From: Asanoa iriomotensis | GTDB lineage: Bacteria; Actinomycetota; Actinomycetes; Mycobacteriales; Micromonosporaceae | Direction: 5' to 3' | NCBI RefSeq assembly: GCF_016862515.1 | Contig: NZ_BONC01000001.1 | Location: forward strand, 62,001-126,000 | Length of the DNA: 64,000 nucleotides | Shown: one piece after another, positions 1-64,000 of the stretch | Layout: the number at the start of each line of letters is the position of its first letter | How positions within the stretch are numbered: the stretch's first letter is position 1 | Translations under genes and position numbers: made by a program | The notes under the pieces: model-generated | What the model saw: only the letters and a program-made list of their open reading frames with translations | The model's database searches: none | What the model was told of the DNA's origin: nothing

Positions 1-119
1 TCGATCATCCGGTAGATGCCGCCGAACGGCACCCCCGGCTTGGCGCGGTCGGCGGTCAGCGGCATCAGACGCTTTCCCTCACCACCGGCGAGCACCATCG
101 CGAGGACTTTGGGGGCCAT
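1..119 (-). CDS. glgC: Glucose-1-phosphate adenylyltransferase, N-terminus (cut by window edge)
   Basis: Only the first 39 codons lie inside the window. They encode the nucleotide-binding N-terminus [20 protein letters not shown], followed by the LTADRAKP stretch and a FGG loop, which is diagnostic of ADP-glucose pyrophosphorylase. The enzyme makes ADP-glucose from glucose-1-phosphate and ATP in the cytoplasm, the committed step of glycogen synthesis. It starts with ATG at 119 and is divergent from the glycogen/maltose-1-phosphate synthase gene at 192, with 72 bp between them. That is the usual actinobacterial arrangement. The assignment rests on the conserved glycine-rich loop; the catalytic core is outside the window. 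Confidence 0.9.
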
Positions 120-191
120 GAGCAGACGCTAGCCACCTCGCGGGCCGCGCACCAGCGGAGGGTTCACGTCGAGCCGGTTAAGGTTTCCGCT

Positions 192-1388
192 GTGGACAGG
201 ATCCGAGTCGATCTCCTCACCCGCGAATATCCGCCCGAGGTGTACGGCGGCGCCGGGGTGCACGTCGAGTACCTGGCCCGTGACCTGCGGCGGCTGGCCG
301 ACGTCCGGGTGCACTGCTTCGGCGCCCCGCGCACCGAGCCGGGCGTGACCGCGTACGCCGACCCGCCGGGGCTCGCGAACGCCAACGCCGCCCTGCGTAC
401 GCTGGGAATCGATCTGGAAATGGCCGCCGGCGCCGCGGGCACGGACGTCGTGCACAGCCACACGTGGTACGCGAACCTCGCCGGCCACACCGCCAAGCTG
501 CTGCACGGCGTGCCGCACGTGGTGACCACGCACAGCCTGGAGCCGCTGCGCCCGTGGAAGGCGGAGCAGCTCGGCGGCGGCTACCGGCTCTCCTCGTGGG
601 CCGAGCGCACCGCGATCGAGGGTGCCGACGCGGTCGTCGCCGTCTCCGAGGGCATGCGCCGCGACGTGCTCACGGCCTATCCGGGCGTCAACCCCGACCG
701 GGTACGCGTGGTGCACAACGGCATCGACACGGTCCAGTACACGCCGGATCCCGAGACCGGTGTCTGGGACCGGATCGGCGCCGACCCGGCCCGGCCGACC
801 GCGATCTTCGTCGGCCGGATCACCCGCCAGAAGGGCCTGCCGTACCTGCTGCGGGCGGCCCGGGAGCTGCCCGCCGACGCCCAGCTCGTGCTGCTCGCCG
901 GCGCGCCCGACACGCCCGAGATCGCCGCCGAGGTGCGCGAGCTGGTCGACGAGCTCAGCCGGCGGCACGACCGGATCTTCTGGGTGCCGGAGATGCTGCC
1001 CAAGCCCGACGTCATCCAGCTCCTCACGCACAGCACGGTGTTCGTCTGCCCGTCGATCTACGAGCCGATGGGCATCGTCAACCTCGAGGCGATGGCCTGC
1101 GAGACCGCCGTGGTGGCGACCGCGACCGGCGGCATCCCCGAGGTCGTCGACGACGGCGTGACCGGGCTGCTGGTGCCGATCGACCAGGCCACCGACGGCA
1201 CGGGTACGCCCCTGGACCCGGACCGGTTCGTCGCCGACCTGGCGGCCGCGCTCAACACGCTGCTCGCCGACCCGTCGCGGGCGGCCCGGATGGGCGTCGC
1301 CGGGCGCGAGCGCGCGGTCGGCCAGTTCTCGTGGGCGTCGATCGCCGAGCGCACGATGGCGGTCTACCAGGACGTACTAGGGAATTAG
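192..1388 (+). CDS. glgA: Corynebacterial-type glycogen synthase / alpha-maltose-1-phosphate synthase (GT4)
   Basis: This 398-residue GT-B glycosyltransferase has the N-terminal [18 protein letters not shown] segment, a [13 protein letters not shown] loop that starts the second Rossmann domain, and the retaining-enzyme motif [12 protein letters not shown] (E-x7-E). Length and motifs match the actinobacterial GlgA/GlgM family, which transfers glucose from ADP-glucose to alpha-glucan or to glucose-1-phosphate, giving maltose-1-phosphate for the GlgE pathway. Sequence alone does not separate the two activities. The start is GTG at 192, directly before the conserved beta strand; no strong ribosome-binding site is seen. 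It is divergent from glgC. Its last 12 bases overlap the convergent alcohol dehydrogenase gene. Confidence 0.9.
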
Positions 1389-2375
1389 CACCGCGACCCC
1401 GTCGACGCGGTCGCCGGACAGGTCCGCGAGGGCCTGGCCGGCCTCGTCCAACGGATACTCCTGCCGGTGCACGAGCGGCGGGTTCGCCAGGGCCGCGGCC
1501 AGGAAGGCCCGGCCGTCGGCGCGGGTGTTGGCGGTGACGCTGCGCAGCGTACGTTCCTCGAACAGGTGTTTCTCGTAGTTGAGCGCCGGGATGTCGGTCA
1601 GGTGGATGCCGGCGACGGAGAGCGTGCCGCCCCGGTCGAGCGCGGCCAGCGCGACCGGCACCAGCGTGCCGACGGGTGCGAACAGGATCGCCGCGTCGAG
1701 CTTCTCCGGCGGCCGGTCCTGCGCGCCGCCGGCGGAGGCGGCACCCAGCTCCAGCGCCAGCCGCTGCGCGGCCAGCGAGCGGGTCATCACGTGCACGGTC
1801 GCGCCCTGCGCCATCGCCACCTGGGAGATCAGGTGGGCCGACGCGCCGAAGCCGTAGATGCCGAGGCGCCCGCCCGGCGGCAGGTCGGCGCGGAGCAGCG
1901 CGCGGTAGCCGATGATCCCCGCGCACAGCAGCGGTGCCAGTTCGCGGGCGTCGCGGTCGGCGGGCAGCGGGTAGACGTAGGCCTCCGGTGCGGCCGCGTA
2001 CTGCGCGTAGCCGCCGTCGGCGTCCCAGCCCGTGTAGCGGGAGTCCGGGCAGAGGTTCTCGTTGCCGCGCAGGCAGTAGGCGCAGGTGTTGTCGGTGTGT
2101 CGCAGCCACGCCACGCCGACCCGGTCGCCGGGCCGGTAGGTGCTCGCGTCCGCGCCCCGGGCCACGACCCGCCCGACGATCTGGTGGCCGGGCACGACCG
2201 GGCTGCGGTGCGGCGGCAGGTCACCCTCGGCGACGTGCAGGTCGGTGCGGCAGACCGCGCACGCCTCGACCTCGACCAGCACCTCGTCGTGGGCCGGCGC
2301 CGGCACCGGCAACTCGGCTCTGCGCAGCGGATCGTCGGCCAGCGGGCCCGGGTCGACCACCTGCCAGGCGGTCAT
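1377..2375 (-). CDS. Zinc-dependent alcohol dehydrogenase family oxidoreductase
   Basis: This is a medium-chain dehydrogenase of about 332 residues. The catalytic-zinc segment is [10 protein letters not shown] followed by PGHQIVG, and the coenzyme fold carries [11 protein letters not shown]. In the structural-zinc lobe the usual four cysteines are reduced to three: the position of the first is Asp in [12 protein letters not shown], which is unusual. The closest family is the AdhA-like NAD(P)-dependent alcohol/aldehyde dehydrogenases; the substrate is unknown. ATG at 2375 has a GGAG just upstream. An alternative GTG at 2396 overlaps the stop of the upstream methyltransferase (GTGA), so the two genes are almost certainly cotranscribed and translationally coupled. 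Confidence 0.85.
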
Positions 2376-2392
2376 CGTCTCCGGAAGAGAGG

Positions 2393-3229
2393 TCACTCCC
2401 CCATCTTCACCGCTTGGAGCGTGTAGGAGAGCGGAACCCGCTCGCGACCCTCGGCGAGCCGCCATTCCTCGTCGTCGCCGCGGACCATCCGGCCCGGCAG
2501 CCCGTCCCACGGCACGCTGTCGTGCTCCTCGAGGGCGGTGATCCGCAGCCCGTGTGCCAGCAGCGCGGTGACGATCTCGCCGAGCCCGTGGTTCCAGGAG
2601 TGCGTCTCGTTCTGGGTGAACACCGCGTCGGTGGCGACGTAGGTGCCGCCCTCGTCCCAGACGAGCGGCTCGGCCGTCTCGAAGTACGGGAAGCGGACGA
2701 CCAGCAGGTCGTCCTCCTTGCGCGTGTCGTCGAGCGACCAGAGGACCGGGTGGCCCTCGCGGATGAACAGGCGGCCGCCGGGCTTGAGGAGCCGGGCCAC
2801 TGTTGAAGCCCAGCGATCGACCGAGGGCAGCCAGCAGAGGGCACCGATGCCCGTGAACACCAGGTCGTACGCCTCGTTGGGCAGGACGTCGGCGGCCGCG
2901 TACACGTCGGACTCGACGAAGTCGGTCGGGTCGCCGAGCCGCTTCGCGAGCGTGCGGGCCTCGGCGACCGAAGCCGGCGAGAAGTCGAGGCCGGTCATCC
3001 GGGCGCCGAGGCGCGACAGCGAGATCGTGTCGGTGCCGATGTGGCACTGCAGGTGGACACCGCGCAGCCCGCGGACGTCGCCGAGCCGCGGCAGGTCGAA
3101 CCGCACGACATGGCTGACGTACGCCGGGTCGGCGGCGAACTTGTCGAGCGCGTAGTCCGGGGACGCGGCGTGCGCGGGCGCGCGCTCGTCCCAGCTGGCG
3201 CGGTTGATCGTGCGGTAGTCGGCGGTCAC
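2393..3229 (-). CDS. Class I SAM-dependent methyltransferase
   Basis: This protein of about 278 residues has the SAM-binding motif I in [19 protein letters not shown] and the acidic strand-2 end TGLDFSP. It continues with the [15 protein letters not shown] post-motif typical of small-molecule methyltransferases. It begins at GTG 3229 with no obvious ribosome-binding site. Its TGA overlaps the GTG start of the dehydrogenase downstream, so the two probably form a two-gene operon. The methyl acceptor cannot be deduced. The family contains many ubiquinone/cobalamin-type methyltransferase relatives of unassigned function. Confidence 0.85.
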
Positions 3230-3254
3230 GGCCGCAGAAGCTACCAGCGGCGGC

Positions 3255-3494
3255 CTACCAGACGTAACCGAAATACAGCTCGGTGCCGGCGGCGCCGCTG
3301 CAGCGGTAGACGTCGGCGTCGCCGCTGCGCACGGCGGCGGTGCCGGCCGCGACACAGTCGGCGTTGCTGGCCTGGCTGCCCTGGAACTTCCAGGTGTAGA
3401 TGCCGGCCTGCGCGGGCGCGGCGGCGACCGCGAGGGCCGCGGCGGCAACGGCGCCGACGGCGGCGATCCGGACGGCGGTGGTGCGAGCGCGCAT
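3255..3494 (-). CDS. Small secreted protein of unknown function
   Basis: This is a 79-residue precursor. The start ATG at 3494 is chosen because a GGGGGAGG ribosome-binding site lies eight bases upstream; a longer frame from 3524 lacks this. The N-terminus MRARTTAVRIAAVGAVAAAA followed by alanines and APAQA is a clear Sec signal peptide. The mature part is about 40 residues and begins GIYTWKFQGS. It has two cysteines, likely a disulfide, and many aromatic residues near the C-terminus (YFGYVW). No domain is recognised. A well-formed promoter lies at 3565-3536 on the same strand. Confidence 0.75.
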   Translation of the reverse strand: MRARTTAVRIAAVGAVAAAALAVAAAPAQAGIYTWKFQGSQASNADCVAAGTAAVRSGDADVYRCSGAAGTELYFGYVW

Positions 3495-3535
3495 GGTGAA
3501 GCCTCCCCCGTGAACATCGATCAACGTCGGTCACG

Positions 3536-3565
3536 ACGCTAGCCAGGCGGCCGCGGCGTGGTCAA
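3536..3565 (-). promoter_or_regulatory. Sigma70-type promoter of the small secreted protein
   Basis: On the minus strand TTGACC (3565-3560) and TAGCGT (3541-3536) are separated by 18 bases. This leaves about 35 bases of leader before the ATG at 3494, room for the GGGGGAGG site. Confidence 0.6.
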
Positions 3566-3609
3566 GCCCTTCGATGCGCGGCCGATATTTTCGCACTGGC
3601 AGTGCAGTA

Positions 3610-3639
3610 TTGACACCCGTCGCGCGGGATGCCTAACGT
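3610..3639 (+). promoter_or_regulatory. Sigma70-type promoter of the secreted hydrolase
   Basis: TTGACA (3610-3615) and TAACGT (3634-3639) are 18 bases apart. The predicted start near 3646 gives a leader of about 30 bases carrying GGGAGGAG before the ATG at 3676. Confidence 0.65.
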
Positions 3640-3675
3640 CGATTTCCCCCTGTCCCTGCTGGGAGGAGCGCGACG

Positions 3676-5034
3676 ATGCGCCGTACCCTCCTGTTCCGCG
3701 TCCTGGTGTCCACGGTGGCCGCCGTCACCGCCGTGACCACCCTTCCGTCCACGGCGGCGGCCGGCGGCACTGTCGGCGGCACACCCGGCGACCAACCACT
3801 GCCCGGCTACACCATCGTCAACCCGCCGCTGGCACCGGCCACCGTGGGCGGTGCGCCCTCGACCGTTCGCCAGGGCACCTACCGGCACGCCGCGTACATC
3901 ATCGAGGTGCCGCCGCGCTGGAACGGCGACCTGGTGATGTGGGCGCACGGCTACCGCGGCCAAGGCATGGTGCTGACGGTCGACCCGCCGGCTTTCGGCC
4001 TGCGCCAACGCCTGCTCGACCAGGGGTACGCGTGGGCGGCGTCCTCCTACTCCGGCAACGGTTTCGACATCCGTGCGGGCGTGCTCAGCACGAAGGAGCT
4101 GGCCGGCCACTTCGACGAGGTCGTCCGCCGACCACACCGGACCTACGTCGCCGGTGTCTCGATGGGCGGCTACATCATCGGCCGGTCGCTGGAGGAATAC
4201 CCGAGCCTCTACGACGGCGCGCTGCCGATGTGCGGCGTCATGGGCGACCAGCGGCTGATCGACTACTTCCTGGACTACCAGCTCACGGCCGAGGCCCTCA
4301 GCGGGGTGACCACGTACCCGGCCGGTCCTGACTACCTGACCGCCGTCGTGCCCGCGGTGCAGCAGAAGCTGGGCCTGGCGGCCCTGTCTCCGCTGGCCCC
4401 CGAGCCGACCAACGAGCTGGGCCGCCAGTTCCGCGACATCACCGTCAACCAGTCGGGTGGTCCCCGGCCGGGCGCGGCGGCGTCGTTCGCCTACTGGAAG
4501 AACTTCCTGTTCGGCCTGAGCGCCCCGGCCGCGGCGTCGTCGACGCCGGCGCAGGACCCGGGTCTGATCGCGACGAACCTGTTCACGCGGTACTCGCCGT
4601 CGACGCCGGTCGACGTGAACCGCGTGGTGCGCCGGGTGGCGCCCGAGGAGCCGCGGGAACGCCTCTCCGGGCGGCTCACGCAGGTCCCGAAGATCGACGG
4701 CCGCCCGCGGGTCCCGGTCCTGTCCCTGCACACGTTGGGTGACATGTTCGTCCCGTTCGTCAACGAACAGCAGTACAAGGCGGACGTGGACCGCCACGGC
4801 CGCGGCCGCCTCCTGGTGCAACGCGCGGTCCGCTCGACCGAACACTGCGAGTTCAGCCCGACCGAGGTCGGCACGGCCTGGGACGACCTGGTCTCGTGGG
4901 TCCGGCACGACCGCAAGCCGGCCGGCGACCGCGTCGACCCGAAGTCGGTCGCGGCCGCGGACTACGGCTGCCGCTTCAGCGACAGGGCGGCGTACACCAC
5001 CGGCACCCGCCGGCTCTTCCCCGCCTGCGCGTAG
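3676..5034 (+). CDS. Secreted alpha/beta-hydrolase
   Basis: This 452-residue protein has a Sec signal peptide (MRRTLLFRVLVSTVAAVTAV, cleavage near STAAA-GG). The alpha/beta-hydrolase core has MWAHGYRGQ as oxyanion strand, GVSMGGYIIG as nucleophile elbow (Ser), and a late STEHCEF segment giving the catalytic His. An Asp in HTLGDMFVPF is the likely acid. This is an esterase/lipase-like enzyme acting outside the cell; the substrate is unknown. Three to four cysteines late in the protein could form disulfides. ATG 3676 has GGGAGGAG eight bases upstream. The gene is monocistronic, with its own promoter and a hairpin terminator at 5044. Confidence 0.85.
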   Translation: MRRTLLFRVLVSTVAAVTAVTTLPSTAAAGGTVGGTPGDQPLPGYTIVNPPLAPATVGGAPSTVRQGTYRHAAYIIEVPPRWNGDLVMWAHGYRGQGMVLTVDPPAFGLRQRLLDQGYAWAASSYSGNGFDIRAGVLSTKELAGHFDEVVRRPHRTYVAGVSMGGYIIGRSLEEYPSLYDGALPMCGVMGDQRLIDYFLDYQLTAEALSGVTTYPAGPDYLTAVVPAVQQKLGLAALSPLAPEPTNELGRQFRDITVNQSGGPRPGAAASFAYWKNFLFGLSAPAAASSTPAQDPGLIATNLFTRYSPSTPVDVNRVVRRVAPEEPRERLSGRLTQVPKIDGRPRVPVLSLHTLGDMFVPFVNEQQYKADVDRHGRGRLLVQRAVRSTEHCEFSPTEVGTAWDDLVSWVRHDRKPAGDRVDPKSVAAADYGCRFSDRAAYTTGTRRLFPACA

Positions 5035-5043
5035 GGATTGGAA

Positions 5044-5074
5044 ACGGCCTCCTGCCCATCCGGCAGGGGGCCGT
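5044..5074. terminator. Bidirectional hairpin terminator
   Basis: A 13-bp stem (one G-T pair) with loop CATCC lies between the convergent hydrolase and TetR genes. ACGGCCTCCTGCC pairs with GGCAGGGGGCCGT. There is no T-tract, as is common at this GC content. Confidence 0.7.
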
Positions 5075-5079
5075 GCGCC

Positions 5080-5673
5080 CTAGTCGAAGCGCTCGCCCAT
5101 CGTGGCGAGCATCTGGTCGATCTCGTCGCTGAGGGAGCCCTCGCCGCGGCGCTCGAGCCAGACGTCCGTGCCGACGCGCAGGCTCGCCGTGAAGGCCGCG
5201 GCCATCAGGCGGGCGCGCATCCGGTCGGCGCCGCGGCGGGCGAGCTCGTCGGCGACGTCTTCCTCGAAGGACGCGTGGCGGGCGAACTGCTGGCCGACCA
5301 GCGACGGGTGCCGGCGGATCAGGCGGCTCTGCGCGACCCACTCCGGGTCCGGGTCGCCGCCCTCGTCGAACAGGGAGCGCGTGCTCGCCCGGACCGCCTG
5401 CCATGCCGGCTCCACGGCCGGCCGGCGGCGCAGCGCGAGCAGGAACTGGTTGAGCCGGTCCCGCTCGCCGTGCAGGAGGGCGTCCTCCTTGTTGGCGAAG
5501 TAGTTGGAGAACGTGCGCCGGGAGACCTCCGCGGCCTCGACGATCGCCTCCACCGTGACCTCGGTCAGGCCCCGCTCGATCGCCAACTCCATCGCCGCGC
5601 GATGGAGAGCGTCGGCGGTCGCCGCCTTCTTACGCTCGCGAAGGGTCTGCGCCTCCGCCGTCGCCGTCTCCAC
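5080..5673 (-). CDS. TetR family transcriptional regulator
   Basis: This protein of about 197 residues has the N-terminal TetR helix-turn-helix: VEAIVEAAEVSRRTFSNYFANKEDALL carries the recognition helix and the hallmark F-x-N-Y-F-x-N-K-E-D. The C-terminal ligand domain is variable, so the inducer is unknown. The start is taken as GTG 5673; GTG 5682 in the same frame is equally possible. A 15-bp palindrome at 5704-5718, about 30 bases upstream, is the likely autoregulatory operator. The gene is divergent from the universal stress protein gene, which may share control. Confidence 0.85.
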   Translation of the reverse strand: METATAEAQTLRERKKAATADALHRAAMELAIERGLTEVTVEAIVEAAEVSRRTFSNYFANKEDALLHGERDRLNQFLLALRRRPAVEPAWQAVRASTRSLFDEGGDPDPEWVAQSRLIRRHPSLVGQQFARHASFEEDVADELARRGADRMRARLMAAAFTASLRVGTDVWLERRGEGSLSDEIDQMLATMGERFD

Positions 5674-5703
5674 GCCTTGCACGATATCGCGCGAACCTAC
5701 GTA

Positions 5704-5718
5704 TTGCTCAATGGGCAA
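5704..5718. promoter_or_regulatory. Probable TetR operator (palindrome)
   Basis: On the minus strand it reads TTGCCCATTGAGCAA. The two 7-base arms (TTGCCCA / TGAGCAA) are inverted repeats around one central T with one mismatch. The site sits in the divergent region directly upstream of the tetR gene, and its size and place are typical of TetR autoregulation. Confidence 0.55.
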
Positions 5719-5833
5719 CTTTGCACAGTAGGAAATTCGATGGCAAGCTGAACGCGCGGTTGGCTCGCGTATGGCAGCGTGCGCGGGCGGCGGCAAGGAT
5801 GGGACGCGAGGGCATCGAAAGGATCGAGGCGGG

Positions 5834-6334
5834 ATGGGCACCTCGGTGGCGCGGCACCCGGACGAGGAGCACTACGGTCCGGCCGTACGCCCGATGAAGT
5901 TCGAGCGTGGCACCGACGGCCCGCGCGTCGTCATGGTGGGTGTCGACGGCACGGAGACCTCCCTGCGCGCCGCCGCGTCGGCGTTCGGCGTCGCCCGGCG
6001 CCAGGGCTGCGGCCTGACCATGGTCTTCGTGGCCGCGCCCGGCCTGCTGGCCTCGCTCGCGCCGCAGGTCGGCTACGCGCAGCAGGAGGCGTTCGAGGAG
6101 ATCGCCGCCGACCTGAAGCGGGAGGCGCACCGGGCCGCCGTCGAATACGGCGTGCCGGTCACGCTGGTCACCCGCCGCGGCGACGCGTTCTCGGAACTGG
6201 CCGCGGTGGCCGACGCGATCAAGGCGGACTTCGTCTTCGTCGGCGCCAGCGCGCAGGCCGGCCACAAGTTCGTCGGCTCGATCGCCACCCGCCTGGTCCG
6301 CCTGGGCCACTGGCCGGTCGTGGTCGTGCCCTAA
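5834..6334 (+). CDS. Universal stress protein (UspA family)
   Basis: This is a single-domain Usp of 166 residues. The first strand VVMVGVDGTETSLRAAA holds the conserved Asp. The C-terminal nucleotide loop is recognisable as FVGASAQAGHKFVGSIA with the closing WPVVVVP strand, a variant of the G-2X-G-9X-G(S/T) ATP motif. It is a cytoplasmic stress protein of unspecified partner. ATG 5834 is preferred (GAGGCGGG upstream); the frame is open from ATG 5771 but those extra residues are not Usp-like. It ends in a 4-base overlap with the convergent hxlR gene. Confidence 0.85.
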   Translation: MGTSVARHPDEEHYGPAVRPMKFERGTDGPRVVMVGVDGTETSLRAAASAFGVARRQGCGLTMVFVAAPGLLASLAPQVGYAQQEAFEEIAADLKREAHRAAVEYGVPVTLVTRRGDAFSELAAVADAIKADFVFVGASAQAGHKFVGSIATRLVRLGHWPVVVVP

Positions 6335-6705
6335 CGGGCTTTGTCGTACGTCTCCCGGGCGGCGAACACGCCGTCGAGGTTGGCCTCGACCCACCTGGTC
6401 AGCGTCCAGATCTGCTCGGCGACCTCGCGGCCCATCGGGGTCAGCGAGTAGTCGACCCGGGGCGGGATGACCGGCTTGGCGTCGCGGTCGACGAAGCCGT
6501 CACGTTCGAGGGTCTGCAGGGTCTGGGCGAGCATCTTCTCGCTGACCCCGCCGATCGCCCGGCGCAGCTCGCTGAACCGGTGCGGGCGGTCACGCAGCTC
6601 GGCGAGGACGAGCACGCCCCACCGGCTGGTGACGTGCTCCAGCACGGGTCGGGACGGGCAGTCGACCCGGTTGACGTTCGGCGCTCGCACCTCACTTACG
6701 GCCAT
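6331..6705 (-). CDS. HxlR/YtfH family redox-type transcriptional regulator
   Basis: This is a 124-residue winged-helix protein. It has an N-terminal Cys in DCPSRPVLEHV, the conserved LAELRDRPHRFSELRRAIGG helix-turn-helix, KMLAQTLQTLERDGFVDR and the wing YSLTPMG. HxlR proteins of this type often sense quinones or electrophiles through the N-terminal Cys. It is divergent from an NAD(P)-binding oxidoreductase, the same pairing as E. coli ytfH/ytfG (qorR/qorB). It therefore probably represses the oxidoreductase gene and itself through the palindromic region at 6710-6732. Confidence 0.85.
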   Translation of the reverse strand: MAVSEVRAPNVNRVDCPSRPVLEHVTSRWGVLVLAELRDRPHRFSELRRAIGGVSEKMLAQTLQTLERDGFVDRDAKPVIPPRVDYSLTPMGREVAEQIWTLTRWVEANLDGVFAARETYDKAR

Positions 6706-6762
6706 GTCCGTACCTTACTTCAAGGTGGGTACTTACGGCTAGGAGGGTATGCGACGTAGCGT
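6694..6762. promoter_or_regulatory. Shared operator/promoter region of hxlR and the oxidoreductase
   Basis: GTACCTTACTTCAAGGTGGGTAC (6710-6732 in two halves) is an imperfect 11-base-arm palindrome with 8 of 11 pairs. The 9-base direct repeat ACTTACGGC occurs at 6694-6702 and 6731-6739. For the plus-strand gene, TTACGG (6733-6738) and TAGCGT (6757-6762) are 18 bases apart, so a bound regulator would cover the -35 element. Confidence 0.5.
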
Positions 6763-6804
6763 TAGTGGCGACCCGACCATCCGGACAGAAGGAACTTCTT
6801 ACCC

Positions 6805-7674
6805 ATGAGCATCGTCATCACCGGCGCCAACGGTCAGCTCGGTCGCCTGGTCATCGCGGACCTGCTGGCCCGCGGCGTCCCCGCCGAGGGGATCACGGCG
6901 GTCGTGCGGAGCGCGGAGAAGGGCGCCGACCTGGCCGCCGTCGGTGTGCGGCTGCACGTCGCCGACTACGACGAGCCGTCGACGTTCGCCGACGCGTTCG
7001 CCGCCGGCGACCGGGTGCTGCTCATCTCCGGCAGCGAGCCCGGCCGGCGTGGCCCGCAGCACCAGGCCGTGATCGACGCCGCGGCCGCCGCCGGGGTGGC
7101 CCAGCTCGCGTACACCGGTGTGTTCGGCGGTCCGGACGCCTGGTTCGCGCTGGCCGGCGACCACCGCGTGACCGAGGCCGCGATCGTCGCCTCCGGTGTG
7201 CCGCACACGTTCCTGCGCAACAACTGGTACTCCGAGATGTACACCGGCGACGTCGCCGGGATCGTCGCGCGGGGTGCGGTCGCCAACGCGGTCGACCCGG
7301 AGAGCCGCATCGCCACCGCACCGCGCAAGGACTTCGCCGCGGCGGCCGCCGCCGTGCTCACCGGCGACGGTCACCTGGGTCGGGCGTACGAGCTGAGCGG
7401 CGACACCGCCTGGACGTTCGGCGAGTTCGCGGCGGAGCTCTCACGACAGAGCGGGAAGTCGGTCACGCACGCCACCGTCTCGCCTGCGGAGCTCAAGGAG
7501 ATCCTGGTCGGCGCCGGGGTGCCGGACGTGTTCGCGGACATCCTCGTCGAGGTCGACGACGCGATCGACAAGGGCGCCCTCGCGGGGACGCCGGGCGACC
7601 TGTCCACACTGATCGGACGCCCGACGACGCCCATCGCCGACACGATCGCGGCGGATCTGGCGAAGCTCGGCTAG
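6805..7674 (+). CDS. NmrA/SDR-type NAD(P)H:quinone oxidoreductase-like protein (YtfG/QorB-like)
   Basis: This 289-residue atypical SDR has the Rossmann glycine motif SIVITGANGQLGRLVI at the N-terminus. It continues with LAYTGVFGG and FLRNNWYSEMY, which match the QorB/NmrA group that reduces quinones with NADPH and lacks the classical YxxxK. It is cytoplasmic. An AGAAGGA about twelve bases upstream of ATG 6805 can serve as ribosome-binding site. Divergence from an HxlR regulator supports a role in quinone or electrophile stress. It ends in a 4-base overlap with the convergent mannosidase gene. Confidence 0.85.
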   Translation: MSIVITGANGQLGRLVIADLLARGVPAEGITAVVRSAEKGADLAAVGVRLHVADYDEPSTFADAFAAGDRVLLISGSEPGRRGPQHQAVIDAAAAAGVAQLAYTGVFGGPDAWFALAGDHRVTEAAIVASGVPHTFLRNNWYSEMYTGDVAGIVARGAVANAVDPESRIATAPRKDFAAAAAAVLTGDGHLGRAYELSGDTAWTFGEFAAELSRQSGKSVTHATVSPAELKEILVGAGVPDVFADILVEVDDAIDKGALAGTPGDLSTLIGRPTTPIADTIAADLAKLG

Positions 7675-10658
7675 CTCCTCCAGCGCAGGCGGAGCGTGAC
7701 GATCTGGAACGGGCGCAGGCGCAGGGTCAGCCCGTCGTGGAGGGCGTCCGGTTCCAGGTCACGTTCGAGGAGGTCGCTCTCGGTCGCCGCGGTGACCGGG
7801 AAGTCGGGCTCCAGCCGGGCGGTGGCTCTGCCGCCGAGTGCCTCGTAGACGCGGACGACGACGTCGCCGGAGCGGTCGTCGGCGAGCTTGACCGCTTCGA
7901 CGACGACCGACTCCGGCGGGTCGGCGGCGACGTGCAGAAGCGGGGGCGCCGGCTCGCCAGGCATCGCGCGGACCGGCAGGTTGATCTCGTAGCCCGCGCG
8001 GACCGCGTCGGCGACCGCGGCGCCGGGCACGAGCGCGTAGCGCATGACATGGCGGCCCTGGTCGGTGTCCGGGTCGGGGAAGCGCGGGGCACGCAAGAGC
8101 GACAACCGCACGACGCTGTACGTGCCTCCGCCCTGTTTCGCGACCCGCCTGACGTCGTGGCCGTAGGTGGAGTCGTTGGCGAGGGCGACACCGTACCCGG
8201 GCTCGGCGACCCGCACCCACCGGTGCGCGCACACCTCGAACCGGGCGGCGTCCCACGAGGTGTTCTCGTGCGTCGGCCGCTCGAGGTGGCCGTACTGGGT
8301 CTCGTAGGCGGCCCGGTCCGTGTGCACGTCGACCGGGAACGCGACCTTGAGGAACTTCTCGCGCTCGTGCCAGTCGACCTCGACCCGGAAGTCGACCCGC
8401 CGGGCGCCGGCGGCGAGGGTGATCTCCTGCAGCACCGCCGAGGCGCCGAACACGCGGGACACGCGGACCGTGTCGCCGGCGACCGACAGCTCCGTGACAC
8501 CGTCCACATCGGTCACCAGGTCGCGGTAGAACGGGTCGACGTCCCAGGCGTCCCAGCGGTTGGGCTCGTCGCGGTGGAGCTGCAGCAGGTTGGCCGGGCC
8601 GGCGAGGACCTCGCGGCCGGCCCGGAGGTCGAGCACCGACGTGACCACGCCGCGGTTGTCGACGGTGACCTGAAGGAGGCCGTTGTCGAGGACGAAGCCG
8701 CCGTCCTGGGGTTCGACCCGCACGACGCCGGCCGCCGCGGGCGGGTGGCCGGCACCCATCGCGGGCAGGCCGTCACGGGCGAACGGTGCGGCGTTGAAGG
8801 CGACCTCACCGGTGTGGGGTCCGGCGATGCTACGCAGGGCGCCGTCGATCAACGACTCCAACTCGTTCGCGACCCGTTCATAGGTCTCCCGGGCCTCCCG
8901 GTGCACCCAGGCGATCGACGAGCCGGGCAGGATGTCGTGGAACTGGTGGAGGAGCACGGTCTTCCAGAGCCGGTCGAGCGTCTCGTATGGATAGTCGGCG
9001 CCGGTGCGCAGCATCGCGGTCGTGCACCACAGCTCCGCCTCGCGCAGGAGGTGCTCGGCCCGCCGGTTGCCGCGCTTGGTCGCCGCCTGGGACGTGTAGG
9101 TGCCCCGGTGCAGCTCCAGATAGAGCTCGCCGACCCAGACCGGCGCCTGCTTCCCGTACTCCTGCTCGGCCTTCTGGAAGAACTCCGCGGGGGCCTCGAC
9201 CGCGACCCGCGGTGATCCCTCCAGATCGGACAGTCGCCGCGCCCGGGCGAGCATCTCCCGGGTCGGGCCGCCACCGCCGTCGCCGTGCCCGAACGGCAGC
9301 AGCGAGCGGGTCGCCGGGCCTTTGTCGCGGAAGTTGCGCACGGCGTGCGCCACCTCCTGTCCGGTCAGCTCGCCGTTGTAGGTGTCCGCCGGGGGGAAGT
9401 GCGTGAACACGCGGGTGCCGTCGATGCCCTCCCACCAGAACGTGTGGTGCGGGAAGCGGTTGGTCTGGTTCCAGGAGATCTTCTGGGTGAGGAACCAGCG
9501 GGTCCCGCTGAGCTTGACGATCTGCGGCAACGCGGCCGAGTATCCGAACGAGTCGGGCAGCCAGGCCTCCCGCGTCTCGACGCCGAACTTCTCGAGAAAC
9601 CAACGCTTCCCGTGTACGAACTGGCGCGCCATCGCCTCGGAGCCCGGCATGTTGGTGTCGGACTCGACCCACATCCCGCCGACGGGCACGAACCGCCCTT
9701 GCCGCACATGGTCGGCCACCCGGGCGAACACCTCGGGCCTGTGCTCCTCGAGCCAGGCGAACTGCTGGGCGGAGGACATCGCGTACACGAGGTCGGGGTA
9801 GGTCTCGAGAAGATCGGCGACGTTGGCGGCAGTACGCGCGACCTTGCGCACGGTCTCCCGCTGCGGCCAGAGCCAGGCGGTGTCGATGTGCGCGTGCCCG
9901 ACGGCGCTGATCCGGTGGGCACTGGCCTGCGCGGGCCGGCTCCGCACGTCCGCCAACTCGGCCCGGGCGCGCGCCGCGGTGCCGGACAGGTCGGCGGGGT
10001 CGAGTGCGTCCATCGCCCGGGACAGGGCCCGCAGGATCTCGTGCCCGCGCGGCTCGCCCTGCGGTAGCTGCGCCCTCAGCTCGGACAGCACCTCGAGGTC
10101 GTGGACGAGCTCGGCCAGCTCCTCGTCGCGGACGGTGATGTCGGCGCGGGCGAGCCGGTAGATCGGCGCGTCGCCGGCGGTGCCCAGCTCACCGAGGTCG
10201 GTCGGCCGGAAGTCCTGGAGCACGGTCGGGTTGGCGGCCGCCTCGACGTAGAGGTCGACGGCGCGGCCGGCGACGGGAACCCAGTCGTTGCGCGGATGCA
10301 GTCCTTTGTGCACGGACCCGTCGGGCCGGTAGACGAGCCCTTCGGCCTGAAACCCGGGCGATGCGCTGTTCCACCCGAGATCGACGACCACCTCGACGCG
10401 GTCGGCCTCGCCCACGGCCGCGGGCACGGACCCGGTCAGGTGGAACCAGGTGGTCCCCCACGGCGGCCCCCATGCACCGCCGATCGGGAACGGCGCGAAC
10501 CCGCCGTCAGCCAACGCCACCGCGGGCGGGACGGGTTCGCCGTCCACCTGCCAGGCGGCCACGTCCAGCGCGCCGACCACGCGACGCGTCGCGGGCCGAA
10601 GGCGTTCGGACAGGAGGCGCGCCAACCGATCTTCGACAACGGCCCGATCGTCATGCAC
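7671..10658 (-). CDS. GH38 alpha-mannosidase
   Basis: This 995-residue enzyme has the zinc site GHAHIDTAWLWP (His and Asp ligands), the catalytic nucleophile Asp in WLPDSFGYSAALPQI, the HGDGGGGP loop and HDILPGSSIAWVHREA. The order is an N-terminal beta domain (about 1-250), the GH38 catalytic barrel (250-530), then middle and C-terminal beta-sandwich domains. There is no signal peptide, so it acts in the cytoplasm on imported or recycled mannosides. The start GTG 10658 is followed by the conserved N-terminal region. It stands alone: the convergent partner is the oxidoreductase and the upstream neighbour is divergent. Confidence 0.92.
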   Translation of the reverse strand: MHDDRAVVEDRLARLLSERLRPATRRVVGALDVAAWQVDGEPVPPAVALADGGFAPFPIGGAWGPPWGTTWFHLTGSVPAAVGEADRVEVVVDLGWNSASPGFQAEGLVYRPDGSVHKGLHPRNDWVPVAGRAVDLYVEAAANPTVLQDFRPTDLGELGTAGDAPIYRLARADITVRDEELAELVHDLEVLSELRAQLPQGEPRGHEILRALSRAMDALDPADLSGTAARARAELADVRSRPAQASAHRISAVGHAHIDTAWLWPQRETVRKVARTAANVADLLETYPDLVYAMSSAQQFAWLEEHRPEVFARVADHVRQGRFVPVGGMWVESDTNMPGSEAMARQFVHGKRWFLEKFGVETREAWLPDSFGYSAALPQIVKLSGTRWFLTQKISWNQTNRFPHHTFWWEGIDGTRVFTHFPPADTYNGELTGQEVAHAVRNFRDKGPATRSLLPFGHGDGGGGPTREMLARARRLSDLEGSPRVAVEAPAEFFQKAEQEYGKQAPVWVGELYLELHRGTYTSQAATKRGNRRAEHLLREAELWCTTAMLRTGADYPYETLDRLWKTVLLHQFHDILPGSSIAWVHREARETYERVANELESLIDGALRSIAGPHTGEVAFNAAPFARDGLPAMGAGHPPAAAGVVRVEPQDGGFVLDNGLLQVTVDNRGVVTSVLDLRAGREVLAGPANLLQLHRDEPNRWDAWDVDPFYRDLVTDVDGVTELSVAGDTVRVSRVFGASAVLQEITLAAGARRVDFRVEVDWHEREKFLKVAFPVDVHTDRAAYETQYGHLERPTHENTSWDAARFEVCAHRWVRVAEPGYGVALANDSTYGHDVRRVAKQGGGTYSVVRLSLLRAPRFPDPDTDQGRHVMRYALVPGAAVADAVRAGYEINLPVRAMPGEPAPPLLHVAADPPESVVVEAVKLADDRSGDVVVRVYEALGGRATARLEPDFPVTAATESDLLERDLEPDALHDGLTLRLRPFQIVTLRLRWRS

Positions 10659-10731
10659 GTCGGTAGCCTATCGATCTCCCGAGCACGGGGTTTTGCCGTT
10701 TTCACGACTTTGATCCGCATAGCGTCGGGGT

Positions 10732-10932
10732 GTGCAGGTGTGGAACACGCCGCCGGATCGGGTCGGGGTGGAGTGGCGGATCGAGGTGCGGGACGCCGGG
10801 CGGGTCAGTGTGTTCCGGCGGACCGGGCGGCGGGTCGGGCACGCGCCGCTGCGGCATCCGCGTGATCTCTACGAGCTCGGCGGGTGGCTGGTCGATCGGG
10901 GGATCGATCCCGAGCAGCTGAGCACGCCGTGA
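10732..10932 (+). CDS. Small conserved-looking protein of unknown function
   Basis: This 66-residue protein is rich in Arg, Gly and Trp (starts MQVWNTPPDRVGVEWRIEV, ends GGWLVDRGIDPEQLSTP). It is predicted soluble with mixed strand and helix. GTG 10732 lies six bases after TAGCGT (10720-10725), so the transcript would be leaderless. This supports the start. No family was recognised. Confidence 0.6.
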   Translation: MQVWNTPPDRVGVEWRIEVRDAGRVSVFRRTGRRVGHAPLRHPRDLYELGGWLVDRGIDPEQLSTP

Positions 10933-11041
10933 ACATGAACTCCCATGCGTGACTCGTTTCTCAGTGGGAAAACTTGCCCAAAGCGCAAGATCGGGAGGAT
11001 GCTGGAGGAGATCGAACACCGTTCCGGAGGATCTCCCTGCG

Positions 11042-12670
11042 ATGAGTGCCACCACCACAACCGCCCGGCCGCCCGCCGAACCCGGACAGATGAGCCACCG
11101 GCAGACCCTCGAGGCGCTCAGCGGGCTGCTGCTCGTGCTCTTCGTGGCGCTGGTCAGCAGCACGGTCGTCTCGACCGCGTTGCCGCGGATCATCGGGGCC
11201 CTCAACGGGTCGCAGACCCAGTACACCTGGGTGGTCACCGCGACCCTGCTGTCCGCGACCGCGACCACCCCCATCTGGGGCAAGCTGGCCGACCTGTTCA
11301 ACAAGAAACAGCTGATCCAGATCTCCATCGTGATCTTCGTGGTCGGCTCGGCGATCGCCGGGCTGAGCCAGAACGCCGGGCAGCTGATCGCGGCCCGCGC
11401 GTTCCAGGGCATCGGCGTCGGCGGCCTGCAGGCGCTGGTCCAGGTGGCGATCGCCGCGATGATCCCGCCGCGTGAGCGGGGCCGCTACAACGGCTACCTC
11501 GGTGGCGTGATGGCCCTCGCCACGGTCGGCGGCCCGCTGCTCGGCGGCCTGATCGTCGACACCTCGTGGCTCGGCTGGCGCTGGTGCTTCTTCGTCGGCG
11601 TACCCATCGCAATCATCGCTCTTGTCCTGCTCCAGGCCACCCTGCGCCTGCCCACGATGCGCCGCGAGAACGTCAAAATCGACTACCTGGGCGCGACGCT
11701 GATCGCCGCCGGGGTGAGCCTGCTGCTCATCTGGATCTCCTTCGTGGACGGCACGTTCCCGTGGCTGTCCTGGCAGACCTACCTGATGGTCGGCGGCGCC
11801 GTCGTCATCCTCGCCCTGGCGGTGCTGGTCGAGTCGAAGGCGACGGAGCCGGTGGTGCCGCTCACCATCGTCACCCAGCGGACCACCGCCCTGGCGATCC
11901 TCGGCAGCCTCGCGGTCGGCATGGCGATGTTCGGCGGCGCGGTCTTCCTGGGCCAGTACTTCCAGATCGGCCGCGGCTACTCACCCACCGAGGCGGGCCT
12001 GCTGACCATCCCGATGATGGCGGGCGTGCTGCTGTCCTCGATCGTCGCCGGCCGGCTGATCTCGAAAACGGGTAAGATCAAGCCGTACATCGTGGCCGGT
12101 TCGGTCATCCTGGTGGCCGGGTTCGCGATGCTCGGCACGATCGACCACGCCACGTCGCTGGTCTTCGTCGGCGCCGGCATGCTGCTGGTGGGCATCGGCG
12201 TCGGCATGACGATGCAGAACCTGGTGCTGGCGGTGCAGAACGGCGTGCAGCTCAAGGACATCGGCGCGGCCAGCTCGTCGGTGGCGTTCTTCCGCTCCCT
12301 GGGCGGTGCGATGGGCGTCTCGATCCTGGGCGCGGTGCTGGCCAACCGGGTCACCTCCCAGATCACCCACGACCTGGCGGCCGCGGGCGTGCCGGCGGGC
12401 GCGGAGTCGTCGGGCACGAGCGCGCTGAACCTCAACGCCCTCCCGGAGGCGTTCCAACACATCGTGCGCGCGGCGTACGGGGACGCGACCGGCCACATCT
12501 TCCTCATCTCGGCGGCGATCGCGGTGGTCGGCGTGATCGCGGCGCTGCTGCTGCGCCCGGTCACGCTGCGCACGAGCCTGGACCTGGCCGACCAGGAACG
12601 CTCGGTCACGACGGCCGCGGGCGCCATCGACGGCGTCGCGGACGCGGAGGAGCCGGTCTCACGGCGCTGA
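11042..12670 (+). CDS. MFS transporter, DHA2 (14-TM) drug:H+ antiporter family
   Basis: This 542-residue protein has fourteen predicted membrane helices. TM1 ends VVSTALPRIIGAL, the A-type loop is WGKLADLFNKKQ, and the antiporter motif C region is GGVMALATVGGPLLGGLIVD. It belongs to the EmrB/QacA-like DHA2 group that exports toxic compounds across the cytoplasmic membrane. ATG 11042 is chosen because residues before it (frame open from 10949) are not membrane-like; GGAGG lies about twelve bases upstream. No regulator gene adjoins it. A hairpin terminator follows at 12682. Confidence 0.88.
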   Translation: MSATTTTARPPAEPGQMSHRQTLEALSGLLLVLFVALVSSTVVSTALPRIIGALNGSQTQYTWVVTATLLSATATTPIWGKLADLFNKKQLIQISIVIFVVGSAIAGLSQNAGQLIAARAFQGIGVGGLQALVQVAIAAMIPPRERGRYNGYLGGVMALATVGGPLLGGLIVDTSWLGWRWCFFVGVPIAIIALVLLQATLRLPTMRRENVKIDYLGATLIAAGVSLLLIWISFVDGTFPWLSWQTYLMVGGAVVILALAVLVESKATEPVVPLTIVTQRTTALAILGSLAVGMAMFGGAVFLGQYFQIGRGYSPTEAGLLTIPMMAGVLLSSIVAGRLISKTGKIKPYIVAGSVILVAGFAMLGTIDHATSLVFVGAGMLLVGIGVGMTMQNLVLAVQNGVQLKDIGAASSSVAFFRSLGGAMGVSILGAVLANRVTSQITHDLAAAGVPAGAESSGTSALNLNALPEAFQHIVRAAYGDATGHIFLISAAIAVVGVIAALLLRPVTLRTSLDLADQERSVTTAAGAIDGVADAEEPVSRR

Positions 12671-12681
12671 GTCCGACCGGA

Positions 12682-12711
12682 CCCCTGCCGACTCCCCTCG
12701 GTCGGCAGGGG
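12682..12711 (+). terminator. Hairpin terminator of the MFS gene
   Basis: A perfect 11-bp stem (CCCCTGCCGAC / GTCGGCAGGGG) with an 8-base loop lies eleven bases after the stop codon. Confidence 0.7.
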
Positions 12712-12761
12712 CCTTCCTCATCTACGGTGAACACGAAGCCCTCTTGCCGATGGGAGCGGCG

Positions 12762-13142
12762 ATGACCGCGACGCCGTCGATCGAGCTGCGCTGGCAGCCG
12801 GGGCAACGTCATGTCCGCTGGACGTACGGGTCCGTCGAGGTCGAGCTGGCGTTCCCCTCGCCACCGGCCACGGTGACGGTGTGGCCGGACCCGCCGAGCG
12901 TGGTCGTCGTCGAGGACCACACCCGCATCGACAACGCGGCGGTGTACGAGCCGGACGGCGCGGAACGGCTCCGCCTGTGCCCACCCGCCGTCTCCGCCGA
13001 ACGCCAGTGGGACATCGGCTTCTACGCGGTGTACGCGGAGCCCAGCGGCCTGGTCGCGGTCTTCAGCACCCAGGTCGGCGACTTCTGGGGCAGGCCGGAC
13101 CTGCACACCGGCGAGCTGAACCACGTCGCACCGTGGCGCTAG
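12762..13142 (+). CDS. Hypothetical protein, beta-rich
   Basis: This is a soluble protein of about 126 residues. The pattern of alternating hydrophobic residues (for example ATVTVWPDPPSVVVV and IGFYAVYAEPSGLVAVF) predicts a beta-sandwich. It has no signal peptide and no recognised family. ATG 12762 with GGGAG six to nine bases upstream is preferred; ATG 12750 is also in frame. It reads in the same direction as the next gene, 47 bases away. Confidence 0.6.
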   Translation: MTATPSIELRWQPGQRHVRWTYGSVEVELAFPSPPATVTVWPDPPSVVVVEDHTRIDNAAVYEPDGAERLRLCPPAVSAERQWDIGFYAVYAEPSGLVAVFSTQVGDFWGRPDLHTGELNHVAPWR

Positions 13143-13189
13143 CCGAGCGCCGGGCGAAAGTGTCGGTGGGTGGGTTTAGCGTCGCGGGC

Positions 13190-13924
13190 ATGACGGAGGA
13201 GCTTCCCCGGGTGGTCGTCTCGGTCACCGCGACCGCGGACGGCCGCGTGACGCTCGGCCGCACCGACCTCCTGCTTGACGAGAGCGTGGCCACCCGCTGG
13301 CGCGGCGCCTGGCCGGCCGACGTCGACGACCTGGTGGCAAGGCGCGCGGCAGCCATCGAAGCAACCCACCGTCCGACGGTGGTTCTGGAAGGCAGCGGCA
13401 CGTTCGTCGGCCCGGACGAGGGCCCGCTCGACCTACCTGACGCCGCCGACGACGACGGCCTCCGCGCGGATTTCCTACCGTGGTCGAGCCCTCGCTGGTT
13501 CGCGGTCGTGGACCGCCGCGGCCGCGTGCCCTGGACCCACAAAGGAGAAGGCGACACCCGCCTGCTGGTGATCGTCGGCCCACACACGCCGGCGCGATAC
13601 CTCGCCCATCTCCGCCGCGAGGAGATCCCCTACCTGAGCGCCACCGACCTGACGGCCGCGATCCGGAAGATGCGCACCGCCCTGGGCGCGACGTGCGTCC
13701 TGTCCGAGGCCGGCGGCGGCCTCAACGGCGCCCTCCTCCGCGCGGGCCTGGTCGACGAGCTCCACGTCATCACCGTCCCAGCACTGATCGGCGGCCTCGA
13801 CACCCCGTCGATCATGGACGGCCCACCCACCGCTGCGGGCTCAACCCCAACCCGACTACGCACCAGAAACGTCGAGGTCGGCGACGAGGGCACCATCTGG
13901 GCCCACTACGAGGTGGTCAGATGA
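13190..13924 (+). CDS. RibD C-terminal/DHFR-like pyrimidine reductase family protein
   Basis: This 244-residue protein has the RibD_C fold. The N-terminus VVVSVTATADGRVTLG corresponds to the start of bacterial RibD reductases. The Gly-rich NADPH segment is CVLSEAGGGLNGALLRAGLVDELHV, with ITVPALIGG near the end. The family reduces 5-amino-6-ribosylamino-uracil phosphate or related substrates with NADPH. No other riboflavin gene is near, so the substrate is open. ATG 13190 lies seven bases after TAGCGT (13177-13182), a leaderless arrangement. Confidence 0.8.
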   Translation: MTEELPRVVVSVTATADGRVTLGRTDLLLDESVATRWRGAWPADVDDLVARRAAAIEATHRPTVVLEGSGTFVGPDEGPLDLPDAADDDGLRADFLPWSSPRWFAVVDRRGRVPWTHKGEGDTRLLVIVGPHTPARYLAHLRREEIPYLSATDLTAAIRKMRTALGATCVLSEAGGGLNGALLRAGLVDELHVITVPALIGGLDTPSIMDGPPTAAGSTPTRLRTRNVEVGDEGTIWAHYEVVR

Positions 13925-14090
13925 AGCGAACCCCCGGCGACCGAGCATGTCGCCCGCCCGCAGACCTGGATTGCAGAGAGACTCCTGACCAACAGGGAGG
14001 TCGCCCGTCTTCCAGCCAGGAGTGGGCCTTCGGCCGCAGGCCTCTCAAGCCGATAGGTCGGCCACCGCTGGGCAGAGACGGCTGGACATG

Positions 14091-14291
14091 TCAGGCGTCC
14101 AGTTCGACGTCCGCTGGTCGCGCGGCGAACAGTGCGATCGTCTCGCCGTTCGTCGAGTCCGAGATCTCGATCTCGAGCTCGCCGTCCGGGTACGTCTCGA
14201 CGACGTAGCCGCGCATGCCGGCGGATACGCCCAGGTCCTCGAATCGCGACGTGACGATCCGTACGCGGTCGTACTGCTGGATCTCGGTCAT
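14091..14291 (-). CDS. DUF4926-family protein, probable immunity/antitoxin
   Basis: This is a 66-residue SH3-like beta protein (YDRVRIVTSRFEDLG, AGMRGYVVETYPDGELEIEI). It matches my memory of DUF4926: a V-x-L strand, G-M-x-G-x-V turn and an acidic E-I-E-I strand. Its ATG overlaps the TGA of the upstream toxin-like gene (ATGA), so it is translated right after it. DUF4926 proteins commonly sit next to DUF6883 toxin domains, suggesting it neutralises that partner. That role is inference. Confidence 0.7.
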   Translation of the reverse strand: MTEIQQYDRVRIVTSRFEDLGVSAGMRGYVVETYPDGELEIEISDSTNGETIALFAARPADVELDA

Positions 14292-14743
14292 CGCACGAAT
14301 CCTGTGAACGGTGTGTTCAGCGTGAGGGAGCCATCCGGTCGAATCATCCAACCAGACTTCACGGTCGTCGAGCGGCCCGCGGCCTCGCCACGGCCGACGA
14401 GGTCGATCGGAATGGTGATGCGCTGGCCGTGCTGGTCCGCGCGGCCCCGCGTGTATTCCCCTGCGGCGAACCGGGCGGTGCCCTGCCGCGTGAAGTCCGC
14501 GGCGAGCTGTTCGCTGTGCTCGCGGCCGTATCCGTAGGACCGGAACACCCTGTCCTTCCCGTGCGTCGCGCCCGGCTTGAAGATGTAGTCGTTGAACTTC
14601 CGGATGGTCTCCGGGGTAGCGCCCGACGTCGGCCGGGCCGCAGCCGACCCTTCCCCTCGGCGTCCGGTTCGCTTCCCCGGCCTGCGGAGGAACCGAAGCG
14701 CGGCGCGGATCAGTCGTCCGCCTCCGCCAGATCGGCCAGCCAC
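14288..14743 (-). CDS. DUF6883 toxin-like domain protein, possibly a truncated polymorphic toxin
   Basis: This is a frame of about 151 residues from GTG 14743. The first 45 residues are Gly/Arg-rich linker. The rest matches DUF6883: KFNDYIFKPGATHGKDRVF, YGYGREHSEQLAADF, then VKSGWMIRPDGSLTL. This domain is best known as the C-terminal tip of large secreted polymorphic toxins. Here no delivery trunk is present. The frame stays open upstream to the stop of the siderophore-interacting gene at 14843, with no good start codon. It is therefore either a stand-alone toxin or the stump of a lost longer gene. It is coupled by ATGA to the DUF4926 gene. Confidence 0.6.
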   Translation of the reverse strand: MAGRSGGGGRLIRAALRFLRRPGKRTGRRGEGSAAARPTSGATPETIRKFNDYIFKPGATHGKDRVFRSYGYGREHSEQLAADFTRQGTARFAAGEYTRGRADQHGQRITIPIDLVGRGEAAGRSTTVKSGWMIRPDGSLTLNTPFTGFVR

Positions 14744-14842
14744 CGCGAAACCCCGCCCCAGGCGCCGTCGGATGTCCGCCTGTGAGGGATTCTCGGCCAG
14801 CGCCTCAGGACGGAGGCGGACACGAGGTGCGCGGGAGAGAAC

Positions 14843-15730
14843 TCAGGACTCGGCGCGGCCGTTGCGCCAGTAGCCCATGAAAGCCACCGACTTCCGGTCC
14901 CAGCCCAGTTCCTTCACCAGATGACGCCGCAGCGTCGTGATGGCGGCCGACTCGCCCGCCAGCCACGCGTAGCGGTCGCCCGATGCGCCCTCCTCCGGGA
15001 CCTCCCAGATGTCGCCGTCCGGCTCCAGGTCGTCGACGACCCCGCGGACGCCCGACGGGACCGGTGTCCGGTGGCCGGCCACCACGTGCCGGACCGCCGC
15101 CACCAGCCGCGAGCCGTAGTCGTGCTCGCCGTCCCGGCACACCCACGAGATCCGGACCCCCTCCGGCGCCGCGAGCGGCAGCGCGTCCGACGGGTGCGGG
15201 ATCTCCAGGACCACCTCGCCGCGGCTGTCGGCGGACAGGCGCGACAGGATCGACGCCACCGCCGGCACCGCGGTCTCGTCGCCCGCGATGAGCAGGCGCG
15301 CGCCCGACGGCGGGCGGAACTCCAGGCCGCCGTGGTCGCCGTCGTGGTCGGCGTTCGGACCGAGCAGGACCAGCGAATCGCCCGGTGCCGCCACCAACGC
15401 CCAGCGCGAGGCCGGGCCGCCGTCGCCGTGCAGGACCATGTCGACGTCGACCTCGCCGAGGTCCGCGCGGACCGCGGCCGCCGTATAGGTCCGGATCGGG
15501 TTGCGGTGCTCGTCCGGCAGCGCGCGCCACCGCGACCACCAGTCCTCGTCGGTCGGCAGGAACGCGAACCCGAACGACGGCACCGGCAGGCACAGCTTGA
15601 TCCGCTGGTCGTAGCCGTTGTCCGCGAACGACGTCAGGCAGTCGCCGGCGAACGTCACGCGGACGAACGACGGGCTCAGCCTCCGCACCGCGCGCACCGT
15701 CACCGGGAAGAACCGCCACGAGGGGGTCAT
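14843..15730 (-). CDS. Siderophore-interacting protein (ferric-siderophore reductase, SIP family)
   Basis: This is a 295-residue FAD-dependent protein. It has an N-terminal beta-barrel FAD domain (VTFAGDCLTSF, then PIRTYTAAAV, the R-x-Y-[ST] FAD motif) and a C-terminal NADPH-type domain (LLIAGDETAVPAVASIL). The final segment AFMGYWRNGRAES is typical of ViuB/SIP proteins, which reduce Fe(III)-siderophores in the cytosol to release iron. It is the last gene of the siderophore uptake operon and overlaps the permease stop by ATGA. Confidence 0.9.
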   Translation of the reverse strand: MTPSWRFFPVTVRAVRRLSPSFVRVTFAGDCLTSFADNGYDQRIKLCLPVPSFGFAFLPTDEDWWSRWRALPDEHRNPIRTYTAAAVRADLGEVDVDMVLHGDGGPASRWALVAAPGDSLVLLGPNADHDGDHGGLEFRPPSGARLLIAGDETAVPAVASILSRLSADSRGEVVLEIPHPSDALPLAAPEGVRISWVCRDGEHDYGSRLVAAVRHVVAGHRTPVPSGVRGVVDDLEPDGDIWEVPEEGASGDRYAWLAGESAAITTLRRHLVKELGWDRKSVAFMGYWRNGRAES

Positions 15731-17823
15731 GACACACCTCCAGACGCGGTACGCGACCGCCACAGAAGCCAGACGAAATACGGCGTGCCGATCAGCGCCG
15801 TCACCAGACCCGCCGGGATCTGGGCCGGTGCGATGACCGTGCGGCCGAGGGTGTCGGCCGCGCTGACCATGAGGGCGCCCAACAGGGCGGCCACCGGCAG
15901 GGCCCGGGCGTGCCGGGCACCGACCAGCGCCCGCGCGGCGTGCGGCGCCACCAGGCCCACGAAACCGACCACCCCGACCGCCGACACCGCCGTCGACGTC
16001 AGCAGGGCCGCCGACACCAGGGCGACCAGGCGCGTGCGCTCCAGCCGCACCCCGAGCACCCGCGGCGTGTCCTCGTCCAGCGCCAACAGGTCCAGGTCCC
16101 GCCGCGCATAGGCCAGCAACGGCGCCGCCACCAGCAGCGCGACCAACACCGGCACGACCTGCCCGGCGGTACGCCCGTAGGTCGACCCCGACAGCCACGT
16201 CAGCGCCTTACCGGTGTTCCACGGGTCGGTGGCGATGATGATCGTCGTGATCACCGCGAACAGGCCCGTCTGCACCCCGATGCCGACCAGCACCAGCCGG
16301 TCGGAGCCGAGCCCGCCGCGCCACGACAGCCGATAGACCAGGACGAAGGCCAGCAGCGCGCCCAGGCCGGCGACGCCGGACATCGCCCACACCGACGCCA
16401 GCGGCACGAACGAGATCAGCGCCACCGCGCCGACGCCCGCGCCGGCCGAGATGCCGAGCAGACCCGGCTCGGCGAGCGGGTTGCGGCACACCGCCTGGAC
16501 GGTGGTCCCCGCCACGGCCAGCGCCGCACCGGCCAGCAGCGCCGCGAACACGCGCGGATACCGCTGGTCCAGCACGAAGGTGTACGCCGGCCCCGTCTGA
16601 CCGGAAATCCAGTTGGAGATGTCGCCCAGCAGCACCCAGGTGTCGCCGAACAACATGCCGACGACGACCGCGGCAACCGTCGACACCGCGCAGACGACAA
16701 GCACCAACACGAAAGCCCGCGACGACCGCAGCCGCCCCGACGTCGACTGTGGAGTGTTGCCCGCGTCCCGGTGCCGGCGCGCCAGCCACACCAGCACCGC
16801 AGCGCCGAACAGCGACGTCACCACGCCGGTCGGCACCTCGACACCGGCCTGCGCGCCGACGAGCGCCCGCAGCAGCACGTCCGACCCGACGACGACGAGG
16901 ACGCCGACGATGCCGGCCAGCGGCAGGAAGACCCGGTGCCGCTGGACGCCGGGCACGGCGCGGGCCAGCAGCCGCACGATGACCGGCGCGCACAGGCCGA
17001 CGAAGCCGACCGGACCGACCAGGGTGACGGCCGCCGCGCACAGCAGCACCGTCAGCACCACCACGACCAGCCGGGTGCGCCGCACGTCGACGCCGAGCAC
17101 GGTGGCCGGGTCGTCGCCGAGCGCCAGGATGTCCAGCCGCCGGGCGGCCAGCAGCAGCGCGAGGGTGGCGAGCAGCACGACCGGGCCCATCCGGCTGACG
17201 GCCACCAGGTCGCTCTGCACCAGCGAGCCGTTGCCCCACGCGTACAAGCCGATGGTGTTCTGCTCGAAGAGCAGCAGGAGGACCGTCGTCAGCGACTGGA
17301 GGGCCAGCGCGACCGCGGTGCCGGCCAGGATCAGCCGGGTCGGGCCGGCCCGCCCGCCCGCGGAGAGCGCCAGCACCAGGCCCGCGGCGGCGAGACCGCC
17401 GAGGAACGCGAGCCCGCTGGAGACGAACAGCGGCAGCGTGAGCCCGAACGCGGACGCCGCCACCACCGCCAGGAACGCCCCCGCGTTGACGGCGAGGGTG
17501 TCGGGCGAGGCGAGCGCGTTGCGGGCCAGCGACTGCAGCCCGGCACCGGCGAGACCCAGCGCGACCCCGACGACCAGGGCGGCCAGGAGCCGCGGCAGCC
17601 GGGAGGCGACGAGCACCTGGAGCGCGCCCGCGTCGGACGACCCGAACAGCAGCCGCACCAGGTCCGCGAAGCCGACCGACGACGTCCCCTGGGTCAGGTG
17701 GACGGCGGCGAGCACGCACGCGAGCGCGAGGGTGACGGCGAACGCCGCCACCACCCGCACCCTGCGCGGCGCCGGGAGCGCGGCGACGGGAGCCGCCGCC
17801 CGCTCCACAGTGGAGAGGCTCAT
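15727..17823 (-). CDS. Fused double FecCD-type iron-siderophore ABC permease
   Basis: This is a 698-residue polytopic protein made of two tandem FecCD permease halves (about 1-345 and 360-698), as in FhuB. Each half has the family signatures: SRLPRLLAALVVGVALGLAG and QRYPRVFAALLAGAALAVAG near the start, NPLAEPGLLGISAGAG, and VGFVGLCAPVIVRLL / VGFVGLVAPHAARAL. It forms the membrane channel for the binding protein and ATPase encoded upstream. ATG 17823 shares its A with the TGA of the binding-protein gene (TGATG). Confidence 0.92.
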   Translation of the reverse strand: MSLSTVERAAAPVAALPAPRRVRVVAAFAVTLALACVLAAVHLTQGTSSVGFADLVRLLFGSSDAGALQVLVASRLPRLLAALVVGVALGLAGAGLQSLARNALASPDTLAVNAGAFLAVVAASAFGLTLPLFVSSGLAFLGGLAAAGLVLALSAGGRAGPTRLILAGTAVALALQSLTTVLLLLFEQNTIGLYAWGNGSLVQSDLVAVSRMGPVVLLATLALLLAARRLDILALGDDPATVLGVDVRRTRLVVVVLTVLLCAAAVTLVGPVGFVGLCAPVIVRLLARAVPGVQRHRVFLPLAGIVGVLVVVGSDVLLRALVGAQAGVEVPTGVVTSLFGAAVLVWLARRHRDAGNTPQSTSGRLRSSRAFVLVLVVCAVSTVAAVVVGMLFGDTWVLLGDISNWISGQTGPAYTFVLDQRYPRVFAALLAGAALAVAGTTVQAVCRNPLAEPGLLGISAGAGVGAVALISFVPLASVWAMSGVAGLGALLAFVLVYRLSWRGGLGSDRLVLVGIGVQTGLFAVITTIIIATDPWNTGKALTWLSGSTYGRTAGQVVPVLVALLVAAPLLAYARRDLDLLALDEDTPRVLGVRLERTRLVALVSAALLTSTAVSAVGVVGFVGLVAPHAARALVGARHARALPVAALLGALMVSAADTLGRTVIAPAQIPAGLVTALIGTPYFVWLLWRSRTASGGVS

Positions 17824-18803
17824 CAGGCCTTGTACGCCGCGACGACCGCGTCGATCCACTGGATGCACGACCTGGGCCCGCCGAAGGTCCAGATGCCGGC
17901 GGGCAGCTTCGAGACCTTGCCGTCCTTCACGAACGAGAGCGCGTCCCAGATCGCGTTTCCCCGCAGGCCGTCGGCGAACACGTCGACGCCGTCCGAGGCG
18001 TTGTAGAAGAACCGCACGTCCTTGCCGTCGAGCGCCTTCACACCCTCGACGTCGGTCTGCCCGAGCCCCCACGCGGGATCGCCGGCCGTGGTCCACGCGT
18101 TCGTCAGGCCGATCGCGGTGCCGAGGTCGGAGACCAGCGCGCCCTTGCCGAACATCCGGACGGAGACGGTGCTGCCTTCCTTCCAGCCGTCGGCCATCGC
18201 GAACTGCTTGCCCGCCGCGCCGGCCGAGGCGAGCTCGGTCTTGGCGGAGGCGATCCGCGCGTCGAGGTCGGCCAACAAAGCAGCACCTTCAGACTGCTTG
18301 CCGACCGCCGTCGCGATCATCGTGACGTCGTCGCGCAGGCGGTCCAGGTTCCGCGACGCGTCGCTGCCGATCGTCACCAGCACGGGCACGTACTTCTCGA
18401 GCTGCGCCACGATCGGCGCGCCCCGCTCGGCCTCCATCACGACCAGGTCCGGCTGGAGCGCCACGACCGAGTCGACGCTCGGCTCACCGCGCGTCCCGAC
18501 GTCCTTCACCGACGCGGAAAGCGGCGCCGCGGTGTTCCAGACGGCGTACCCCTTGTTGTCGGCGTTCCCGACCGGGGTCACGCCCAAGCTGGTCAGGATC
18601 TCCGTCTCGCCCCACTCGAGGCTGACGACCCGAGTGGCCGGCCGAGGCAGGGTGATCTCCTTGCCCCGGCTGTCCTTGACGGTGACGGGCCCGGACGCCG
18701 CGGACGACGACGGCGCCGGAGCGCCGGCCTCCTCGGTGGTGCCGCAGGCGCCCACCGCCAGGACCGTGACCGCGGCGACGGAGAGCAGAGACAAACGCTT
18801 CAT
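17823..18803 (-). CDS. Siderophore-binding lipoprotein (ABC substrate-binding protein)
   Basis: This is a 326-residue lipoprotein. The signal ends LAVGACGTTEE, so Cys20 is the lipidated residue. The class III periplasmic-binding fold shows VVSLEWGETEILTSLGV and LQPDLVVMEAE, as in FecB/FhuD-type proteins for Fe(III)-siderophores. It sits on the outer face of the membrane. It is the second gene of the operon and overlaps the ATPase stop by ATGA. Confidence 0.92.
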   Translation of the reverse strand: MKRLSLLSVAAVTVLAVGACGTTEEAGAPAPSSSAASGPVTVKDSRGKEITLPRPATRVVSLEWGETEILTSLGVTPVGNADNKGYAVWNTAAPLSASVKDVGTRGEPSVDSVVALQPDLVVMEAERGAPIVAQLEKYVPVLVTIGSDASRNLDRLRDDVTMIATAVGKQSEGAALLADLDARIASAKTELASAGAAGKQFAMADGWKEGSTVSVRMFGKGALVSDLGTAIGLTNAWTTAGDPAWGLGQTDVEGVKALDGKDVRFFYNASDGVDVFADGLRGNAIWDALSFVKDGKVSKLPAGIWTFGGPRSCIQWIDAVVAAYKA

Positions 18804-19636
18804 ACGGATTCGCTTTCGGTACGCGACCGGGAGTGGTGCCGGCCGACGGGTCGGGTGGAGAGGTGGCCCGTCTCGGGGTCCACGAGGACGGAGACGGGAA
18901 TGCCGTAGGTGTCGGTGAGGGCGGCCTCGGTGAACACGTCGCGGGGGGTTCCGGAGCCGACGACCCGGCCGTCCCGCAGCAGCACGACGGAGTCGGCCAC
19001 GGCGGCGGCCTGGTCGAGGTCGTGCAGCACCACCCCGACCGCGACACCGTGCTCGTCGGCGAGGTCGCGGGTCAGGTCGAGGATCTCGACCTGGTAGCGC
19101 AGGTCGAGGAAGGTGGTCGGCTCGTCGAGCAGCAGCACACCGGTGTCCTGCGCGAGGCACGTCGCGAGCCAGACCCGCTGCCGCTCGCCGCCGGACAGCT
19201 CGTCGACCGCCCGGTCGGCCATCGCGGTCACCCCGGTGACCTCCATCGCCCAGGCGATCGCCCGCGGCCCGTCGGGATCGTCGGCCCGCCAGCGCCCCCG
19301 GTACGGATGCCGCCCGTAACCGACCACGTCGTGGACGCTGACGCCGGCCGGCACGGGCCGGCTCTGGGCGAGCAGCGTGACCCGCCGGGCGAAGTCGCGC
19401 GCCGACAACGCGAGCGCGGACTGCCCGGCCTCGAACAGCACGTCGCCGGCGACCGGCTTGTGCAGCCGGGCGAGCGCGCGCAGCAGCGTCGACTTGCCGC
19501 TGCCGTTCGGCCCGACGAGAGCGGTGACCTGACCTGGACGCAGCGTGATCGACGCGGCGTGCACGACCGGGTCGCCGTGGTAGGCGAGGTCGAGCGCGGC
19601 ACCGCGCAGCCCGGTGCGAGTTTCCCCCTGCAACAC
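18800..19636 (-). CDS. Iron-siderophore ABC transporter ATPase (FecE-like)
   Basis: This 278-residue ATPase has Walker A GPNGSGKST, the signature LSGGERQRVWLATCL, Walker B VLLLDEPTTFLDL and the H-loop VVLHDLDQA. It energises the fused FecCD permease. It is the first gene of the iron operon. GTG 19636 falls where the predicted promoter would begin transcription, so the message is probably leaderless. The iron box just upstream predicts repression by an IdeR/DmdR regulator when iron is plentiful. Confidence 0.92.
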   Translation of the reverse strand: MLQGETRTGLRGAALDLAYHGDPVVHAASITLRPGQVTALVGPNGSGKSTLLRALARLHKPVAGDVLFEAGQSALALSARDFARRVTLLAQSRPVPAGVSVHDVVGYGRHPYRGRWRADDPDGPRAIAWAMEVTGVTAMADRAVDELSGGERQRVWLATCLAQDTGVLLLDEPTTFLDLRYQVEILDLTRDLADEHGVAVGVVLHDLDQAAAVADSVVLLRDGRVVGSGTPRDVFTEAALTDTYGIPVSVLVDPETGHLSTRPVGRHHSRSRTESESV

Positions 19637-19641
19637 GCGGA

Positions 19642-19671
19642 TTAGGTTAGCCTAACTTGAGAAAAGGTCAA
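19642..19671 (-). promoter_or_regulatory. Promoter with IdeR/DmdR iron box
   Basis: The plus strand reads TTAGGTTAGCCTAACTTGA at 19642-19660, matching the 19-bp IdeR consensus in the first 15 bases. A second partial half-site TTAGGTTGACC lies on the minus strand near 19666-19676. For the minus strand, TTGACC (19671-19666), 16 bases, then TAACCT (19649-19644) form a promoter whose start would be about 19636, the GTG of the ATPase gene. The box covers the -10. Confidence 0.8.
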
Positions 19672-19753
19672 CCTAAGCTCTGTCATGGACACTCCGTGAC
19701 GACACGGTCCACGATCGGCGTACCCGCGCGCACCCCACGTGTAGCGTCATCCG

Positions 19754-20695
19754 GTGATGTCGGCGCTCTCCCCGCAACGGGCACTACGGCGGATCGTCAC
19801 CGCGGCGGTGGTGTTCCTCGCGCTCGTCGTGACCGTCGCCCTCGCCTTCCACCGGTCCGTGCCCAACGTGGCCGGTTTCGGCAGCGTGCTCGACACCGCC
19901 GCACCCCTGCTGCTGCTCGCCGTGCCCGTGCTGATCCTCGGCGCCGTGCTGGCCCGCACCAAGGTCGCGGCCGTCGCGGCGCTCGTGCCCCTGCTCGTCT
20001 GGGGCCTGATGTTCGGCCGCGCCTGGCTGCCCAAGAGCGCCGACCAGGGCGCCACCCAGTTGCGGGTGGCCAGCCAGAACGTGAACGCCGCCAACCCCGA
20101 CCCGGCCGCGACAGCCGACGCCGTGGTGGCCACCGACGCCGACGTGGTCGCGTTGGTCGAGGTGGCCGATGGCCTGCGCGAGCCGACCGCCGACGCGATG
20201 GCCGCGCACTACGCGCACCACGTGCGGGTCTCCACGGTCGAGCTGTGGAGCCGCTACCCGATCCTCGACTACGCGCCGGTCGACACGGCCCTGGGCTGGG
20301 AGCGCGCCCTGCGCGCCGTCGTCGACACACCCGAGGGCGAGCTCACGGTGTACGCCGTGCACCTGGGCTCGGCCCGCCCCGGCGTCACCGCGACCCGGGA
20401 CCGGTCCCTGCGCGCGCTGGCCGACGCGGTGGCCGCCGACCCGGCCCGGCGGCTCGTGGTGCTGGGCGACCTGAACACGGCGATCACCGACCGGGTGATG
20501 GCCCCGCTGCGCGACCTCGTCCGTGACGCGCAGGCCGACGCCGGGCGCGGCCCGGGCGCCACCTGGCCCGCCTCGCTCCCGGTGATCCGGCCCGACCAGA
20601 TCTTCTACCGCGGCCTCACCGCGACGATGTCCACTGTGGTGCGCACGCCGGAAACCGATCACCGGGCCGTGGTGGCAGGCTTCCATTTCGGCTGA
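19754..20695 (+). CDS. Membrane endonuclease/exonuclease/phosphatase-family protein (VanJ-like)
   Basis: This 313-residue protein has three N-terminal membrane helices (residues about 12-95) followed by an EEP-fold domain facing outside. Catalytic landmarks are RVASQNVNAANPD (Asn), VVALVEVAD (metal Glu), VYAVHLGSARPG (His), VVLGDLNTA (Asp/Asn) and TPETDHRAV (final Asp-His). This architecture is that of VanJ, linked to teicoplanin resistance and envelope lipid metabolism in Streptomyces; the role here is inferred. GTG 19754 (six bases after TAGCGT at 19742) or ATG 19757 can start it. Confidence 0.8.
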   Translation: MMSALSPQRALRRIVTAAVVFLALVVTVALAFHRSVPNVAGFGSVLDTAAPLLLLAVPVLILGAVLARTKVAAVAALVPLLVWGLMFGRAWLPKSADQGATQLRVASQNVNAANPDPAATADAVVATDADVVALVEVADGLREPTADAMAAHYAHHVRVSTVELWSRYPILDYAPVDTALGWERALRAVVDTPEGELTVYAVHLGSARPGVTATRDRSLRALADAVAADPARRLVVLGDLNTAITDRVMAPLRDLVRDAQADAGRGPGATWPASLPVIRPDQIFYRGLTATMSTVVRTPETDHRAVVAGFHFG

Positions 20696-20807
20696 CCCAC
20701 CGTCCACGGTGGAATCGGCATCCACTGTGGCCAGTCCGATTTGTCGCTAGTAGCACATAGCGAAGGCGAAGTTTCAAGACCATTAAGGGCGGGTAGCTTC
20801 GGCGTTC

Positions 20808-21863
20808 GTGACGGCAATGAAAGCGCTTTCAAAGTCGAAGGCGGCGACGATCTACGAAGTGGCCCAGCACGCCGGCGTGTCGATAGCGACCGTCTCGCGT
20901 GCCCTGCGCGACTCGGATCTCGTCACCGCCGCGACCCGCGCCCGGGTCCGCGCCGCCGTCGAGGCGCTCAACTACACGCCCAACCAGCTCGGCCGCTCGC
21001 TCGCCGAGGGGCGGCACGCCGCCAACGGGATCGTCTTCCCCGACCTGACCGGTCCGTACTACGCCGAGGTGGTCCTCGGCTACGAGGAAGCCGCCTCCGA
21101 GCTGGGCCGCAGCGTGCTGATCCTGGCCACCCACCGCCGCCGCGACGCCGAGGCCGCCGTGCTCGACCTGGCCGGCCGCGTCGACGGCCTGGCCGTCATG
21201 GGCAACACGGTCGGTGACGACACGGTCCGGGCGATCGCCGCCACCGGCACCCCGCTGGTGCTGCTGGCCCGCCCGCCGGTCGACGGCGTCGACACGATCC
21301 GCACCCGCAACGAGCGCACGGCGACCGCGCTCGCCGACCACCTGGTCGCGCACGGTCACCGCCGCTTCGTCTTCGCCGGCGACCCCGAGGCCGCGCCCGA
21401 CATGGCCGGCCGGTACGGCGGGCTGGTCAAGGCGCTGCGGGCGCACGGGCTGCCCAAGCCGGAGCTGCGGCCGTGCGCCTACGACGTCGAGGCCGGCGAG
21501 AGCGTCGGCCGCGAGCTGATGGCCGACCCGCCGGACGCCGTCGTCTGCGCCAACGACGAGGTCGCCCTCGGCGTACACATCGCCGCCGAGGCCGCCGGCC
21601 GCTCCGTACCCGAAGACCTGGCCGTGACCGGATGGGACGACGTGCTCGCCGCCCGGTTCGCCGGCCTGACCACCGTCTCCCAACCGATGCGTGAGCTGGG
21701 CGCCATCGCGGCGCGCTGGCTCGACGGGCGCATCGGCGAACGCAACGCGGGCCCGGAACGCGCCGCACCACGGCGCCGGGTCCTACCGACGCAGCTCGTC
21801 GTGCGACGCAGCTGCGGGTCACACCCCGCGGAAACACCCAATCCCCTCGGAGGTACGGCATGA
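20808..21863 (+). CDS. LacI family transcriptional regulator of the sugar operon
   Basis: This is a 351-residue repressor. The N-terminal helix-turn-helix is ATIYEVAQHAGVSIATVSRAL with the hinge NYTPNQLGRSLA. A periplasmic-binding-type sugar domain follows (GIVFPDLTGPYYAEV, AVVCANDEVALG, VTGWDDVLAARF). GTG 20808 lies eight bases after TAGCTT (leaderless); ATG 20817 is the alternative. A perfect palindrome at 20818-20831 covers the first codons, so it very likely represses itself and the operon. The stop overlaps the next start by ATGA, so regulator and transporter are cotranscribed. Confidence 0.88.
   Translation: MTAMKALSKSKAATIYEVAQHAGVSIATVSRALRDSDLVTAATRARVRAAVEALNYTPNQLGRSLAEGRHAANGIVFPDLTGPYYAEVVLGYEEAASELGRSVLILATHRRRDAEAAVLDLAGRVDGLAVMGNTVGDDTVRAIAATGTPLVLLARPPVDGVDTIRTRNERTATALADHLVAHGHRRFVFAGDPEAAPDMAGRYGGLVKALRAHGLPKPELRPCAYDVEAGESVGRELMADPPDAVVCANDEVALGVHIAAEAAGRSVPEDLAVTGWDDVLAARFAGLTTVSQPMRELGAIAARWLDGRIGERNAGPERAAPRRRVLPTQLVVRRSCGSHPAETPNPLGGTA
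20818..20831. promoter_or_regulatory. LacI-type operator inside the start of lacI
   Basis: TGAAAGCGCTTTCA is a perfect 14-bp palindrome with a central CG, the classic LacI/cre-type operator. It lies 10-23 bases downstream of the predicted transcription start and overlaps the ATG at 20817. Repression by roadblock or by start-codon occlusion is expected. Confidence 0.75.
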
Positions 21864-23125
21864 GAAGGACCAGGCTCGCGGCCGTGGCGGCGGCCGCGTT
21901 AGCCGTTTCGGTCGTCCTGTCCGGCTGCGGTCGCGACTCGGGCGGCGGCCAGGACGAGGCCCAGGCGGTCGCCGAAGGCAAGGCAACCGGCGAGATCACC
22001 GTCTGGGCGATGGGCACCGAAGGCGAGAAGCTCGGCGAGTTCGCCAAGGACTTCATGGCCGAGAACCCGGACGCGAAGGTCAACGTCACGCCGGTCCCGT
22101 GGGACGCGGCGCACCAGAAGATCGCCAGCGCCATCGCGGCCAAGCAGACCCCCGACGTGTCGATGATCGGCACGACCTGGCAGGGCGAGTTCGCCAAGAC
22201 CGGCGCCCTCGACGCGACCCCGCCGGACCTGATCAAGAAGGACGACTTCTTCCCCGGCGCCTGGGACACCACGATCGTCGACGGCAGCTCGTACGGCGTG
22301 CCCTGGTACGTGGAGACCCGCGGCATCTTCTACCGCAAGGACCTGGCCGCCGCGGCCGGCTTCCCGGAGGGCCCCAAGACCTGGGAGGACCTCACGGCGA
22401 TGGCCAAGAAGATGAAGGCCAACGGTGTACGCGAGGGCTTCCACCTGCAGCCCGGCAAGACCGGCAGCTGGCAGTCCGTGATGCCGTTCGCCTGGTCCAA
22501 CGGCGCCGAGGTGGCGACCTCCGACAAGCTGAGCTTCGACACCCCCGAGATGACCGAGGCGCTGGCGTACTACCAGTCGTTCTTCAAGGACGGCCTGTCG
22601 GGCACCGACCTGCCCGAGGGCGCGCTGGAGCCGGACTTCGTCAGCGGCAAGATCGGCGCGTTCATCTCCGGGCCGTGGCACATCGGCCTGCTCCAGGAGA
22701 AGGGCGGCGCCGGCTTCGAGGAGAAGTTCGCCGTCGCACAGATGCCGATGAAGAAGTCGGCCACCTCGTTCATCGGCGGCAGCAACCTGGCGGTCTTCAA
22801 GGACGCCAAGAACCGCGACGCCGGCTGGAAGTTCGTGCAGTGGCTGAGCAAGCCCGAGGTGCAGGTCAAGTGGTACCAGGCGGTCAAGGACCTGCCGTCG
22901 GTGCAGTCGGCGTGGGACGACAGCACCCTCTCCGGCGACCCGTACCTGGCGGTCTTCGGCAAGCAGCTCGAGGACGCCAAGGCGCCGCCGGCGATCCCGA
23001 CCTGGGAGCAGATCGCGGCGTCGTTCGACCTCGAGGTCGAGAAGCTGTGCAAGTCGAGCACGGACCCGGCGGCGACCGCGAAGGCCATCCAGGACAAGGC
23101 GTCCGCCATCGGAACCGGTAGCTGA
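21860..23125 (+). CDS. Sugar ABC transporter substrate-binding lipoprotein
   Basis: This is a 421-residue family-1 solute-binding protein. The signal MRRTRLAAVAAAALAVSVVL ends in the lipobox LSGC, with Cys at about 24. The mature lobe begins TGEITVWAMGTEGEKLGEF and includes AFISGPWHIGLL, typical of MalE/UgpB-type binders of oligosaccharides. It is anchored on the outer membrane face and delivers substrate to the two permeases that follow. No ATPase gene is in the operon, so a shared MsiK-type ATPase is expected, as in many actinobacterial sugar systems. Confidence 0.9.
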   Translation: MRRTRLAAVAAAALAVSVVLSGCGRDSGGGQDEAQAVAEGKATGEITVWAMGTEGEKLGEFAKDFMAENPDAKVNVTPVPWDAAHQKIASAIAAKQTPDVSMIGTTWQGEFAKTGALDATPPDLIKKDDFFPGAWDTTIVDGSSYGVPWYVETRGIFYRKDLAAAAGFPEGPKTWEDLTAMAKKMKANGVREGFHLQPGKTGSWQSVMPFAWSNGAEVATSDKLSFDTPEMTEALAYYQSFFKDGLSGTDLPEGALEPDFVSGKIGAFISGPWHIGLLQEKGGAGFEEKFAVAQMPMKKSATSFIGGSNLAVFKDAKNRDAGWKFVQWLSKPEVQVKWYQAVKDLPSVQSAWDDSTLSGDPYLAVFGKQLEDAKAPPAIPTWEQIAASFDLEVEKLCKSSTDPAATAKAIQDKASAIGTGS

Positions 23126-23126
23126 C

Positions 23127-24086
23127 ATGGCCGGCGCCCCCGTGGCGACGGCCCCGGCGCGACCGGTCGGGGACACCCCCGACCGGCCCGCCGGGTCGGT
23201 CCAGCGGCGGCAGCGTCTGCGCCGGGCGCTGACCGGCTGGGCCTTCTCCGCGCCCTTCACCGTGCTGTTCCTGGTCTTCATGGCCGTCCCGGTCGTGGTC
23301 TCGCTGGTCATGAGCTTCACCGACCTGCGGTCCACGGACCTGCGCAACCCGTTCGCCGTCAACTTCGTCGGCCTCGACAACTACACGCGGCTCTTCGGAG
23401 ACGACCTGTTCCTCAAGTCGTCGGTCAACACGCTCGTGTTCGTCGTGATCGGCGTGCCGCTGACGATCGTCGTGGCGTTGGCGGCCGCGACCGCGCTCAA
23501 CTCCGGGCTGCTCCGCTTCCGGGCCCTGTTCCGGGTCGGCTTCTACCTCCCGGTGGTGACGAGCATCGTGGCCGTCGCCGTGGTCTGGCGGTTCCTGCTC
23601 GATCCCGAGGTGGGGCTGGTCAACAACCTGCTGCGGGTGGTCGGCATCGACGGGCCGAGCTGGCTGTTCGACACGAAGCTGGCGTTGCCCTCGCTGATCG
23701 TGATGGCGGCCTGGCGCAACTTCGGCTTCCTCATGGTGATCTTCCTGGCCGGCCTGCAGGCCATCCCCGGTGACCTCTACGAGGCGGCGACGCTCGACGG
23801 CGCGACCCGGTGGCAGCAGTTCCGCCACGTCACGCTGCCGATGCTGCGCCCGACGCTGCTGTTCGGCGGCGTCGTCACGGGCATCGGCTACCTGCAGTTC
23901 TTCGAGGAGCCGTTCGTGATGACGCAGGGCGGCCCGCTCTCGTCGACGCTGTCGGTCTCGTACCACATCTACAACCAGTTCGGCTTCGGCAACTACGGCT
24001 ACGCGGCCGCGGCCAGCTACGTGCTGTTCGTCGCGATCGTCGCGCTGTCGGTCATCCAGTTCCGCCTGCTCGGGGAGCGCAAATGA
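23127..24086 (+). CDS. Sugar ABC transporter permease (MalF-type)
   Basis: This 319-residue protein has six membrane helices. The binding-protein-dependent transport motif is LYEAATLDGATRWQQFRHVTLPML (E-A-A---G---------I-x-L-P). The Pro-rich N-terminal tail of about 30 residues is cytoplasmic. The gene starts two bases after the binding-protein stop and ends in an ATGA overlap with the next permease, so the two membrane subunits are made together. Confidence 0.9.
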   Translation: MAGAPVATAPARPVGDTPDRPAGSVQRRQRLRRALTGWAFSAPFTVLFLVFMAVPVVVSLVMSFTDLRSTDLRNPFAVNFVGLDNYTRLFGDDLFLKSSVNTLVFVVIGVPLTIVVALAAATALNSGLLRFRALFRVGFYLPVVTSIVAVAVVWRFLLDPEVGLVNNLLRVVGIDGPSWLFDTKLALPSLIVMAAWRNFGFLMVIFLAGLQAIPGDLYEAATLDGATRWQQFRHVTLPMLRPTLLFGGVVTGIGYLQFFEEPFVMTQGGPLSSTLSVSYHIYNQFGFGNYGYAAAASYVLFVAIVALSVIQFRLLGERK

Positions 24087-24931
24087 CGACATTGGACAGA
24101 CCCGCCCGCGGCCGGGACCGGGCCGCCAAGGCGGTCCTCTACGTGATCCTGAGCCTCGGCCTCCTGGTCGTGGTCGGGCCGTTCGTCTGGATGGCGCTGT
24201 CCTCGCTCAAGCCGGAGAGCGAGATCCGTGACGTGCCGCCGACCTGGTGGCCGGAGACGTTCACGCTGGAGAACTTCCGCGACCTGTTCAGCCGGCTGGA
24301 CTTCCCGCTGTTCTTCTTCAACTCGGCCCTGGTCGCCGTCGCGGTGACGGCGGGCAACCTGCTGTTCTGCTCGCTGGTCGGGTACGCGCTCGCCAAACTG
24401 CGCTACCCCGGCAAGCGGGTGCTGTTCCTGGCCGTGCTCGGCATGCTGATGGTGCCCGGCATGGTGACCTTCGTCCCGCAGTTCGTGCTGGTGAGCAACA
24501 TGGGCCTGACGAACTCGTACGCCGGCCTGATCCTGCCGTTCCTGGTCGGGCCGTTCGGCGTGTTCCTGATGCGCCAGTTCCTCCAGTCGATCCCCGACGA
24601 CCTGATCGAGGCCGCCCGGGTCGACGGCGCCGGCGAGTTCCGGATCTTCTTCCGGGTCGTCCTGCCGCTGTGCCGGCCGGCGCTCGCCACGCTCGGCATC
24701 CTCACGTTCCTCGCGTCCTGGAACAACTTCCTCTGGCCCCTCGTGGTCGCCAGCACGGAGGACAAGTACACGCTGCCGGTCGCCCTGGCGCTCTACAGCA
24801 TCGGCCAGAACCGCACCGACTTCGGCCTGCTGCTGGCCGGCGCTGTCGTGGTCGTACTGCCGGTGCTGATCGTGTTCCTGCTCCTCCAGCGTCATTTCAT
24901 GCGCGGCATCGCGACCACCGGACTCAAGTAA
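24083..24931 (+). CDS. Sugar ABC transporter permease (MalG-type)
   Basis: This 282-residue protein has six membrane helices. The coupling motif is LIEAARVDGAGEFRIFFRVVLPLC. TM1 is preceded by a short basic tail and followed by SLKPESEI, the hallmark of MalG-like carbohydrate permeases. It pairs with the upstream MalF-type subunit. A GGAGA site precedes the next gene nine bases later. Confidence 0.9.
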   Translation: MTTLDRPARGRDRAAKAVLYVILSLGLLVVVGPFVWMALSSLKPESEIRDVPPTWWPETFTLENFRDLFSRLDFPLFFFNSALVAVAVTAGNLLFCSLVGYALAKLRYPGKRVLFLAVLGMLMVPGMVTFVPQFVLVSNMGLTNSYAGLILPFLVGPFGVFLMRQFLQSIPDDLIEAARVDGAGEFRIFFRVVLPLCRPALATLGILTFLASWNNFLWPLVVASTEDKYTLPVALALYSIGQNRTDFGLLLAGAVVVVLPVLIVFLLLQRHFMRGIATTGLK

Positions 24932-24940
24932 AGGAGACCC

Positions 24941-26473
24941 ATGCGACGCATCCTCGCCCCCGTCGTCGCGCTCGCGTTGGTGTTGGTGAGCGGCTCGGCC
25001 GCGACTGCCGCACCCGGGAGTGCCGACCGCACGCTGACCGCCTACGCCAAGGACACCTGGCGGTCGATGGTCGCGATGACCAACCCGCGCACCGGGCTGG
25101 TCGCCGACAACATCACCGGTGACCTGAAGACCCCCTCCACCTACACCTCACCGACCAACGTCGGCGGCTACATGTGGTCCGCGGTCGTCGCCCGCGACCT
25201 CGGGTTCATCTCCGGCAAGGAGGCCCGGGACCGGATCTCCAAGACCCTCGACACGCTGGGTCGCCTCAAGCACCACGAGGCGTCCGGCATGTACTACAAC
25301 TGGTACGACCCGCGGGACGGCTCGGTCGTGCGCGTCTGGCCGGACGACGGCAACACCGTCTACCCGTTCCTGTCCAGCGTGGACAACGGCTGGCTCGCCG
25401 CCTCGCTGCGCGTGGTCAAGGGCGCGGTGCCCGAGCTGCGCGGCAAGGCCGACGCGATTCTGTCGAAGATGAACTTCGGCTTCTACTACAACCCGGCCGC
25501 CAGCACGCCGTTCGGGGCCAGCGGTCTCATCGCCGGCGGCTTCTGGGACGAGGCGCCGCCCGGCTGCTCGCTCCAGCGCGACGGCGTCTGGTTCACCTGC
25601 AACCACTACGACATCACGGTGACCGAGCCGCGGATCGCCACGTACCTCGGCATCGGCGCCGGCCAGATCCCGGCGAAGGCGTACTACAACACCATGCGGA
25701 CGCTGCCGGCCACCTGCGACTGGAGCTGGCACGAGATGCAGCCGGTCGGCTTCGACACCAGCTACCTCGGCGTGCCGGTCTACGAGGGCGCCTACCGGTA
25801 CCGGGGGATCCAGTTCGTGCCGAGCTGGGGCGGCGACATGTTCGAGGCGCTGATGCCGGACCTGTTCGTGCCCGAGGAGCGCTGGGCGCCGAACAGCTGG
25901 GGCCGCAACCACAAGGCGACCGTGGCCGGCCAGATCGAGCACGGCATGAACGACGCCGGGTACGGCTACTGGGGCTTCTCCCCCGCCAGCGACCCGAGCG
26001 GCGGCTACGGGGTCTGGGGCGTCGACGCGATGGGCATGGACACCGACGGCTACCCGTCCGATGTGGAGAAGTCGAAGTACGACGCCGGCTTCGGCGACTG
26101 CCGACCGGCCGGCCCGGCACCGGACTACGGCGACGGCGTGGTGACACCGCACGCGGCGTTCCTCGCACTGCCGTACGCGAAGGGTCCGGTCGTCGACAAC
26201 CTGGCGCGGCTGAAGGCCAACTTCGACTCGTACGGTCCCGGTGGCTTCTACGACGCGATCGCGGTCGGCAGCGGCACCGTGGCCAAGCGCTACCTGTCGC
26301 TCGACCAGGCGATGATCATGGGCGCCCTCGGCAACGAGCTGTCGAACGACCTCATCCGGCGCTCGTTCGTCGACACGCGGTTCGAGCAGCGGATCCGGCC
26401 GCTGATCGGGCAGGAGACGTTCAACATCCCGGCCGACCAGCCACTGCCCCAGCTGCGTGGAGCGGGCGCATGA
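24941..26473 (+). CDS. Exported glycoside hydrolase of the glucoamylase-like (PF10091/GH144-type) fold
   Basis: This 510-residue protein has a Sec signal (MRRILAPVVALALVLVSG, cleavage after ATAA). The (alpha/alpha)6-barrel signatures resemble the PF10091 glucoamylase-like domain: WGGDMFEALMPDLF, YGYWGFSPASDPSGGYGVWG, VVTPHAAFLALPYA, and near the end YLSLDQAMIMGALGN. Members include GH144 beta-1,2-glucanases, so the polymer may be an uncommon beta-glucan; this is inference. It has an AAGGAGA ribosome-binding site. It would cut a polysaccharide outside and feed the binding protein encoded in the same operon. Confidence 0.75.
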   Translation: MRRILAPVVALALVLVSGSAATAAPGSADRTLTAYAKDTWRSMVAMTNPRTGLVADNITGDLKTPSTYTSPTNVGGYMWSAVVARDLGFISGKEARDRISKTLDTLGRLKHHEASGMYYNWYDPRDGSVVRVWPDDGNTVYPFLSSVDNGWLAASLRVVKGAVPELRGKADAILSKMNFGFYYNPAASTPFGASGLIAGGFWDEAPPGCSLQRDGVWFTCNHYDITVTEPRIATYLGIGAGQIPAKAYYNTMRTLPATCDWSWHEMQPVGFDTSYLGVPVYEGAYRYRGIQFVPSWGGDMFEALMPDLFVPEERWAPNSWGRNHKATVAGQIEHGMNDAGYGYWGFSPASDPSGGYGVWGVDAMGMDTDGYPSDVEKSKYDAGFGDCRPAGPAPDYGDGVVTPHAAFLALPYAKGPVVDNLARLKANFDSYGPGGFYDAIAVGSGTVAKRYLSLDQAMIMGALGNELSNDLIRRSFVDTRFEQRIRPLIGQETFNIPADQPLPQLRGAGA

Positions 26474-28323
26474 CGGTCGGCGACATCGCCTCGGAGGCGC
26501 GGGCACAGTGGGTCGCGATGATGGGCAGCGGCGGGGCGCAGGACCGCGCACCCGGCGAGCCCGACGCGGCCGACCTGCCCGCGCCCACAGGGCTCGTCGC
26601 GGCCACCGGCCGCGGCCAGGTCACCCTCCGCTGGGATCCGGTCGAGGGGGCCATCGGGTACGCCGTGCACCGCGCCACCAGCGCCACGGGACCGTTCACC
26701 GTTGTGGACCACGGCGGGGGCGATGTCCTCGCCGTGCCACACGGCCCCTACACGGACACCACCGTCGAGCCGGAACGCGAATACTGGTACGCCGTCGCCC
26801 CGCTCGCCACCGTCACGGCGATGGGTCCACTGTGCCCACCGGTGCGGGGCGCGGCGCTCGGCCCCGACTCGGCGACGCCGCCGTTGCTGCTCGAGGTCGA
26901 CGCGGCCGGCGACGACGGCCCGCTGCACCGGCCGTGGCGGTTCATGGTCGGCTCGGAGCACCTGTCGCACCTGCTGTCGACGGACCGGACCGGCGGCCGC
27001 GAGATCGGCGAGGAGCTGCGCGCGGCGCTGGCCCGGACCCACGACGAGCTCGGTGTGGAGACCGTGCGCGCGCACGGGATCCTCTGTGATGACCTCGGCG
27101 TCTACCGCGAGGTCGACGGTGCGCCGGTGTACGACTGGTCCGGCGTCGACCGGGTCTACGACACCGTGCTCGCGCTGGGCATGCGGCCGATCGTGGAGCT
27201 CGGCTTCATGCCCCGGGATCTGGCCAGTGATCCGTCGCGCACGGTCTTCACGTACCGCGGCATCATCTCGCCGCCGAAGGACTGGGACCGCTGGGGCGAC
27301 CTGGTCCGCGAACTCGTCGCCCACCTCGTCTCCCGCTACGGCCTCGACGAGGTGCGCGACCGCTGGGCGTTCGAGGTATGGAACGAGGCGAACCTGTCGG
27401 TGTTCTGGTCGGGCACGCCGGCCGAGTACTGGCGCCTCTACGAGGTGGCCGCCCGGGCGGTCAAGGACGTCGACCCCGGCCTGCGGGTCGGCGGGCCGGC
27501 CACGGCGGCGGTCGGCTGGATCGACCGGCAGCTCGAGGTCGACGCGCCGGTGGACTTCCTGTCGACCCACATCTACGGCAGCCCGCCGCTCGACCTGCGC
27601 GGCATCACCGCCGCGCGGGGCCGGGCGGACCTGCCGCTATGGTGGACCGAGTGGGGCGTCACCGCGACGCACGGCAACGAGATCAACGACACGGTCTTCG
27701 CCGCCACGTTCCTGCTCTGCGGGATGCGCTCGGCGGCGGGCCGGATCGAGTCGCTCGCGCCGTGGGTGGCCTCGGACCACTTCGAGGAACTGGGCCGGCC
27801 GCCGCGCTTCCTGCACGGCGGGTTCGGCCTGCTCACGGTCGGCAACCTGGCGAAGCCGAAGTTCTGGGCGCTGTGGCTGGCCCAGCGCCTCGGCGACACC
27901 GCGCTGCCGGCACGGATGTCCGGCGACGGCGCCGGCGGCATGGTCGAGTCGTGGACGGCTCGGGGCGCGGACGGCCGGGTCGGCGCGCTGGTCTGGAACG
28001 GCACGCTCGACCACTCGAAGCGCGACGGCGACAAGGTGCTCGACCGCACGGTCACGCTCCGCGTCGCCGGCCTGCCGGGCGGCCGCTACGCGCTGCGCCG
28101 CTGGCGGGTCGACGCCGACCACGGCAACGTCGCGGCCCGCTGGCAGGCGCTGGGCGGCGGCGACTGGCCGACGGACGCCCAGTGGGCGTCGCTGGCCGAG
28201 GCGGACCACCTCCCGGAGTCGGAGGCGGTCACCGTCGTGGAGCCGGTCGACGGCGTCGTGGAGGTGGCGGTGGACCTGCCCAACCCGGCCATCGCCTACG
28301 TGGAGCTGACGGCGGTCGACTGA
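26470..28323 (+). CDS. GH39-family glycosidase with N-terminal fibronectin III domain
   Basis: This is a 617-residue protein. An FnIII-like domain (about 35-130: PTGLVAATGRGQVTLRWD, then YWYAVAPL) precedes a GH39 barrel (about 150-480). The acid/base is Glu in FEVWNEANL (near residue 305) and the nucleophile is Glu in WWTEWGV (near 394). A C-terminal beta-sandwich follows. GH39 enzymes are beta-xylosidases or alpha-L-iduronidases, and other specificities occur. It has no signal peptide, so it should act inside on the imported oligosaccharide. It overlaps the preceding glycosidase by ATGA and is the last gene of the operon. Confidence 0.85.
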   Translation: MTVGDIASEARAQWVAMMGSGGAQDRAPGEPDAADLPAPTGLVAATGRGQVTLRWDPVEGAIGYAVHRATSATGPFTVVDHGGGDVLAVPHGPYTDTTVEPEREYWYAVAPLATVTAMGPLCPPVRGAALGPDSATPPLLLEVDAAGDDGPLHRPWRFMVGSEHLSHLLSTDRTGGREIGEELRAALARTHDELGVETVRAHGILCDDLGVYREVDGAPVYDWSGVDRVYDTVLALGMRPIVELGFMPRDLASDPSRTVFTYRGIISPPKDWDRWGDLVRELVAHLVSRYGLDEVRDRWAFEVWNEANLSVFWSGTPAEYWRLYEVAARAVKDVDPGLRVGGPATAAVGWIDRQLEVDAPVDFLSTHIYGSPPLDLRGITAARGRADLPLWWTEWGVTATHGNEINDTVFAATFLLCGMRSAAGRIESLAPWVASDHFEELGRPPRFLHGGFGLLTVGNLAKPKFWALWLAQRLGDTALPARMSGDGAGGMVESWTARGADGRVGALVWNGTLDHSKRDGDKVLDRTVTLRVAGLPGGRYALRRWRVDADHGNVAARWQALGGGDWPTDAQWASLAEADHLPESEAVTVVEPVDGVVEVAVDLPNPAIAYVELTAVD

Positions 28324-28325
28324 CG

Positions 28326-28365
28326 GCGAGAGCGGGGCCCCCGTGCCATGTGGGGCCCCGCTCGC
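28326..28365 (+). terminator. Hairpin terminator of the sugar operon
   Basis: A 14-bp stem with one bulged A (GCGAG-A-GCGGGGCCCC / GGGGCCCCGCTCGC) around a 10-base loop begins two bases after the GH39 stop codon. Confidence 0.75.
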
Positions 28366-28532
28366 ACACCGGTGGCGATGGGACCGTCGCCGCCGGTTGA
28401 GCGCCGACTCGCACGTCGTCGGTCGTCGGATCGCATCCTGCCGGCCCGACCTGACCAGGACCCGGGCAAAACCTGGCCGTTGGCTGAACGGGGGCGTGGC
28501 ACGGCGCCCCTTCGTGGCTTAGCGTTACCGCC

Positions 28533-28901
28533 GTGCCCCCCACCGAACCGTCGCCCCTGCGCGAGCGGCTCCGCCGCACCCTCCGCGACGCTCTGCGCTC
28601 CCGCGACGCCGTCGCGGCCGGCGCGCTGCGCGCCGCGATCTCGGCGATCGACAACGCCGAGGCGGTGCCCGTCACCGCACCGGACCGGTACGGCAGCGAC
28701 CCGATGGGCGCGGCGGGCCTGGGTGCCGCGGAGGCACCGCGCCGCACGCTGGACGGCGAGGAGATCCAGCGCATCGTCCGCGCCGAGGCCGCGGACCGGA
28801 TGGCCGCGGCGGCCCAGTTCGAACGCCTGGGCCAGGTCGACGCCGCCGCCCGCATGCGCGCCGGCGCCGAGCTCCTGACCGCGATCACGGACGCGAGCTG
28901 A
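28533..28901 (+). CDS. GatB/YqeY domain-containing protein
   Basis: This small protein of about 122 residues is helical throughout. The YqeY start LRERLRRTLRDALRSRDAVAAGALRAAISAIDNAE and the Arg/Glu-rich middle helix EEIQRIVRAEAADR match the family related to the tail of amidotransferase GatB. The function is not firmly known; it may bind tRNA or support transamidation. GTG 28533 lies seven bases after TAGCGT (28520-28525), a leaderless promoter. The next gene follows after four bases. Confidence 0.75.
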   Translation: MPPTEPSPLRERLRRTLRDALRSRDAVAAGALRAAISAIDNAEAVPVTAPDRYGSDPMGAAGLGAAEAPRRTLDGEEIQRIVRAEAADRMAAAAQFERLGQVDAAARMRAGAELLTAITDAS

Positions 28902-28905
28902 CCGC

Positions 28906-29553
28906 GTGCGGTGGGACCCGGTTCGCACACTGCGGGAGGCGTTGTGGATCGGGGGCGGCCAATGGGCCGGCAAGAGCACCGTCGCCGGCCTCCTCGCGGG
29001 CCGGCACGGGCTGACCCACTACCACTACGACTACCACGACGCGCGCGGACACCAGGACCGCCGGCTGGCGGCCATGGTGCGCCGCGGCGAGCCGGCAGTC
29101 GACGAGGACTGGGAGGCCTACTGGATCGGGCCGACCCCACGCGAGCAGGCCGACCGGATCATCGCCGGCTTCGCCGAACGCTTCGTCTGGGTGCAGGACG
29201 ACCTGCGGGCGCTGGTCACGCCGCGACCGGTCCTCGCCGAGGGCTGGGGTCTGCGGCCGGAGCTGGTGCTTCCGGTCGCGGGGTCCACCGGCCAGATGGT
29301 GGTGCTGGTGCCGACCGAGGAGTTCCGCCAGGAGCGGATCGCCCGGACGCCGCGAGCCGGCGCCGTCGGCCACGCGCTCAGCGACCCGGCGTTGGCGCAA
29401 CGCAACCGCGTCGAACGGGACCGCCTGGTGGCGGCGGACGCGGTCGCCCAGGCCCGCTGGCTGGGCGTACGCGTGATCTCGGTGGACGGCACCCGCGACG
29501 CGGAGGCGATGGCCGACCTCGTCGCGGACCACTTCGCCGCCTTCCTGCCGTAG
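28906..29553 (+). CDS. P-loop nucleotide kinase/ATPase-like protein
   Basis: This 215-residue protein has Walker A GGGQWAGKSTVAGLLA near the N-terminus. Next comes a His/Tyr-rich strand (HYHYDYHDARGHQDR), and a Gly-rich loop in LAEGWGLRPELVL. The overall shape resembles small nucleotide kinases that phosphorylate a small molecule. The substrate is unknown. GTG 28906 is four bases after the yqeY stop, so the two genes are cotranscribed. Confidence 0.7.
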   Translation: MRWDPVRTLREALWIGGGQWAGKSTVAGLLAGRHGLTHYHYDYHDARGHQDRRLAAMVRRGEPAVDEDWEAYWIGPTPREQADRIIAGFAERFVWVQDDLRALVTPRPVLAEGWGLRPELVLPVAGSTGQMVVLVPTEEFRQERIARTPRAGAVGHALSDPALAQRNRVERDRLVAADAVAQARWLGVRVISVDGTRDAEAMADLVADHFAAFLP

Positions 29554-29639
29554 CCCGGAAGCCGTATCCACATTCGCGCCGGAGGCATGGGCCGGTTCGT
29601 CATCGGGGCGGCCGGCCCGGACGCGGAGACGCCCGCGCG

Positions 29640-29786
29640 TGATCGTGTGCGGCTGGTCGAGACGGTTGGCCGCCGAGCGCCGTGATCGTGTGTGGCTCGT
29701 CGTGTTCGGGCACGGCGTGTCGACCAGACCAGGTGCACACGATCAGCGTGCGGCCCCCGAGCTTCCAGATGAGCCACACATGATCA
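29640..29786. repeat. Cluster of four imperfect REP-like palindromic repeat units
   Basis: The gene-free interval 29554-29862 holds four copies of a ~20-base unit resembling TGATCGTGTGTGGCTCGTC. Copies on the plus strand lie at 29640-29660 and 29683-29702; copies on the minus strand lie at 29745-29726 and 29786-29766. Two direct plus two inverted copies can fold into nested hairpins, as in BIME elements. No gene, tRNA or promoter was recognised in the rest of this 309-bp stretch. Confidence 0.65.
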
Positions 29787-29862
29787 TGGTCCGGATCGCC
29801 GCCTCCTAACCGCGCCGACCCCCGTGCGGCGCGGTCAGGGACCGCCCTGGCCGGCGCCGCGG

Positions 29863-30699
29863 CTAGCTCGCCCAGGCGCCGGTCGCGGCGGTGGCGCGGG
29901 CGTAGTCGGCGATGTCGCGGGGCTCGCGGCCGAGGGCCTCGCGGATCCCGGTGGTGACGGCTACGTTGCGGCCGTCGAGGACCTCGCCGAAGAGGTACGT
30001 GATCAGAGCGATCTCCTCCTCGGGCAGTTGGTACTCGCGCAGCGTCGCCGCGTACGCGTCGACCGGGACCGGGACGAAGGCCACGTCGCGGCCGCTGGCC
30101 TTGGCGATCTCCTGGACCGCCTCCGCGAAGGTCACCGCCCGCGGGCCCGTCACCTCGTAGACCCGCCCGGACGGGGTCGCCCCCGTCAACGCGGCCACCG
30201 CCACGTCGGCGATGTCGTCGCAGTCGACGAACGGCTCCGGCACCTCGGCCGCCGGCAGGACCACGGTGCCCTCCCGCACGCCGTCGGCCATGAACGCCTC
30301 GCTGAAGTTCTGCATGAACCAGCTCGCCCGGACCACCGTCCACGCGGTGCTCGTGCCGGCCACCGCGTCGATCAGGGCCTGCTCGCTGGCCAGCGCCTCG
30401 TCCTCGCCGCGGCCCGAGAGCAGCACGAGGTGGTCGAGGCCGGCGGACGCCGCGGTCCCGGCCAGGTCGCCGATCACCGCCGGGCTGCCCGGCACCGCCA
30501 GGTCCGGATAGTAGGTGACGTACGCGGCTCGGACCCCGGCCAGCGCCGGCGCCCACGTCGACCGGTCCTGCCAGTCGAAGCGCGGGCTGCCGCTGCGGGA
30601 GCCGACGCGAACGGGGACGCCCAGGCCGGTGAGCCGCTCCACGACCCGCCGCCCGGTCTTGCCTGTGCCGCCGATAACAAGGATGGGGTTCTCAGTCAT
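29863..30699 (-). CDS. NmrA-like NAD(P)-binding oxidoreductase
   Basis: This 278-residue atypical SDR has the N-terminal Rossmann motif ILVIGGTGKTGRRVVERL. It continues with HLVLLSGRGEDEA, the active-site-like RASWFMQNFSEAF and GRVYEVTGPRAVTFAEAV. It resembles NmrA/azoreductase-like proteins that use NADPH on small substrates. It stands alone on the minus strand downstream of the AhpD-like gene, with 68 bases between them; cotranscription is possible. Confidence 0.82.
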   Translation of the reverse strand: MTENPILVIGGTGKTGRRVVERLTGLGVPVRVGSRSGSPRFDWQDRSTWAPALAGVRAAYVTYYPDLAVPGSPAVIGDLAGTAASAGLDHLVLLSGRGEDEALASEQALIDAVAGTSTAWTVVRASWFMQNFSEAFMADGVREGTVVLPAAEVPEPFVDCDDIADVAVAALTGATPSGRVYEVTGPRAVTFAEAVQEIAKASGRDVAFVPVPVDAYAATLREYQLPEEEIALITYLFGEVLDGRNVAVTTGIREALGREPRDIADYARATAATGAWAS

Positions 30700-30767
30700 G
30701 CTTCGAGTACAGCCGCCAGCGACGCGCGTCTGAATGGCTCAGGCGCTCGCCCGCATAAGCCGGCGTC

Positions 30768-31316
30768 TCAGGGGCGCACGGAGTAGCCGAACTCGACGAT
30801 CCGCTGGGCCGACGCCGCGTGCGCGGCCGGGTCGTCCGGCGTGAACGTGCCGAGGCCGTCGACGTACCGGTTGAACATGCAGAAGGCCGCCGCGATCAGC
30901 ACGGTGTCGTGGATCTCGACGTCGGTCGCGCCCGCTTCGCGCGCACCGGCGACCAGAGCGGGTGTCACCGCGTGGCCGGACTCGCGCACGGCGTCCGCGA
31001 TGGCCAGCAGCGCACGCAGCTTCGCCGAGATCGGCGCCGTCGACGGGTCGGCGCGCACCTGCTCGACCACCGCCATGCCGGGCTCGAGCTGCGCCGCCGC
31101 CACCGCGGAGTGCGAGTCGCGGCAGAACGCGCACCCGTTGAGCGCCGACACCTGCGCCGCGATCAGCTCCCGTTCACCCCGTGACAGCGAGTTCGGCGCC
31201 CGCAGCAGCGCGTCGGCGAGCGCCGCCAGCGGGCCGCCGGTCGCCGGCCGGTAGCGCAGCAGCCCGACGATGCCGGGCGCCGTCTTCTCGTCGAAACCCA
31301 GGTCGATGTGTGCCAT
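30768..31316 (-). CDS. Carboxymuconolactone decarboxylase/AhpD-family peroxidase-related protein
   Basis: This 182-residue helical protein contains the AhpD redox motif NGCAFCRDSHSAVA (C-x-x-C with downstream His). That pattern marks alkylhydroperoxidase-D-like enzymes that reduce peroxides through the two cysteines. It is cytoplasmic. ATG 31316 is preferred because MAHIDLGFDEKTAPG starts the conserved part. It is divergent from anmK, 75 bp away. Confidence 0.85.
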   Translation of the reverse strand: MAHIDLGFDEKTAPGIVGLLRYRPATGGPLAALADALLRAPNSLSRGERELIAAQVSALNGCAFCRDSHSAVAAAQLEPGMAVVEQVRADPSTAPISAKLRALLAIADAVRESGHAVTPALVAGAREAGATDVEIHDTVLIAAAFCMFNRYVDGLGTFTPDDPAAHAASAQRIVEFGYSVRP

Positions 31317-31391
31317 GACGACCACCCAATCACACCCCGTCAGCCCCGCGACCGATTGACGCGGACCGCCACACAGGAACAGGGTGGGGCG

Positions 31392-32525
31392 ATGCGGGTA
31401 CTCGGCCTGAGCTCCGGGACGTCCCACGACGGCATCGACGCGGCGCTGGTCTCGTTCGGCGTGACACCGGGCGGCGACGAGCTGCGGGCGCGGCTGCTGC
31501 ACCATGCGACCACGCCGTACACGCCGGCCTTGCGCAAGGCGATCCGGACCTCGCTGCCGCCGGGCAAGGTGCGGCTCGGTGACGTGTGTGCGCTGGACAA
31601 CCGGCTCGGCCGGGCGTTCGCCGGCGCCGCCACCGCCGTGCTCGACGCCGCCGGGCCGGCCGACCTCGTCTGCTCGCACGGGCAGACGATCTTCCACGCC
31701 GCCACCGACGGCACGCTCCAGCTCGGACAGCCGGCCTGGATCGCCGAGCGGACCGGGCTGCCCGTCGTCGCCGACGTGCGGGTGCGCGACGTCGCGGCCG
31801 GTGGGCAGGGCGCGCCGCTGGCGCCGGTCCTCGACCTCATGCTGCTGGCCGGCAAGGACGGGCGGTGGGGTGCGGCCAACCTCGGCGGGATCGCCAACCT
31901 GACGGTGGCGGTCCCCGGCGAGGCGACCGCGTACGACACCGGGCCCGGCAACGCGCTGATCGACGCGGCGGCGCTGCTGGTGACCGGCGAGCCGTACGAC
32001 CGTGGCGGCGCGCTAGCCGCCACCGGCACCGTGCGGACGGAGCTGCTGGACCGGCTGCTGGTCGAGCCCTACTACGCCCGCACGCCGCCGAAGTCGACCG
32101 GCAAGGAGCTGTTCTCCGCCGCCTACCTGGACGGCGCCGGCGGCTACCCGCCGGCCGACCTGCTGGCGACGCTGACCGAGCTGACCGCGGTCACGGTGGC
32201 CGCGGAGATCCGCCGGCACCGCCTCGACCACGTGCTGATCTCCGGCGGCGGCGTGCACAACGCGACCCTGCTCGACCGCCTGGCGAAACGGGCCGACGGC
32301 ACGGCGCTGGTCCGCTCCGAGGAGCTGGGCCTGCCCGCCGACGCCAAGGAGGCGATCCTCTTCGCGCTGGTCGGCTGGCTCACCTGGCACGGCCTCCCGG
32401 CCGCGATGCCGGCCGCGACCGGCGCCCTCGGCCCGCGGGTGATCGGCGCGATCACCCCGGGTGCCGACCCGCTGCGGCTTCCCGCGCCCCTGACCAGGAC
32501 ACCGCAGAGGCTCACAATGGAATGA
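31392..32525 (+). CDS. anmK: Anhydro-N-acetylmuramic acid kinase
   Basis: This is a 377-residue sugar kinase of the ASKHA fold. The N-terminus MRVLGLSSGTSHDGIDAAL is the family signature. Further motifs are VCSHGQTIFH, NLGGIANLTV, YDTGPGNALIDA and ISGGGVHN. The enzyme opens and phosphorylates anhydro-MurNAc from peptidoglycan turnover, giving MurNAc-6-phosphate. ATG 1392 of this 31-kb region (position 31392) is preceded by AGGGTGGGG. The frame extends upstream but is not conserved. A perfect hairpin overlaps the stop codon. Confidence 0.92.
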   Translation: MRVLGLSSGTSHDGIDAALVSFGVTPGGDELRARLLHHATTPYTPALRKAIRTSLPPGKVRLGDVCALDNRLGRAFAGAATAVLDAAGPADLVCSHGQTIFHAATDGTLQLGQPAWIAERTGLPVVADVRVRDVAAGGQGAPLAPVLDLMLLAGKDGRWGAANLGGIANLTVAVPGEATAYDTGPGNALIDAAALLVTGEPYDRGGALAATGTVRTELLDRLLVEPYYARTPPKSTGKELFSAAYLDGAGGYPPADLLATLTELTAVTVAAEIRRHRLDHVLISGGGVHNATLLDRLAKRADGTALVRSEELGLPADAKEAILFALVGWLTWHGLPAAMPAATGALGPRVIGAITPGADPLRLPAPLTRTPQRLTME

Positions 32526-32556
32526 CCGGGTACGGGCGAGGCCCGTACCCGGTCAT
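32522..32556. terminator. Bidirectional perfect hairpin terminator
   Basis: A 16-bp perfect stem (arm ATGACCGGGTACGGGC) with a 3-base GAG loop lies between convergent anmK and the ThuA-fusion gene. It includes the last codon region of anmK. Confidence 0.8.
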
Positions 32557-32565
32557 CCGGATCAT

Positions 32566-35500
32566 CTAGTAGGTCCGGACCCGCACGTTGCGGATCTCGA
32601 TCACATCGCTGTTGCCGTGGTTCTGCAGGCCGATGTAACCGCTGATGAACTGGCGCAGGTCCGTCGGCGGGTCACCCGCGCGCGACGACTGCTTGCCCGG
32701 CGTGTTGTCGAACTCGTTGATCACCACGCCGTTCCGGATCATCGTGTAGTGCTGGCCGACCACGCGGATCTCGTAGTCGTTCCAGACACCCTTCTCGGTG
32801 GCGCCGGACTGGGCCAGGTTGTTCGGGTCGAAGTTGTAGACCGACCCGGTCTTCTGCACCTCACCCGTGGCGCCGTCGTAGATCTGGATCTCGTGACCGC
32901 AGAAGATCGCGACCCAGGCCTGCGACGACCGCGCCGACCCGACCGTGCCGCACGTGCCCGGAGGCCGTTGCTCCAGCGGGGTGCGCGGGTCCGGGAACCG
33001 GATGAACACACCGCTGTTGGCCCGCACGGCGTCCGGCGAGATGTCCTTGAACTGCAACTTGATCGAGTAGTCCGCGAACTCCTGGTCCGCGTACCACAGC
33101 ATGCCCAGGCCACCGCTGCTGCGGATCGAGCCGTCCGGCCGCAGGCCGAAGTTCCCGCTGGGCGCCTGCCGCCAGCCGGCCAACGAGTACGCCGACCCGT
33201 CGAAGATCGTCTGGTAGCCGTTGGTGGCGCCGATCGGCGACTGGGTGCCGGTCCGCCGCAGCGTGTTGGCCTCCTGGTTGTCGATGACGTGGGCCGTCGT
33301 GAGCTCCGTGATCACCGTGTCCAGGTGGTCGGCGAAGGAGCCCCGGTTGGGCCACGTCGTCTCGTCGTCGATCAGGTCGTTGATCGAGCAGCCGCCGCCG
33401 ACCTGCCGGTTGGCCACGCCGCTGTCGGTCTCCAGGAAGTAGACCGTGGGTCGGGCGTCGGCCGCGACACACCCGGCCGTGACCGGGATGCTCGACTCGA
33501 CGACCTCACCGTCGGCGTACGTCACCTTGAGCTTGGCGGTGAAGGTGCCGTACCGCTTGTAGGTGTGCTTCGGGTGCGGCGCCGTGGAGCCGTTGGTGCC
33601 GTCGCCGAAGTCCCACTGCCAGGCCACGCCGCCGACCTTGTTGCTGTTGAACTCGATCGTGCGGGGCGTGGTCGGTGTCGCCGACTTCGCCGTCGCGAGG
33701 CTCGGGTTCGGGGTCGCCTGGCCACCGTTGTAGGTGATCCGGATCAGCTTCTGGTTGCTGTGCAGGCTGAAGAAGCCGCCGGCGTAGTCGAGCATGTAGA
33801 GCGCGCCGTCGGGGCCGAACTTGGCGTCCATCCAGGACTGCAGCTGGGTCTGTGCGTTGCTGCCGCCCGGGATGATCCGCCGCAGGTCCTCGGCGAAGGC
33901 CGGGGCACCCGCGTTGCGGGCCGTGTCCGGGTTGACGGTGACGGCGATGCGGTTGTTGGAGTTGGACTGGTCACCGATGAACCACTTGTTGTCCCAGTAC
34001 GCCGGCCAGGCCACACCGCTGTTGACGTCCACCTGCGAGCGCTGGTAGGTCGGACCGTCCATGATGGCCTGTCCGCCACCCGTCAGGTAGGGCTGGGTGT
34101 AGGTGGACTCGGACTGCACGTAGGTGGGCAGCCCGCTGCCGTCGGTGCGCTTCGGGAAGACCGGGCCACCGCCCTGCGGCGAGTACCAGATCATGTTGTC
34201 GCGGACCGGCGGCAGGTTGACCAGACCGGTGTTGCGCGGCGACTCGTTCTTCGGGTTGTCGCAGTCGTACCAACCGGTCAGCTGGGTCGCGTCGGTGTTG
34301 CTGCGGTCCCGGTACGGCTGCCGGTTGCCCATGCAGTACGGCCACCCGTGGTTGCCGGCCTGCGTGATGATGGTCGCCGTCTCGTACTTGGCCGGGCCCA
34401 GCTCCGGGCTCGGCGCGCCGGCGTCCGGTCCGACCCAACCGGCGGTCAGCCAGTTGTTGACCGGGTCCCAGGCGATCCGGGCGATGTTGCGCACGCCCAT
34501 CACGTAGATCTCCGGACGGGCCTTGCCGCCACCGCCCTCGTGGCCGGTGAACAGGTTGCCGTCGGGGATCGTGTAGGTGCCGTCGTCCTCCGGGTGGATC
34601 CGGATGATCTTGCCGTTCAGGTCGTTCGTGTTGCCGGACGTGCGGCGGGCGTCCTGGAACGAGACGCCGGCGAACTCCTGCGTCCAGTTGTTGCCGGAGT
34701 ACCCGTCGGAGCCGCCGGACGAGTTGCTGTCACCGGAACCGATGTAGAGGTTGCCGGACTCGTCGAAGGTCATGCCGCCACCGGCGTGGCAGCAGCTGTG
34801 GATCTGCGTGTCCCAGTGCAGCAGGTCCTTGCGGGTCGCCTGGTCGATCGTCTGCGCGGCCTTGTCGTAGGTGAACCGCGAGACGGTCCGCTGGCCGATC
34901 CGCTTCTCGCGGTCGATCGACTCGTGCGGCATCCAGTAGACGTAGACCCAGCCGTTCTCGGCGAACTTCGGGTCGAGCGTGATGCCGACCAGACCTTCCT
35001 CGTTCTTGACGAGCTCGCTGCCGCTGCCCCGGTTGCCCATCACCCGAAGCGTGGTGAGGAGCTTGACCTGCTTGGTACGCGGGTCCCAGGAGTGGATCGT
35101 GCCGCAGCCGAGGCCGACGTTGGGGTTGCTCCAGTCGACGACCGGGCCGCTCGGGCAGGCCGCCTTGCCGATGTAGAAGACGGTGCCGTCCGGGCCGATG
35201 GTCAGGCCGTGCGGCTCGCCGATCTGGTCGAGCTGACCCGGCTGGTTCGTCGCGGTCAGCCGCTCGACCTTGTAGTTCGACGCGATGGTCGCCTGGCAGT
35301 CACCGCGCACGAGGCCGGTGGTCCACTGGATCGCGCCGAGCAGGTGGCCCAGGAACTTGGTGTCGGTGGTGTAGCTGGCGTCGGTGCGCCCCATCCCGGT
35401 GTAGAAGGAGCGGCCGCCGTCGTAGTCCCGGCACCAGGAGATCGGGTGGAACGCGCCGTTGCCGGACAGGCCGGCGTTGTAGGTGTTCTCCTGGACCTGG

Positions 35501-36534
35501 GCGATCGTGTGCACGTTGCCGATCGGGTTCGGGTCCCAGTTGATCCACTGGTCCGACCGGGTCCAGGTGAGCGGCAGGCCCTCGTTGGCCGGGTGCTGCC
35601 GGTCGGTGACGCTGACGGTCGCCTGCTGCACGTTGGCTTCCGGCGGCGGGCCGGCGTCCGGGCCGATCAGGAACAGCTCGGCGAGCTGGATGATCGGCTC
35701 ACCGCTGTTGGCCGAGACGTCCAGCCGGTAGTACTGGTAGGCGGTGGTGTTGGTGAAGGAGAACTGCCGCGTCTGGAACCGCTGGTCGAACACCTGGCCG
35801 GTGCGGGTGTCCAGGTCGGTCCAGGACTGGCCGTCGTTGGAGCCCTGCAGCTTCCAGTCCCGCGGGTCCCGGCCGGCGAAGTCGTTGGCCGAGGTGAGCG
35901 CGTACCGGTTGATCACCGTCGGGGCGGCGAGCTTGCCCTGAGCCCAGCCGGTGCGGGCGAAGGTCAGCCACTTCGTGCCCGTGCGGCCGTCGAAGAGCTG
36001 GGCCACGCCCTCGTTCGGCGTGTTCTCCGCACTGGCCTTGGCCTCCACGACCTTCTCGGCGTTGGGCAGGCTCGGCGCCGGCCGCGAACCGACCAGGCCG
36101 GTGAACCACTCCGAGCCGGGCTGCGCCCGGGCGGCGTCGTGGACGCCGACGAAGCCGCCGCCGCCCTTGACGTACGCCTGGAACGCCGCCTCCTGGGCGT
36201 CGTTGAGCGTGACGCCGTTGGCGGACAGGAACACCACGCCGCGGTACTTGGCGAGGTTGTCCCGGTTGAAGTCGGCCGGGTTGGACGACACGCGGACCGT
36301 GAAGCCGTTCTCGGTGCCGAGCTTCTTCACGGCGGCGACGGCCCGGCTGACCGGGTCGTCCTGCTGCTCGACCGGGCCGTGGAAGACCAGCACGTTGACC
36401 GCGCTGGCGCCCCAGGTCGGTGCCGCCGCGGACGCCGGCGGGGATCCCGGTCCGGTCATGATGCCGAGGGTGAGCACGGCCGCCGACGCCAGCGCTATCG
36501 CGCGGCGCAGCCTCGGCCGCTTCCGATGGGCCAT
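32566..36534 (-). CDS. Exported ThuA / discoidin / PQQ-type sugar dehydrogenase / PKD / DUF1080 fusion
   Basis: This is a 1322-residue secreted protein. The order is: signal peptide (to ASAAA, about 37), ThuA-like domain (about 45-165: VLVFHGPVEQQ, GGGGFVGVHDAA), F5/8-type discoidin (185-300), soluble glucose/sorbosone dehydrogenase propeller (about 430-900: EPHGLTIGPDGTVFYIGK, GLVGITLDPKF, HAGGGMTFDESGNLYIGSGD), PKD (WQWDFGDGTNG) and DUF1080, the 3-keto-disaccharide hydrolase family (about 1090-1322). ThuA and DUF1080 both relate to 3-keto-sugars, suggesting oxidative breakdown of a disaccharide outside the cell. ATG 36534 has GGAGCAGGA upstream. It is third in an operon. Confidence 0.85.
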   Translation of the reverse strand: MAHRKRPRLRRAIALASAAVLTLGIMTGPGSPPASAAAPTWGASAVNVLVFHGPVEQQDDPVSRAVAAVKKLGTENGFTVRVSSNPADFNRDNLAKYRGVVFLSANGVTLNDAQEAAFQAYVKGGGGFVGVHDAARAQPGSEWFTGLVGSRPAPSLPNAEKVVEAKASAENTPNEGVAQLFDGRTGTKWLTFARTGWAQGKLAAPTVINRYALTSANDFAGRDPRDWKLQGSNDGQSWTDLDTRTGQVFDQRFQTRQFSFTNTTAYQYYRLDVSANSGEPIIQLAELFLIGPDAGPPPEANVQQATVSVTDRQHPANEGLPLTWTRSDQWINWDPNPIGNVHTIAQVQENTYNAGLSGNGAFHPISWCRDYDGGRSFYTGMGRTDASYTTDTKFLGHLLGAIQWTTGLVRGDCQATIASNYKVERLTATNQPGQLDQIGEPHGLTIGPDGTVFYIGKAACPSGPVVDWSNPNVGLGCGTIHSWDPRTKQVKLLTTLRVMGNRGSGSELVKNEEGLVGITLDPKFAENGWVYVYWMPHESIDREKRIGQRTVSRFTYDKAAQTIDQATRKDLLHWDTQIHSCCHAGGGMTFDESGNLYIGSGDSNSSGGSDGYSGNNWTQEFAGVSFQDARRTSGNTNDLNGKIIRIHPEDDGTYTIPDGNLFTGHEGGGGKARPEIYVMGVRNIARIAWDPVNNWLTAGWVGPDAGAPSPELGPAKYETATIITQAGNHGWPYCMGNRQPYRDRSNTDATQLTGWYDCDNPKNESPRNTGLVNLPPVRDNMIWYSPQGGGPVFPKRTDGSGLPTYVQSESTYTQPYLTGGGQAIMDGPTYQRSQVDVNSGVAWPAYWDNKWFIGDQSNSNNRIAVTVNPDTARNAGAPAFAEDLRRIIPGGSNAQTQLQSWMDAKFGPDGALYMLDYAGGFFSLHSNQKLIRITYNGGQATPNPSLATAKSATPTTPRTIEFNSNKVGGVAWQWDFGDGTNGSTAPHPKHTYKRYGTFTAKLKVTYADGEVVESSIPVTAGCVAADARPTVYFLETDSGVANRQVGGGCSINDLIDDETTWPNRGSFADHLDTVITELTTAHVIDNQEANTLRRTGTQSPIGATNGYQTIFDGSAYSLAGWRQAPSGNFGLRPDGSIRSSGGLGMLWYADQEFADYSIKLQFKDISPDAVRANSGVFIRFPDPRTPLEQRPPGTCGTVGSARSSQAWVAIFCGHEIQIYDGATGEVQKTGSVYNFDPNNLAQSGATEKGVWNDYEIRVVGQHYTMIRNGVVINEFDNTPGKQSSRAGDPPTDLRQFISGYIGLQNHGNSDVIEIRNVRVRTY

Positions 36535-36569
36535 TCCTGCTCCTTCATGAGGGTCACGGAATCCGGTGG

Positions 36570-37790
36570 TCACTTCGTGCCCGCCTGGTGTCCGGAGTGC
36601 GCCGCCGGCGCACCCGCGGCGGATACCGGCGCGTGGTCGGCGCTGTGCGCCGCGAGTGTGCCGTCGGGGTTGAGGACGTGCATCATCGTCGACATGCCCT
36701 GGTCGGAGTGGAACTGCATGTGGCAGTGCACCATCCAGTTGCCCGCGCCGACCGAGTCACCGGCGAGGAACTGGAAACCGAACGTGTCGCCCGGGCCGAT
36801 CGTCTTGTTGTCGATGACGGGCACCGAGTCGACGATCGCCTTGTTGGTGCCGTCGACCGTTCCGGTCCTGGTGTCCGCCCACGAATGGCCGTGCAGGTGG
36901 AACGTGTGCATGTCGTTGCCCATGCCGATGACCAGGAACTCGACCCGCTCCCCCTTGTCGGCGATGATGCAGGTCGGTCCGGGCACCGGGTTGACCGGAT
37001 CGCAGGTGTCGGTCGCGGCACCCCGCCGGAGGTTGATCGACTGGAGGTCGCCGAACGCGGTCACGTAGGTCCGGTCGGGCCGCACGTCACCCTGCCGGCG
37101 CACGACGAGCCCGCCGAACAGTCCGGCCCCGATCCCCTGTGTCCCGTGTGGACCACCACCCAGGTGGTCGTGGTACCACCAGTAGCCGGCGGTGCCCTGC
37201 GAGCCCGTGGACGTGTTGCGCGGCTTGGCGTACCAGATGTAGGTGCGCTGACCGCCCGGCGGCACGTACGAGTCCGTGTGGATGGTGCCGTCGGAGGTCG
37301 GGGTGTACTTCACCCCGTGGGTGTGCAGCGACACCCCGAGCGGAATGTTGGGATCGCGCCGCAGCGCCTCCAACGTGGCCGCCGGGATCTGGTTGTGCAG
37401 GGTGATCGCGAGGCACTCACCCTCGATCATCTCGATCAGCGGCCCCGGGTACGACGCCGTCTCCGGCGTCAGGCCGTAGCCCAGCCGGATCTGGGTGCCG
37501 TCCTTGGGCAGCTCGACCGCGTACAGGTTGATCCGCCGGTCCGGTTGGATGCAGCCCTCCGGGCGGTCGCCCGGTGCGAGGGCGGCCAGGACCGCCCGCT
37601 CGGCGGCGCTGGCGACGGCGGGTTCGCCGACGGTGTTGGCGGCCGGGACCACCGCGGCGGGCGCCGGTCCGGCGGCCTGCTGGCCGCCGAACCGGAGGGC
37701 CCCCGCACCGACCAGGGTCACGGCGAGGATCGCGACGGCCCACAGCCGCGGCGCTCCCACCAGCCCTAGGCGTGAGGTTTCCTTCTCCAC
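36570..37790 (-). CDS. Two-domain multicopper oxidase (small-laccase-like), exported
   Basis: This 406-residue protein has an N-terminal membrane anchor/signal (LWAVAILAVTLVGAGAL). The four copper-binding blocks are all present: SLHTHGVKY, WWYHDHLGG, MHTFHLHGHSW and VHCHMQFHSDQGM. The last gives the type-1 copper His-Cys-His and Met. It oxidises phenols or reduced carriers and passes electrons to O2. The C-terminus is His-rich (HSADHAPVS, HSGHQAG). GTG 37790 has AAGGA seven bases upstream. The gene lies 15 bases from the cupredoxin gene and 35 from the ThuA fusion, so an operon is nearly certain. Confidence 0.9.
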   Translation of the reverse strand: MEKETSRLGLVGAPRLWAVAILAVTLVGAGALRFGGQQAAGPAPAAVVPAANTVGEPAVASAAERAVLAALAPGDRPEGCIQPDRRINLYAVELPKDGTQIRLGYGLTPETASYPGPLIEMIEGECLAITLHNQIPAATLEALRRDPNIPLGVSLHTHGVKYTPTSDGTIHTDSYVPPGGQRTYIWYAKPRNTSTGSQGTAGYWWYHDHLGGGPHGTQGIGAGLFGGLVVRRQGDVRPDRTYVTAFGDLQSINLRRGAATDTCDPVNPVPGPTCIIADKGERVEFLVIGMGNDMHTFHLHGHSWADTRTGTVDGTNKAIVDSVPVIDNKTIGPGDTFGFQFLAGDSVGAGNWMVHCHMQFHSDQGMSTMMHVLNPDGTLAAHSADHAPVSAAGAPAAHSGHQAGTK

Positions 37791-37805
37791 AGGTCTGTCC
37801 TTTGC

Positions 37806-40800
37806 TTACGGGGTCAGCGGAGCGATCCGGATGTTGCGGAAGCTGACCGTGTCCGCGGCGCTGTGGTTCTGGAGGCCGATGTAGCCCTCCGCGTGCTGGC
37901 GCCCGTCGGTGCCCGGGTCGTCGGCGCGCGGCGGGTCGAACGACAGCCCCGGCGCGTTGGTGAACTGGTTGATCAACTTGCCGTTGCGGAAGATCGAGTA
38001 GTGCTGGCCGACGACGCGGATCTCGTAGTCGTTCCAGACGCCCTTGTCCCGCACGCCCGCGTCGGCCAGGTCGACCCGGTCGAAGCCGTACACGGAGCCG
38101 CTCTTGTACTGGTCACCGGTCGGGCTGTCGAAGATCTGCAGCTCGTGCCCGTATTTGATGGCCACCCACTCCGGGCGCGGCTCCTGCGGGTGCTGGTGCA
38201 CCTGCGGGAAACGGACGAAGACGCCGCTGTTGGTGCGCGCGGTGCCCGCGGCGTCGTCCCGCCACTGGAGCTTGAGCGAGAAGTCGCCGTACGTGCGGAC
38301 CGGGAACCAGAGCATGCCCAGGCCGTTCTCCGCCTTGCTGGTGATCGAGCCGTCGGCGTTGCGGCGGAAGCCACCACCGCCGACCTGCTCCCAGAGCCGG
38401 AACGAGGCGATCTTGCTGTCGAGCAGCGGCGCGTAGCCCTGCACGGCCTCCGACCGGCCGACGTTGCTGTCGCGGGCGCCGCGGACCAGCCCGTTCCTGT
38501 CCTTGAGCGGGATCAGCGAGCGCTGGTGCCAGCGGTCGGCCAGGGCGGTGACGTGGTCGACGAACTCCGCGGCGCTGGCCCACGGCGACTCGTCGAGGAT
38601 CAGGTCGTTCATGCTGCAGCCACCCTCGACGACCCGGTTGGCCACGCCGGTGTTGAGCGTGCCCATCCAGACCGTGGTGCGGTTGTCGGCGACCTTGCAG
38701 CTCGGCGCCGGCGGACCGCTCTCCACCACGGTGAACGTGGCCGAGGCGGTGGTGCTCACGTTGCCCGCCCGGTCGGTGGCCCGGTAGGTGAACGTGTGGC
38801 TGCCCGGGGTGTTGACGGTGACGGGCCCGGTGTAGACCAGGTAGCCGCTGCCGTCCAGGGCATACTCCACGCGCATCAGGCCCGAGCCGCTGTCGCTGGC
38901 GGTCAGCGTGACCGTCGCGCTGCCGACGTAGGCCCAGCTGCTGTTGAGCTGGCCGCTGATGGCGGCGCTGACGGTCGGCGGGGTGGTGTCGTTGGACGGC
39001 GCCACCACGGAGAACGCGACCGACTTCGGGGTCGACGTGTTGCCGGCCCGGTCGGTCGCCCGGTAGCTGACCGTGTGCGCACCCGGCTGGTTGACGGAGA
39101 CCGGCGCGGTGTAGGCCGCGTAGGGTGCGCCGTCCAGCGAGTACTCCACGGTGGCCACGCCCGAGTCCGCGTCGGAGGCGGTCACGGTGACCGTCGCCGC
39201 GCCGATGTACGCGCCGGTGTTGTCCCGGTTGCCGGCCACGCTCGCGTTGGTCGTCGGCGCGGTGTTGTCCGGGTTCGGCGCGTCGACGACGGTGAACTGC
39301 ACGCTGCCCGGCGTCGAGGTGTTGCCGGCCTCGTCGGTCGCCCGGAACGTGACCGTGTGTGCGCCGGTCGCCGTGACGGTGACCGGAGCGGTGTACGGGG
39401 CGTAGGCGCCGCCGTCGACCGCGTACTCCACGGTGTCCACACCGGACTCCGTGTCGGTGGCGGTGACGGTGACCGTGGCGCTGCCCACGTACGCGCCCTG
39501 CTCGTTCTGGTCGCCCGCGACGGCGGCGGTCACGGTCGGCGCGGTGGTGTCGGGGCCGGGCGCGTCGACGACGGTGAACTCCACCGTCCTCGGCGCCGAG
39601 GTGTTGCCGGCCTGGTCGGTGGCCCGGGCGCTGAACGTGTGCGCACCCGGCTGGTTCACCGCGACCGGCGCGGTGTAGGCGGCGTAGGGCGCGCCGTCGA
39701 GCGAGTACTCGACGGTCGCTACGCCCGAGCCCGCGTCGGTGGCGGCCACGGTGACCGTCGCCGAGCCGACGTAGGCGCCGGACCCGTTCTGCTCGCCCGC
39801 GACCGTGGCGGTCACCTCGGGCGCGGTGTTGTCGGGGTCGGGCGCGTCGACGACCACGAAGGCGACCGACTGCGCGTTGGACGTGTTGCCCGCCTCGTCG
39901 GTGGCCCGGAACTGCACGGTGTGGTTGCCGGGCGTGTTGACCGTGACCGGCGCGGTGTAGGCCGCGAACGCGCCACCGTCCAATGAGTACTCGACACCGG
40001 CGACGCCCGACTCGGTGTCGGTGGCCGTGATCGTGACCGTCGCGCTGCCGACGTAGGCGCCGTTCTCGTTCTGGTCGCCGTCCACGGCGGCGGTCACGGT
40101 CGGCGCGGTGGTGTCCGGATCCTCCGGTTCGACCACCGTGAACTGGGTCGACCCGGTCGCGGAGGTGTTGCCCGCGACGTCGGTCGCCCGGTACTGCACG
40201 GTGTGCGCGCCGGGGCTGTTGACGGTGACCGGGCCGGAGTAGGTGCCGAACGGGCCGCCGTCGAGCGCGTACTCGACACGGGCCACGCCGGAGCCGGCGT
40301 CGGTCGCGTTCACCGTCACGGTGGCCGCGCCGATGTAGTTGCCGTCACCGTCGCGCTCGCCCGCGACCTGCGCGGACACCTCGGGCGCGGTCGTGTCGCC
40401 GCCGCCGCCGGTGACCACCAGCAGGCCGGTCATCTGGCCGTGGCCGGGGATCGCGCAGAAGTAGCGGTAGGTGCCCGGGGTGAGCGTGACGTCCGCGGTC
40501 CACCGGCCGCCGTTGGCGTCGGACGGGTCCGCGATGAGGTTGAGGCTGACGTCGCGGTTGTACCGGGAATCACCGGTGTCGAAGGTCAGCGTGTGCTGCA
40601 TACCGGTGGTGTTGCCGGTCGCGGCGCTGTTCTCGAACACGATGGTGGTCGCGCCGGCGACGGCGGTGCTGGGCACCGACGCGTACGCCTGGAAGCTGTC
40701 CCCGGCCGTCCAGGTCAGCACCTGGGCCTGGAGTTGCTGCGGCGCGCCGCTGTCACCCGGTGGCTCGGCCCCGGCCGGGCGGGTGCCCGACAGGACCCCG

Positions 40801-40928
40801 GCCAGCACGACGCTGGCCAGCATGACGGTTACGGCGGCGAAGGCGGCGGACGGCCGGGTGAACCGGCCTTGTCCGAGCCTGCTCAGCAGGCGCCTTCGCG
40901 TGCCTCTTGGCACGGCAGATTTGGGCAT
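37806..40928 (-). CDS. Exported cupredoxin with six Ig-like repeats and a DUF1080-type C-terminal module
   Basis: This protein has about 1040 residues. A long basic N-terminus and signal peptide end near RPAGAEPP. A plastocyanin-like copper domain follows (about 65-172) with ligands in the segment YFCAIPGHGQMTG (Cys, His, Met). Six tandem 93-94-residue Ig-like repeats (178-740) come next, then a DUF1080-type module (about 745-1040) homologous to the end of the ThuA fusion two genes downstream. ATG 40928 is chosen for GGAAGG about ten bases upstream; ATG 40937 and 40967 are alternatives. It is the first gene of the operon and a likely electron carrier plus substrate binder. Confidence 0.8.
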   Translation of the reverse strand: MPKSAVPRGTRRRLLSRLGQGRFTRPSAAFAAVTVMLASVVLAGVLSGTRPAGAEPPGDSGAPQQLQAQVLTWTAGDSFQAYASVPSTAVAGATTIVFENSAATGNTTGMQHTLTFDTGDSRYNRDVSLNLIADPSDANGGRWTADVTLTPGTYRYFCAIPGHGQMTGLLVVTGGGGDTTAPEVSAQVAGERDGDGNYIGAATVTVNATDAGSGVARVEYALDGGPFGTYSGPVTVNSPGAHTVQYRATDVAGNTSATGSTQFTVVEPEDPDTTAPTVTAAVDGDQNENGAYVGSATVTITATDTESGVAGVEYSLDGGAFAAYTAPVTVNTPGNHTVQFRATDEAGNTSNAQSVAFVVVDAPDPDNTAPEVTATVAGEQNGSGAYVGSATVTVAATDAGSGVATVEYSLDGAPYAAYTAPVAVNQPGAHTFSARATDQAGNTSAPRTVEFTVVDAPGPDTTAPTVTAAVAGDQNEQGAYVGSATVTVTATDTESGVDTVEYAVDGGAYAPYTAPVTVTATGAHTVTFRATDEAGNTSTPGSVQFTVVDAPNPDNTAPTTNASVAGNRDNTGAYIGAATVTVTASDADSGVATVEYSLDGAPYAAYTAPVSVNQPGAHTVSYRATDRAGNTSTPKSVAFSVVAPSNDTTPPTVSAAISGQLNSSWAYVGSATVTLTASDSGSGLMRVEYALDGSGYLVYTGPVTVNTPGSHTFTYRATDRAGNVSTTASATFTVVESGPPAPSCKVADNRTTVWMGTLNTGVANRVVEGGCSMNDLILDESPWASAAEFVDHVTALADRWHQRSLIPLKDRNGLVRGARDSNVGRSEAVQGYAPLLDSKIASFRLWEQVGGGGFRRNADGSITSKAENGLGMLWFPVRTYGDFSLKLQWRDDAAGTARTNSGVFVRFPQVHQHPQEPRPEWVAIKYGHELQIFDSPTGDQYKSGSVYGFDRVDLADAGVRDKGVWNDYEIRVVGQHYSIFRNGKLINQFTNAPGLSFDPPRADDPGTDGRQHAEGYIGLQNHSAADTVSFRNIRIAPLTP
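38708..40397 (-). repeat. Six tandem intragenic repeats (~282 bp each)
   Basis: They encode Ig-like units beginning D-[TN]-T-[AP]-P-x-V and ending T-V-V-x-x. The core of each reads like VEYSLDGAPYAAYTAPV, with ATD-x-AGNTS before the last strand. Units 1-4 are 94 residues each; 5 and 6 are one or two residues different. Confidence 0.85.
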
Positions 40929-41261
40929 GTCCGGCATACCTTCCGCAGTCAGACCGACGGTAGACATGGCAAAGCAGACCTCGTTGGCCCGCTGGGATGG
41001 GCCGACGATGTCTCGGGGGTCGGGGACGTGGGCGTGGAACGGCGAGCGAGGTGCACTGCTCACGCGCCGTTTACATCGATGAAACAACCTGGTGTGCGAG
41101 TGACCCTAATCGCTGATCATCGAACTGTCCACATCTTTCGATGATGTTGACCTGACTTTTATCTGGCACAACAAAAGTACGGGCGATCCTGATCGTTAGG
41201 ATCCGTCCGAAAGAGACGCGTAAGAACCCCCGTGCCACTGAAGCCTTACTGGACAGTAGGT
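40929..41261. other. Gene-free interval, AT-richer than its surroundings
   Basis: This 333-bp stretch lies between the start of the cupredoxin operon and the end of the lysE-like gene. Its middle (about 41100-41230) is clearly poorer in GC than the neighbourhood and probably holds the operon promoter. A short palindrome TACTGGACAGTA lies at 41246-41257. No ORF with a ribosome-binding site or RNA gene was recognised. Confidence 0.5.
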
Positions 41262-41894
41262 TCAGGCACTCTCGGCGGCGAGGCGGACGCCGAAGGCGGT
41301 CAATGCGATGCCGGTCCCCGCGTCCAGCGCGCGGCGCACCCGGCGGCGCCGCAGCACGCGGCGGACCCGGTGCAGGGCGGCCACGACGAGCAATGACCAC
41401 AGCAGACCGAGCGCGGCATGGGTCAACGCGAACAGCAGCAGCACCGCGACGGAGGTGCCTGGACCGAGGAACTGCGGCAGCACCGCGAGGTAGAAGACCA
41501 GCACCTTCGGATTGGTGATGTTGGACAGGAAGCCCTGCCGCCAGCCGGTCCAGGCGGTTCCGGCGCGGGTGCCGGCGGCGTCGTCGAGTGACGCGTAGTC
41601 GCCGCGCGCCGCTGACCGGAATGACTGCACCGCGAGGTAGAGCAGGTATCCGATGCCCGCCCACCTGATGGCCTGGAACAGCGGCTCGACGTGCACGACG
41701 ATCGCACCGAGGCCGGCCACGGCGAGCAGGCCCTGGACCACATTGGACGACGCGATGCCGCCGGCGGTCCACCGGCCCTGCGTGCGACCGCCGGCGAGAG
41801 TGCTGCGCACGGTGACCGCGAAGTCGGCGCCCGGGATGGCGATGAGGACGAGGGCGAAGACCACGAACGACGCGTACGAACTCCAGCTCACCAT
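41262..41894 (-). CDS. LysE/RhtB family amino-acid exporter
   Basis: This 210-residue membrane protein has six helices. The LysE start segment ends ALVLIAIPGADFAVTVRSTLAGGR, and the conserved FLSNITNPKVLVFYLAVLPQF loop is present. It is a predicted efflux carrier for amino acids or derivatives in the cytoplasmic membrane. It lies six bases downstream of the lipoprotein gene stop, so it is probably the third gene of the metallo-hydrolase/lipoprotein transcript. Confidence 0.88.
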   Translation of the reverse strand: MVSWSSYASFVVFALVLIAIPGADFAVTVRSTLAGGRTQGRWTAGGIASSNVVQGLLAVAGLGAIVVHVEPLFQAIRWAGIGYLLYLAVQSFRSAARGDYASLDDAAGTRAGTAWTGWRQGFLSNITNPKVLVFYLAVLPQFLGPGTSVAVLLLFALTHAALGLLWSLLVVAALHRVRRVLRRRRVRRALDAGTGIALTAFGVRLAAESA

Positions 41895-41900
41895 CCGACC

Positions 41901-42443
41901 CTACCCAGGGTCGCGCCAGGCGTTCAGCGCGATGCGACCGGTGGTGCCGAGGTCGATGCCGCCGTCCGGGGTGACGACCTGCTCCGGTGCGCCCGCCGCG
42001 GGCCGCACCGCGAGGTGGGTGGCGGCGACCGGGTCACCGTCGGTCACGGTGGTGCGCCAGAGCACCCGGGCCCGCGCGGTCCCGCCCGGCGGCACCGTCA
42101 GCCCGGGCGCCGCCGCGTCCCAGGCGTCCGGGGCGCTGACCGGGGCGGAGCCGTTGCCGACCGTGACCGCCAGCGGGGTGCGCGCGTCGTCGAGGACCCG
42201 AACGACCGGGAAACCGTCGAGGGGGTACGGGAGGTTGCCGCAGTTGCGCAGCGTGAGGCCCATGGCACGCAGGCCGGCCGCGGAGTCGACAGGCCCGGCG
42301 GTGATCTCGAACCCGTCGGCGCAGGCGGCCGGCGTGCGCTCCGGGGTGGGCAGCGGCGTCGGGCCCGGCGCGTCGCAGGCCGCGGCGAGCAGGGCGCCCG
42401 CGACGAGCGGCAGGCCGAGGCGCCGGAGGGAGCGAGGCATCAT
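41901..42443 (-). CDS. DUF4232-like lipoprotein
   Basis: This is a 180-residue lipoprotein (signal ends LLAAACDAPG; Cys is lipidated) with a Pro/Thr linker. The single beta-sandwich domain resembles DUF4232 (GLRAMGLTLRNCGNLPYPLDG, then VPPGGTARARVLW). Two cysteines in the domain probably pair. The function of the family is unknown. ATG 42443 overlaps the stop of the upstream metallo-hydrolase gene (ATGA), so the two are coupled. Confidence 0.78.
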   Translation of the reverse strand: MMPRSLRRLGLPLVAGALLAAACDAPGPTPLPTPERTPAACADGFEITAGPVDSAAGLRAMGLTLRNCGNLPYPLDGFPVVRVLDDARTPLAVTVGNGSAPVSAPDAWDAAAPGLTVPPGGTARARVLWRTTVTDGDPVAATHLAVRPAAGAPEQVVTPDGGIDLGTTGRIALNAWRDPG

Positions 42444-43396
42444 GCGAACGTGTACGGCTTCAGGTAGTCGGGCAGGACCACGCGGGTACGCGGTGCGACC
42501 CGGCGGATCGTAGTGATCATGGCATCCAGCCGCTCGCGGTCGGCGGGCGCCACCGTGGGCGGGTTCACCAGCGGCGTCTCGAAGTTGTCCCAGTGCACCG
42601 GCACCACGACCGGCGGTTTCCCGAGCGCCTCGAGCAGGCGGGGCACGTACTCGTGCGTGGTCGTGGCCGACGCCATCGCCACCATCGCGATATCGGGCCG
42701 CATCCCGTCGACGTTGCGGGCGACGAAGTCGCTGGCGCCCATGAAGAACACGGCCGGCCCGCCGCGCACCGACAGCAGGTAGGCCAGGGTGTCCCCCTCG
42801 GGCAGGTCGGCGACCGTCGCGGGTCGCGGCGGCCGGGTCAGCCGCACACCCGGGATGCCCACGGAGTACGCGGCGTTGCGGCTGTGCAGCGACGCGACCA
42901 CCTCGACGGTGTAGTCGCCGAAGTCGAGCACCTCGCCGCCCTTGACGGGCCCGAGCTGGCCGGCCGGAACGCCGAGCGCGAGCCCGAGCTGGTAGGTGGT
43001 CAACGTCCCGAGCACCCGGGCACCGGTGGTCGCCGCGATGTGCGGCACGTCGTTGAAGTGGTCCCAGTGCGAGTGCGTGACGAGCACGGTCTCCGGGCGC
43101 CCGACGTGCGCGTCGACGGTCGCGGTGGCGACGCTCAGCGGGGTCGCCGGGTCCATCGCACCGTCGAACAGCCCGGTGGAGTAGCGGCTGAGGTAGGGGT
43201 CGACCAGCACCGTGCGGTCGCCGATGTCGACCCGCCAGCCGGCGGTCCCGAACCAGCGGAACGTCGCGGCGCCGGCCCGGAACGACCGCGCCGCTGCCGC
43301 CGCCGGGGTCGCCAGTCCGGCCGCCCCCGTGGCGGCCAGCCCGGTCGCGGCGGCGGTCCGCAGCAGACCACGGCGGTCGAGGTGACGGTTTGTCAT
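42440..43396 (-). CDS. Tat-exported metallo-beta-lactamase-fold hydrolase
   Basis: This 318-residue protein has a twin-arginine signal (LDRRGLLRTAAATGLAATG). The MBL metal motif is VLVTHSHWDHFND, with FFMGASDFVARN and VVPVHWDNFETP as later ligands. It resembles the UlaG-like lactonase/general MBL hydrolase group rather than true beta-lactamases. It would fold with metal in the cytoplasm before export. A near-perfect 20-bp palindrome about 90 bases upstream resembles the sites next to the LysR gene and may control it. Confidence 0.85.
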   Translation of the reverse strand: MTNRHLDRRGLLRTAAATGLAATGAAGLATPAAAAARSFRAGAATFRWFGTAGWRVDIGDRTVLVDPYLSRYSTGLFDGAMDPATPLSVATATVDAHVGRPETVLVTHSHWDHFNDVPHIAATTGARVLGTLTTYQLGLALGVPAGQLGPVKGGEVLDFGDYTVEVVASLHSRNAAYSVGIPGVRLTRPPRPATVADLPEGDTLAYLLSVRGGPAVFFMGASDFVARNVDGMRPDIAMVAMASATTTHEYVPRLLEALGKPPVVVPVHWDNFETPLVNPPTVAPADRERLDAMITTIRRVAPRTRVVLPDYLKPYTFA

Positions 43397-43482
43397 GGGT
43401 TTCCCCTTCCGAGTGGATCATCCGACCAGGAGACCCAACCACCGCCGCCCGGCCGGCGTCCAAGACGAAGATCATTGACGAC

Positions 43483-43502
43483 CGATACGCGTACGCATAT
43501 CG
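43483..43502. promoter_or_regulatory. Near-perfect palindrome upstream of the metallo-hydrolase gene
   Basis: CGATACGCGTACGCATATCG pairs at nine of ten positions. It shares the half-site ACGCATAT with the palindrome at 44488-44505, suggesting one regulator, probably the LysR protein. Confidence 0.5.
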
Positions 43503-43509
43503 CGGCAGG

Positions 43510-44391
43510 TCAGGCCGAACGCCGGAGAGCCTCGACCGCGGTGTGGGCGGCCTCACCGATGGCCAGGTCCACGTCGATGCGGCGGGCGTCGAGCCGGCGG
43601 GCGTGCGCGAAGATCGCCAGCGCGTAGCGGCCGCCGTCCGGGTACTCGACGACGCCGGCCTCCATGTGCAGGCCCGGCAGGGTGCCGGTCTTGGCCGCGA
43701 CGCGTACGCCTGGTGGAAAGCCGGAGGCGATCCTGGTCCAGAAGATCTGCCGGGCCATCAGCGCGCGGACCAGCGCGGTCGCCGCCGGTGGGCCCGCCTC
43801 GTCCCGCCAGATCAGCTCCAGCAGGCGGGTGACCTCGCGGGGTGTGCTCGAGGTCGTGCGGGCCGGGTCGTAGACCCGCATCGCGCGGACGCGGTCCGCG
43901 GACAGGGTCGGGAACAGCGCCACGAACTGCGCGTCGTCGGCCGCGCCGGCGTCCGCGTACATCGACTCCAGCAGCTCCCGCGGCCCGCCCGTGACGCGCG
44001 TCGCGGTCAGGCCGAGCTCGGCGGCGAGCAGCGGCAGCACGTCCGGGCCGATCCGGCGCAGCAGCAGGTCGGCAGCGGTGTTGTCGCTGACCGACATTGC
44101 GAAGTAGGCGAGGTCCCGCAGGGACAGCTCCGCGTCGTCGGCGCAGCCGGCGGTACCCCAGCCGCCGAGGCGGTCCGCGGCCCGCACGACCACCCGCTCG
44201 GTCGGGTCGAGCTGCCCGGCCGCCGCCTGGCGGGCGAACTCCAACACCAGCAGGACCTTGACGATCGAGGCCAGCACCACCTGCTCGTCGGCCCGGACCG
44301 CGACCTCCGCGCCGCTGTCGACGTCGACCGCGTGCAACTGGCCGTCGACGTCGACGGCATCGAAGATCTTCTGTATCCGGCGCAAGGTCAC
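43510..44391 (-). CDS. Class A beta-lactamase-like serine hydrolase without signal peptide
   Basis: This 293-residue protein carries the three active-site motifs at canonical spacing: S42-x-x-K45 (ASIVKVLL), S102-D-N104 (SVSDNTAADLL) and K234-T-G (AAKTGTLPG). The omega-loop Glu/Asn motif is not clear (a Glu lies near 139), so true hydrolysis of beta-lactams is not assured. No export signal is visible from GTG 44391, unusual for an enzyme acting on the cell wall. It is divergent from a LysR regulator, the AmpR-AmpC layout. Confidence 0.82.
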   Translation of the reverse strand: MTLRRIQKIFDAVDVDGQLHAVDVDSGAEVAVRADEQVVLASIVKVLLVLEFARQAAAGQLDPTERVVVRAADRLGGWGTAGCADDAELSLRDLAYFAMSVSDNTAADLLLRRIGPDVLPLLAAELGLTATRVTGGPRELLESMYADAGAADDAQFVALFPTLSADRVRAMRVYDPARTTSSTPREVTRLLELIWRDEAGPPAATALVRALMARQIFWTRIASGFPPGVRVAAKTGTLPGLHMEAGVVEYPDGGRYALAIFAHARRLDARRIDVDLAIGEAAHTAVEALRRSA

Positions 44392-44409
44392 GACGACCGA
44401 CGGTACGCG

Positions 44410-44483
44410 GGCGTTTGCTCTGCATCCATATACGCACCACCCCCGGCGCGGGGTGGTGCGTATATGGATGCAGAGCAAACGCC
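44410..44483. repeat. Perfect 34-bp inverted repeat between bla-like and lysR genes
   Basis: Arms 44410-44443 and 44450-44483 are exactly complementary over 34 bases, with a 6-base loop (CGGCGC). The arm begins GGCGTTTGCTCTGCATCC and contains CATATACGCACC. It occupies the centre of the divergent promoter region and could extrude as a cruciform or fold in RNA of either strand. Confidence 0.9.
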
Positions 44484-44487
44484 GACC

Positions 44488-44505
44488 CATATGCGAACGC
44501 ATATG
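44488..44505. promoter_or_regulatory. Perfect palindromic operator overlapping the lysR promoter
   Basis: CATATGCGAACGCATATG has 8-bp perfect arms around AA. It overlaps a -10-like TATGCT (44502-44507) placed six bases before the lysR GTG, a position fit for autorepression. Confidence 0.65.
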
Positions 44506-44513
44506 CTCGTGGC

Positions 44514-45515
44514 GTGGATCTTGCTCGGCACCTGCGGCAGTTTCTCGTCGTCGCCGAGGAGCTGCACTTCGGGCGGGCCGCGCAGCGGCTGCACATCGCC
44601 CAGCCGCCGCTGAGCCAGGCGGTCCAGCGGCTCGAGCGCGAGCTGGGCGTCGCCCTGTTCGACCGCTCCCGCCGGCAGGTCGCGCTGACCGTGGCCGGGC
44701 GGCTGCTGGCCGCCGAGGCGCCCGGGCTGCTCGCCGCCGAGGAGCGGGTCCGGCTCGTGATGCGCAAGGTCGCCGACGGCGAGATCGGCACGCTGCGGGC
44801 CGGCGTGCCGCCCGAGACGCCCGCCGTGACGCTGCAGGCGCTGCTGGCCGGGATGGCCGACCGGGCGCCCGGCCTCGACGTGGACCTCCACGAGCTGACC
44901 AGCGCCGAGCAGGTCCGGATGCTCGCGGAGGCGCGGCTCGACGTCGGGCTCGTGCACCACCCGGTCGACCTCGCCGACGGGCTGCGCGCCGGGCCGGTGG
45001 TCGGCGTCCGGCTGGGCGTCGTGCTGCCCCGCACGTCGGCGCTGGCCCGGCTCCGCGAGCTGGACCTGGCCGACCTGGCCGGCCACGACCTGGCGATGTT
45101 CCCGCGGGCCACCGCGCCCGGTTGGTACGACGAGATCCTGGACGCCTGCCGCCGGCACGGCTTCGACCCGCGCCGGGTGCGGCACGCCCGCAACCCCGAC
45201 TTCCTGCTCGGCCTGGTGCTCGGCCGGCAGTGCGTGGCCTTCGAACCGGAGAGCACCGCGCGGCGCGAGGCGCGGGTCGCCTGGCGCCCGATCGCCGGCG
45301 CGGTGCTGGAACGGCGTACCTCCGCGGTCTGGCCGGACCGCTCACCCCACCCGGCGGCGCCGGCCTTCGGCGCGCTCGCCGCCGCGATCCTGACCGGCCC
45401 GGAGCCGGTGCGCCACCTGGTCGGCGAGGCGCGGCCGTGGGCCGTGGTCTACGACCCGCCGTCAGCGGCTGTCGACCACCAGGCGGGCGGCCAGGCCGGC
45501 GAAGACGGCCGCTGA
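44514..45515 (+). CDS. LysR family transcriptional regulator
   Basis: This 333-residue protein has the N-terminal LysR helix-turn-helix RHLRQFLVVAEELHFGRAAQRLHIAQPPLSQAVQRLE, then a two-lobed effector domain (EIGTLRAGVPPET, LDVGLVHHPVD). GTG 44514 starts the conserved part; upstream codons are inside the hairpin. It is divergent from the bla-like gene and probably controls it, itself and the metallo-hydrolase operon. Its last 54 bases overlap the end of the convergent LysE gene at 45462. Confidence 0.88.
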   Translation: MDLARHLRQFLVVAEELHFGRAAQRLHIAQPPLSQAVQRLERELGVALFDRSRRQVALTVAGRLLAAEAPGLLAAEERVRLVMRKVADGEIGTLRAGVPPETPAVTLQALLAGMADRAPGLDVDLHELTSAEQVRMLAEARLDVGLVHHPVDLADGLRAGPVVGVRLGVVLPRTSALARLRELDLADLAGHDLAMFPRATAPGWYDEILDACRRHGFDPRRVRHARNPDFLLGLVLGRQCVAFEPESTARREARVAWRPIAGAVLERRTSAVWPDRSPHPAAPAFGALAAAILTGPEPVRHLVGEARPWAVVYDPPSAAVDHQAGGQAGEDGR

Positions 45516-46094
45516 CAGCCGTTCCATGGTGCGGCGGAAGCCCGGGCGGGCGGCGACCTTCTCGGCCAGGGCGCCGGCCAGCAGGCCCGCGGTGCCGTCG
45601 ACGGCGAGGCCGATCACGATGAAGACCAGCCCCAGCGCGAGCAGTTGGGCGGTGACCGGCCAGGCGCCGGCGCCCGTGCCGATGAACTGCGGCAGGAACG
45701 CCAGGTAGAACAGGATCACCTTGGGGTTGGCGAGGTTGGTCAGGGTGGCCATGAGGTAGGTGCGGCGCAGCGACCGGCGCGGCACGGCGGTCGGCTCCAG
45801 CTCCGCGCGGCTGTTGCGCCACGTCATCACGGCCAGGTAGAGCAGGAACGCCGCGCCGGCGATGCGCACCGCCGTCAGCGCCTGTGGTGCCGCGCTGATC
45901 AGGGCGCCGAGGCCGAACGCGGCGGCCACGGTGTGGATGGCCAGCCCGGTCGACATGCCGAGGGCGGCCAGCACGCCGGCCCGCCGGCCGCCGGCGACCC
46001 CGTTGGCCACGACGAACAGCAGGTCCGGGCCGGGCGCGAGGGAAATCAGCGCGCACGCGGCGACGAACGCGAGCACGAGATGCGTGTCCATCAT
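45462..46094 (-). CDS. LysE/RhtB family amino-acid exporter (second copy)
   Basis: This 210-residue, six-helix membrane protein has the conserved start ALISLAPGPDLLFVVANGVAGGR and loop LTNLANPKVILFYLAFLPQFIG. It is homologous to the exporter at 41262. ATG 46094 overlaps the TGA of the CHAT protease gene (ATGA), so both are on one transcript. Its 3' end overlaps lysR by 54 bases. Whether it serves the CHAT module or merely rides on the transcript is unknown. Confidence 0.85.
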   Translation of the reverse strand: MMDTHLVLAFVAACALISLAPGPDLLFVVANGVAGGRRAGVLAALGMSTGLAIHTVAAAFGLGALISAAPQALTAVRIAGAAFLLYLAVMTWRNSRAELEPTAVPRRSLRRTYLMATLTNLANPKVILFYLAFLPQFIGTGAGAWPVTAQLLALGLVFIVIGLAVDGTAGLLAGALAEKVAARPGFRRTMERLSAAVFAGLAARLVVDSR

Positions 46095-48685
46095 GGACCT
46101 CCTGGGAACGGTGCGGTGAAACCGTGGCCGAAGCAGTTGAAGCCTGCCGCCGCGGCCCGGGTGGGCGGGTCGGCGTCGCGCAGCGCGTGCTGGGTCGCGG
46201 CCAACGCGACCGCCGGCGGGGCGCCGGCCGCCAGGCGCTCATGGTAGGCGACCATCACCGGCTCGGTCGCCAGGTCCGGCACCGGCAGCACCGGCGCGAC
46301 GAGCTGCGCGGTGCCCCGGGTGGCCAGCGTCGCGCTGAGCCCGAGCAGCTCGTCGCCCGCGTAGACCGCCGCCCGCCCGCTGTCACAGGCCGCCAGGCTG
46401 ACCGTGTGCGGCGTGCGGTCGAGCCGTTCCAGGTCGTGCACGAGCAGCGGGCCGTCGGCGAGCAGCAGGTCGGAGAAGAGCGGGTTGTCGGTCGACAGCC
46501 GGCCGTGCGCGGCCAGGTGCAGCACGCCGACCGTGCCGAGCACCGCGAGGACGCGCTCGACCGGCGCGTCCAGCAGCGGCGCGACGCCGTGGATGGCGGC
46601 GACCCGCTGCGCCTCGGCGCGCGCGCCCACCAGCCGCGGCCCGGCGACCACGGCGACGTCCACAGTGGCTGGTGGACCCGCCGCGGCGCACCACAGGGTC
46701 GCGGACGGGGACACGGTGACCGGCCGGCCCGCGCAGGACGGCAGGATCGACCACGGCACGCTGTGCAGGGCACCCGTCGGCGACACCACCAGCGGCTCGT
46801 CGCCGGCCCCGCCCAGCAGTGCGGCGTCGAGCGCGCGGGCGGCGGCGTCGAGCAGGGCCGCCGCGGCCGACCGGCGGGCGTCGCCGGGCCGGGCCAGCCG
46901 GTGCAGCGCGAACGGCAGCCGGCGGACCAGGTCGGCGATCGGCGCGACCGGGCCGATCGCCCGGGCGTCGAGCCGGCCGCCGGCCAGCGTGAGCCGGTGC
47001 AGCACGCCGTCGGACTCGACGAACTCGACCAGCCGGCGCTCCCCCAGCGCGGCCCGCAACGCGTCGAGCGGCACGGGTGTCCATCGTGGAGTCTCGCCGA
47101 CCGGCCGGTGGGTGCGCACGTGGTCGCGGATCCGCCGCTCCAGTGTCACCTGGCGGGGCACCAGCCGGGCCGTGTCCGCGGCGCCGGCGTCGGCCAGCTC
47201 GAACGCGACGCCGCGGAGCTGGGCGAGCAGGTCGGCCAGCAGCGGGTCGGCGGGCGGCCGGGCCGGCCGGTGGCCGAGCCGGCTCGCCCGGCCCCGCTCG
47301 GCCCACTCCAGCACCCGGTGCGGCCGGCCGTCGCGCAGCGCGAGCCGCAGGCCGAGCGCGGTCAGCTCCCGGCGGTGGGCGGCCGAGTGCACCCGCAGGT
47401 CGGCGGCGCCCAGCGACGCGGCGTGCTCGTCGAGGATGCGCAGCCCGGCCCGGATCGCGCCGACCGCCCGCGCCGGGTCGGCGTGCGCGCGGCGCAGCGC
47501 CTCCGCGTACCAGCCGCGGGCCCGGACGGCCGCCGGCACCCGCCGCCGGGCCCACCGGGCGGCGGCCGCGAGGTGCGCGTCGGCCACCGTCGGGCGCAGC
47601 GCGGCGGCGACCAGGTGCGCCTCCACCGTGGCGGCCGGCCAGCCCGCGGCGGCGAGGGTGGTGACCAGGTCGTCGGCGCCGCGCGCGGTGGTCGTGCCAG
47701 CCCGCAGCCGCGCCTGCAGCAGGGTCAGGCGGGCGAGTGCGGCCCACTCCGACCGGTGCTGCGACGCGAACTCGCGGGTCGCCAGCCGTGCCTGGTCGGC
47801 CGCCACCCGCCAGTCGCCGGACGCCGACGCCGCCTGGGCCAGCAGCAGCCGCGCCTCCGGCACCTTGAGCCGGTGCCCCTCGCGGCGCAGCATGGTGGCG
47901 GCCCGCTCGGCCTCCTGCCGCGCCTCGCCGGCCAGCCCGGCGGCGAGCAGCAGCACGCCACGGTCGTAGACGGCCAGCGCGACGTGCCCGCCGTTATCCG
48001 CGATCAGCCGCTCGGCGCGGTCGATGTGGGCCAGCGCGGCCGGCACGTCGCCGCGCAGCGCCTCGGCGACGCCGAGGTTCTCGACGATGATGCCGACGGC
48101 CAGCGGCCGGCCGAGCCGGGCCGAGATCGCCTCGGCCTCGCCCAGGTCCGCGACGGCGGCGGCGAACGCGTACCGGTGGATGTGCAGCACGCTGCGGTTG
48201 GTCAGCAGCCGCGACACGGCGATCTCGTCGCCGGACGCCCGGATCCCGGGCAGGGCCGCCTGGTAGTCGGCGAGCGCCTCGTCGTGGCGGCCGATCTCGG
48301 TGAGGATCACCGCCCGCTGCGCCCGGGCGCGGTCGGCGGCGACCCCGGTCAGGGTCCGCACGGCCGCGTCGACCTCGGCCAGAGCCTGGCGCGGGCGGCC
48401 GCGCATGACCAGCGCGTACGCCAGCTTCCCGCGCGCCTCACCGGCCACCGTGGTCAGTCCGGCGCGGCGGCTGTGCGTGATCGCGGAGCGCAGGTGGCGG
48501 ATCGCGTCGTCCATCTCGCCGGTCTGCAGGAGGGCGTGGCCCCAGGCCCGCTGGGTGATCGCGGCGGCGGCCGGGTCGCCGGAGCGGCGCGCGGCGGCCA
48601 GCGCCCGCGCGGCCAGCGGCGGCACCCGGCCCGGATGGGTGTCGGCGAGCTGCGCGACCGCGTCCGCCTGTGCCCGCGCGTCCAC
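46091..48685 (-). CDS. TPR-CHAT protein (caspase-like protease)
   Basis: This protein has 864 residues. Roughly residues 30-480 are Ala/Leu/Arg-rich helical repeats of the tetratricopeptide type. The C-terminal CHAT (caspase HetF-associated with TPR) domain has the catalytic dyad His727 in VLHLAAHGRLS and Cys767 in SLAACDSG. PTGALHSVPWSILPS is the usual CHAT strand before them. Such proteins cleave partner proteins when their TPR sensor is triggered. It starts with GTG 48685 behind a GAGG. It is divergent from a subtilisin, a sigma factor and a small partner, 126 bp away, and coupled by ATGA to a LysE gene. Confidence 0.88.
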   Translation of the reverse strand: MDARAQADAVAQLADTHPGRVPPLAARALAAARRSGDPAAAAITQRAWGHALLQTGEMDDAIRHLRSAITHSRRAGLTTVAGEARGKLAYALVMRGRPRQALAEVDAAVRTLTGVAADRARAQRAVILTEIGRHDEALADYQAALPGIRASGDEIAVSRLLTNRSVLHIHRYAFAAAVADLGEAEAISARLGRPLAVGIIVENLGVAEALRGDVPAALAHIDRAERLIADNGGHVALAVYDRGVLLLAAGLAGEARQEAERAATMLRREGHRLKVPEARLLLAQAASASGDWRVAADQARLATREFASQHRSEWAALARLTLLQARLRAGTTTARGADDLVTTLAAAGWPAATVEAHLVAAALRPTVADAHLAAAARWARRRVPAAVRARGWYAEALRRAHADPARAVGAIRAGLRILDEHAASLGAADLRVHSAAHRRELTALGLRLALRDGRPHRVLEWAERGRASRLGHRPARPPADPLLADLLAQLRGVAFELADAGAADTARLVPRQVTLERRIRDHVRTHRPVGETPRWTPVPLDALRAALGERRLVEFVESDGVLHRLTLAGGRLDARAIGPVAPIADLVRRLPFALHRLARPGDARRSAAAALLDAAARALDAALLGGAGDEPLVVSPTGALHSVPWSILPSCAGRPVTVSPSATLWCAAAGPPATVDVAVVAGPRLVGARAEAQRVAAIHGVAPLLDAPVERVLAVLGTVGVLHLAAHGRLSTDNPLFSDLLLADGPLLVHDLERLDRTPHTVSLAACDSGRAAVYAGDELLGLSATLATRGTAQLVAPVLPVPDLATEPVMVAYHERLAAGAPPAVALAATQHALRDADPPTRAAAAGFNCFGHGFTAPFPGGP

Positions 48686-48811
48686 GTCCTCATCCTCGCG
48701 GGGTACGCGGCCCGTACTCCAGCAAATTTGCCCGACGGTGTATCAAGGGCGACCGATAGTGTGTCCGTGGGTCGACCGCGTCGTCCGTTCGTTCGTTCCC
48801 CTGGAGGAACT

Positions 48812-50002
48812 GTGAGCGACTTCCTTGAACCCTCCGACGACTACTCCGACGCCCACCTCGTCGTCGACTGGCCCGACACCGATCTCGTGCGGCAGAAGCT
48901 GAGCCTGCCCGCGTTGCAGTCCCTGGTCCGGGTCGACGGTGTCGACGAGGCCCAGGAGCTCCTGGGCCTCAGCCGGTTCCGGCTGAGCAGCGTCGACGAG
49001 TCGCTGCCCGACAACGTGGTGATCGAGCAGGTCCTCGACCGGCTGCGGCAGGCGTTCCGCGACGACGGCGCCCGGGTGCCCGAGATCGACGGCAACGCGA
49101 CGATGACCGGCGTCGTCGGCTATCCGCACACCAAGCCGATGGCGTTCATGTCCGATCTCGACAAGGCGTCGGCGGCGGACTTCGGGACGATTCCGGCCGG
49201 CGGTGCCGGCGCCGGCGTGCGGGTGGCGATGCTCGACACGACACTGATCCGGCACCCGCAGCTCGACGGCCACGCGTCCGCGGCGACGGAGAAAGCGCCG
49301 GTGACCGGCAAGGCGTGGGCCGGGCACGGCACGTTCGTCGCCGGGCTGATCGCCAAGCGGGCTCCGGGTTGCGAGATCGTCGTGCACGGCGTGCTCAGCG
49401 AGGAGGGCCGCGCCACCGTCTGGGACACCGCGGTCGCGCTGGCGGAGCTCGCCGACGAGCGGGTGCCGTACGACGTGATCAACCTGTCCCTCGGTTGCCG
49501 GCGCGGCGGTCCCGACGGCCCGCTGGCCCTGCGCCGCGCCGTCGAGCGCCACGCCGGGCGCAGCCTGCTGGTCGCGGCCGCGGGCAACCATGGCATGAGC
49601 GAGCAGGCCGAGCTGCCGGCGTGGCCCGCGGCGTTCCCCGGCGTCGTGGCGGTCGGTGCGACCTACCTGGACGACAGCGGTGACCGCAAGGTCGCCGAGA
49701 TCACCCCGCAGCTCCCGTGGGTCGACTGTGTCGCGCTCGGCGGCGACGTCGTCTCGACCTACGTCGACGGTGAGTTCGAGGTGACCCACTTCGTCGAGGG
49801 CGCCCTCGTCACGGAGTTCATCGACTTCGACCAGTACGCGCGGTGGACCGGCACCTCGTTCGCGGCCGCGCAGGTCACCGGCGCGGTCGCGGCGGCGCGC
49901 ACGGCGGGCGAGACCGCGGCCGAGGCGTTCGACCGGCTGCTCGGCGCGACCGACTCCGGCATCAGCACACCGCCTTGGCTGGTGGCCGGCCATGCGGGAT
50001 GA
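48812..50002 (+). CDS. Cytosolic S8 (subtilisin-family) serine peptidase
   Basis: This 396-residue peptidase has the triad Asp142 (VAMLDTTLI), His172 (AGHGTFVAGLI), Ser349 (GTSFAAAQVTGAVA) and the oxyanion Asn259 (VAAAGNHG). No signal peptide or membrane segment is present. The first 130 residues are acidic and helical and may be a propeptide or docking region. GTG 48812 has GGAGGAA at ideal distance. It overlaps the sigma gene by 11 bases. Together with the divergent CHAT protease this suggests a two-protease signalling module inside the cell. Confidence 0.88.
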   Translation: MSDFLEPSDDYSDAHLVVDWPDTDLVRQKLSLPALQSLVRVDGVDEAQELLGLSRFRLSSVDESLPDNVVIEQVLDRLRQAFRDDGARVPEIDGNATMTGVVGYPHTKPMAFMSDLDKASAADFGTIPAGGAGAGVRVAMLDTTLIRHPQLDGHASAATEKAPVTGKAWAGHGTFVAGLIAKRAPGCEIVVHGVLSEEGRATVWDTAVALAELADERVPYDVINLSLGCRRGGPDGPLALRRAVERHAGRSLLVAAAGNHGMSEQAELPAWPAAFPGVVAVGATYLDDSGDRKVAEITPQLPWVDCVALGGDVVSTYVDGEFEVTHFVEGALVTEFIDFDQYARWTGTSFAAAQVTGAVAAARTAGETAAEAFDRLLGATDSGISTPPWLVAGHAG

Positions 50003-50564
50003 CCCGACCGTCGTCGGCCTGGTCGAGCGGGCCCGGCACGGCGACGCCGGTGCCTGGGACGCGCTGGTCGACCGCTACGCGCCGCTGGTGTGGGCGGTCT
50101 GCCGGCGCTACGGGCTGGGCGGTGCCGACGCCGAGGACGTGGCGGCCTCGGTCTGGCTGCGCCTGGTCGAGCGGCTCGGCACGATCCGCGAGCCGGCCGC
50201 GCTGCCCGGCTGGCTGGCCACCACCGTGCGGCACGAGTGCCTGGCGCTGCTGCGGTCGCGGCGGCGCCAGGTGCTGGTCGGTGACGAGGCCGGCCTGGAC
50301 ACCGTCGACGACCCGGCGTTCGAGGAGGTGCTGCTCACCCAGGAGCGGCACATCGCGCTGCGGGCGGCGTTCGACAACCTGCCCGAGCACTGCCGGCAGC
50401 TGCTGGCGCTGCTGTTCGACGACCCGCCGGCGCCGTACGCCCAGATCAGCAGCAGCACCGGCACACCGGTCGGCGCGATCGGTCCGACCCGCCGGCGCTG
50501 CCTCGACAAGCTGCGGAGCGACCCGGTGCTGGCCGCGGTCGCCGGAGCGGAGCAGCAGCCATGA
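49992..50564 (+). CDS. ECF-like sigma-70 family RNA polymerase sigma factor
   Basis: This 190-residue protein has region 2 (WDALVDRYAPLVWAVCRRYG, then EDVAASVWLRLVERL) and region 4 (FDNLPEHCRQLLALLFDD, helix-turn-helix YAQISSSTGTPVGAIGPTRRRCLDKLR). It starts with ATG 49992 inside the end of the S8 gene. Its TGA overlaps the start of the small partner gene by ATGA. The fixed gene order suggests that its activity depends on the proteases or on the partner acting as an anti-sigma; this is inference. Confidence 0.88.
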   Translation: MRDDPTVVGLVERARHGDAGAWDALVDRYAPLVWAVCRRYGLGGADAEDVAASVWLRLVERLGTIREPAALPGWLATTVRHECLALLRSRRRQVLVGDEAGLDTVDDPAFEEVLLTQERHIALRAAFDNLPEHCRQLLALLFDDPPAPYAQISSSTGTPVGAIGPTRRRCLDKLRSDPVLAAVAGAEQQP

Positions 50565-50983
50565 CGGACGAAGAGATCATCACGGCTCTGGCGGAGGCCC
50601 GGCGGGAGGCGGCGGAGGTGCCCGACCGGATCCGGGAGATCGGCCGGTCCGCCTTCGCCTGGCGGACCGTCGACGCGGAGCTGGCCGCCCTGTCCACCGA
50701 GTCGTTGACGGGAGCGCGGGCCGAGCAGGCCCCGGTGCGGGCGCTGACCTTCGCGGCCCGCGACCTGACCATCGAGGTCGAGGTCACCGACGACGCGCTG
50801 CACGGTCAGGTGGTGCCCCCGCGCACCGGCGAGATCGAGCTGCGCGACCGCACCGGTGTGGTCGCGGCCGCGCAGGTCGACGAGGTCGGCTGGTTCGTGC
50901 TGGGCCCGGTGCCGCGCGGCATGTTCCGGCTGCACCTGCGCGCCGGCGACACCGTCGTCGTCACCGAGTGGGTGACGATCTAG
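50561..50983 (+). CDS. Small partner protein of the CHAT/sigma module, helical head and beta-sandwich tail
   Basis: This 140-residue protein matches no named family known to me. Residues 1-45 form helices rich in Glu/Arg/Ala (ITALAEARREAAEVPDRI, then IGRSAFAWRTVDAELAAL). Residues 60-140 are beta strands like a carboxypeptidase-regulatory or transthyretin fold (LTIEVEVTDDALHGQVVPP, MFRLHLRAGDTVVVTEW). It is coupled by ATGA to the sigma gene. The short helical head could bind the sigma factor and be a protease target. The end overlaps the convergent lysA-like gene by four bases. Confidence 0.7.
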   Translation: MTDEEIITALAEARREAAEVPDRIREIGRSAFAWRTVDAELAALSTESLTGARAEQAPVRALTFAARDLTIEVEVTDDALHGQVVPPRTGEIELRDRTGVVAAAQVDEVGWFVLGPVPRGMFRLHLRAGDTVVVTEWVTI

Positions 50984-52335
50984 GCCAGATCCACGTCCCG
51001 GCACAGCACGTCGTCGATCGTCTCGCGGCGGACGACGACCCGGGCTGCGCCGTCGCGCACCGCGATCAGCGGCGGCCGGCCGACGAGGTTGTAGTTGGAC
51101 GCCAGCGGCAGGTGGTACGCGCCCGCACCGGGCGCGGCCAGCAGGTCGCCGGGACGCAGGTCGGCCGGGAGCGGCACCGAACGGGCGAGCACGTCGCCGG
51201 CCTCGTCATGACGACCGACGATCGTGCTCGACACCGCGGGACCGGTGCCGGCCCGGCCGAGCAGGACGGCCGTGTACCGGGCGCCGTAGAGGGCCGGCCG
51301 GGGGTTGTCGCTCAGCCCTCCGTCGATGGCGACCAGCTGTGTGCCCTCCGGCTCGCGGCGAACCGCCACGACCCGGTACAGGGCCACACCGGCCCTGGCG
51401 ACGACGGCCCGACCCGGCGTCACCACCAGCTCCGGTTCCGGCACGCCCTGGCGTTCGCAGGCCAGACCCAGGACCGCCCGGGCCCGACCTGCGAACGCGG
51501 CGACGGCGAAGGGGGATTCACCGTCCACGGCGGGGGCGGCGTGACCCCCGCCGATGTTGATCTCCCGAACCAGGATTCCGCTGGTACGGGCGAGCTGGCC
51601 GGCCACCGCGACCAGCCGCTGGATCGCCCGCTCGTAGCCGCCGAACCGGCTGATCTGCGAGCCGACGTAACAGTCGAGGCCGACCAGCTCGAGCTTGGGC
51701 TGGGCGACGATCCGCTTGACCAGGTCGTCGAACGCCGTGCTGGGCGCGGCGACGCCGAACCGGTCGCAGTCGTTCGGCGCGGGGAGCCCGGCGACGCCGT
51801 CGAACAGCGCGTCGTGCGAGGGCAGCACCCGGATCAGCACCTTCTGCTTCCGGGTCGCGATCGCGGCGAGCCGGGTCACCTCCGAGGCCGACTCGATGAC
51901 CACCCGGCCGACCCCGTAGTCAAGAGCGGCCTGCAGGTCGGCGGGCGTCTTCGCGTCGCCGTGCAGCACGATCCGCTCGGCCGGGAACCCCACCGCAGCG
52001 GCGACGGAGAGCTGCCCCTCGGAGTAGACGCTCAGGCCCAGCCCCTCCTCCTTGACCCAGCGGAGGACGGCCCGGCTGGTCAGCGCCTTGGCCGCGTAGA
52101 CGACGTGGCCGTTGCCGAAGGCCGAGCCGTACTCCCGGCAGTGGCTCCTGACCTCGTCCTCGTCGATGACGTACGCGGGTGTTCCGTGCTGCTCGGCCAG
52201 CGTGGCGAGGTCGACCCCGCCGACACTGATCGCGCCGTGCCCGGTGTGGCGGGTCGACGCCGGCCAGATCTCAGCGCACAGCCGCTGCGGCGGCAGCGAG
52301 GTGCGCAGTGACGGGATGAGATCCGAGAGGCTCAT
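50980..52335 (-). CDS. Diaminopimelate decarboxylase-like PLP enzyme with altered active-site motif
   Basis: This is a 451-residue fold-type III PLP enzyme. The PLP lysine is in HVVYAAKALTS, and phosphate-binding GGGHA and the His of LVLHGDAK-type loops are present. The LysA signature H-C-E-S-G-D reads HDEAGDVL, so the substrate-contacting Cys is replaced by Asp, and EPGR reads TPGR. The enzyme may act on a substrate other than diaminopimelate. The first 35 residues are extra. ATG 52335 lies inside the preceding Lrp-like gene (65-base overlap), implying coupled translation. Confidence 0.75.
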   Translation of the reverse strand: MSLSDLIPSLRTSLPPQRLCAEIWPASTRHTGHGAISVGGVDLATLAEQHGTPAYVIDEDEVRSHCREYGSAFGNGHVVYAAKALTSRAVLRWVKEEGLGLSVYSEGQLSVAAAVGFPAERIVLHGDAKTPADLQAALDYGVGRVVIESASEVTRLAAIATRKQKVLIRVLPSHDALFDGVAGLPAPNDCDRFGVAAPSTAFDDLVKRIVAQPKLELVGLDCYVGSQISRFGGYERAIQRLVAVAGQLARTSGILVREINIGGGHAAPAVDGESPFAVAAFAGRARAVLGLACERQGVPEPELVVTPGRAVVARAGVALYRVVAVRREPEGTQLVAIDGGLSDNPRPALYGARYTAVLLGRAGTGPAVSSTIVGRHDEAGDVLARSVPLPADLRPGDLLAAPGAGAYHLPLASNYNLVGRPPLIAVRDGAARVVVRRETIDDVLCRDVDLA

Positions 52336-52603
52336 TGGTGCTCCTGGTGAGGTGCGGGTCGAACGGCCGCAGGACGAGGTGGGTCAGGGTGCGCCCGGCC
52401 CCGGCGTGGTGCCGGAGCCCGCGGACGAGACCGTCGAGCGCCGCCATGTCCTGGCACCGCACCCGCACGACGGCATCGGAATCGGCGGCGACCCACCAGG
52501 CGTCGACCACCTCCGGCCGGCGTGCCAGGTGGGCCTCCAGGCAGGGCGCGTCCTGGGTCCGGTTGAGCCAGACCAGGATGACCGCTTCGACCTCTCCGCT
52601 CAT
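52271..52603 (-). CDS. Lrp/AsnC ligand-binding (RAM) domain protein without DNA-binding part
   Basis: This 110-residue protein is a single alpha/beta RAM domain (VEAVILVWLNRTQDA, VVDAWWVAADSDAVVRVR, then the TLTHLVLRPFDP strand). No helix-turn-helix precedes it, so it may act as a stand-alone amino-acid sensor or bind a full Lrp protein. ATG 52603 begins the conserved strand. The end overlaps the lysA-like gene by 65 bases; the C-terminal Ala-rich tail lies in that overlap. A role in sensing the product or substrate of the decarboxylase is plausible. Confidence 0.7.
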   Translation of the reverse strand: MSGEVEAVILVWLNRTQDAPCLEAHLARRPEVVDAWWVAADSDAVVRVRCQDMAALDGLVRGLRHHAGAGRTLTHLVLRPFDPHLTRSTNEPLGSHPVTAHLAAAAAAVR

Positions 52604-52694
52604 GACACCGATCGTGCGACCCCCCGCCCGCCGCGCGCACCTTCCTTGACGCCTTCGCTACGCCCAGGCCCCCGCATCTGACTCGTCCTTGACA

Positions 52695-52726
52695 CCACCG
52701 GGCCGAGGACGCCCTCGGCCCGGTGG
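52695..52726. terminator. Perfect hairpin downstream of the small Trp-rich peptide gene
   Basis: A 14-bp perfect stem (CCACCGGGCCGAGG / CCTCGGCCCGGTGG) with loop ACGC begins seven bases after the peptide stop. On the plus strand it is followed by TTTT, on the minus strand by no T-tract. It may end the peptide message or act as an attenuator for the genes beyond. Confidence 0.75.
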
Positions 52727-52733
52727 ATCGTTT

Positions 52734-52790
52734 TCACCAGTCCCAGTTGAACCAGTCCCAGTTGAACCAGTCCCACGTCGTGTTGCCCAT
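52734..52790 (-). CDS. 18-residue Trp/Asp repeat peptide
   Basis: The short frame encodes MGNTTWDWFNWDWFNWDW, i.e. two and a half copies of W-D-W-F-N, from the 15-base tandem repeat TGGGACTGGTTCAAC. ATG 52790 is preceded by GGGGG, which lies in the loop of a 6-bp hairpin (TCGAAC/GTTCGA, 52792-52807) directly before the start. A 14-bp hairpin follows the stop. The gene lies between a response regulator gene and an Lrp-like/lysA-like pair, all on the minus strand. It could be a bioactive or modified peptide, or an attenuator leader; I do not recognise it. Confidence 0.55.
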   Translation of the reverse strand: MGNTTWDWFNWDWFNWDW

Positions 52791-52868
52791 GTCGAACCCC
52801 CGTTCGATCGGATGTCGGCTTGTGCCGAGAGCCGAGTATCGGCCGCGCCGGCGGCGGTTGTCCGCATG

Positions 52869-52888
52869 CGTTGCGAGTTCCCGCAACG
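52869..52888 (-). terminator. Short hairpin after the response regulator gene
   Basis: CGTTGCG and CGCAACG form a 7-bp stem with a 6-base loop, two bases beyond the response regulator stop. It separates that gene from the peptide gene. Confidence 0.5.
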
Positions 52889-52890
52889 GC

Positions 52891-53553
52891 TCAGCCGCGC
52901 GCACCCGGCACGACCAGACCCGTCTCGTACGCCGCGACCACCGCCTGCGTGCGGTCGCGTAACCCCAGCTTGGTCAGCATCCGGCTCACGTGGGTCTTGA
53001 CCGTCTCCTCCGAGACCACCAGGCGGGCCGCGATCTCCGGGTTCGACAGCCCCTCGGCCACCAGCCGCAGCACCTGCGTCTCGCGTGGCGTCAGCGCCGA
53101 CAACGCGACCGGCGCCGGTGCCTGCGGGCGGTGCTGCAGCGCGAACTGCGCGATCAGCCGCCGCGTCACCGTCGGTGCCAGCAGGGCCTCGCCCGCCGCG
53201 ATCACGCGTACCGCGTCGAACAGGGCCTCCGCGCGGACGTCCTTGAGCAGGAAGCCGCTCGCACCCGCGCGGATCGCGTCGTAGACGTACTCGTCCAGGT
53301 CGAACGTCGTCAGGATCAGCACCCGCGGACGCGCCGCCGTCGCGGTCAGCCGGCGGGTCGCTTCGATGCCGTCGACGCCGGGCATCCGGATGTCCATCAG
53401 CACCACGTCCGGCCGCGTCCGCCCGCAGACCTCCACCGCCGTCGCGCCGTCGGCCGCGGTGCCCACCACGGAGATGTCCGGCTGCGTGGCGAGCAGCCCC
53501 GCGAACCCGCCGCGGACCACCTCGTGGTCGTCGGCCACCACCACCCGGATCAT
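52891..53553 (-). CDS. NarL/LuxR-family response regulator
   Basis: This 220-residue protein has a receiver domain with VVVADDHEVVRGG (acidic pair), phosphoacceptor Asp in VVLMDIRMPGVDG, the Thr in ILTTFDLDEYVY and Lys in FLLKDVRAE. It is followed by a LuxR helix-turn-helix (LTPRETQVLRLVAEGLSNPEIAARL, then VKTHVSRMLTKLGLRDR). ATG 53553 overlaps the kinase stop by ATGA. It is divergent from an ABC exporter that it probably controls. Confidence 0.92.
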   Translation of the reverse strand: MIRVVVADDHEVVRGGFAGLLATQPDISVVGTAADGATAVEVCGRTRPDVVLMDIRMPGVDGIEATRRLTATAARPRVLILTTFDLDEYVYDAIRAGASGFLLKDVRAEALFDAVRVIAAGEALLAPTVTRRLIAQFALQHRPQAPAPVALSALTPRETQVLRLVAEGLSNPEIAARLVVSEETVKTHVSRMLTKLGLRDRTQAVVAAYETGLVVPGARG

Positions 53554-54668
53554 CCGTCCTCCGAAACCGGTGCGGGCAGGGTGGCCTCGACGACGAACCC
53601 GCCGGCCGCGCCGGCCACCCCGGTGCGCAACCGCCCGCCGACCGCCGCCGCCCGCTCCCGCATGCCGCTCAAGCCATGGCCCCCGGCGTCGAGCGGACCG
53701 GCGGGTCCGGGGCCGTTGTCGCGGATCCGCACGCACACGCCCTCCGGGGTATAGGTCACCGACACGTCGACCGCGGCGCCGGGCGCGTGCCGGCGGGCGT
53801 TGGTCAGGGCTTCCTGGACGATGCGGTACGCGGCCAGCTCCACCCCCGGGTCCAGCGGCACCGGCGGCCCGCGCAGGATCAGCCGCGTCCCGGCGCCCGA
53901 CGCGTCCCGCGCCTCGTCCAGCAGTGCCGCCAGCTCCCGCAGGCCCGGCTGCGGCGCCCGCTCGGCGACGGCCGGCGCGTCCGAGCGCAGCACGCCCAGC
54001 AGCCGCCGCATCTCGGTCAGTGCGGCCCGGGCCGTGCCGCCGATCGCCGCGAACCGTTCCGCGCCCGCCGGTGGGAGGGCGGGCGTCGTGAACCGCGCGT
54101 TCTCCGCCTGCACCGAGATCATCGAGATGTGGTGCGCCACCACGTCGTGCAGCTCCCTGGCGATCCGTGCCCGTTCCCCACGCGCCGTGTGCTCGACCAG
54201 CGTCCCCGCGAACGCGGACCGGGCCGCGGAGTGCGCCGCGTCGGCGCTGCCGACCCGACCGGCGAGACCGGCGAGCGCGCAGAACGGGACCAGACCGGCC
54301 AGCAGCACACCGAGCGGGTCGAAGAAGGCGAGCACGAGGTACGGCAGGCCCAACGGCACCGCGACCGCCAGCGCGCCGGACCGCCCTACCAGGTAGGCCG
54401 CGGCGAGCTGGGCCAGCACACCGGCGACGGTCCAGAGGCCGAACCCGGCCAGCGAGACCACCACGGCGGCGGTCACCACCACCGCGACCGCGGTCGGGCG
54501 GCGCGCGGCCAACGCCAACGGACCCGTCGACGCCAGCGCCAGGCACCCGACCAGCACCAGGAACGGGCCGCCGGTCACGTCCGAGGCCACGTACCGGGCC
54601 AACGCCTCGACGACGGCGGCCACCGCCAGCACGGCGGGGGCCACCCGGCGCGCGGCGGTTCCCTTCAC
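53550..54668 (-). CDS. NarL-type sensor histidine kinase
   Basis: This 372-residue protein has an N-terminal membrane region of about five helices (residues 10-140). The HisKA_3 phosphoacceptor is His174 in RIARELHDVVAHHIS. The ATPase domain shows RIVQEALTNARRHAPG, RIRDNGPGP and GHGLSGMRERAAAVGG. No large extracellular sensor is present, so it likely senses the membrane or the adjacent transporter. GTG 54668 starts it; a -10-like CAGAAT lies six bases before. It phosphorylates the response regulator encoded next. Confidence 0.9.
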   Translation of the reverse strand: MKGTAARRVAPAVLAVAAVVEALARYVASDVTGGPFLVLVGCLALASTGPLALAARRPTAVAVVVTAAVVVSLAGFGLWTVAGVLAQLAAAYLVGRSGALAVAVPLGLPYLVLAFFDPLGVLLAGLVPFCALAGLAGRVGSADAAHSAARSAFAGTLVEHTARGERARIARELHDVVAHHISMISVQAENARFTTPALPPAGAERFAAIGGTARAALTEMRRLLGVLRSDAPAVAERAPQPGLRELAALLDEARDASGAGTRLILRGPPVPLDPGVELAAYRIVQEALTNARRHAPGAAVDVSVTYTPEGVCVRIRDNGPGPAGPLDAGGHGLSGMRERAAAVGGRLRTGVAGAAGGFVVEATLPAPVSEDG

Positions 54669-54779
54669 GCTGCCATTCTGACCGCCGGCCGCGCACCGGT
54701 CGTCCCTCGTGCCAGGGACTCCGAAGATGGCTCCCACGCGGGACGACCACGGCCGCCGCGGTTCGTAGCGTGATCTGTC

Positions 54780-55703
54780 ATGGAAGCCACCATCGAGGTC
54801 TCCGACCTGCGCAAGACCTACGGGTCGACGGTCGCGCTGGACGGGATGACGTTCACCGTCACGCCCGGCCGGGTCACCGCGTTCGTCGGGCCCAACGGCG
54901 CCGGCAAGTCCACGACCATGCGCGTCGTGCTCGGTCTCGACCGGGTCGACGCGGGCACCGCGCTGATCGGCGGCCGCCCGTACCGCAGCCTGCGCACCCC
55001 GCTGCGGCACGTCGGCGCGCTGCTCGACGCGTCCGCCCTCCACCCGGCCCGCAGCGGCCGCGACCACCTGCTCTGGCAGGCACACTCCCAGGGCCTCGGC
55101 GCGCCCCGGGTCGACGAGGTGCTCCGGCTCACCGGCCTCGCCGACGTCGGCCGGCGCCGGGCCGGCGGCTACTCGCTCGGCATGCGGCAGCGCCTCGGCG
55201 TCGCGGGGGCGCTGCTCGGCGACCCGCCGGTGCTGATGCTCGACGAGCCGTTCAACGGGCTCGACCCGGAGGGGATCCGCTGGATGCGCGGCTTCCTGCG
55301 GGCGCTCGCCGCCGAGGGCCGGGCCGTGCTGGTCTCCAGCCACCTGATGAGCGAGCTCCAGGACACCGCGGGCCACCTCGTGGTCGTCGGCCGCGGCAAG
55401 GTCGTCGCCGACACCAGCGTCGCGGACCTGATCGCCGCCGCCTCCGCCGACCGGGTCACCCTGCGCACCATCGCCCGCACCGAGGCGATGACCGCCCTGG
55501 CCGAGCGCGGCGCCACGGTCGCGGTCACGGACCGGGACACGCTGACGGTCGACGGCCTGCCCGCCGACCAGGTGGTGACCGTGCTCAGCCAGGCGAGCGT
55601 CCCGTTCTCCGAGATCTCCGCGCACCGCGCGACGCTCGAGGAGGCCTACATGGAGCTCACCCGCGACGCCGTCGAGTTCCGGGCGACGGAGGTGGCGGGA
55701 TGA
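54780..55703 (+). CDS. ABC exporter ATPase
   Basis: This 307-residue ATPase has Walker A GPNGAGKSTTMRV, the signature YSLGMRQRLGVAGALL, Walker B VLMLDEPFNGLDPEG, the switch His in VSSHLMSEL and a C-terminal extension of about 90 residues typical of antibiotic-type exporters. ATG 54780 is eight bases after TAGCGT (54766-54771), indicating a leaderless promoter. It overlaps the first permease gene by ATGA. It is divergent from the two-component system, 111 bp away. Confidence 0.92.
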   Translation: MEATIEVSDLRKTYGSTVALDGMTFTVTPGRVTAFVGPNGAGKSTTMRVVLGLDRVDAGTALIGGRPYRSLRTPLRHVGALLDASALHPARSGRDHLLWQAHSQGLGAPRVDEVLRLTGLADVGRRRAGGYSLGMRQRLGVAGALLGDPPVLMLDEPFNGLDPEGIRWMRGFLRALAAEGRAVLVSSHLMSELQDTAGHLVVVGRGKVVADTSVADLIAAASADRVTLRTIARTEAMTALAERGATVAVTDRDTLTVDGLPADQVVTVLSQASVPFSEISAHRATLEEAYMELTRDAVEFRATEVAG

Positions 55704-57196
55704 AGGGGCTGCTCCGGGCCGAGTTCACGAAGTTCCGGTCCGTCCGCGGTTGGGTCGTCGGGTGCGGCGTCGCCGTCGTGCTGATGCTGTTCTTCGCGGT
55801 GCTGGCCGGCGCCGGCACGAGCGACCGGGGCGGTGGCCCGCGCGGCGGCGGCGCGCCGCCCAAGGGTCCCGACGGCACGCCGGTCGTCGACGGGTTCACC
55901 TTCGTGCGGCAGCCGCTGCCCGCCGACGGCACGCTCACGGTGCGGGTGGCCGACCTGACCGGCACCGACCTGCCGCCGCCCCGCCCGGGTGACGACGGCG
56001 CGCCGCCGGCTCCGGCCGAGCCGGAGCGGCCTGGGCCGGCCGAGGCCGAGCCATGGGCAAAGGCCGGCCTGATCGTCAAGGCGGGCACGACGCCAGGGTC
56101 GCCCTACGCGGCGGTGATGGTGACGGGCGATCATGGCGTACGCATGCAGCACGACTTCGTCCACGACCTCGCCGGTCCCGCGGACGCCCGCTGGCTGCGG
56201 CTGGAGCGCAAAGGCGGGACGGTCATCGGGTACGCGTCGGCGGACGGCGCTGCCTGGACCAGGATCGGCACGGCCGCGCTGGCGACCGGGGAGGTGGAGG
56301 CCGGGCTGTTCGTCGCCACCCCGCCGCACGAGGAGTACGACCAGTTCCTGGGCGGCACCAGCAGCATCGGCGGCAAGGTGATCGCGACCGGCACGTTCGA
56401 GCACCTCACGGCCACCGGCACGACCGGCGACTGGGAGACCGAGATCGTCGGCGCCGACCCGTCAGCGGGCCGGCCGGACGTCGGCGCGACCCGCACCGGC
56501 GACGGGTTCACCGTGACCGGCACGGGCGACATCGCGCCGGCCGGCGGCGGTGCCGGGCCCAAGCTGGAGCAGACCTTGGTCGGCGGGTTCGCCGCCCTGA
56601 CCGTGCTGGCCGTGCTCGGCGTCCTGTTCGTCACCACCGAGTACCGGCGCGGCCTGGTCCGCACCACGTTCACCGCGACGCCGGGCCGGGCCCGGGTGCT
56701 CGCCGCGAAGGCCGTGGTGATCGGGGCGGTCACGTTCGGCGTGGGCCTGGTGGCGTCGGCGGCGGCGCTGTTGATCGGCGAGGCGGTGCGGGGCGGCGAC
56801 CCTTATCCGGTAGCCGTGTCGACCCAGGTCCGGATCGTGGTCGGCACGGCCGCGCTGCTCGCCGTCGCGGCGGTCTTCGCGGTCGCGATCGGCACGATCC
56901 TGCGGCGCGGTGCGGGCGCGGTGGCGGCGGTCGTCCTGCTGACCACTCTGCCCTACATCCTGTCGGTGGCGGCGGTGCTGCCGGCCGTACCCGCGCAATG
57001 GGTGTTGCGCCTGACCCCGGCGGCGGCGTTCGCCGTCCAGCAGACCGTGCCGGAATGGCCGCAGGTGCACCAGGCGTACACGCCGGCCTTCGGCTTCTTC
57101 CCCCTGCCGCCGTGGGGCGGGTTCGCGGTGCTCTGCGCCTGGACCGCGGCGGCCCTGGCCATCGCCGCCGTGCTGCTGCGCCGCCGGGACGCGTGA
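55700..57196 (+). CDS. ABC-2-type permease with a large extracytoplasmic DUF1349-like insert
   Basis: This 498-residue protein begins with the helix VVGCGVAVVLMLFFAVLAGAG. About 250 residues predicted outside follow, then five helices (from LVGGFAALTVLAVLGVLF). The outer part holds a Pro/Gly-rich stretch and a beta-sandwich like DUF1349/laminin-G (WAKAGLIVKAGT, AAVMVTGDHGVRMQHDF, RIGTAALATGEVEAGLFV). Such domains bind sugars. The insert is unusual for this transporter class and may sense or hold the substrate. Its stop overlaps the next start by TGATG. Confidence 0.82.
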   Translation: MKGLLRAEFTKFRSVRGWVVGCGVAVVLMLFFAVLAGAGTSDRGGGPRGGGAPPKGPDGTPVVDGFTFVRQPLPADGTLTVRVADLTGTDLPPPRPGDDGAPPAPAEPERPGPAEAEPWAKAGLIVKAGTTPGSPYAAVMVTGDHGVRMQHDFVHDLAGPADARWLRLERKGGTVIGYASADGAAWTRIGTAALATGEVEAGLFVATPPHEEYDQFLGGTSSIGGKVIATGTFEHLTATGTTGDWETEIVGADPSAGRPDVGATRTGDGFTVTGTGDIAPAGGGAGPKLEQTLVGGFAALTVLAVLGVLFVTTEYRRGLVRTTFTATPGRARVLAAKAVVIGAVTFGVGLVASAAALLIGEAVRGGDPYPVAVSTQVRIVVGTAALLAVAAVFAVAIGTILRRGAGAVAAVVLLTTLPYILSVAAVLPAVPAQWVLRLTPAAAFAVQQTVPEWPQVHQAYTPAFGFFPLPPWGGFAVLCAWTAAALAIAAVLLRRRDA

Positions 57197-57972
57197 TGGG
57201 CACCGCGTTGCACGCCGAGTGGACGAAGCTGCGCACCGTCGCCGGCCCGTACTGGCTGGTCGCCACGGCGGCGGTGCTGACCGCGGGCCTGAGCGCGGCG
57301 ACGGTGGCCGCGGTGACCTGCGCGGACACCGGGTGTGGGCTGGACGCGCCGCGGATCGCGCTGACCGGCGTGCAGATCGGCCAGGCGGTCGTGGCGGTGC
57401 TCGCGGTCATGGTGGTCGGCGACGAGTACCGGACCGGCATGATCCGCACGACCCTGGCCGCGGTGCCGTCGCGGGTCGCCGTGCTCGCGGCCAAGGGCGT
57501 GGTCGTCGCCGGCGCCACGCTCGCCGCGGCGGTGCCGGGCGTGCTCGGAGCCTGGCTGGCCGGTCGGCTGATCATGCCGGGCCAGGGCTTCACCGCCGCG
57601 CACGGGTACGCGCCGCTGTCGCTGACCGACGGGCCGACCCTGCGGGCGGTGGCCGGGTCGGTGCTCTACCTGACGCTGGTCGCGCTGCTGAGCCTGGGCC
57701 TGGCGGCGGCGGTACGCGACGCCCCGACGGGGGTGGGCGTCGTGCTCGGCGTGCTCTACCTGGCACCGATCCTGGCCGCAGTCGTCTCGGACCCCGACTG
57801 GGAACGCCGCCTGCGGCAGATCACGCCGAGCACCGCCGGGCTGTCGGTCCAGCACACGCTCGACGTGGCGAGCCTGCCGATCGGCCCGTGGCCCGGTCTC
57901 GGGGTGCTGGCCCTGTGGGCGGCGGGTGCACTGCTGCTGGGCGGGCTGCTACTCCGTTTCCGGGACGCGTGA
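57196..57972 (+). CDS. ABC-2-type transporter permease
   Basis: This 258-residue protein has six membrane helices: N-terminal EWTKLRTVAGPYWLVATA, then VVGDEYRTGMIRTTLAAVPSR as the cytoplasmic coupling loop typical of the group. It has no large outer domain. It is the second permease of the exporter and probably forms a heterodimer with the DUF1349-bearing subunit. Its end overlaps the convergent LAxTG protein gene by 24 bases. Confidence 0.88.
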   Translation: MGTALHAEWTKLRTVAGPYWLVATAAVLTAGLSAATVAAVTCADTGCGLDAPRIALTGVQIGQAVVAVLAVMVVGDEYRTGMIRTTLAAVPSRVAVLAAKGVVVAGATLAAAVPGVLGAWLAGRLIMPGQGFTAAHGYAPLSLTDGPTLRAVAGSVLYLTLVALLSLGLAAAVRDAPTGVGVVLGVLYLAPILAAVVSDPDWERRLRQITPSTAGLSVQHTLDVASLPIGPWPGLGVLALWAAGALLLGGLLLRFRDA

Positions 57973-58425
57973 CCGGGATCGCCACAGGAGGCCGGCGCCG
58001 AGCGCGAGCAGCGCGGCGCCGGCCACCGTCAGCGGCAGGTCCAGCGGGTCGCCGGTGGTGGCCAGGGCCGGCGGATCGGCCGGCGGCCCGCCCGGCCCCA
58101 CCTGGAAGGCGCGCAGCGGGGTCGTCTCCGTGCCGTCGGTGGCGCTCAGCGTCCACCGGCCCGGGCCGAGCCTGGTCAGCACGCACGACCAGGTGCCGGC
58201 CGCGCCGGCCGACCCGCCGCAGGACGCGACGTCGATGTCCGGGCCGCTACCGGTGGCGGCGGTGACCACCACGGCGGCGCCGGGCCGGGCGGCGGCGCCG
58301 GAGACGGTGGCCGACGCGCCGTCGACGGTCACGCCGGTGACCTCGACGGCACTCGCCGCCGCGGCGGGCAGGGCGAGGGTGAGGGCGGCAGCTCCGAGGG
58401 CGACCGCCGTACGCAGCAGGATCAT
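57949..58425 (-). CDS. LAxTG-anchored cell-surface protein, class E sortase substrate
   Basis: This 158-residue protein has a signal peptide (LALPAAAASA, about residue 25), a small Ig-like domain with two cysteines, then the sorting signal PALATTGDP. A hydrophobic helix (LTVAGAALLALGAGLLW) and basic tail RSRSR follow. The motif L-A-T-T-G suits class E sortases. ATG 58425 overlaps the sortase stop by ATGA, which pairs enzyme and substrate on one transcript. The domain's job on the surface is unknown. Confidence 0.8.
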   Translation of the reverse strand: MILLRTAVALGAAALTLALPAAAASAVEVTGVTVDGASATVSGAAARPGAAVVVTAATGSGPDIDVASCGGSAGAAGTWSCVLTRLGPGRWTLSATDGTETTPLRAFQVGPGGPPADPPALATTGDPLDLPLTVAGAALLALGAGLLWRSRSRVPETE

Positions 58426-59006
58426 GTCGTGGGCACCTCGCCGGGCTCGAGCGTCGCGTGCACGACGAGCCGCTGGTCGTCGGACCACTTCGGCTCGCAG
58501 GTCGTGAGGGTGAGGGACGCCGCGGTCGCGGTGGCGTCCGGCCGGTCCGGGACGGGCGCGAGCACCTCGACCGCGGTCGGCGCGACCACCCGCGCGCCGG
58601 TCACGGTGTAGGTGAAGGTGCGGCGCCCGTAGTCGACGACCACCGCGTCGCCGGGCACGAGCCGGTCCAGGTCCCAGAAGAGCCCGCGAACCCGGTGACC
58701 GGCGACCGCGAAGTTGCCGACCGCGCCGGGCACCGCGGTCTGCGGGTAGTGGCCGGGCGCGTCCTCGATCGACGCGGCGTCGACACCCTCCACCACGGTC
58801 CAGCGCTCCCCCAGACGCGGGATGGCGAGCCGGGCGATCGGGGTGCCGGGCCGCGGCCGGACCGGCGGATCGGCCGCCAACCGGGCGCCGAGGTCGGCCT
58901 GCGCGACCGCCTTTTCGGGCCCGCGCGAGCGCGGCACGCCGGCCAGCGCGAGCAGCACGAGACCGGCGCACACCACGACTGTGCCTGTCCACCGGCGGAC
59001 GCCCAC
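58422..59006 (-). CDS. Class E sortase
   Basis: This 194-residue transpeptidase has an N-terminal membrane anchor (TVVVCAGLVLLALAGV). The catalytic triad is His104 (NFAVAGHRVRG), Cys170 (LTLTTCEPKW) and Arg179 (DDQRLVVHA). It cleaves the LAxTG motif of surface proteins and links them to the peptidoglycan. GTG 59006 is seven bases after TATCGT on this strand, so the message is probably leaderless. It is translationally coupled to its substrate gene. Confidence 0.9.
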   Translation of the reverse strand: MGVRRWTGTVVVCAGLVLLALAGVPRSRGPEKAVAQADLGARLAADPPVRPRPGTPIARLAIPRLGERWTVVEGVDAASIEDAPGHYPQTAVPGAVGNFAVAGHRVRGLFWDLDRLVPGDAVVVDYGRRTFTYTVTGARVVAPTAVEVLAPVPDRPDATATAASLTLTTCEPKWSDDQRLVVHATLEPGEVPTT

Positions 59007-59077
59007 ACAATGGACGATAGGCGCGAAAGCCCCTCAACCAGACCAGAATCTCCGATCCGGTGCCGGCGACGCGGCGG

Positions 59078-59809
59078 TTAGTCGCCGCCGTCGCCGGCGT
59101 AGGTGTGGCGGAGTGTGTGGGGTGGGCTCAGCAGGCGGCGGGCGAACAGCGGGTCGATCGCGCGCAGAGCCGTCGGTCCGAACAGGGCCACCGCCAGGGC
59201 GGCGTCCGACGAGGTCACCTCCCGCCACGACGCCCGCGGCCGTGGGTGCAGGTCCGGGCGGGCGGTGCGGACCTGGCGGACCAGACGCTCGCCGGCCAGG
59301 CTGCGCCGGGTCGGGCGGATCAGCACCAGATAGATCGGCACCAGCGCCGCGAGCGCCCACCACGGCAGCGCGGCGAGCGGGACGGCCGCGGCGGCCGCGC
59401 CGACGAAGGCGAGGGTGTGTGCCGGCAGCGGTCGTAGGGCGCCCGAGAGGCCCTGCGCGACCGCCCGCGCGGCGACCTCGTCGGTGGCCTCGCGCACGTC
59501 GACCCCGTCCCGCACCCGCGGCCAATCGCGGCCGCGCCGCACCGCGTCGACCACCGATCGCTCCACATCGGACAACCGCGAGCCACCCGGGAAGCGGAAC
59601 ACCGCCCCGTGCGGCAGCATGTCGATCGCGCCGGTGACGCGGGCGGCGGTGAGCGCCGCCAGGGCCACCCGCCCGCGCCCGCCGGCCAGGTGGGCGACCA
59701 GGGTGTAGTCCGGTTTCGCCGCGGAGCGCCGGCCCGGCGCGGGTGCCAGCCACCGGATCAGCAGCCGCACCACGACCAAGGTCACGGCGAGCGACAGGAA
59801 CGGCGGCAC
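59078..59809 (-). CDS. TIGR04222-type membrane protein
   Basis: This is a 243-residue protein with an N-terminal helix, a soluble helical middle (YTLVAHLAGGRGRVALAALTAARVTGAI) and a pair of helices near residues 130-165. The repeated start of such proteins, an L-A-G-G-x-x-R-V-A-x-x-A-L strand, is the TIGR04222 hallmark. The function is unknown. GTG 59809 precedes the first membrane helix. Confidence 0.7.
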   Translation of the reverse strand: MPPFLSLAVTLVVVRLLIRWLAPAPGRRSAAKPDYTLVAHLAGGRGRVALAALTAARVTGAIDMLPHGAVFRFPGGSRLSDVERSVVDAVRRGRDWPRVRDGVDVREATDEVAARAVAQGLSGALRPLPAHTLAFVGAAAAAVPLAALPWWALAALVPIYLVLIRPTRRSLAGERLVRQVRTARPDLHPRPRASWREVTSSDAALAVALFGPTALRAIDPLFARRLLSPPHTLRHTYAGDGGD

Positions 59810-59861
59810 ACGGTCAGCATGCCGCGCTCCGGCGACGGGCGGATGACGGGCGGATGTCCGT

Positions 59862-60497
59862 TCAGCGCAACGCCGAGCGCGGGGTGGGCTCCAGCCGCAG
59901 GAGTTGGACCGGTCCGAGGCCCAGCGTGGCGACGTGCGCGGCGAACCCGTCGAAGTCCCCGTCCAGGCGCGCGAACCAGACGAACACGTCCTCGCCCTCG
60001 CGCACCGGCAGGGCCGGGAAGTCGTTGGGCTCGTGGATCGTCTGCGCCGTGCCGAGCACCTCCACGCCCAACCGCGGGCGCACCGCGCGGTCGAACTCGG
60101 AAGCGTAGGACGACGGTCCGGCCAGCGGGCACAGGCCCGCGACCACCACCGAGCCCGGCGGCGGCGCGACGTCGCGCGACGCGCCGCCGGTGAAGGGTTG
60201 GATCCCGCGCATCAGCAGCACGTCGTCGACGTCGACCATGGTGGCGTTGGCCGCGTCCCGATGCGCCTTCCAGACCGGGCCGGAGTAGAACGCGGTCAGC
60301 GCCGCGTGCCGCACCGCCATCGTCGGGAACTCCCGCACCCAGACGAACCGCTCGGGCCGGTCGAGGTCCCGGAACTGGCCGACGATCCGCATCCCCTCGG
60401 CCTCCTGCGACTCGACGAAACGCGCGTCGAAGAGCGCCACGAGCGTGTCCCGTCCGCCAGGCACGAGCGTGTACTGCCGAAGCTCCACAATGGTCAT
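59862..60497 (-). CDS. NIPSNAP family protein
   Basis: This 211-residue protein has a ferredoxin-like alpha/beta dimer fold. It starts MTIVELRQYTLVPGGRDTLV, the NIPSNAP signature, then FVESQEAEGMRIVGQFRD and FVWVREFPTMAVRHAAL. A second similar half follows from about residue 120 and ends FVWFARLDGDFDGF, so the domain is duplicated. The function of the bacterial family is uncertain. It lies ten bases downstream of the M15 peptidase gene. Confidence 0.8.
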   Translation of the reverse strand: MTIVELRQYTLVPGGRDTLVALFDARFVESQEAEGMRIVGQFRDLDRPERFVWVREFPTMAVRHAALTAFYSGPVWKAHRDAANATMVDVDDVLLMRGIQPFTGGASRDVAPPPGSVVVAGLCPLAGPSSYASEFDRAVRPRLGVEVLGTAQTIHEPNDFPALPVREGEDVFVWFARLDGDFDGFAAHVATLGLGPVQLLRLEPTPRSALR

Positions 60498-60507
60498 CTT
60501 CGCGCCC

Positions 60508-61227
60508 TCACGTGCCGGTGGTGCTGAAGTGCTGGTAGTCCGGGTTGGCGCCGCCGACGTTCCACTTCCAGCCGACCGCCGCGAACGCCTTGACCAGGAC
60601 GCCGCCCTTGACGGCCATGCCGGGGCGGTAGCGGGACCGGTCGACGTACGCGCTGCCCGCCGGCGGCAGGACCTCGTCGCCGAACAGGTACGGGTTCTCC
60701 ACCGGGTTGACGTCGATCGCCTTCCCGTACGCGTGCACCGACCACGACGGCTTGCCCGACGACACCGCGTTGCGGCAGTTGAACGCCGACGTGTTGTCGG
60801 CCGCCATGGAGTCGTCGTCGCTGCCGCCGTACGCCGAGACGGGTTTGAGGCTCCGGATCGGGAAATGCTTCGCGAACAGCGTGCGGAACACCGTGGTCAC
60901 GTCGGCGGCCACGTCCTTGTGCACGACGATGGCGCCGCTGTGCGGCCGCTCGTCGAAGCCCCAGTAGCTCAACCGCAGCATGCGCAGGTCGGCCGGCCCG
61001 ACCGGGCAACCCGCCCGCCAGCTCTTGCCGAGCTGGGCGGCGGTCACCGGCGAGGTCTTCGCGGCGAACGCGACGGGCGCCGCCGCGGTGGTCGCCACGG
61101 GAGCGGATGCGGACGGTGCCGGCGGCGGCGGCGACCACGCAGCGGACTCGGCCGGTCGCGCAGCGCAGCCGGCCAGCGCCAGGGCCACCGCCAAAACGGT
61201 CAACCGGTAAGGTCTCGTCCGCAGCAT
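60508..61227 (-). CDS. M15-type D-alanyl-D-alanine carboxypeptidase-like lipoprotein
   Basis: This 239-residue protein has a lipobox (LALAGCAARP). After a Pro/Ala-rich linker it has the zinc-peptidase motifs PHSGAIVVHKDVA, HAYGKAIDVNP (H-x6-D), and DYQHFSTTG at the end. It trims peptidoglycan peptides or a related substrate in the wall. ATG 61227 is seven bases after TATCGT (61240-61235), a leaderless layout. It is divergent from an L,D-transpeptidase gene, linking both to cell-wall remodelling. Confidence 0.85.
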   Translation of the reverse strand: MLRTRPYRLTVLAVALALAGCAARPAESAAWSPPPPAPSASAPVATTAAAPVAFAAKTSPVTAAQLGKSWRAGCPVGPADLRMLRLSYWGFDERPHSGAIVVHKDVAADVTTVFRTLFAKHFPIRSLKPVSAYGGSDDDSMAADNTSAFNCRNAVSSGKPSWSVHAYGKAIDVNPVENPYLFGDEVLPPAGSAYVDRSRYRPGMAVKGGVLVKAFAAVGWKWNVGGANPDYQHFSTTGT

Positions 61228-61255
61228 CGTCCATACGATACGGATCGGGTCTGAC

Positions 61256-62110
61256 GTGTACGCACTGCGGCGGTCGGCGGTCGCCCTCCTGGCAACGTTC
61301 GCACTCGCGGCATGCGGCACGGTGCCTGGCGGCGGCGAGACCGACGCCGCACCCGGAACGAGCCCGAACCCGACGGCGTCCGCCCGCGACCAGCTCGCCC
61401 GCCGCGGCGACGTGCCACTCCCCGACCGCGCCACCCGCCCGACGCCGACGAAGACAGCGACGGCCAGCCCCAAGCCGAAGACCACCACCCCCGCCAACGA
61501 CGCGTCCCGGCTGCGCACGCTGCCGTCCACCACCACCCAGGTGATCGTCGTCAAGGCGAGCGGCTACGGCACCAGCAACGGCACCCTGCAGGCGTTCAGC
61601 AAGCGCAACGGCGCCTGGACGCCGGCGTTCGGCTCGATGACCGCGAAGCTCGGCACCAAGGGCTTCAAGGACAGCAAGATCGAGGGCGACCTGACCACCC
61701 CGACCGGCGTCTACGGCATCGGCGGCACGATGTACGGCATCGCCGGCAACCCCGGCGTGAAATACGGCTACCACAAGCTGGTCGCCAACGACTGGTGGAA
61801 CGAGAACCCGGCCACCGACGGTTACAACTCGTTCTTCCACGGCGCCGACCCGGGCGGCGCCAGCGAGGCGCTCTGGGAGACCGACCCGCAGTACCGCTAC
61901 TTCGCGGTGATCAACTACAACATTCCCGTGCGCAAGGCCGACCCGCCCCGCGGCAGCGGCATCTTCCTGCACGTGATGGTCCCGGGCCGGTCAACCGCGG
62001 GCTGCGTGGCGCTGGCCGAGTCCGATCTGGTCAAGGTGCTCCGCTGGCTCGACCCGGCCGCCAAGCCGCGCATCGTGATGGCGCCGGCGAGCGAGCTCGA
62101 CCGCTACTGA
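61256..62110 (+). CDS. L,D-transpeptidase (YkuD-like) lipoprotein
   Basis: This 284-residue protein has a lipobox (FALAACGTVPG) and a Pro/Thr/Lys linker to about residue 90. The catalytic domain has the signature IFLHVMVPGRSTAGCVAL, with His, and Cys in the S/T-x-G-C motif. Such enzymes form 3-3 cross-links in peptidoglycan or related bonds. GTG 61256 starts it; TACGAT at 61234-61239 may be its -10. It is divergent from the M15 peptidase gene, 28 bp away. Confidence 0.85.
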   Translation: MYALRRSAVALLATFALAACGTVPGGGETDAAPGTSPNPTASARDQLARRGDVPLPDRATRPTPTKTATASPKPKTTTPANDASRLRTLPSTTTQVIVVKASGYGTSNGTLQAFSKRNGAWTPAFGSMTAKLGTKGFKDSKIEGDLTTPTGVYGIGGTMYGIAGNPGVKYGYHKLVANDWWNENPATDGYNSFFHGADPGGASEALWETDPQYRYFAVINYNIPVRKADPPRGSGIFLHVMVPGRSTAGCVALAESDLVKVLRWLDPAAKPRIVMAPASELDRY

Positions 62111-62263
62111 CGCGGCTCACTGGTCACTCTCAGCCAACTGTCAGTTTCGCCTGGTACGGTCTGCCGCACGGCCGCATTCTCCGATGTGGAGCAATTGTGA
62201 GAATGCCTTGCGCCGCAACGGATTGCGGCCCCGACTGATGCTTACGACACCAGGAGATACCAC

Positions 62264-63259
62264 GTGGTCTTCAAGAAGATGTTGGGCGCCCTCGGGGTCG
62301 GCGGTCCCAGCGTCGACACGGTGCTGTCCAATCCCAACACCCGGCCCGGTCTGCCGCTGACCGGCCAGGTCAACCTCACCGGCGGCAGCAACGACGTCGA
62401 GCTCGCCCACGTCACGCTCGGCCTGGTCACCCGCATCGAGGTCGAGACCGGCGGCGGCGACCACGGCGCGGTCGGCGAGTTCCACCGCACCCCGGTGGCC
62501 GGCCGCTTCAAGCTCAACGCGGGCCAGCAGCTCTCGATCCCGTTCCAGGTCGACATGCCGTGGGAGACACCGGTCACCGACGTCTACGGCCAGCGCCTGC
62601 ACGGCATGACGATGGGCCTGCGCACCGAGGTGGCCATCGACCGCGCCGTCGACAAGGGTGACCTCGACCCGGTCGCGGTGCACCCGCTGCCCATCCAGGA
62701 GCGCATCCTGGAGGCGTTCGGCCGCCTCGGCTTCCGGTTCAAGGGCGCCGACCTCGAATACGGCCGGATCCACGGCGTCAACCAGACGCTGCCGTTCTAC
62801 CAGGAGATCGAGTTCTTCTCGGCGCCGCAGTACGCGCACGGCATCAGGGAGGTCGAGCTCACCTTCGTGGCCAACCCGCAGACCGTCGACGTGGTGCTCG
62901 AGTTCGACAAGCGCGGCGGCATGTTCGTCGGCGGCCACGACGCGTACGGCCGCTACACCGTGCCGCACGCCGACGCGGACGCGGCCGACTGGGCGCAGGT
63001 CGTCGACGGCTGGGTCCGGCAGGCGCTCGACCAGCGGCAGTCGTTCTTCGCGAGCCGCGGCGGCTTCCCCGGCATGGGCGGCGGCCACGGCTACCACGGC
63101 GGTCACCAGGGCCACGGCGGCCACCGCGGCAGCGGCGTCGGCGGCGTCGTCGCGGGCGCGGCCCTGGGCGTCGCCGGCGGCCTGATCGCCGGCGAGCTGA
63201 TCGAGAACGCGTTCGAGGACGACGGCGGCGACGACGGTGGAGACTTCGGCGACGAGTGA
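62264..63259 (+). CDS. SpoOM-like (arrestin-fold) sporulation-control protein
   Basis: This is a 331-residue protein. Residues 1-245 carry the Spo0M/arrestin-like double beta-sandwich: FKKMLGALGVGGPSVDTVL, LPLTGQVNLTGGSNDVEL, LSIPFQVDMPWETPVT. A Gly/His-rich linker (about 265-285) and a Gly-zipper helix follow, with an acidic tail (DDGGDDGGDFGDE). SpoOM proteins affect sporulation or membrane-linked signalling. GTG 62264 is preceded by AGGAGA. A perfect hairpin closes it. Confidence 0.85.
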   Translation: MVFKKMLGALGVGGPSVDTVLSNPNTRPGLPLTGQVNLTGGSNDVELAHVTLGLVTRIEVETGGGDHGAVGEFHRTPVAGRFKLNAGQQLSIPFQVDMPWETPVTDVYGQRLHGMTMGLRTEVAIDRAVDKGDLDPVAVHPLPIQERILEAFGRLGFRFKGADLEYGRIHGVNQTLPFYQEIEFFSAPQYAHGIREVELTFVANPQTVDVVLEFDKRGGMFVGGHDAYGRYTVPHADADAADWAQVVDGWVRQALDQRQSFFASRGGFPGMGGGHGYHGGHQGHGGHRGSGVGGVVAGAALGVAGGLIAGELIENAFEDDGGDDGGDFGDE

Positions 63260-63268
63260 TCCGGATCG

Positions 63269-63299
63269 GCGGGGGCGGCCCGGTGCGGGCCGCCCCCGC
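63269..63299. terminator. Bidirectional hairpin terminator
   Basis: A perfect 14-bp GC-only stem (GCGGGGGCGGCCCG / CGGGCCGCCCCCGC) with GTG loop lies between the SpoOM-like gene and the convergent acyl-CoA ligase gene. Confidence 0.8.
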
Positions 63300-63307
63300 G
63301 CCCGTCC

Positions 63308-64000
63308 TCAGGCGGTCGCCGCCGGCGCCAGACCCAACTCGGCCACGGCCCACTCGCGCATCTCGACCTTGCGGACCTTGCCGCTGATCGTCATCGGGAA
63401 CGACTCGACCACCCGCACGTACCGCGGGATCTTGTAATGGGCGAGCTGCCCCTGACAGAACGCCCGCACCTCGTCGACGGTGAGCTGCGACCCCGGCTCG
63501 CGGACGATCACGCACGCCATGATCTCCTCGCCGTACTTCTCGTCGGGCACCCCGATCACCTGCACGTCCGAGACCTTCGGGTGCCGGTAGAGGAACTCCT
63601 CGATCTCGCGCGGGTAGACGTTCTCACCACCGCGGATGATCAGGTCCTTGATCCGGCCGACGATGTTGACGTAGCCGTCGTCCCGCATCGTCGCGAGGTC
63701 CCCGGTGTGCATCCACCGCGCCGAGTCGAGCACCTCGGCGGTCTTCTCCGGCTCGTCCCAGTAGCCGAGCATCACCGAGTAGCCTCGCGTGCACAGCTCG
63801 CCCGGCTCGCCGCGGCGCAGCGTCACCCCGGTCGCCGGGTCGACGACCTTGACCTCGAGGAACGGCAGCACCCGGCCGACGGTGCCGGTGCGCCGGTCGA
63901 GGTCGTCGTCGACCCGGGTCTGCGTCGACACCGGCGAGGTCTCGGTCATGCCGTAGCAGATCGACACCTCGGACATGTGCATCCGGTCGACGACCTTCCG
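63308..64000 (-). CDS. AMP-binding acyl-CoA synthetase, C-terminal part (cut by window edge)
   Basis: About 231 residues of the C-terminal end are present. Motifs are YGMTETSP (ATP-loop region), [12 protein letters not shown], the hinge [21 protein letters not shown] and the catalytic Lys in [12 protein letters not shown]. These define the ANL superfamily of fatty acyl-CoA ligases, probably medium or long chain. The start lies beyond 64000. Cytoplasmic; activates a carboxylic acid to the acyl-CoA. Confidence 0.9.

Follow-up and report, generated by a model that had tools for sequence, protein, structure and literature searches.

When a short open reading frame rich in tryptophan (Trp) is found ahead of a strong hairpin and of two further genes on the same strand, the question arises whether it encodes a peptide in its own right or is read as the leader of an attenuator. 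Such a frame lies in Asanoa iriomotensis, within the stretch of 64,000 nucleotides analysed here (the window). An earlier note had left both options side by side, namely a new class of small peptide gene or an attenuator for the Lrp-like and lysA-like genes downstream. The first of these options gained ground, as the same spacer of a related genome (G004) carries a frame coding for MSDRGWNWD, whereas the second did not hold. The explanation we prefer, which appears to us quite possible if somewhat short of probable, is a lineage-specific, self-contained micro-gene of 9–18 codons that would be transcribed and translated, and whose peptide would act by itself.

Organization of the locus

The features of the locus are listed below in the order of transcription.

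52891–53553, minus strand: LuxR-type response regulator gene, flanking on the upstream side
52835–52864, minus strand: promoter-like pair CGGACA - 18 nt - GATACT, 8/12 consensus positions by eye
52792–52807, minus strand: predicted 6-bp hairpin TCGAAC-GGGG-GTTCGA, with 9% of flank shuffles folding as well
52797–52801, minus strand: ribosome-binding GGGGG
52734–52790, minus strand: Trp-rich frame of 18 codons plus stop, translated as MGNTTWDWFNWDWFNWDW (start ATG 52790–52788; last Trp codon 52739–52737; stop TGA 52736–52734)
52737–52775, minus strand: tandem repeat in which a 15-nt unit for W-D-W-F-N occurs twice in perfect form and a third time in part
52695–52726, minus strand: 14-bp perfect hairpin with a 4-nt loop, terminator-like, without a U-run on the coding strand
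52604–52694, minus strand: Lrp-like gene control block, which contains GTCAAGG twice and is conserved in 6/6 genus genomes
52271–52603, minus strand: flanking gene for an Lrp/AsnC ligand-binding domain (110 aa, Pfam scan)
50980–52335, minus strand: flanking diaminopimelate decarboxylase gene (lysA), 319.6 bits against a cut-off of 297.9

Located at C1:114737-114790 of the genome (8,569,428 bases in 187 contigs), the frame encodes a peptide exactly as earlier written, with Trp at 6/18 residues; G or C occupies the third position in all 18 codons, and in 8/9 codons of the G004 frame. The 15-base tandem repeat described before was found as well. Since its W-D-W-F-N copies are perfect, third codon positions included, they probably stem from a recent duplication, and, as judged from the sequence, tandem expansion of the 15-nt unit seems to have given rise to the 18-residue form recently.

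The GGGGG ends 6 nt from the start codon. It had been placed entirely within the loop of a 6-bp hairpin; the hairpin is indeed predicted (-7.2 kcal/mol), but only four of the five Gs lie in the loop, with a predicted unpaired probability of 0.94–0.97, the fifth being paired. Taken alone, this Shine-Dalgarno (SD) hairpin is unremarkable, as 176/2000 flank shuffles fold equally well. The 14-bp perfect hairpin expected after the stop is present, begins 7 nt past the stop codon and reaches -32.7 kcal/mol. The terminator scan reported it for the plus strand only, where a T-rich tail is found, and detected no U-run after it on the coding (minus) strand; as similar hairpins occur in other family genomes, it probably represents a common G+C-rich terminator type. 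A stricter promoter scan reported none at the promoter-like pair, which counts against the micro-gene reading.

No DNA-binding domain was matched in the Lrp-like gene (52271–52603), which thus appears as a stand-alone ligand-binding domain gene overlapping the start of the diaminopimelate decarboxylase gene.

Chance expectation

Frames of this type, defined by a length of 6–40 codons, two or more Trp, a Trp share of 20% or above and a Shine-Dalgarno-like site, were counted on both strands of a genome sample of 788,806 bases (9%). Eleven were encountered, three of them outside likely genes, and the only one with W-[D/N]-W is the frame discussed here. Dinucleotide shuffling of the 287-nt window spacer produced a Trp-rich frame in 3/3000 cases, but none with W-[D/N]-W (0/3000); for the G004 spacer, short Trp-rich frames with a ribosome-binding site arose in 2/3000 shuffles, again never with W-[D/N]-W (0/3000). 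The spacers of G001, G002, G003 and G005 yielded 1, 4, 4 and 0 Trp-rich frames per 3000 shuffles, and 0, 0, 1 and 0 with W-[D/N]-W. By our own estimate, which assumes a mean genome size and draws on 16 places outside G000 (the window genome) and G004 in a family-wide pattern search, the chance of such a hit within the five relatives' spacers is about 1e-5. The Trp-rich frame is probably not a product of chance, and it is fairly likely to be a gene.

A shorter frame in the sister species

The order of response regulator, spacer and Lrp-like gene is kept in 5/5 relatives compared. The spacer itself, of 287 nt in the window (52604–52890), measures 670 nt in G001, 942 in G002, 2035 in G003, 577 in G004 and 84 in G005, and can be regarded as a variable slot of 84 to 2035 nt that holds differing frames in this genus: G001 has a frame of 122 codons, G002 and G003 have one on the opposite strand that we take to be methyltransferase-like, G003 has one more, and G005 retains the control block alone. 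This block covers some 85 nt upstream of the start of the Lrp-like gene and, in the window, directly follows the 14-bp hairpin.

The Trp frame is present in two of the six genus genomes (G000 and G004) and missing from the other four. According to the earlier note, its absence from the corresponding regions of close relatives would speak against it, and here the outcome is divided: four of the five relatives have no frame, and one, G004, has a shorter frame at the same place, as expected of an independent gene. In G004, the frame MSDRGWNWD comes after GAACGGGGGTATCGTCATG, whose window counterpart is GAACGGGGGTTCGACATG. In both genomes, GAACGGGGGT precedes the start, AACTGGGACTG stands at the frame end, where it codes N-W-D followed by W or a stop, and a promoter-like xxGACA - 18 nt - xATACTCGG is found upstream. 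A hairpin with a GGGG loop is also predicted in both, with stem pairs that partly differ; the G004 version performs no better against shuffles than that of the window (203/2000 fold as well). The stretch 3' of the G004 frame also folds strongly.

In a tree built from the response regulator and Lrp-like DNA of six taxa, G000 and G004 are sisters with a support of 0.98; simple sequence identity places G002 and G004 equally near to G000 (88.5% vs 88.2%). Local alignment of the window and G004 regions scores 48, compared with an average of 32 after shuffling (sd 4.9; highest value in 300 shuffles, 51), and the first 150 nt align with a score of 47 to the frameless G002, which counts against the micro-gene reading. 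Because these alignment scores are weak, the case for homology rests on position, register and shared features instead. Also to be counted against that reading is the divergence of the two peptides, of 18 and 9 residues, few of which can be aligned. On an interfacial scale, the 18-residue peptide scores -8.35 kcal/mol and the 9-residue one -0.1 kcal/mol, so that the shorter form has no membrane preference, a further point against the micro-gene reading.

The G004 spacer contains a second short frame, MTLPRVFAPSSLEAPA (L088, after 860), which follows ACGGGGGGTTGACGCC and precedes a strong hairpin.

Searches for relatives

The earlier note had proposed looking for conservation of the repeat in related genomes. 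A protein search with the 18-mer across 300 family genomes recovered its own copy and, in three other genomes, only weak hits (E 0.6, 1.31 and 1.5) located in open frames of 159–171 codons. No clear relative beyond G000 and G004 was found in 300 and 354 family genomes or in the species collection. In the latter, W-[ND]-W-F-[ND]-W-[ND]-W matched 16 stretches, 15 from Pelagibacteraceae and one from a Gracilibacteria MAG, which were judged unrelated by eye; in 14/16, the stop-to-stop frame has 24 residues. Viral contigs gave 0 hits with a stricter Trp pattern. The motif W-G-W-F-D-W-D-W of G001 and G002 was also set aside, since by eye it lies inside a longer glycosidase-like frame.

Three family patterns combining a ribosome-binding site with a W-[ND]-W frame matched 18/354, 16/354 and 30/200 genomes, with 19, 18 and 32 places listed against 12, 10 and 17 in the reversed control, so that most of these hits are likely noise. 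The short in-frame examples include MAWNWS at the frame start (five genomes), 20-residue PWNW frames (two), MKNWDWA (two), NWDW in a 13-residue frame (one), MRGWNWLDGWL and MEPHGWDWLLG. For a W-x-Y-ending pattern applied across the genus, the hits in G000 numbered 52, compared with 43 in the control, among listed matches that reach into G003 and leave out G004 and G005. At the DNA level, a search with the 201 bases around the frame, in which two candidates were scored per genome, matched 354/354 genomes at E <=10, which is uninformative. Outside the window genome, the strongest hits (E 5e-6 and 6e-6) correspond only to the 14-bp hairpin, weaker ones include the G+C-rich leader as well, and the orthologous G004 region was not recovered. 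No earlier report of such a peptide was found among the titles and abstracts listed in literature searches, which is no proof of absence.

Two of the short Trp frames deserve a description of their own. The same genome carries MADKARGWDWSK at about 20211–20249 of G000:C9 (L138 1712–1750, plus strand), with a strong Shine-Dalgarno site, a G+C-rich foldable leader and a next gene on the opposite strand; its region matches no Rfam family at the gathering score, and no like frame was found where the flanking DNA matched in G001 and G004. The MKNWDWA frame (L114 1510–1533 and L115 1511–1534, in G106 and G067) has GGGG before its start and a CCCGC/GCGGG inverted repeat after its stop, and is followed by a gene for a membrane protein. 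Both genomes belong to another genus, and as they are very similar throughout the neighbouring DNA, the conservation of MKNWDWA says little.

Attenuation, peptide modification and RNA-level function

On the minus strand, the Trp-rich frame, the hairpin, the Lrp-like gene and lysA follow one another in the order that a Trp-sensing attenuator leader of these two genes would require, and a short Trp-rich frame with a strong hairpin is likewise what the trp operon attenuators of Corynebacterium and Streptomyces display. Actinobacterial trp attenuators carry Trp codons in runs of two or three, together with an antiterminator and with terminators that end in a poly-U tract (PMC1262725). At this locus, by contrast, none of the six Trp codons is adjacent to another, and the terminator scan detected a T-rich tail on the opposite strand only, with no U-run on the coding strand. 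There is no competing antiterminator either: with the transcript start taken as 52828, the best fold without the 14-bp hairpin is 21.4 kcal/mol worse. Moreover, the control block of the Lrp-like gene lies past the hairpin and is conserved throughout the six genomes, including the four from which the leader is missing. The earlier remark that the downstream genes do not obviously need Trp control agrees with their identification as an Lrp-type ligand-binding domain and a diaminopimelate decarboxylase; lysA is not a Trp gene, and no gene for Trp biosynthesis, Trp transport or a Trp tRNA synthetase lies beyond. Attenuation is accordingly rejected on structure, position and distribution, and we consider it very improbable. 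The locus also shows that a hairpin behind a Trp-rich frame does not suffice to make an attenuator.

The density of Trp and the repeated five-residue units also bring to mind a RiPP precursor with W-x-W cores, whose enzyme would be encoded elsewhere in the genome. Very short precursors are known, and those of the biarylitides (PMC13417212) are tiny, aromatic-rich frames missed by annotation, just as here; they encode five residues, however, compared with 9–18 in the present case. Atropopeptide precursors share a Trp-containing core, but the leader available here is too short for the KSLK-type recognition described for them (PMC11450843), and no such motif is found. The 57 genes of the 64-kb window, predicted by a codon-usage script and all scanned with Pfam, include no match to the P450, radical SAM, YcaO or lanthipeptide enzyme families. 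Modification of this kind is hence hardly probable. A subtilase at 48812–50002, tried as a PatA-type maturation protease, scored 23.3 bits against a cut-off of 421 and was given no weight.

Function might instead reside in the RNA, as a small RNA or untranslated element with the repeated ACTGG or the G-rich hairpin loop as its working part, the frame being incidental or only an aid to stability. The GGGG-loop hairpin predicted in both species in spite of partly different stem pairs, the shared AACTGGGACTG and the better folding of the whole stretch compared with shuffles (z -2.99) are consistent with this proposal. Against it, no Rfam family matches at the gathering score, 9–10% of flank shuffles equal the SD hairpins, and frame, start and codon bias all fit translation, so that we regard it as improbable. 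Two further ideas considered were a type I toxin-antitoxin peptide, a kind of system in which an antisense RNA blocks the translation of a small hydrophobic toxin, and a C-rich sRNA of the type known as 6C RNA. Among the titles listed in a literature search for the latter, none dealt with it.

Micro-gene or neutral proto-gene

The strongest rival to the micro-gene reading is that of a neutral proto-gene, which would have arisen once in the ancestor of the two species as a short frame, been lengthened later by replication slippage, and perhaps be translated without any selected function. Its limitation to 2/6 genomes, the want of a clear relative in the 300 and 354 family genomes, the fast change of length and sequence, and the perfect repeat copies, by which the present form of the frame would be young, are all compatible with such an origin. 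What argues the other way is that the ribosome-binding sequence, the promoter-like spacing and the N-W-D end have been kept between the two species, in both of which hairpins are found 3' of the frame. On balance, we see the neutral origin as unlikely, although it has to be taken seriously, and a selected function of the peptide is a guess.

Under the preferred micro-gene reading, the weak promoter-like pair would drive a short leader whose hairpin loop presents the ribosome-binding Gs, and the frame of 9 to 18 codons would then be translated and followed by the terminator-like hairpin. The micro-gene would occupy, in G000 and G004 of the six genomes, the variable slot between the response regulator and the Lrp-like/lysA pair, and its Trp richness would have grown recently by tandem duplication of the 15-nt unit from a shorter W-N-W-D core. 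The peptide itself might then be active, perhaps on the surface of the membrane, an option restricted to the 18-residue form, or through a partner that it binds via N-W-D. A close parallel is provided by the lineage-specific small intergenic frames known from bacterial ribosome profiling, which, in the portion of that work drawn on here, are equally tiny, intergenic and confined to few species; the present frame, read from sequence, differs in its unusual Trp content and its tandem repeat.

If translated, the peptide, of which Trp makes up one third, would be expensive to produce; no modifying enzyme was matched and no Trp gene adjoins it. Together with its growth by repeats between sister species, this would open both the origin and the early function of a micro-gene to direct test. 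More speculatively, and with little probability in our view, the locus may exemplify a new actinobacterial kind of micro-gene, made up of stand-alone promoter-to-terminator units of about 150 nt encoding N/G-W-D/N-W peptides of 7 to 18 residues. That this kind evolves by tandem repeat of a Trp unit, and that MADKARGWDWSK and MKNWDWA belong to it, is just as doubtful.

Further upstream, at 53550–57972, a histidine kinase and a response regulator are encoded divergently from an ABC-2 type transporter, whose ATPase is matched best, though below the cut-offs, by NCBIfam models for lantibiotic protection and drug export.
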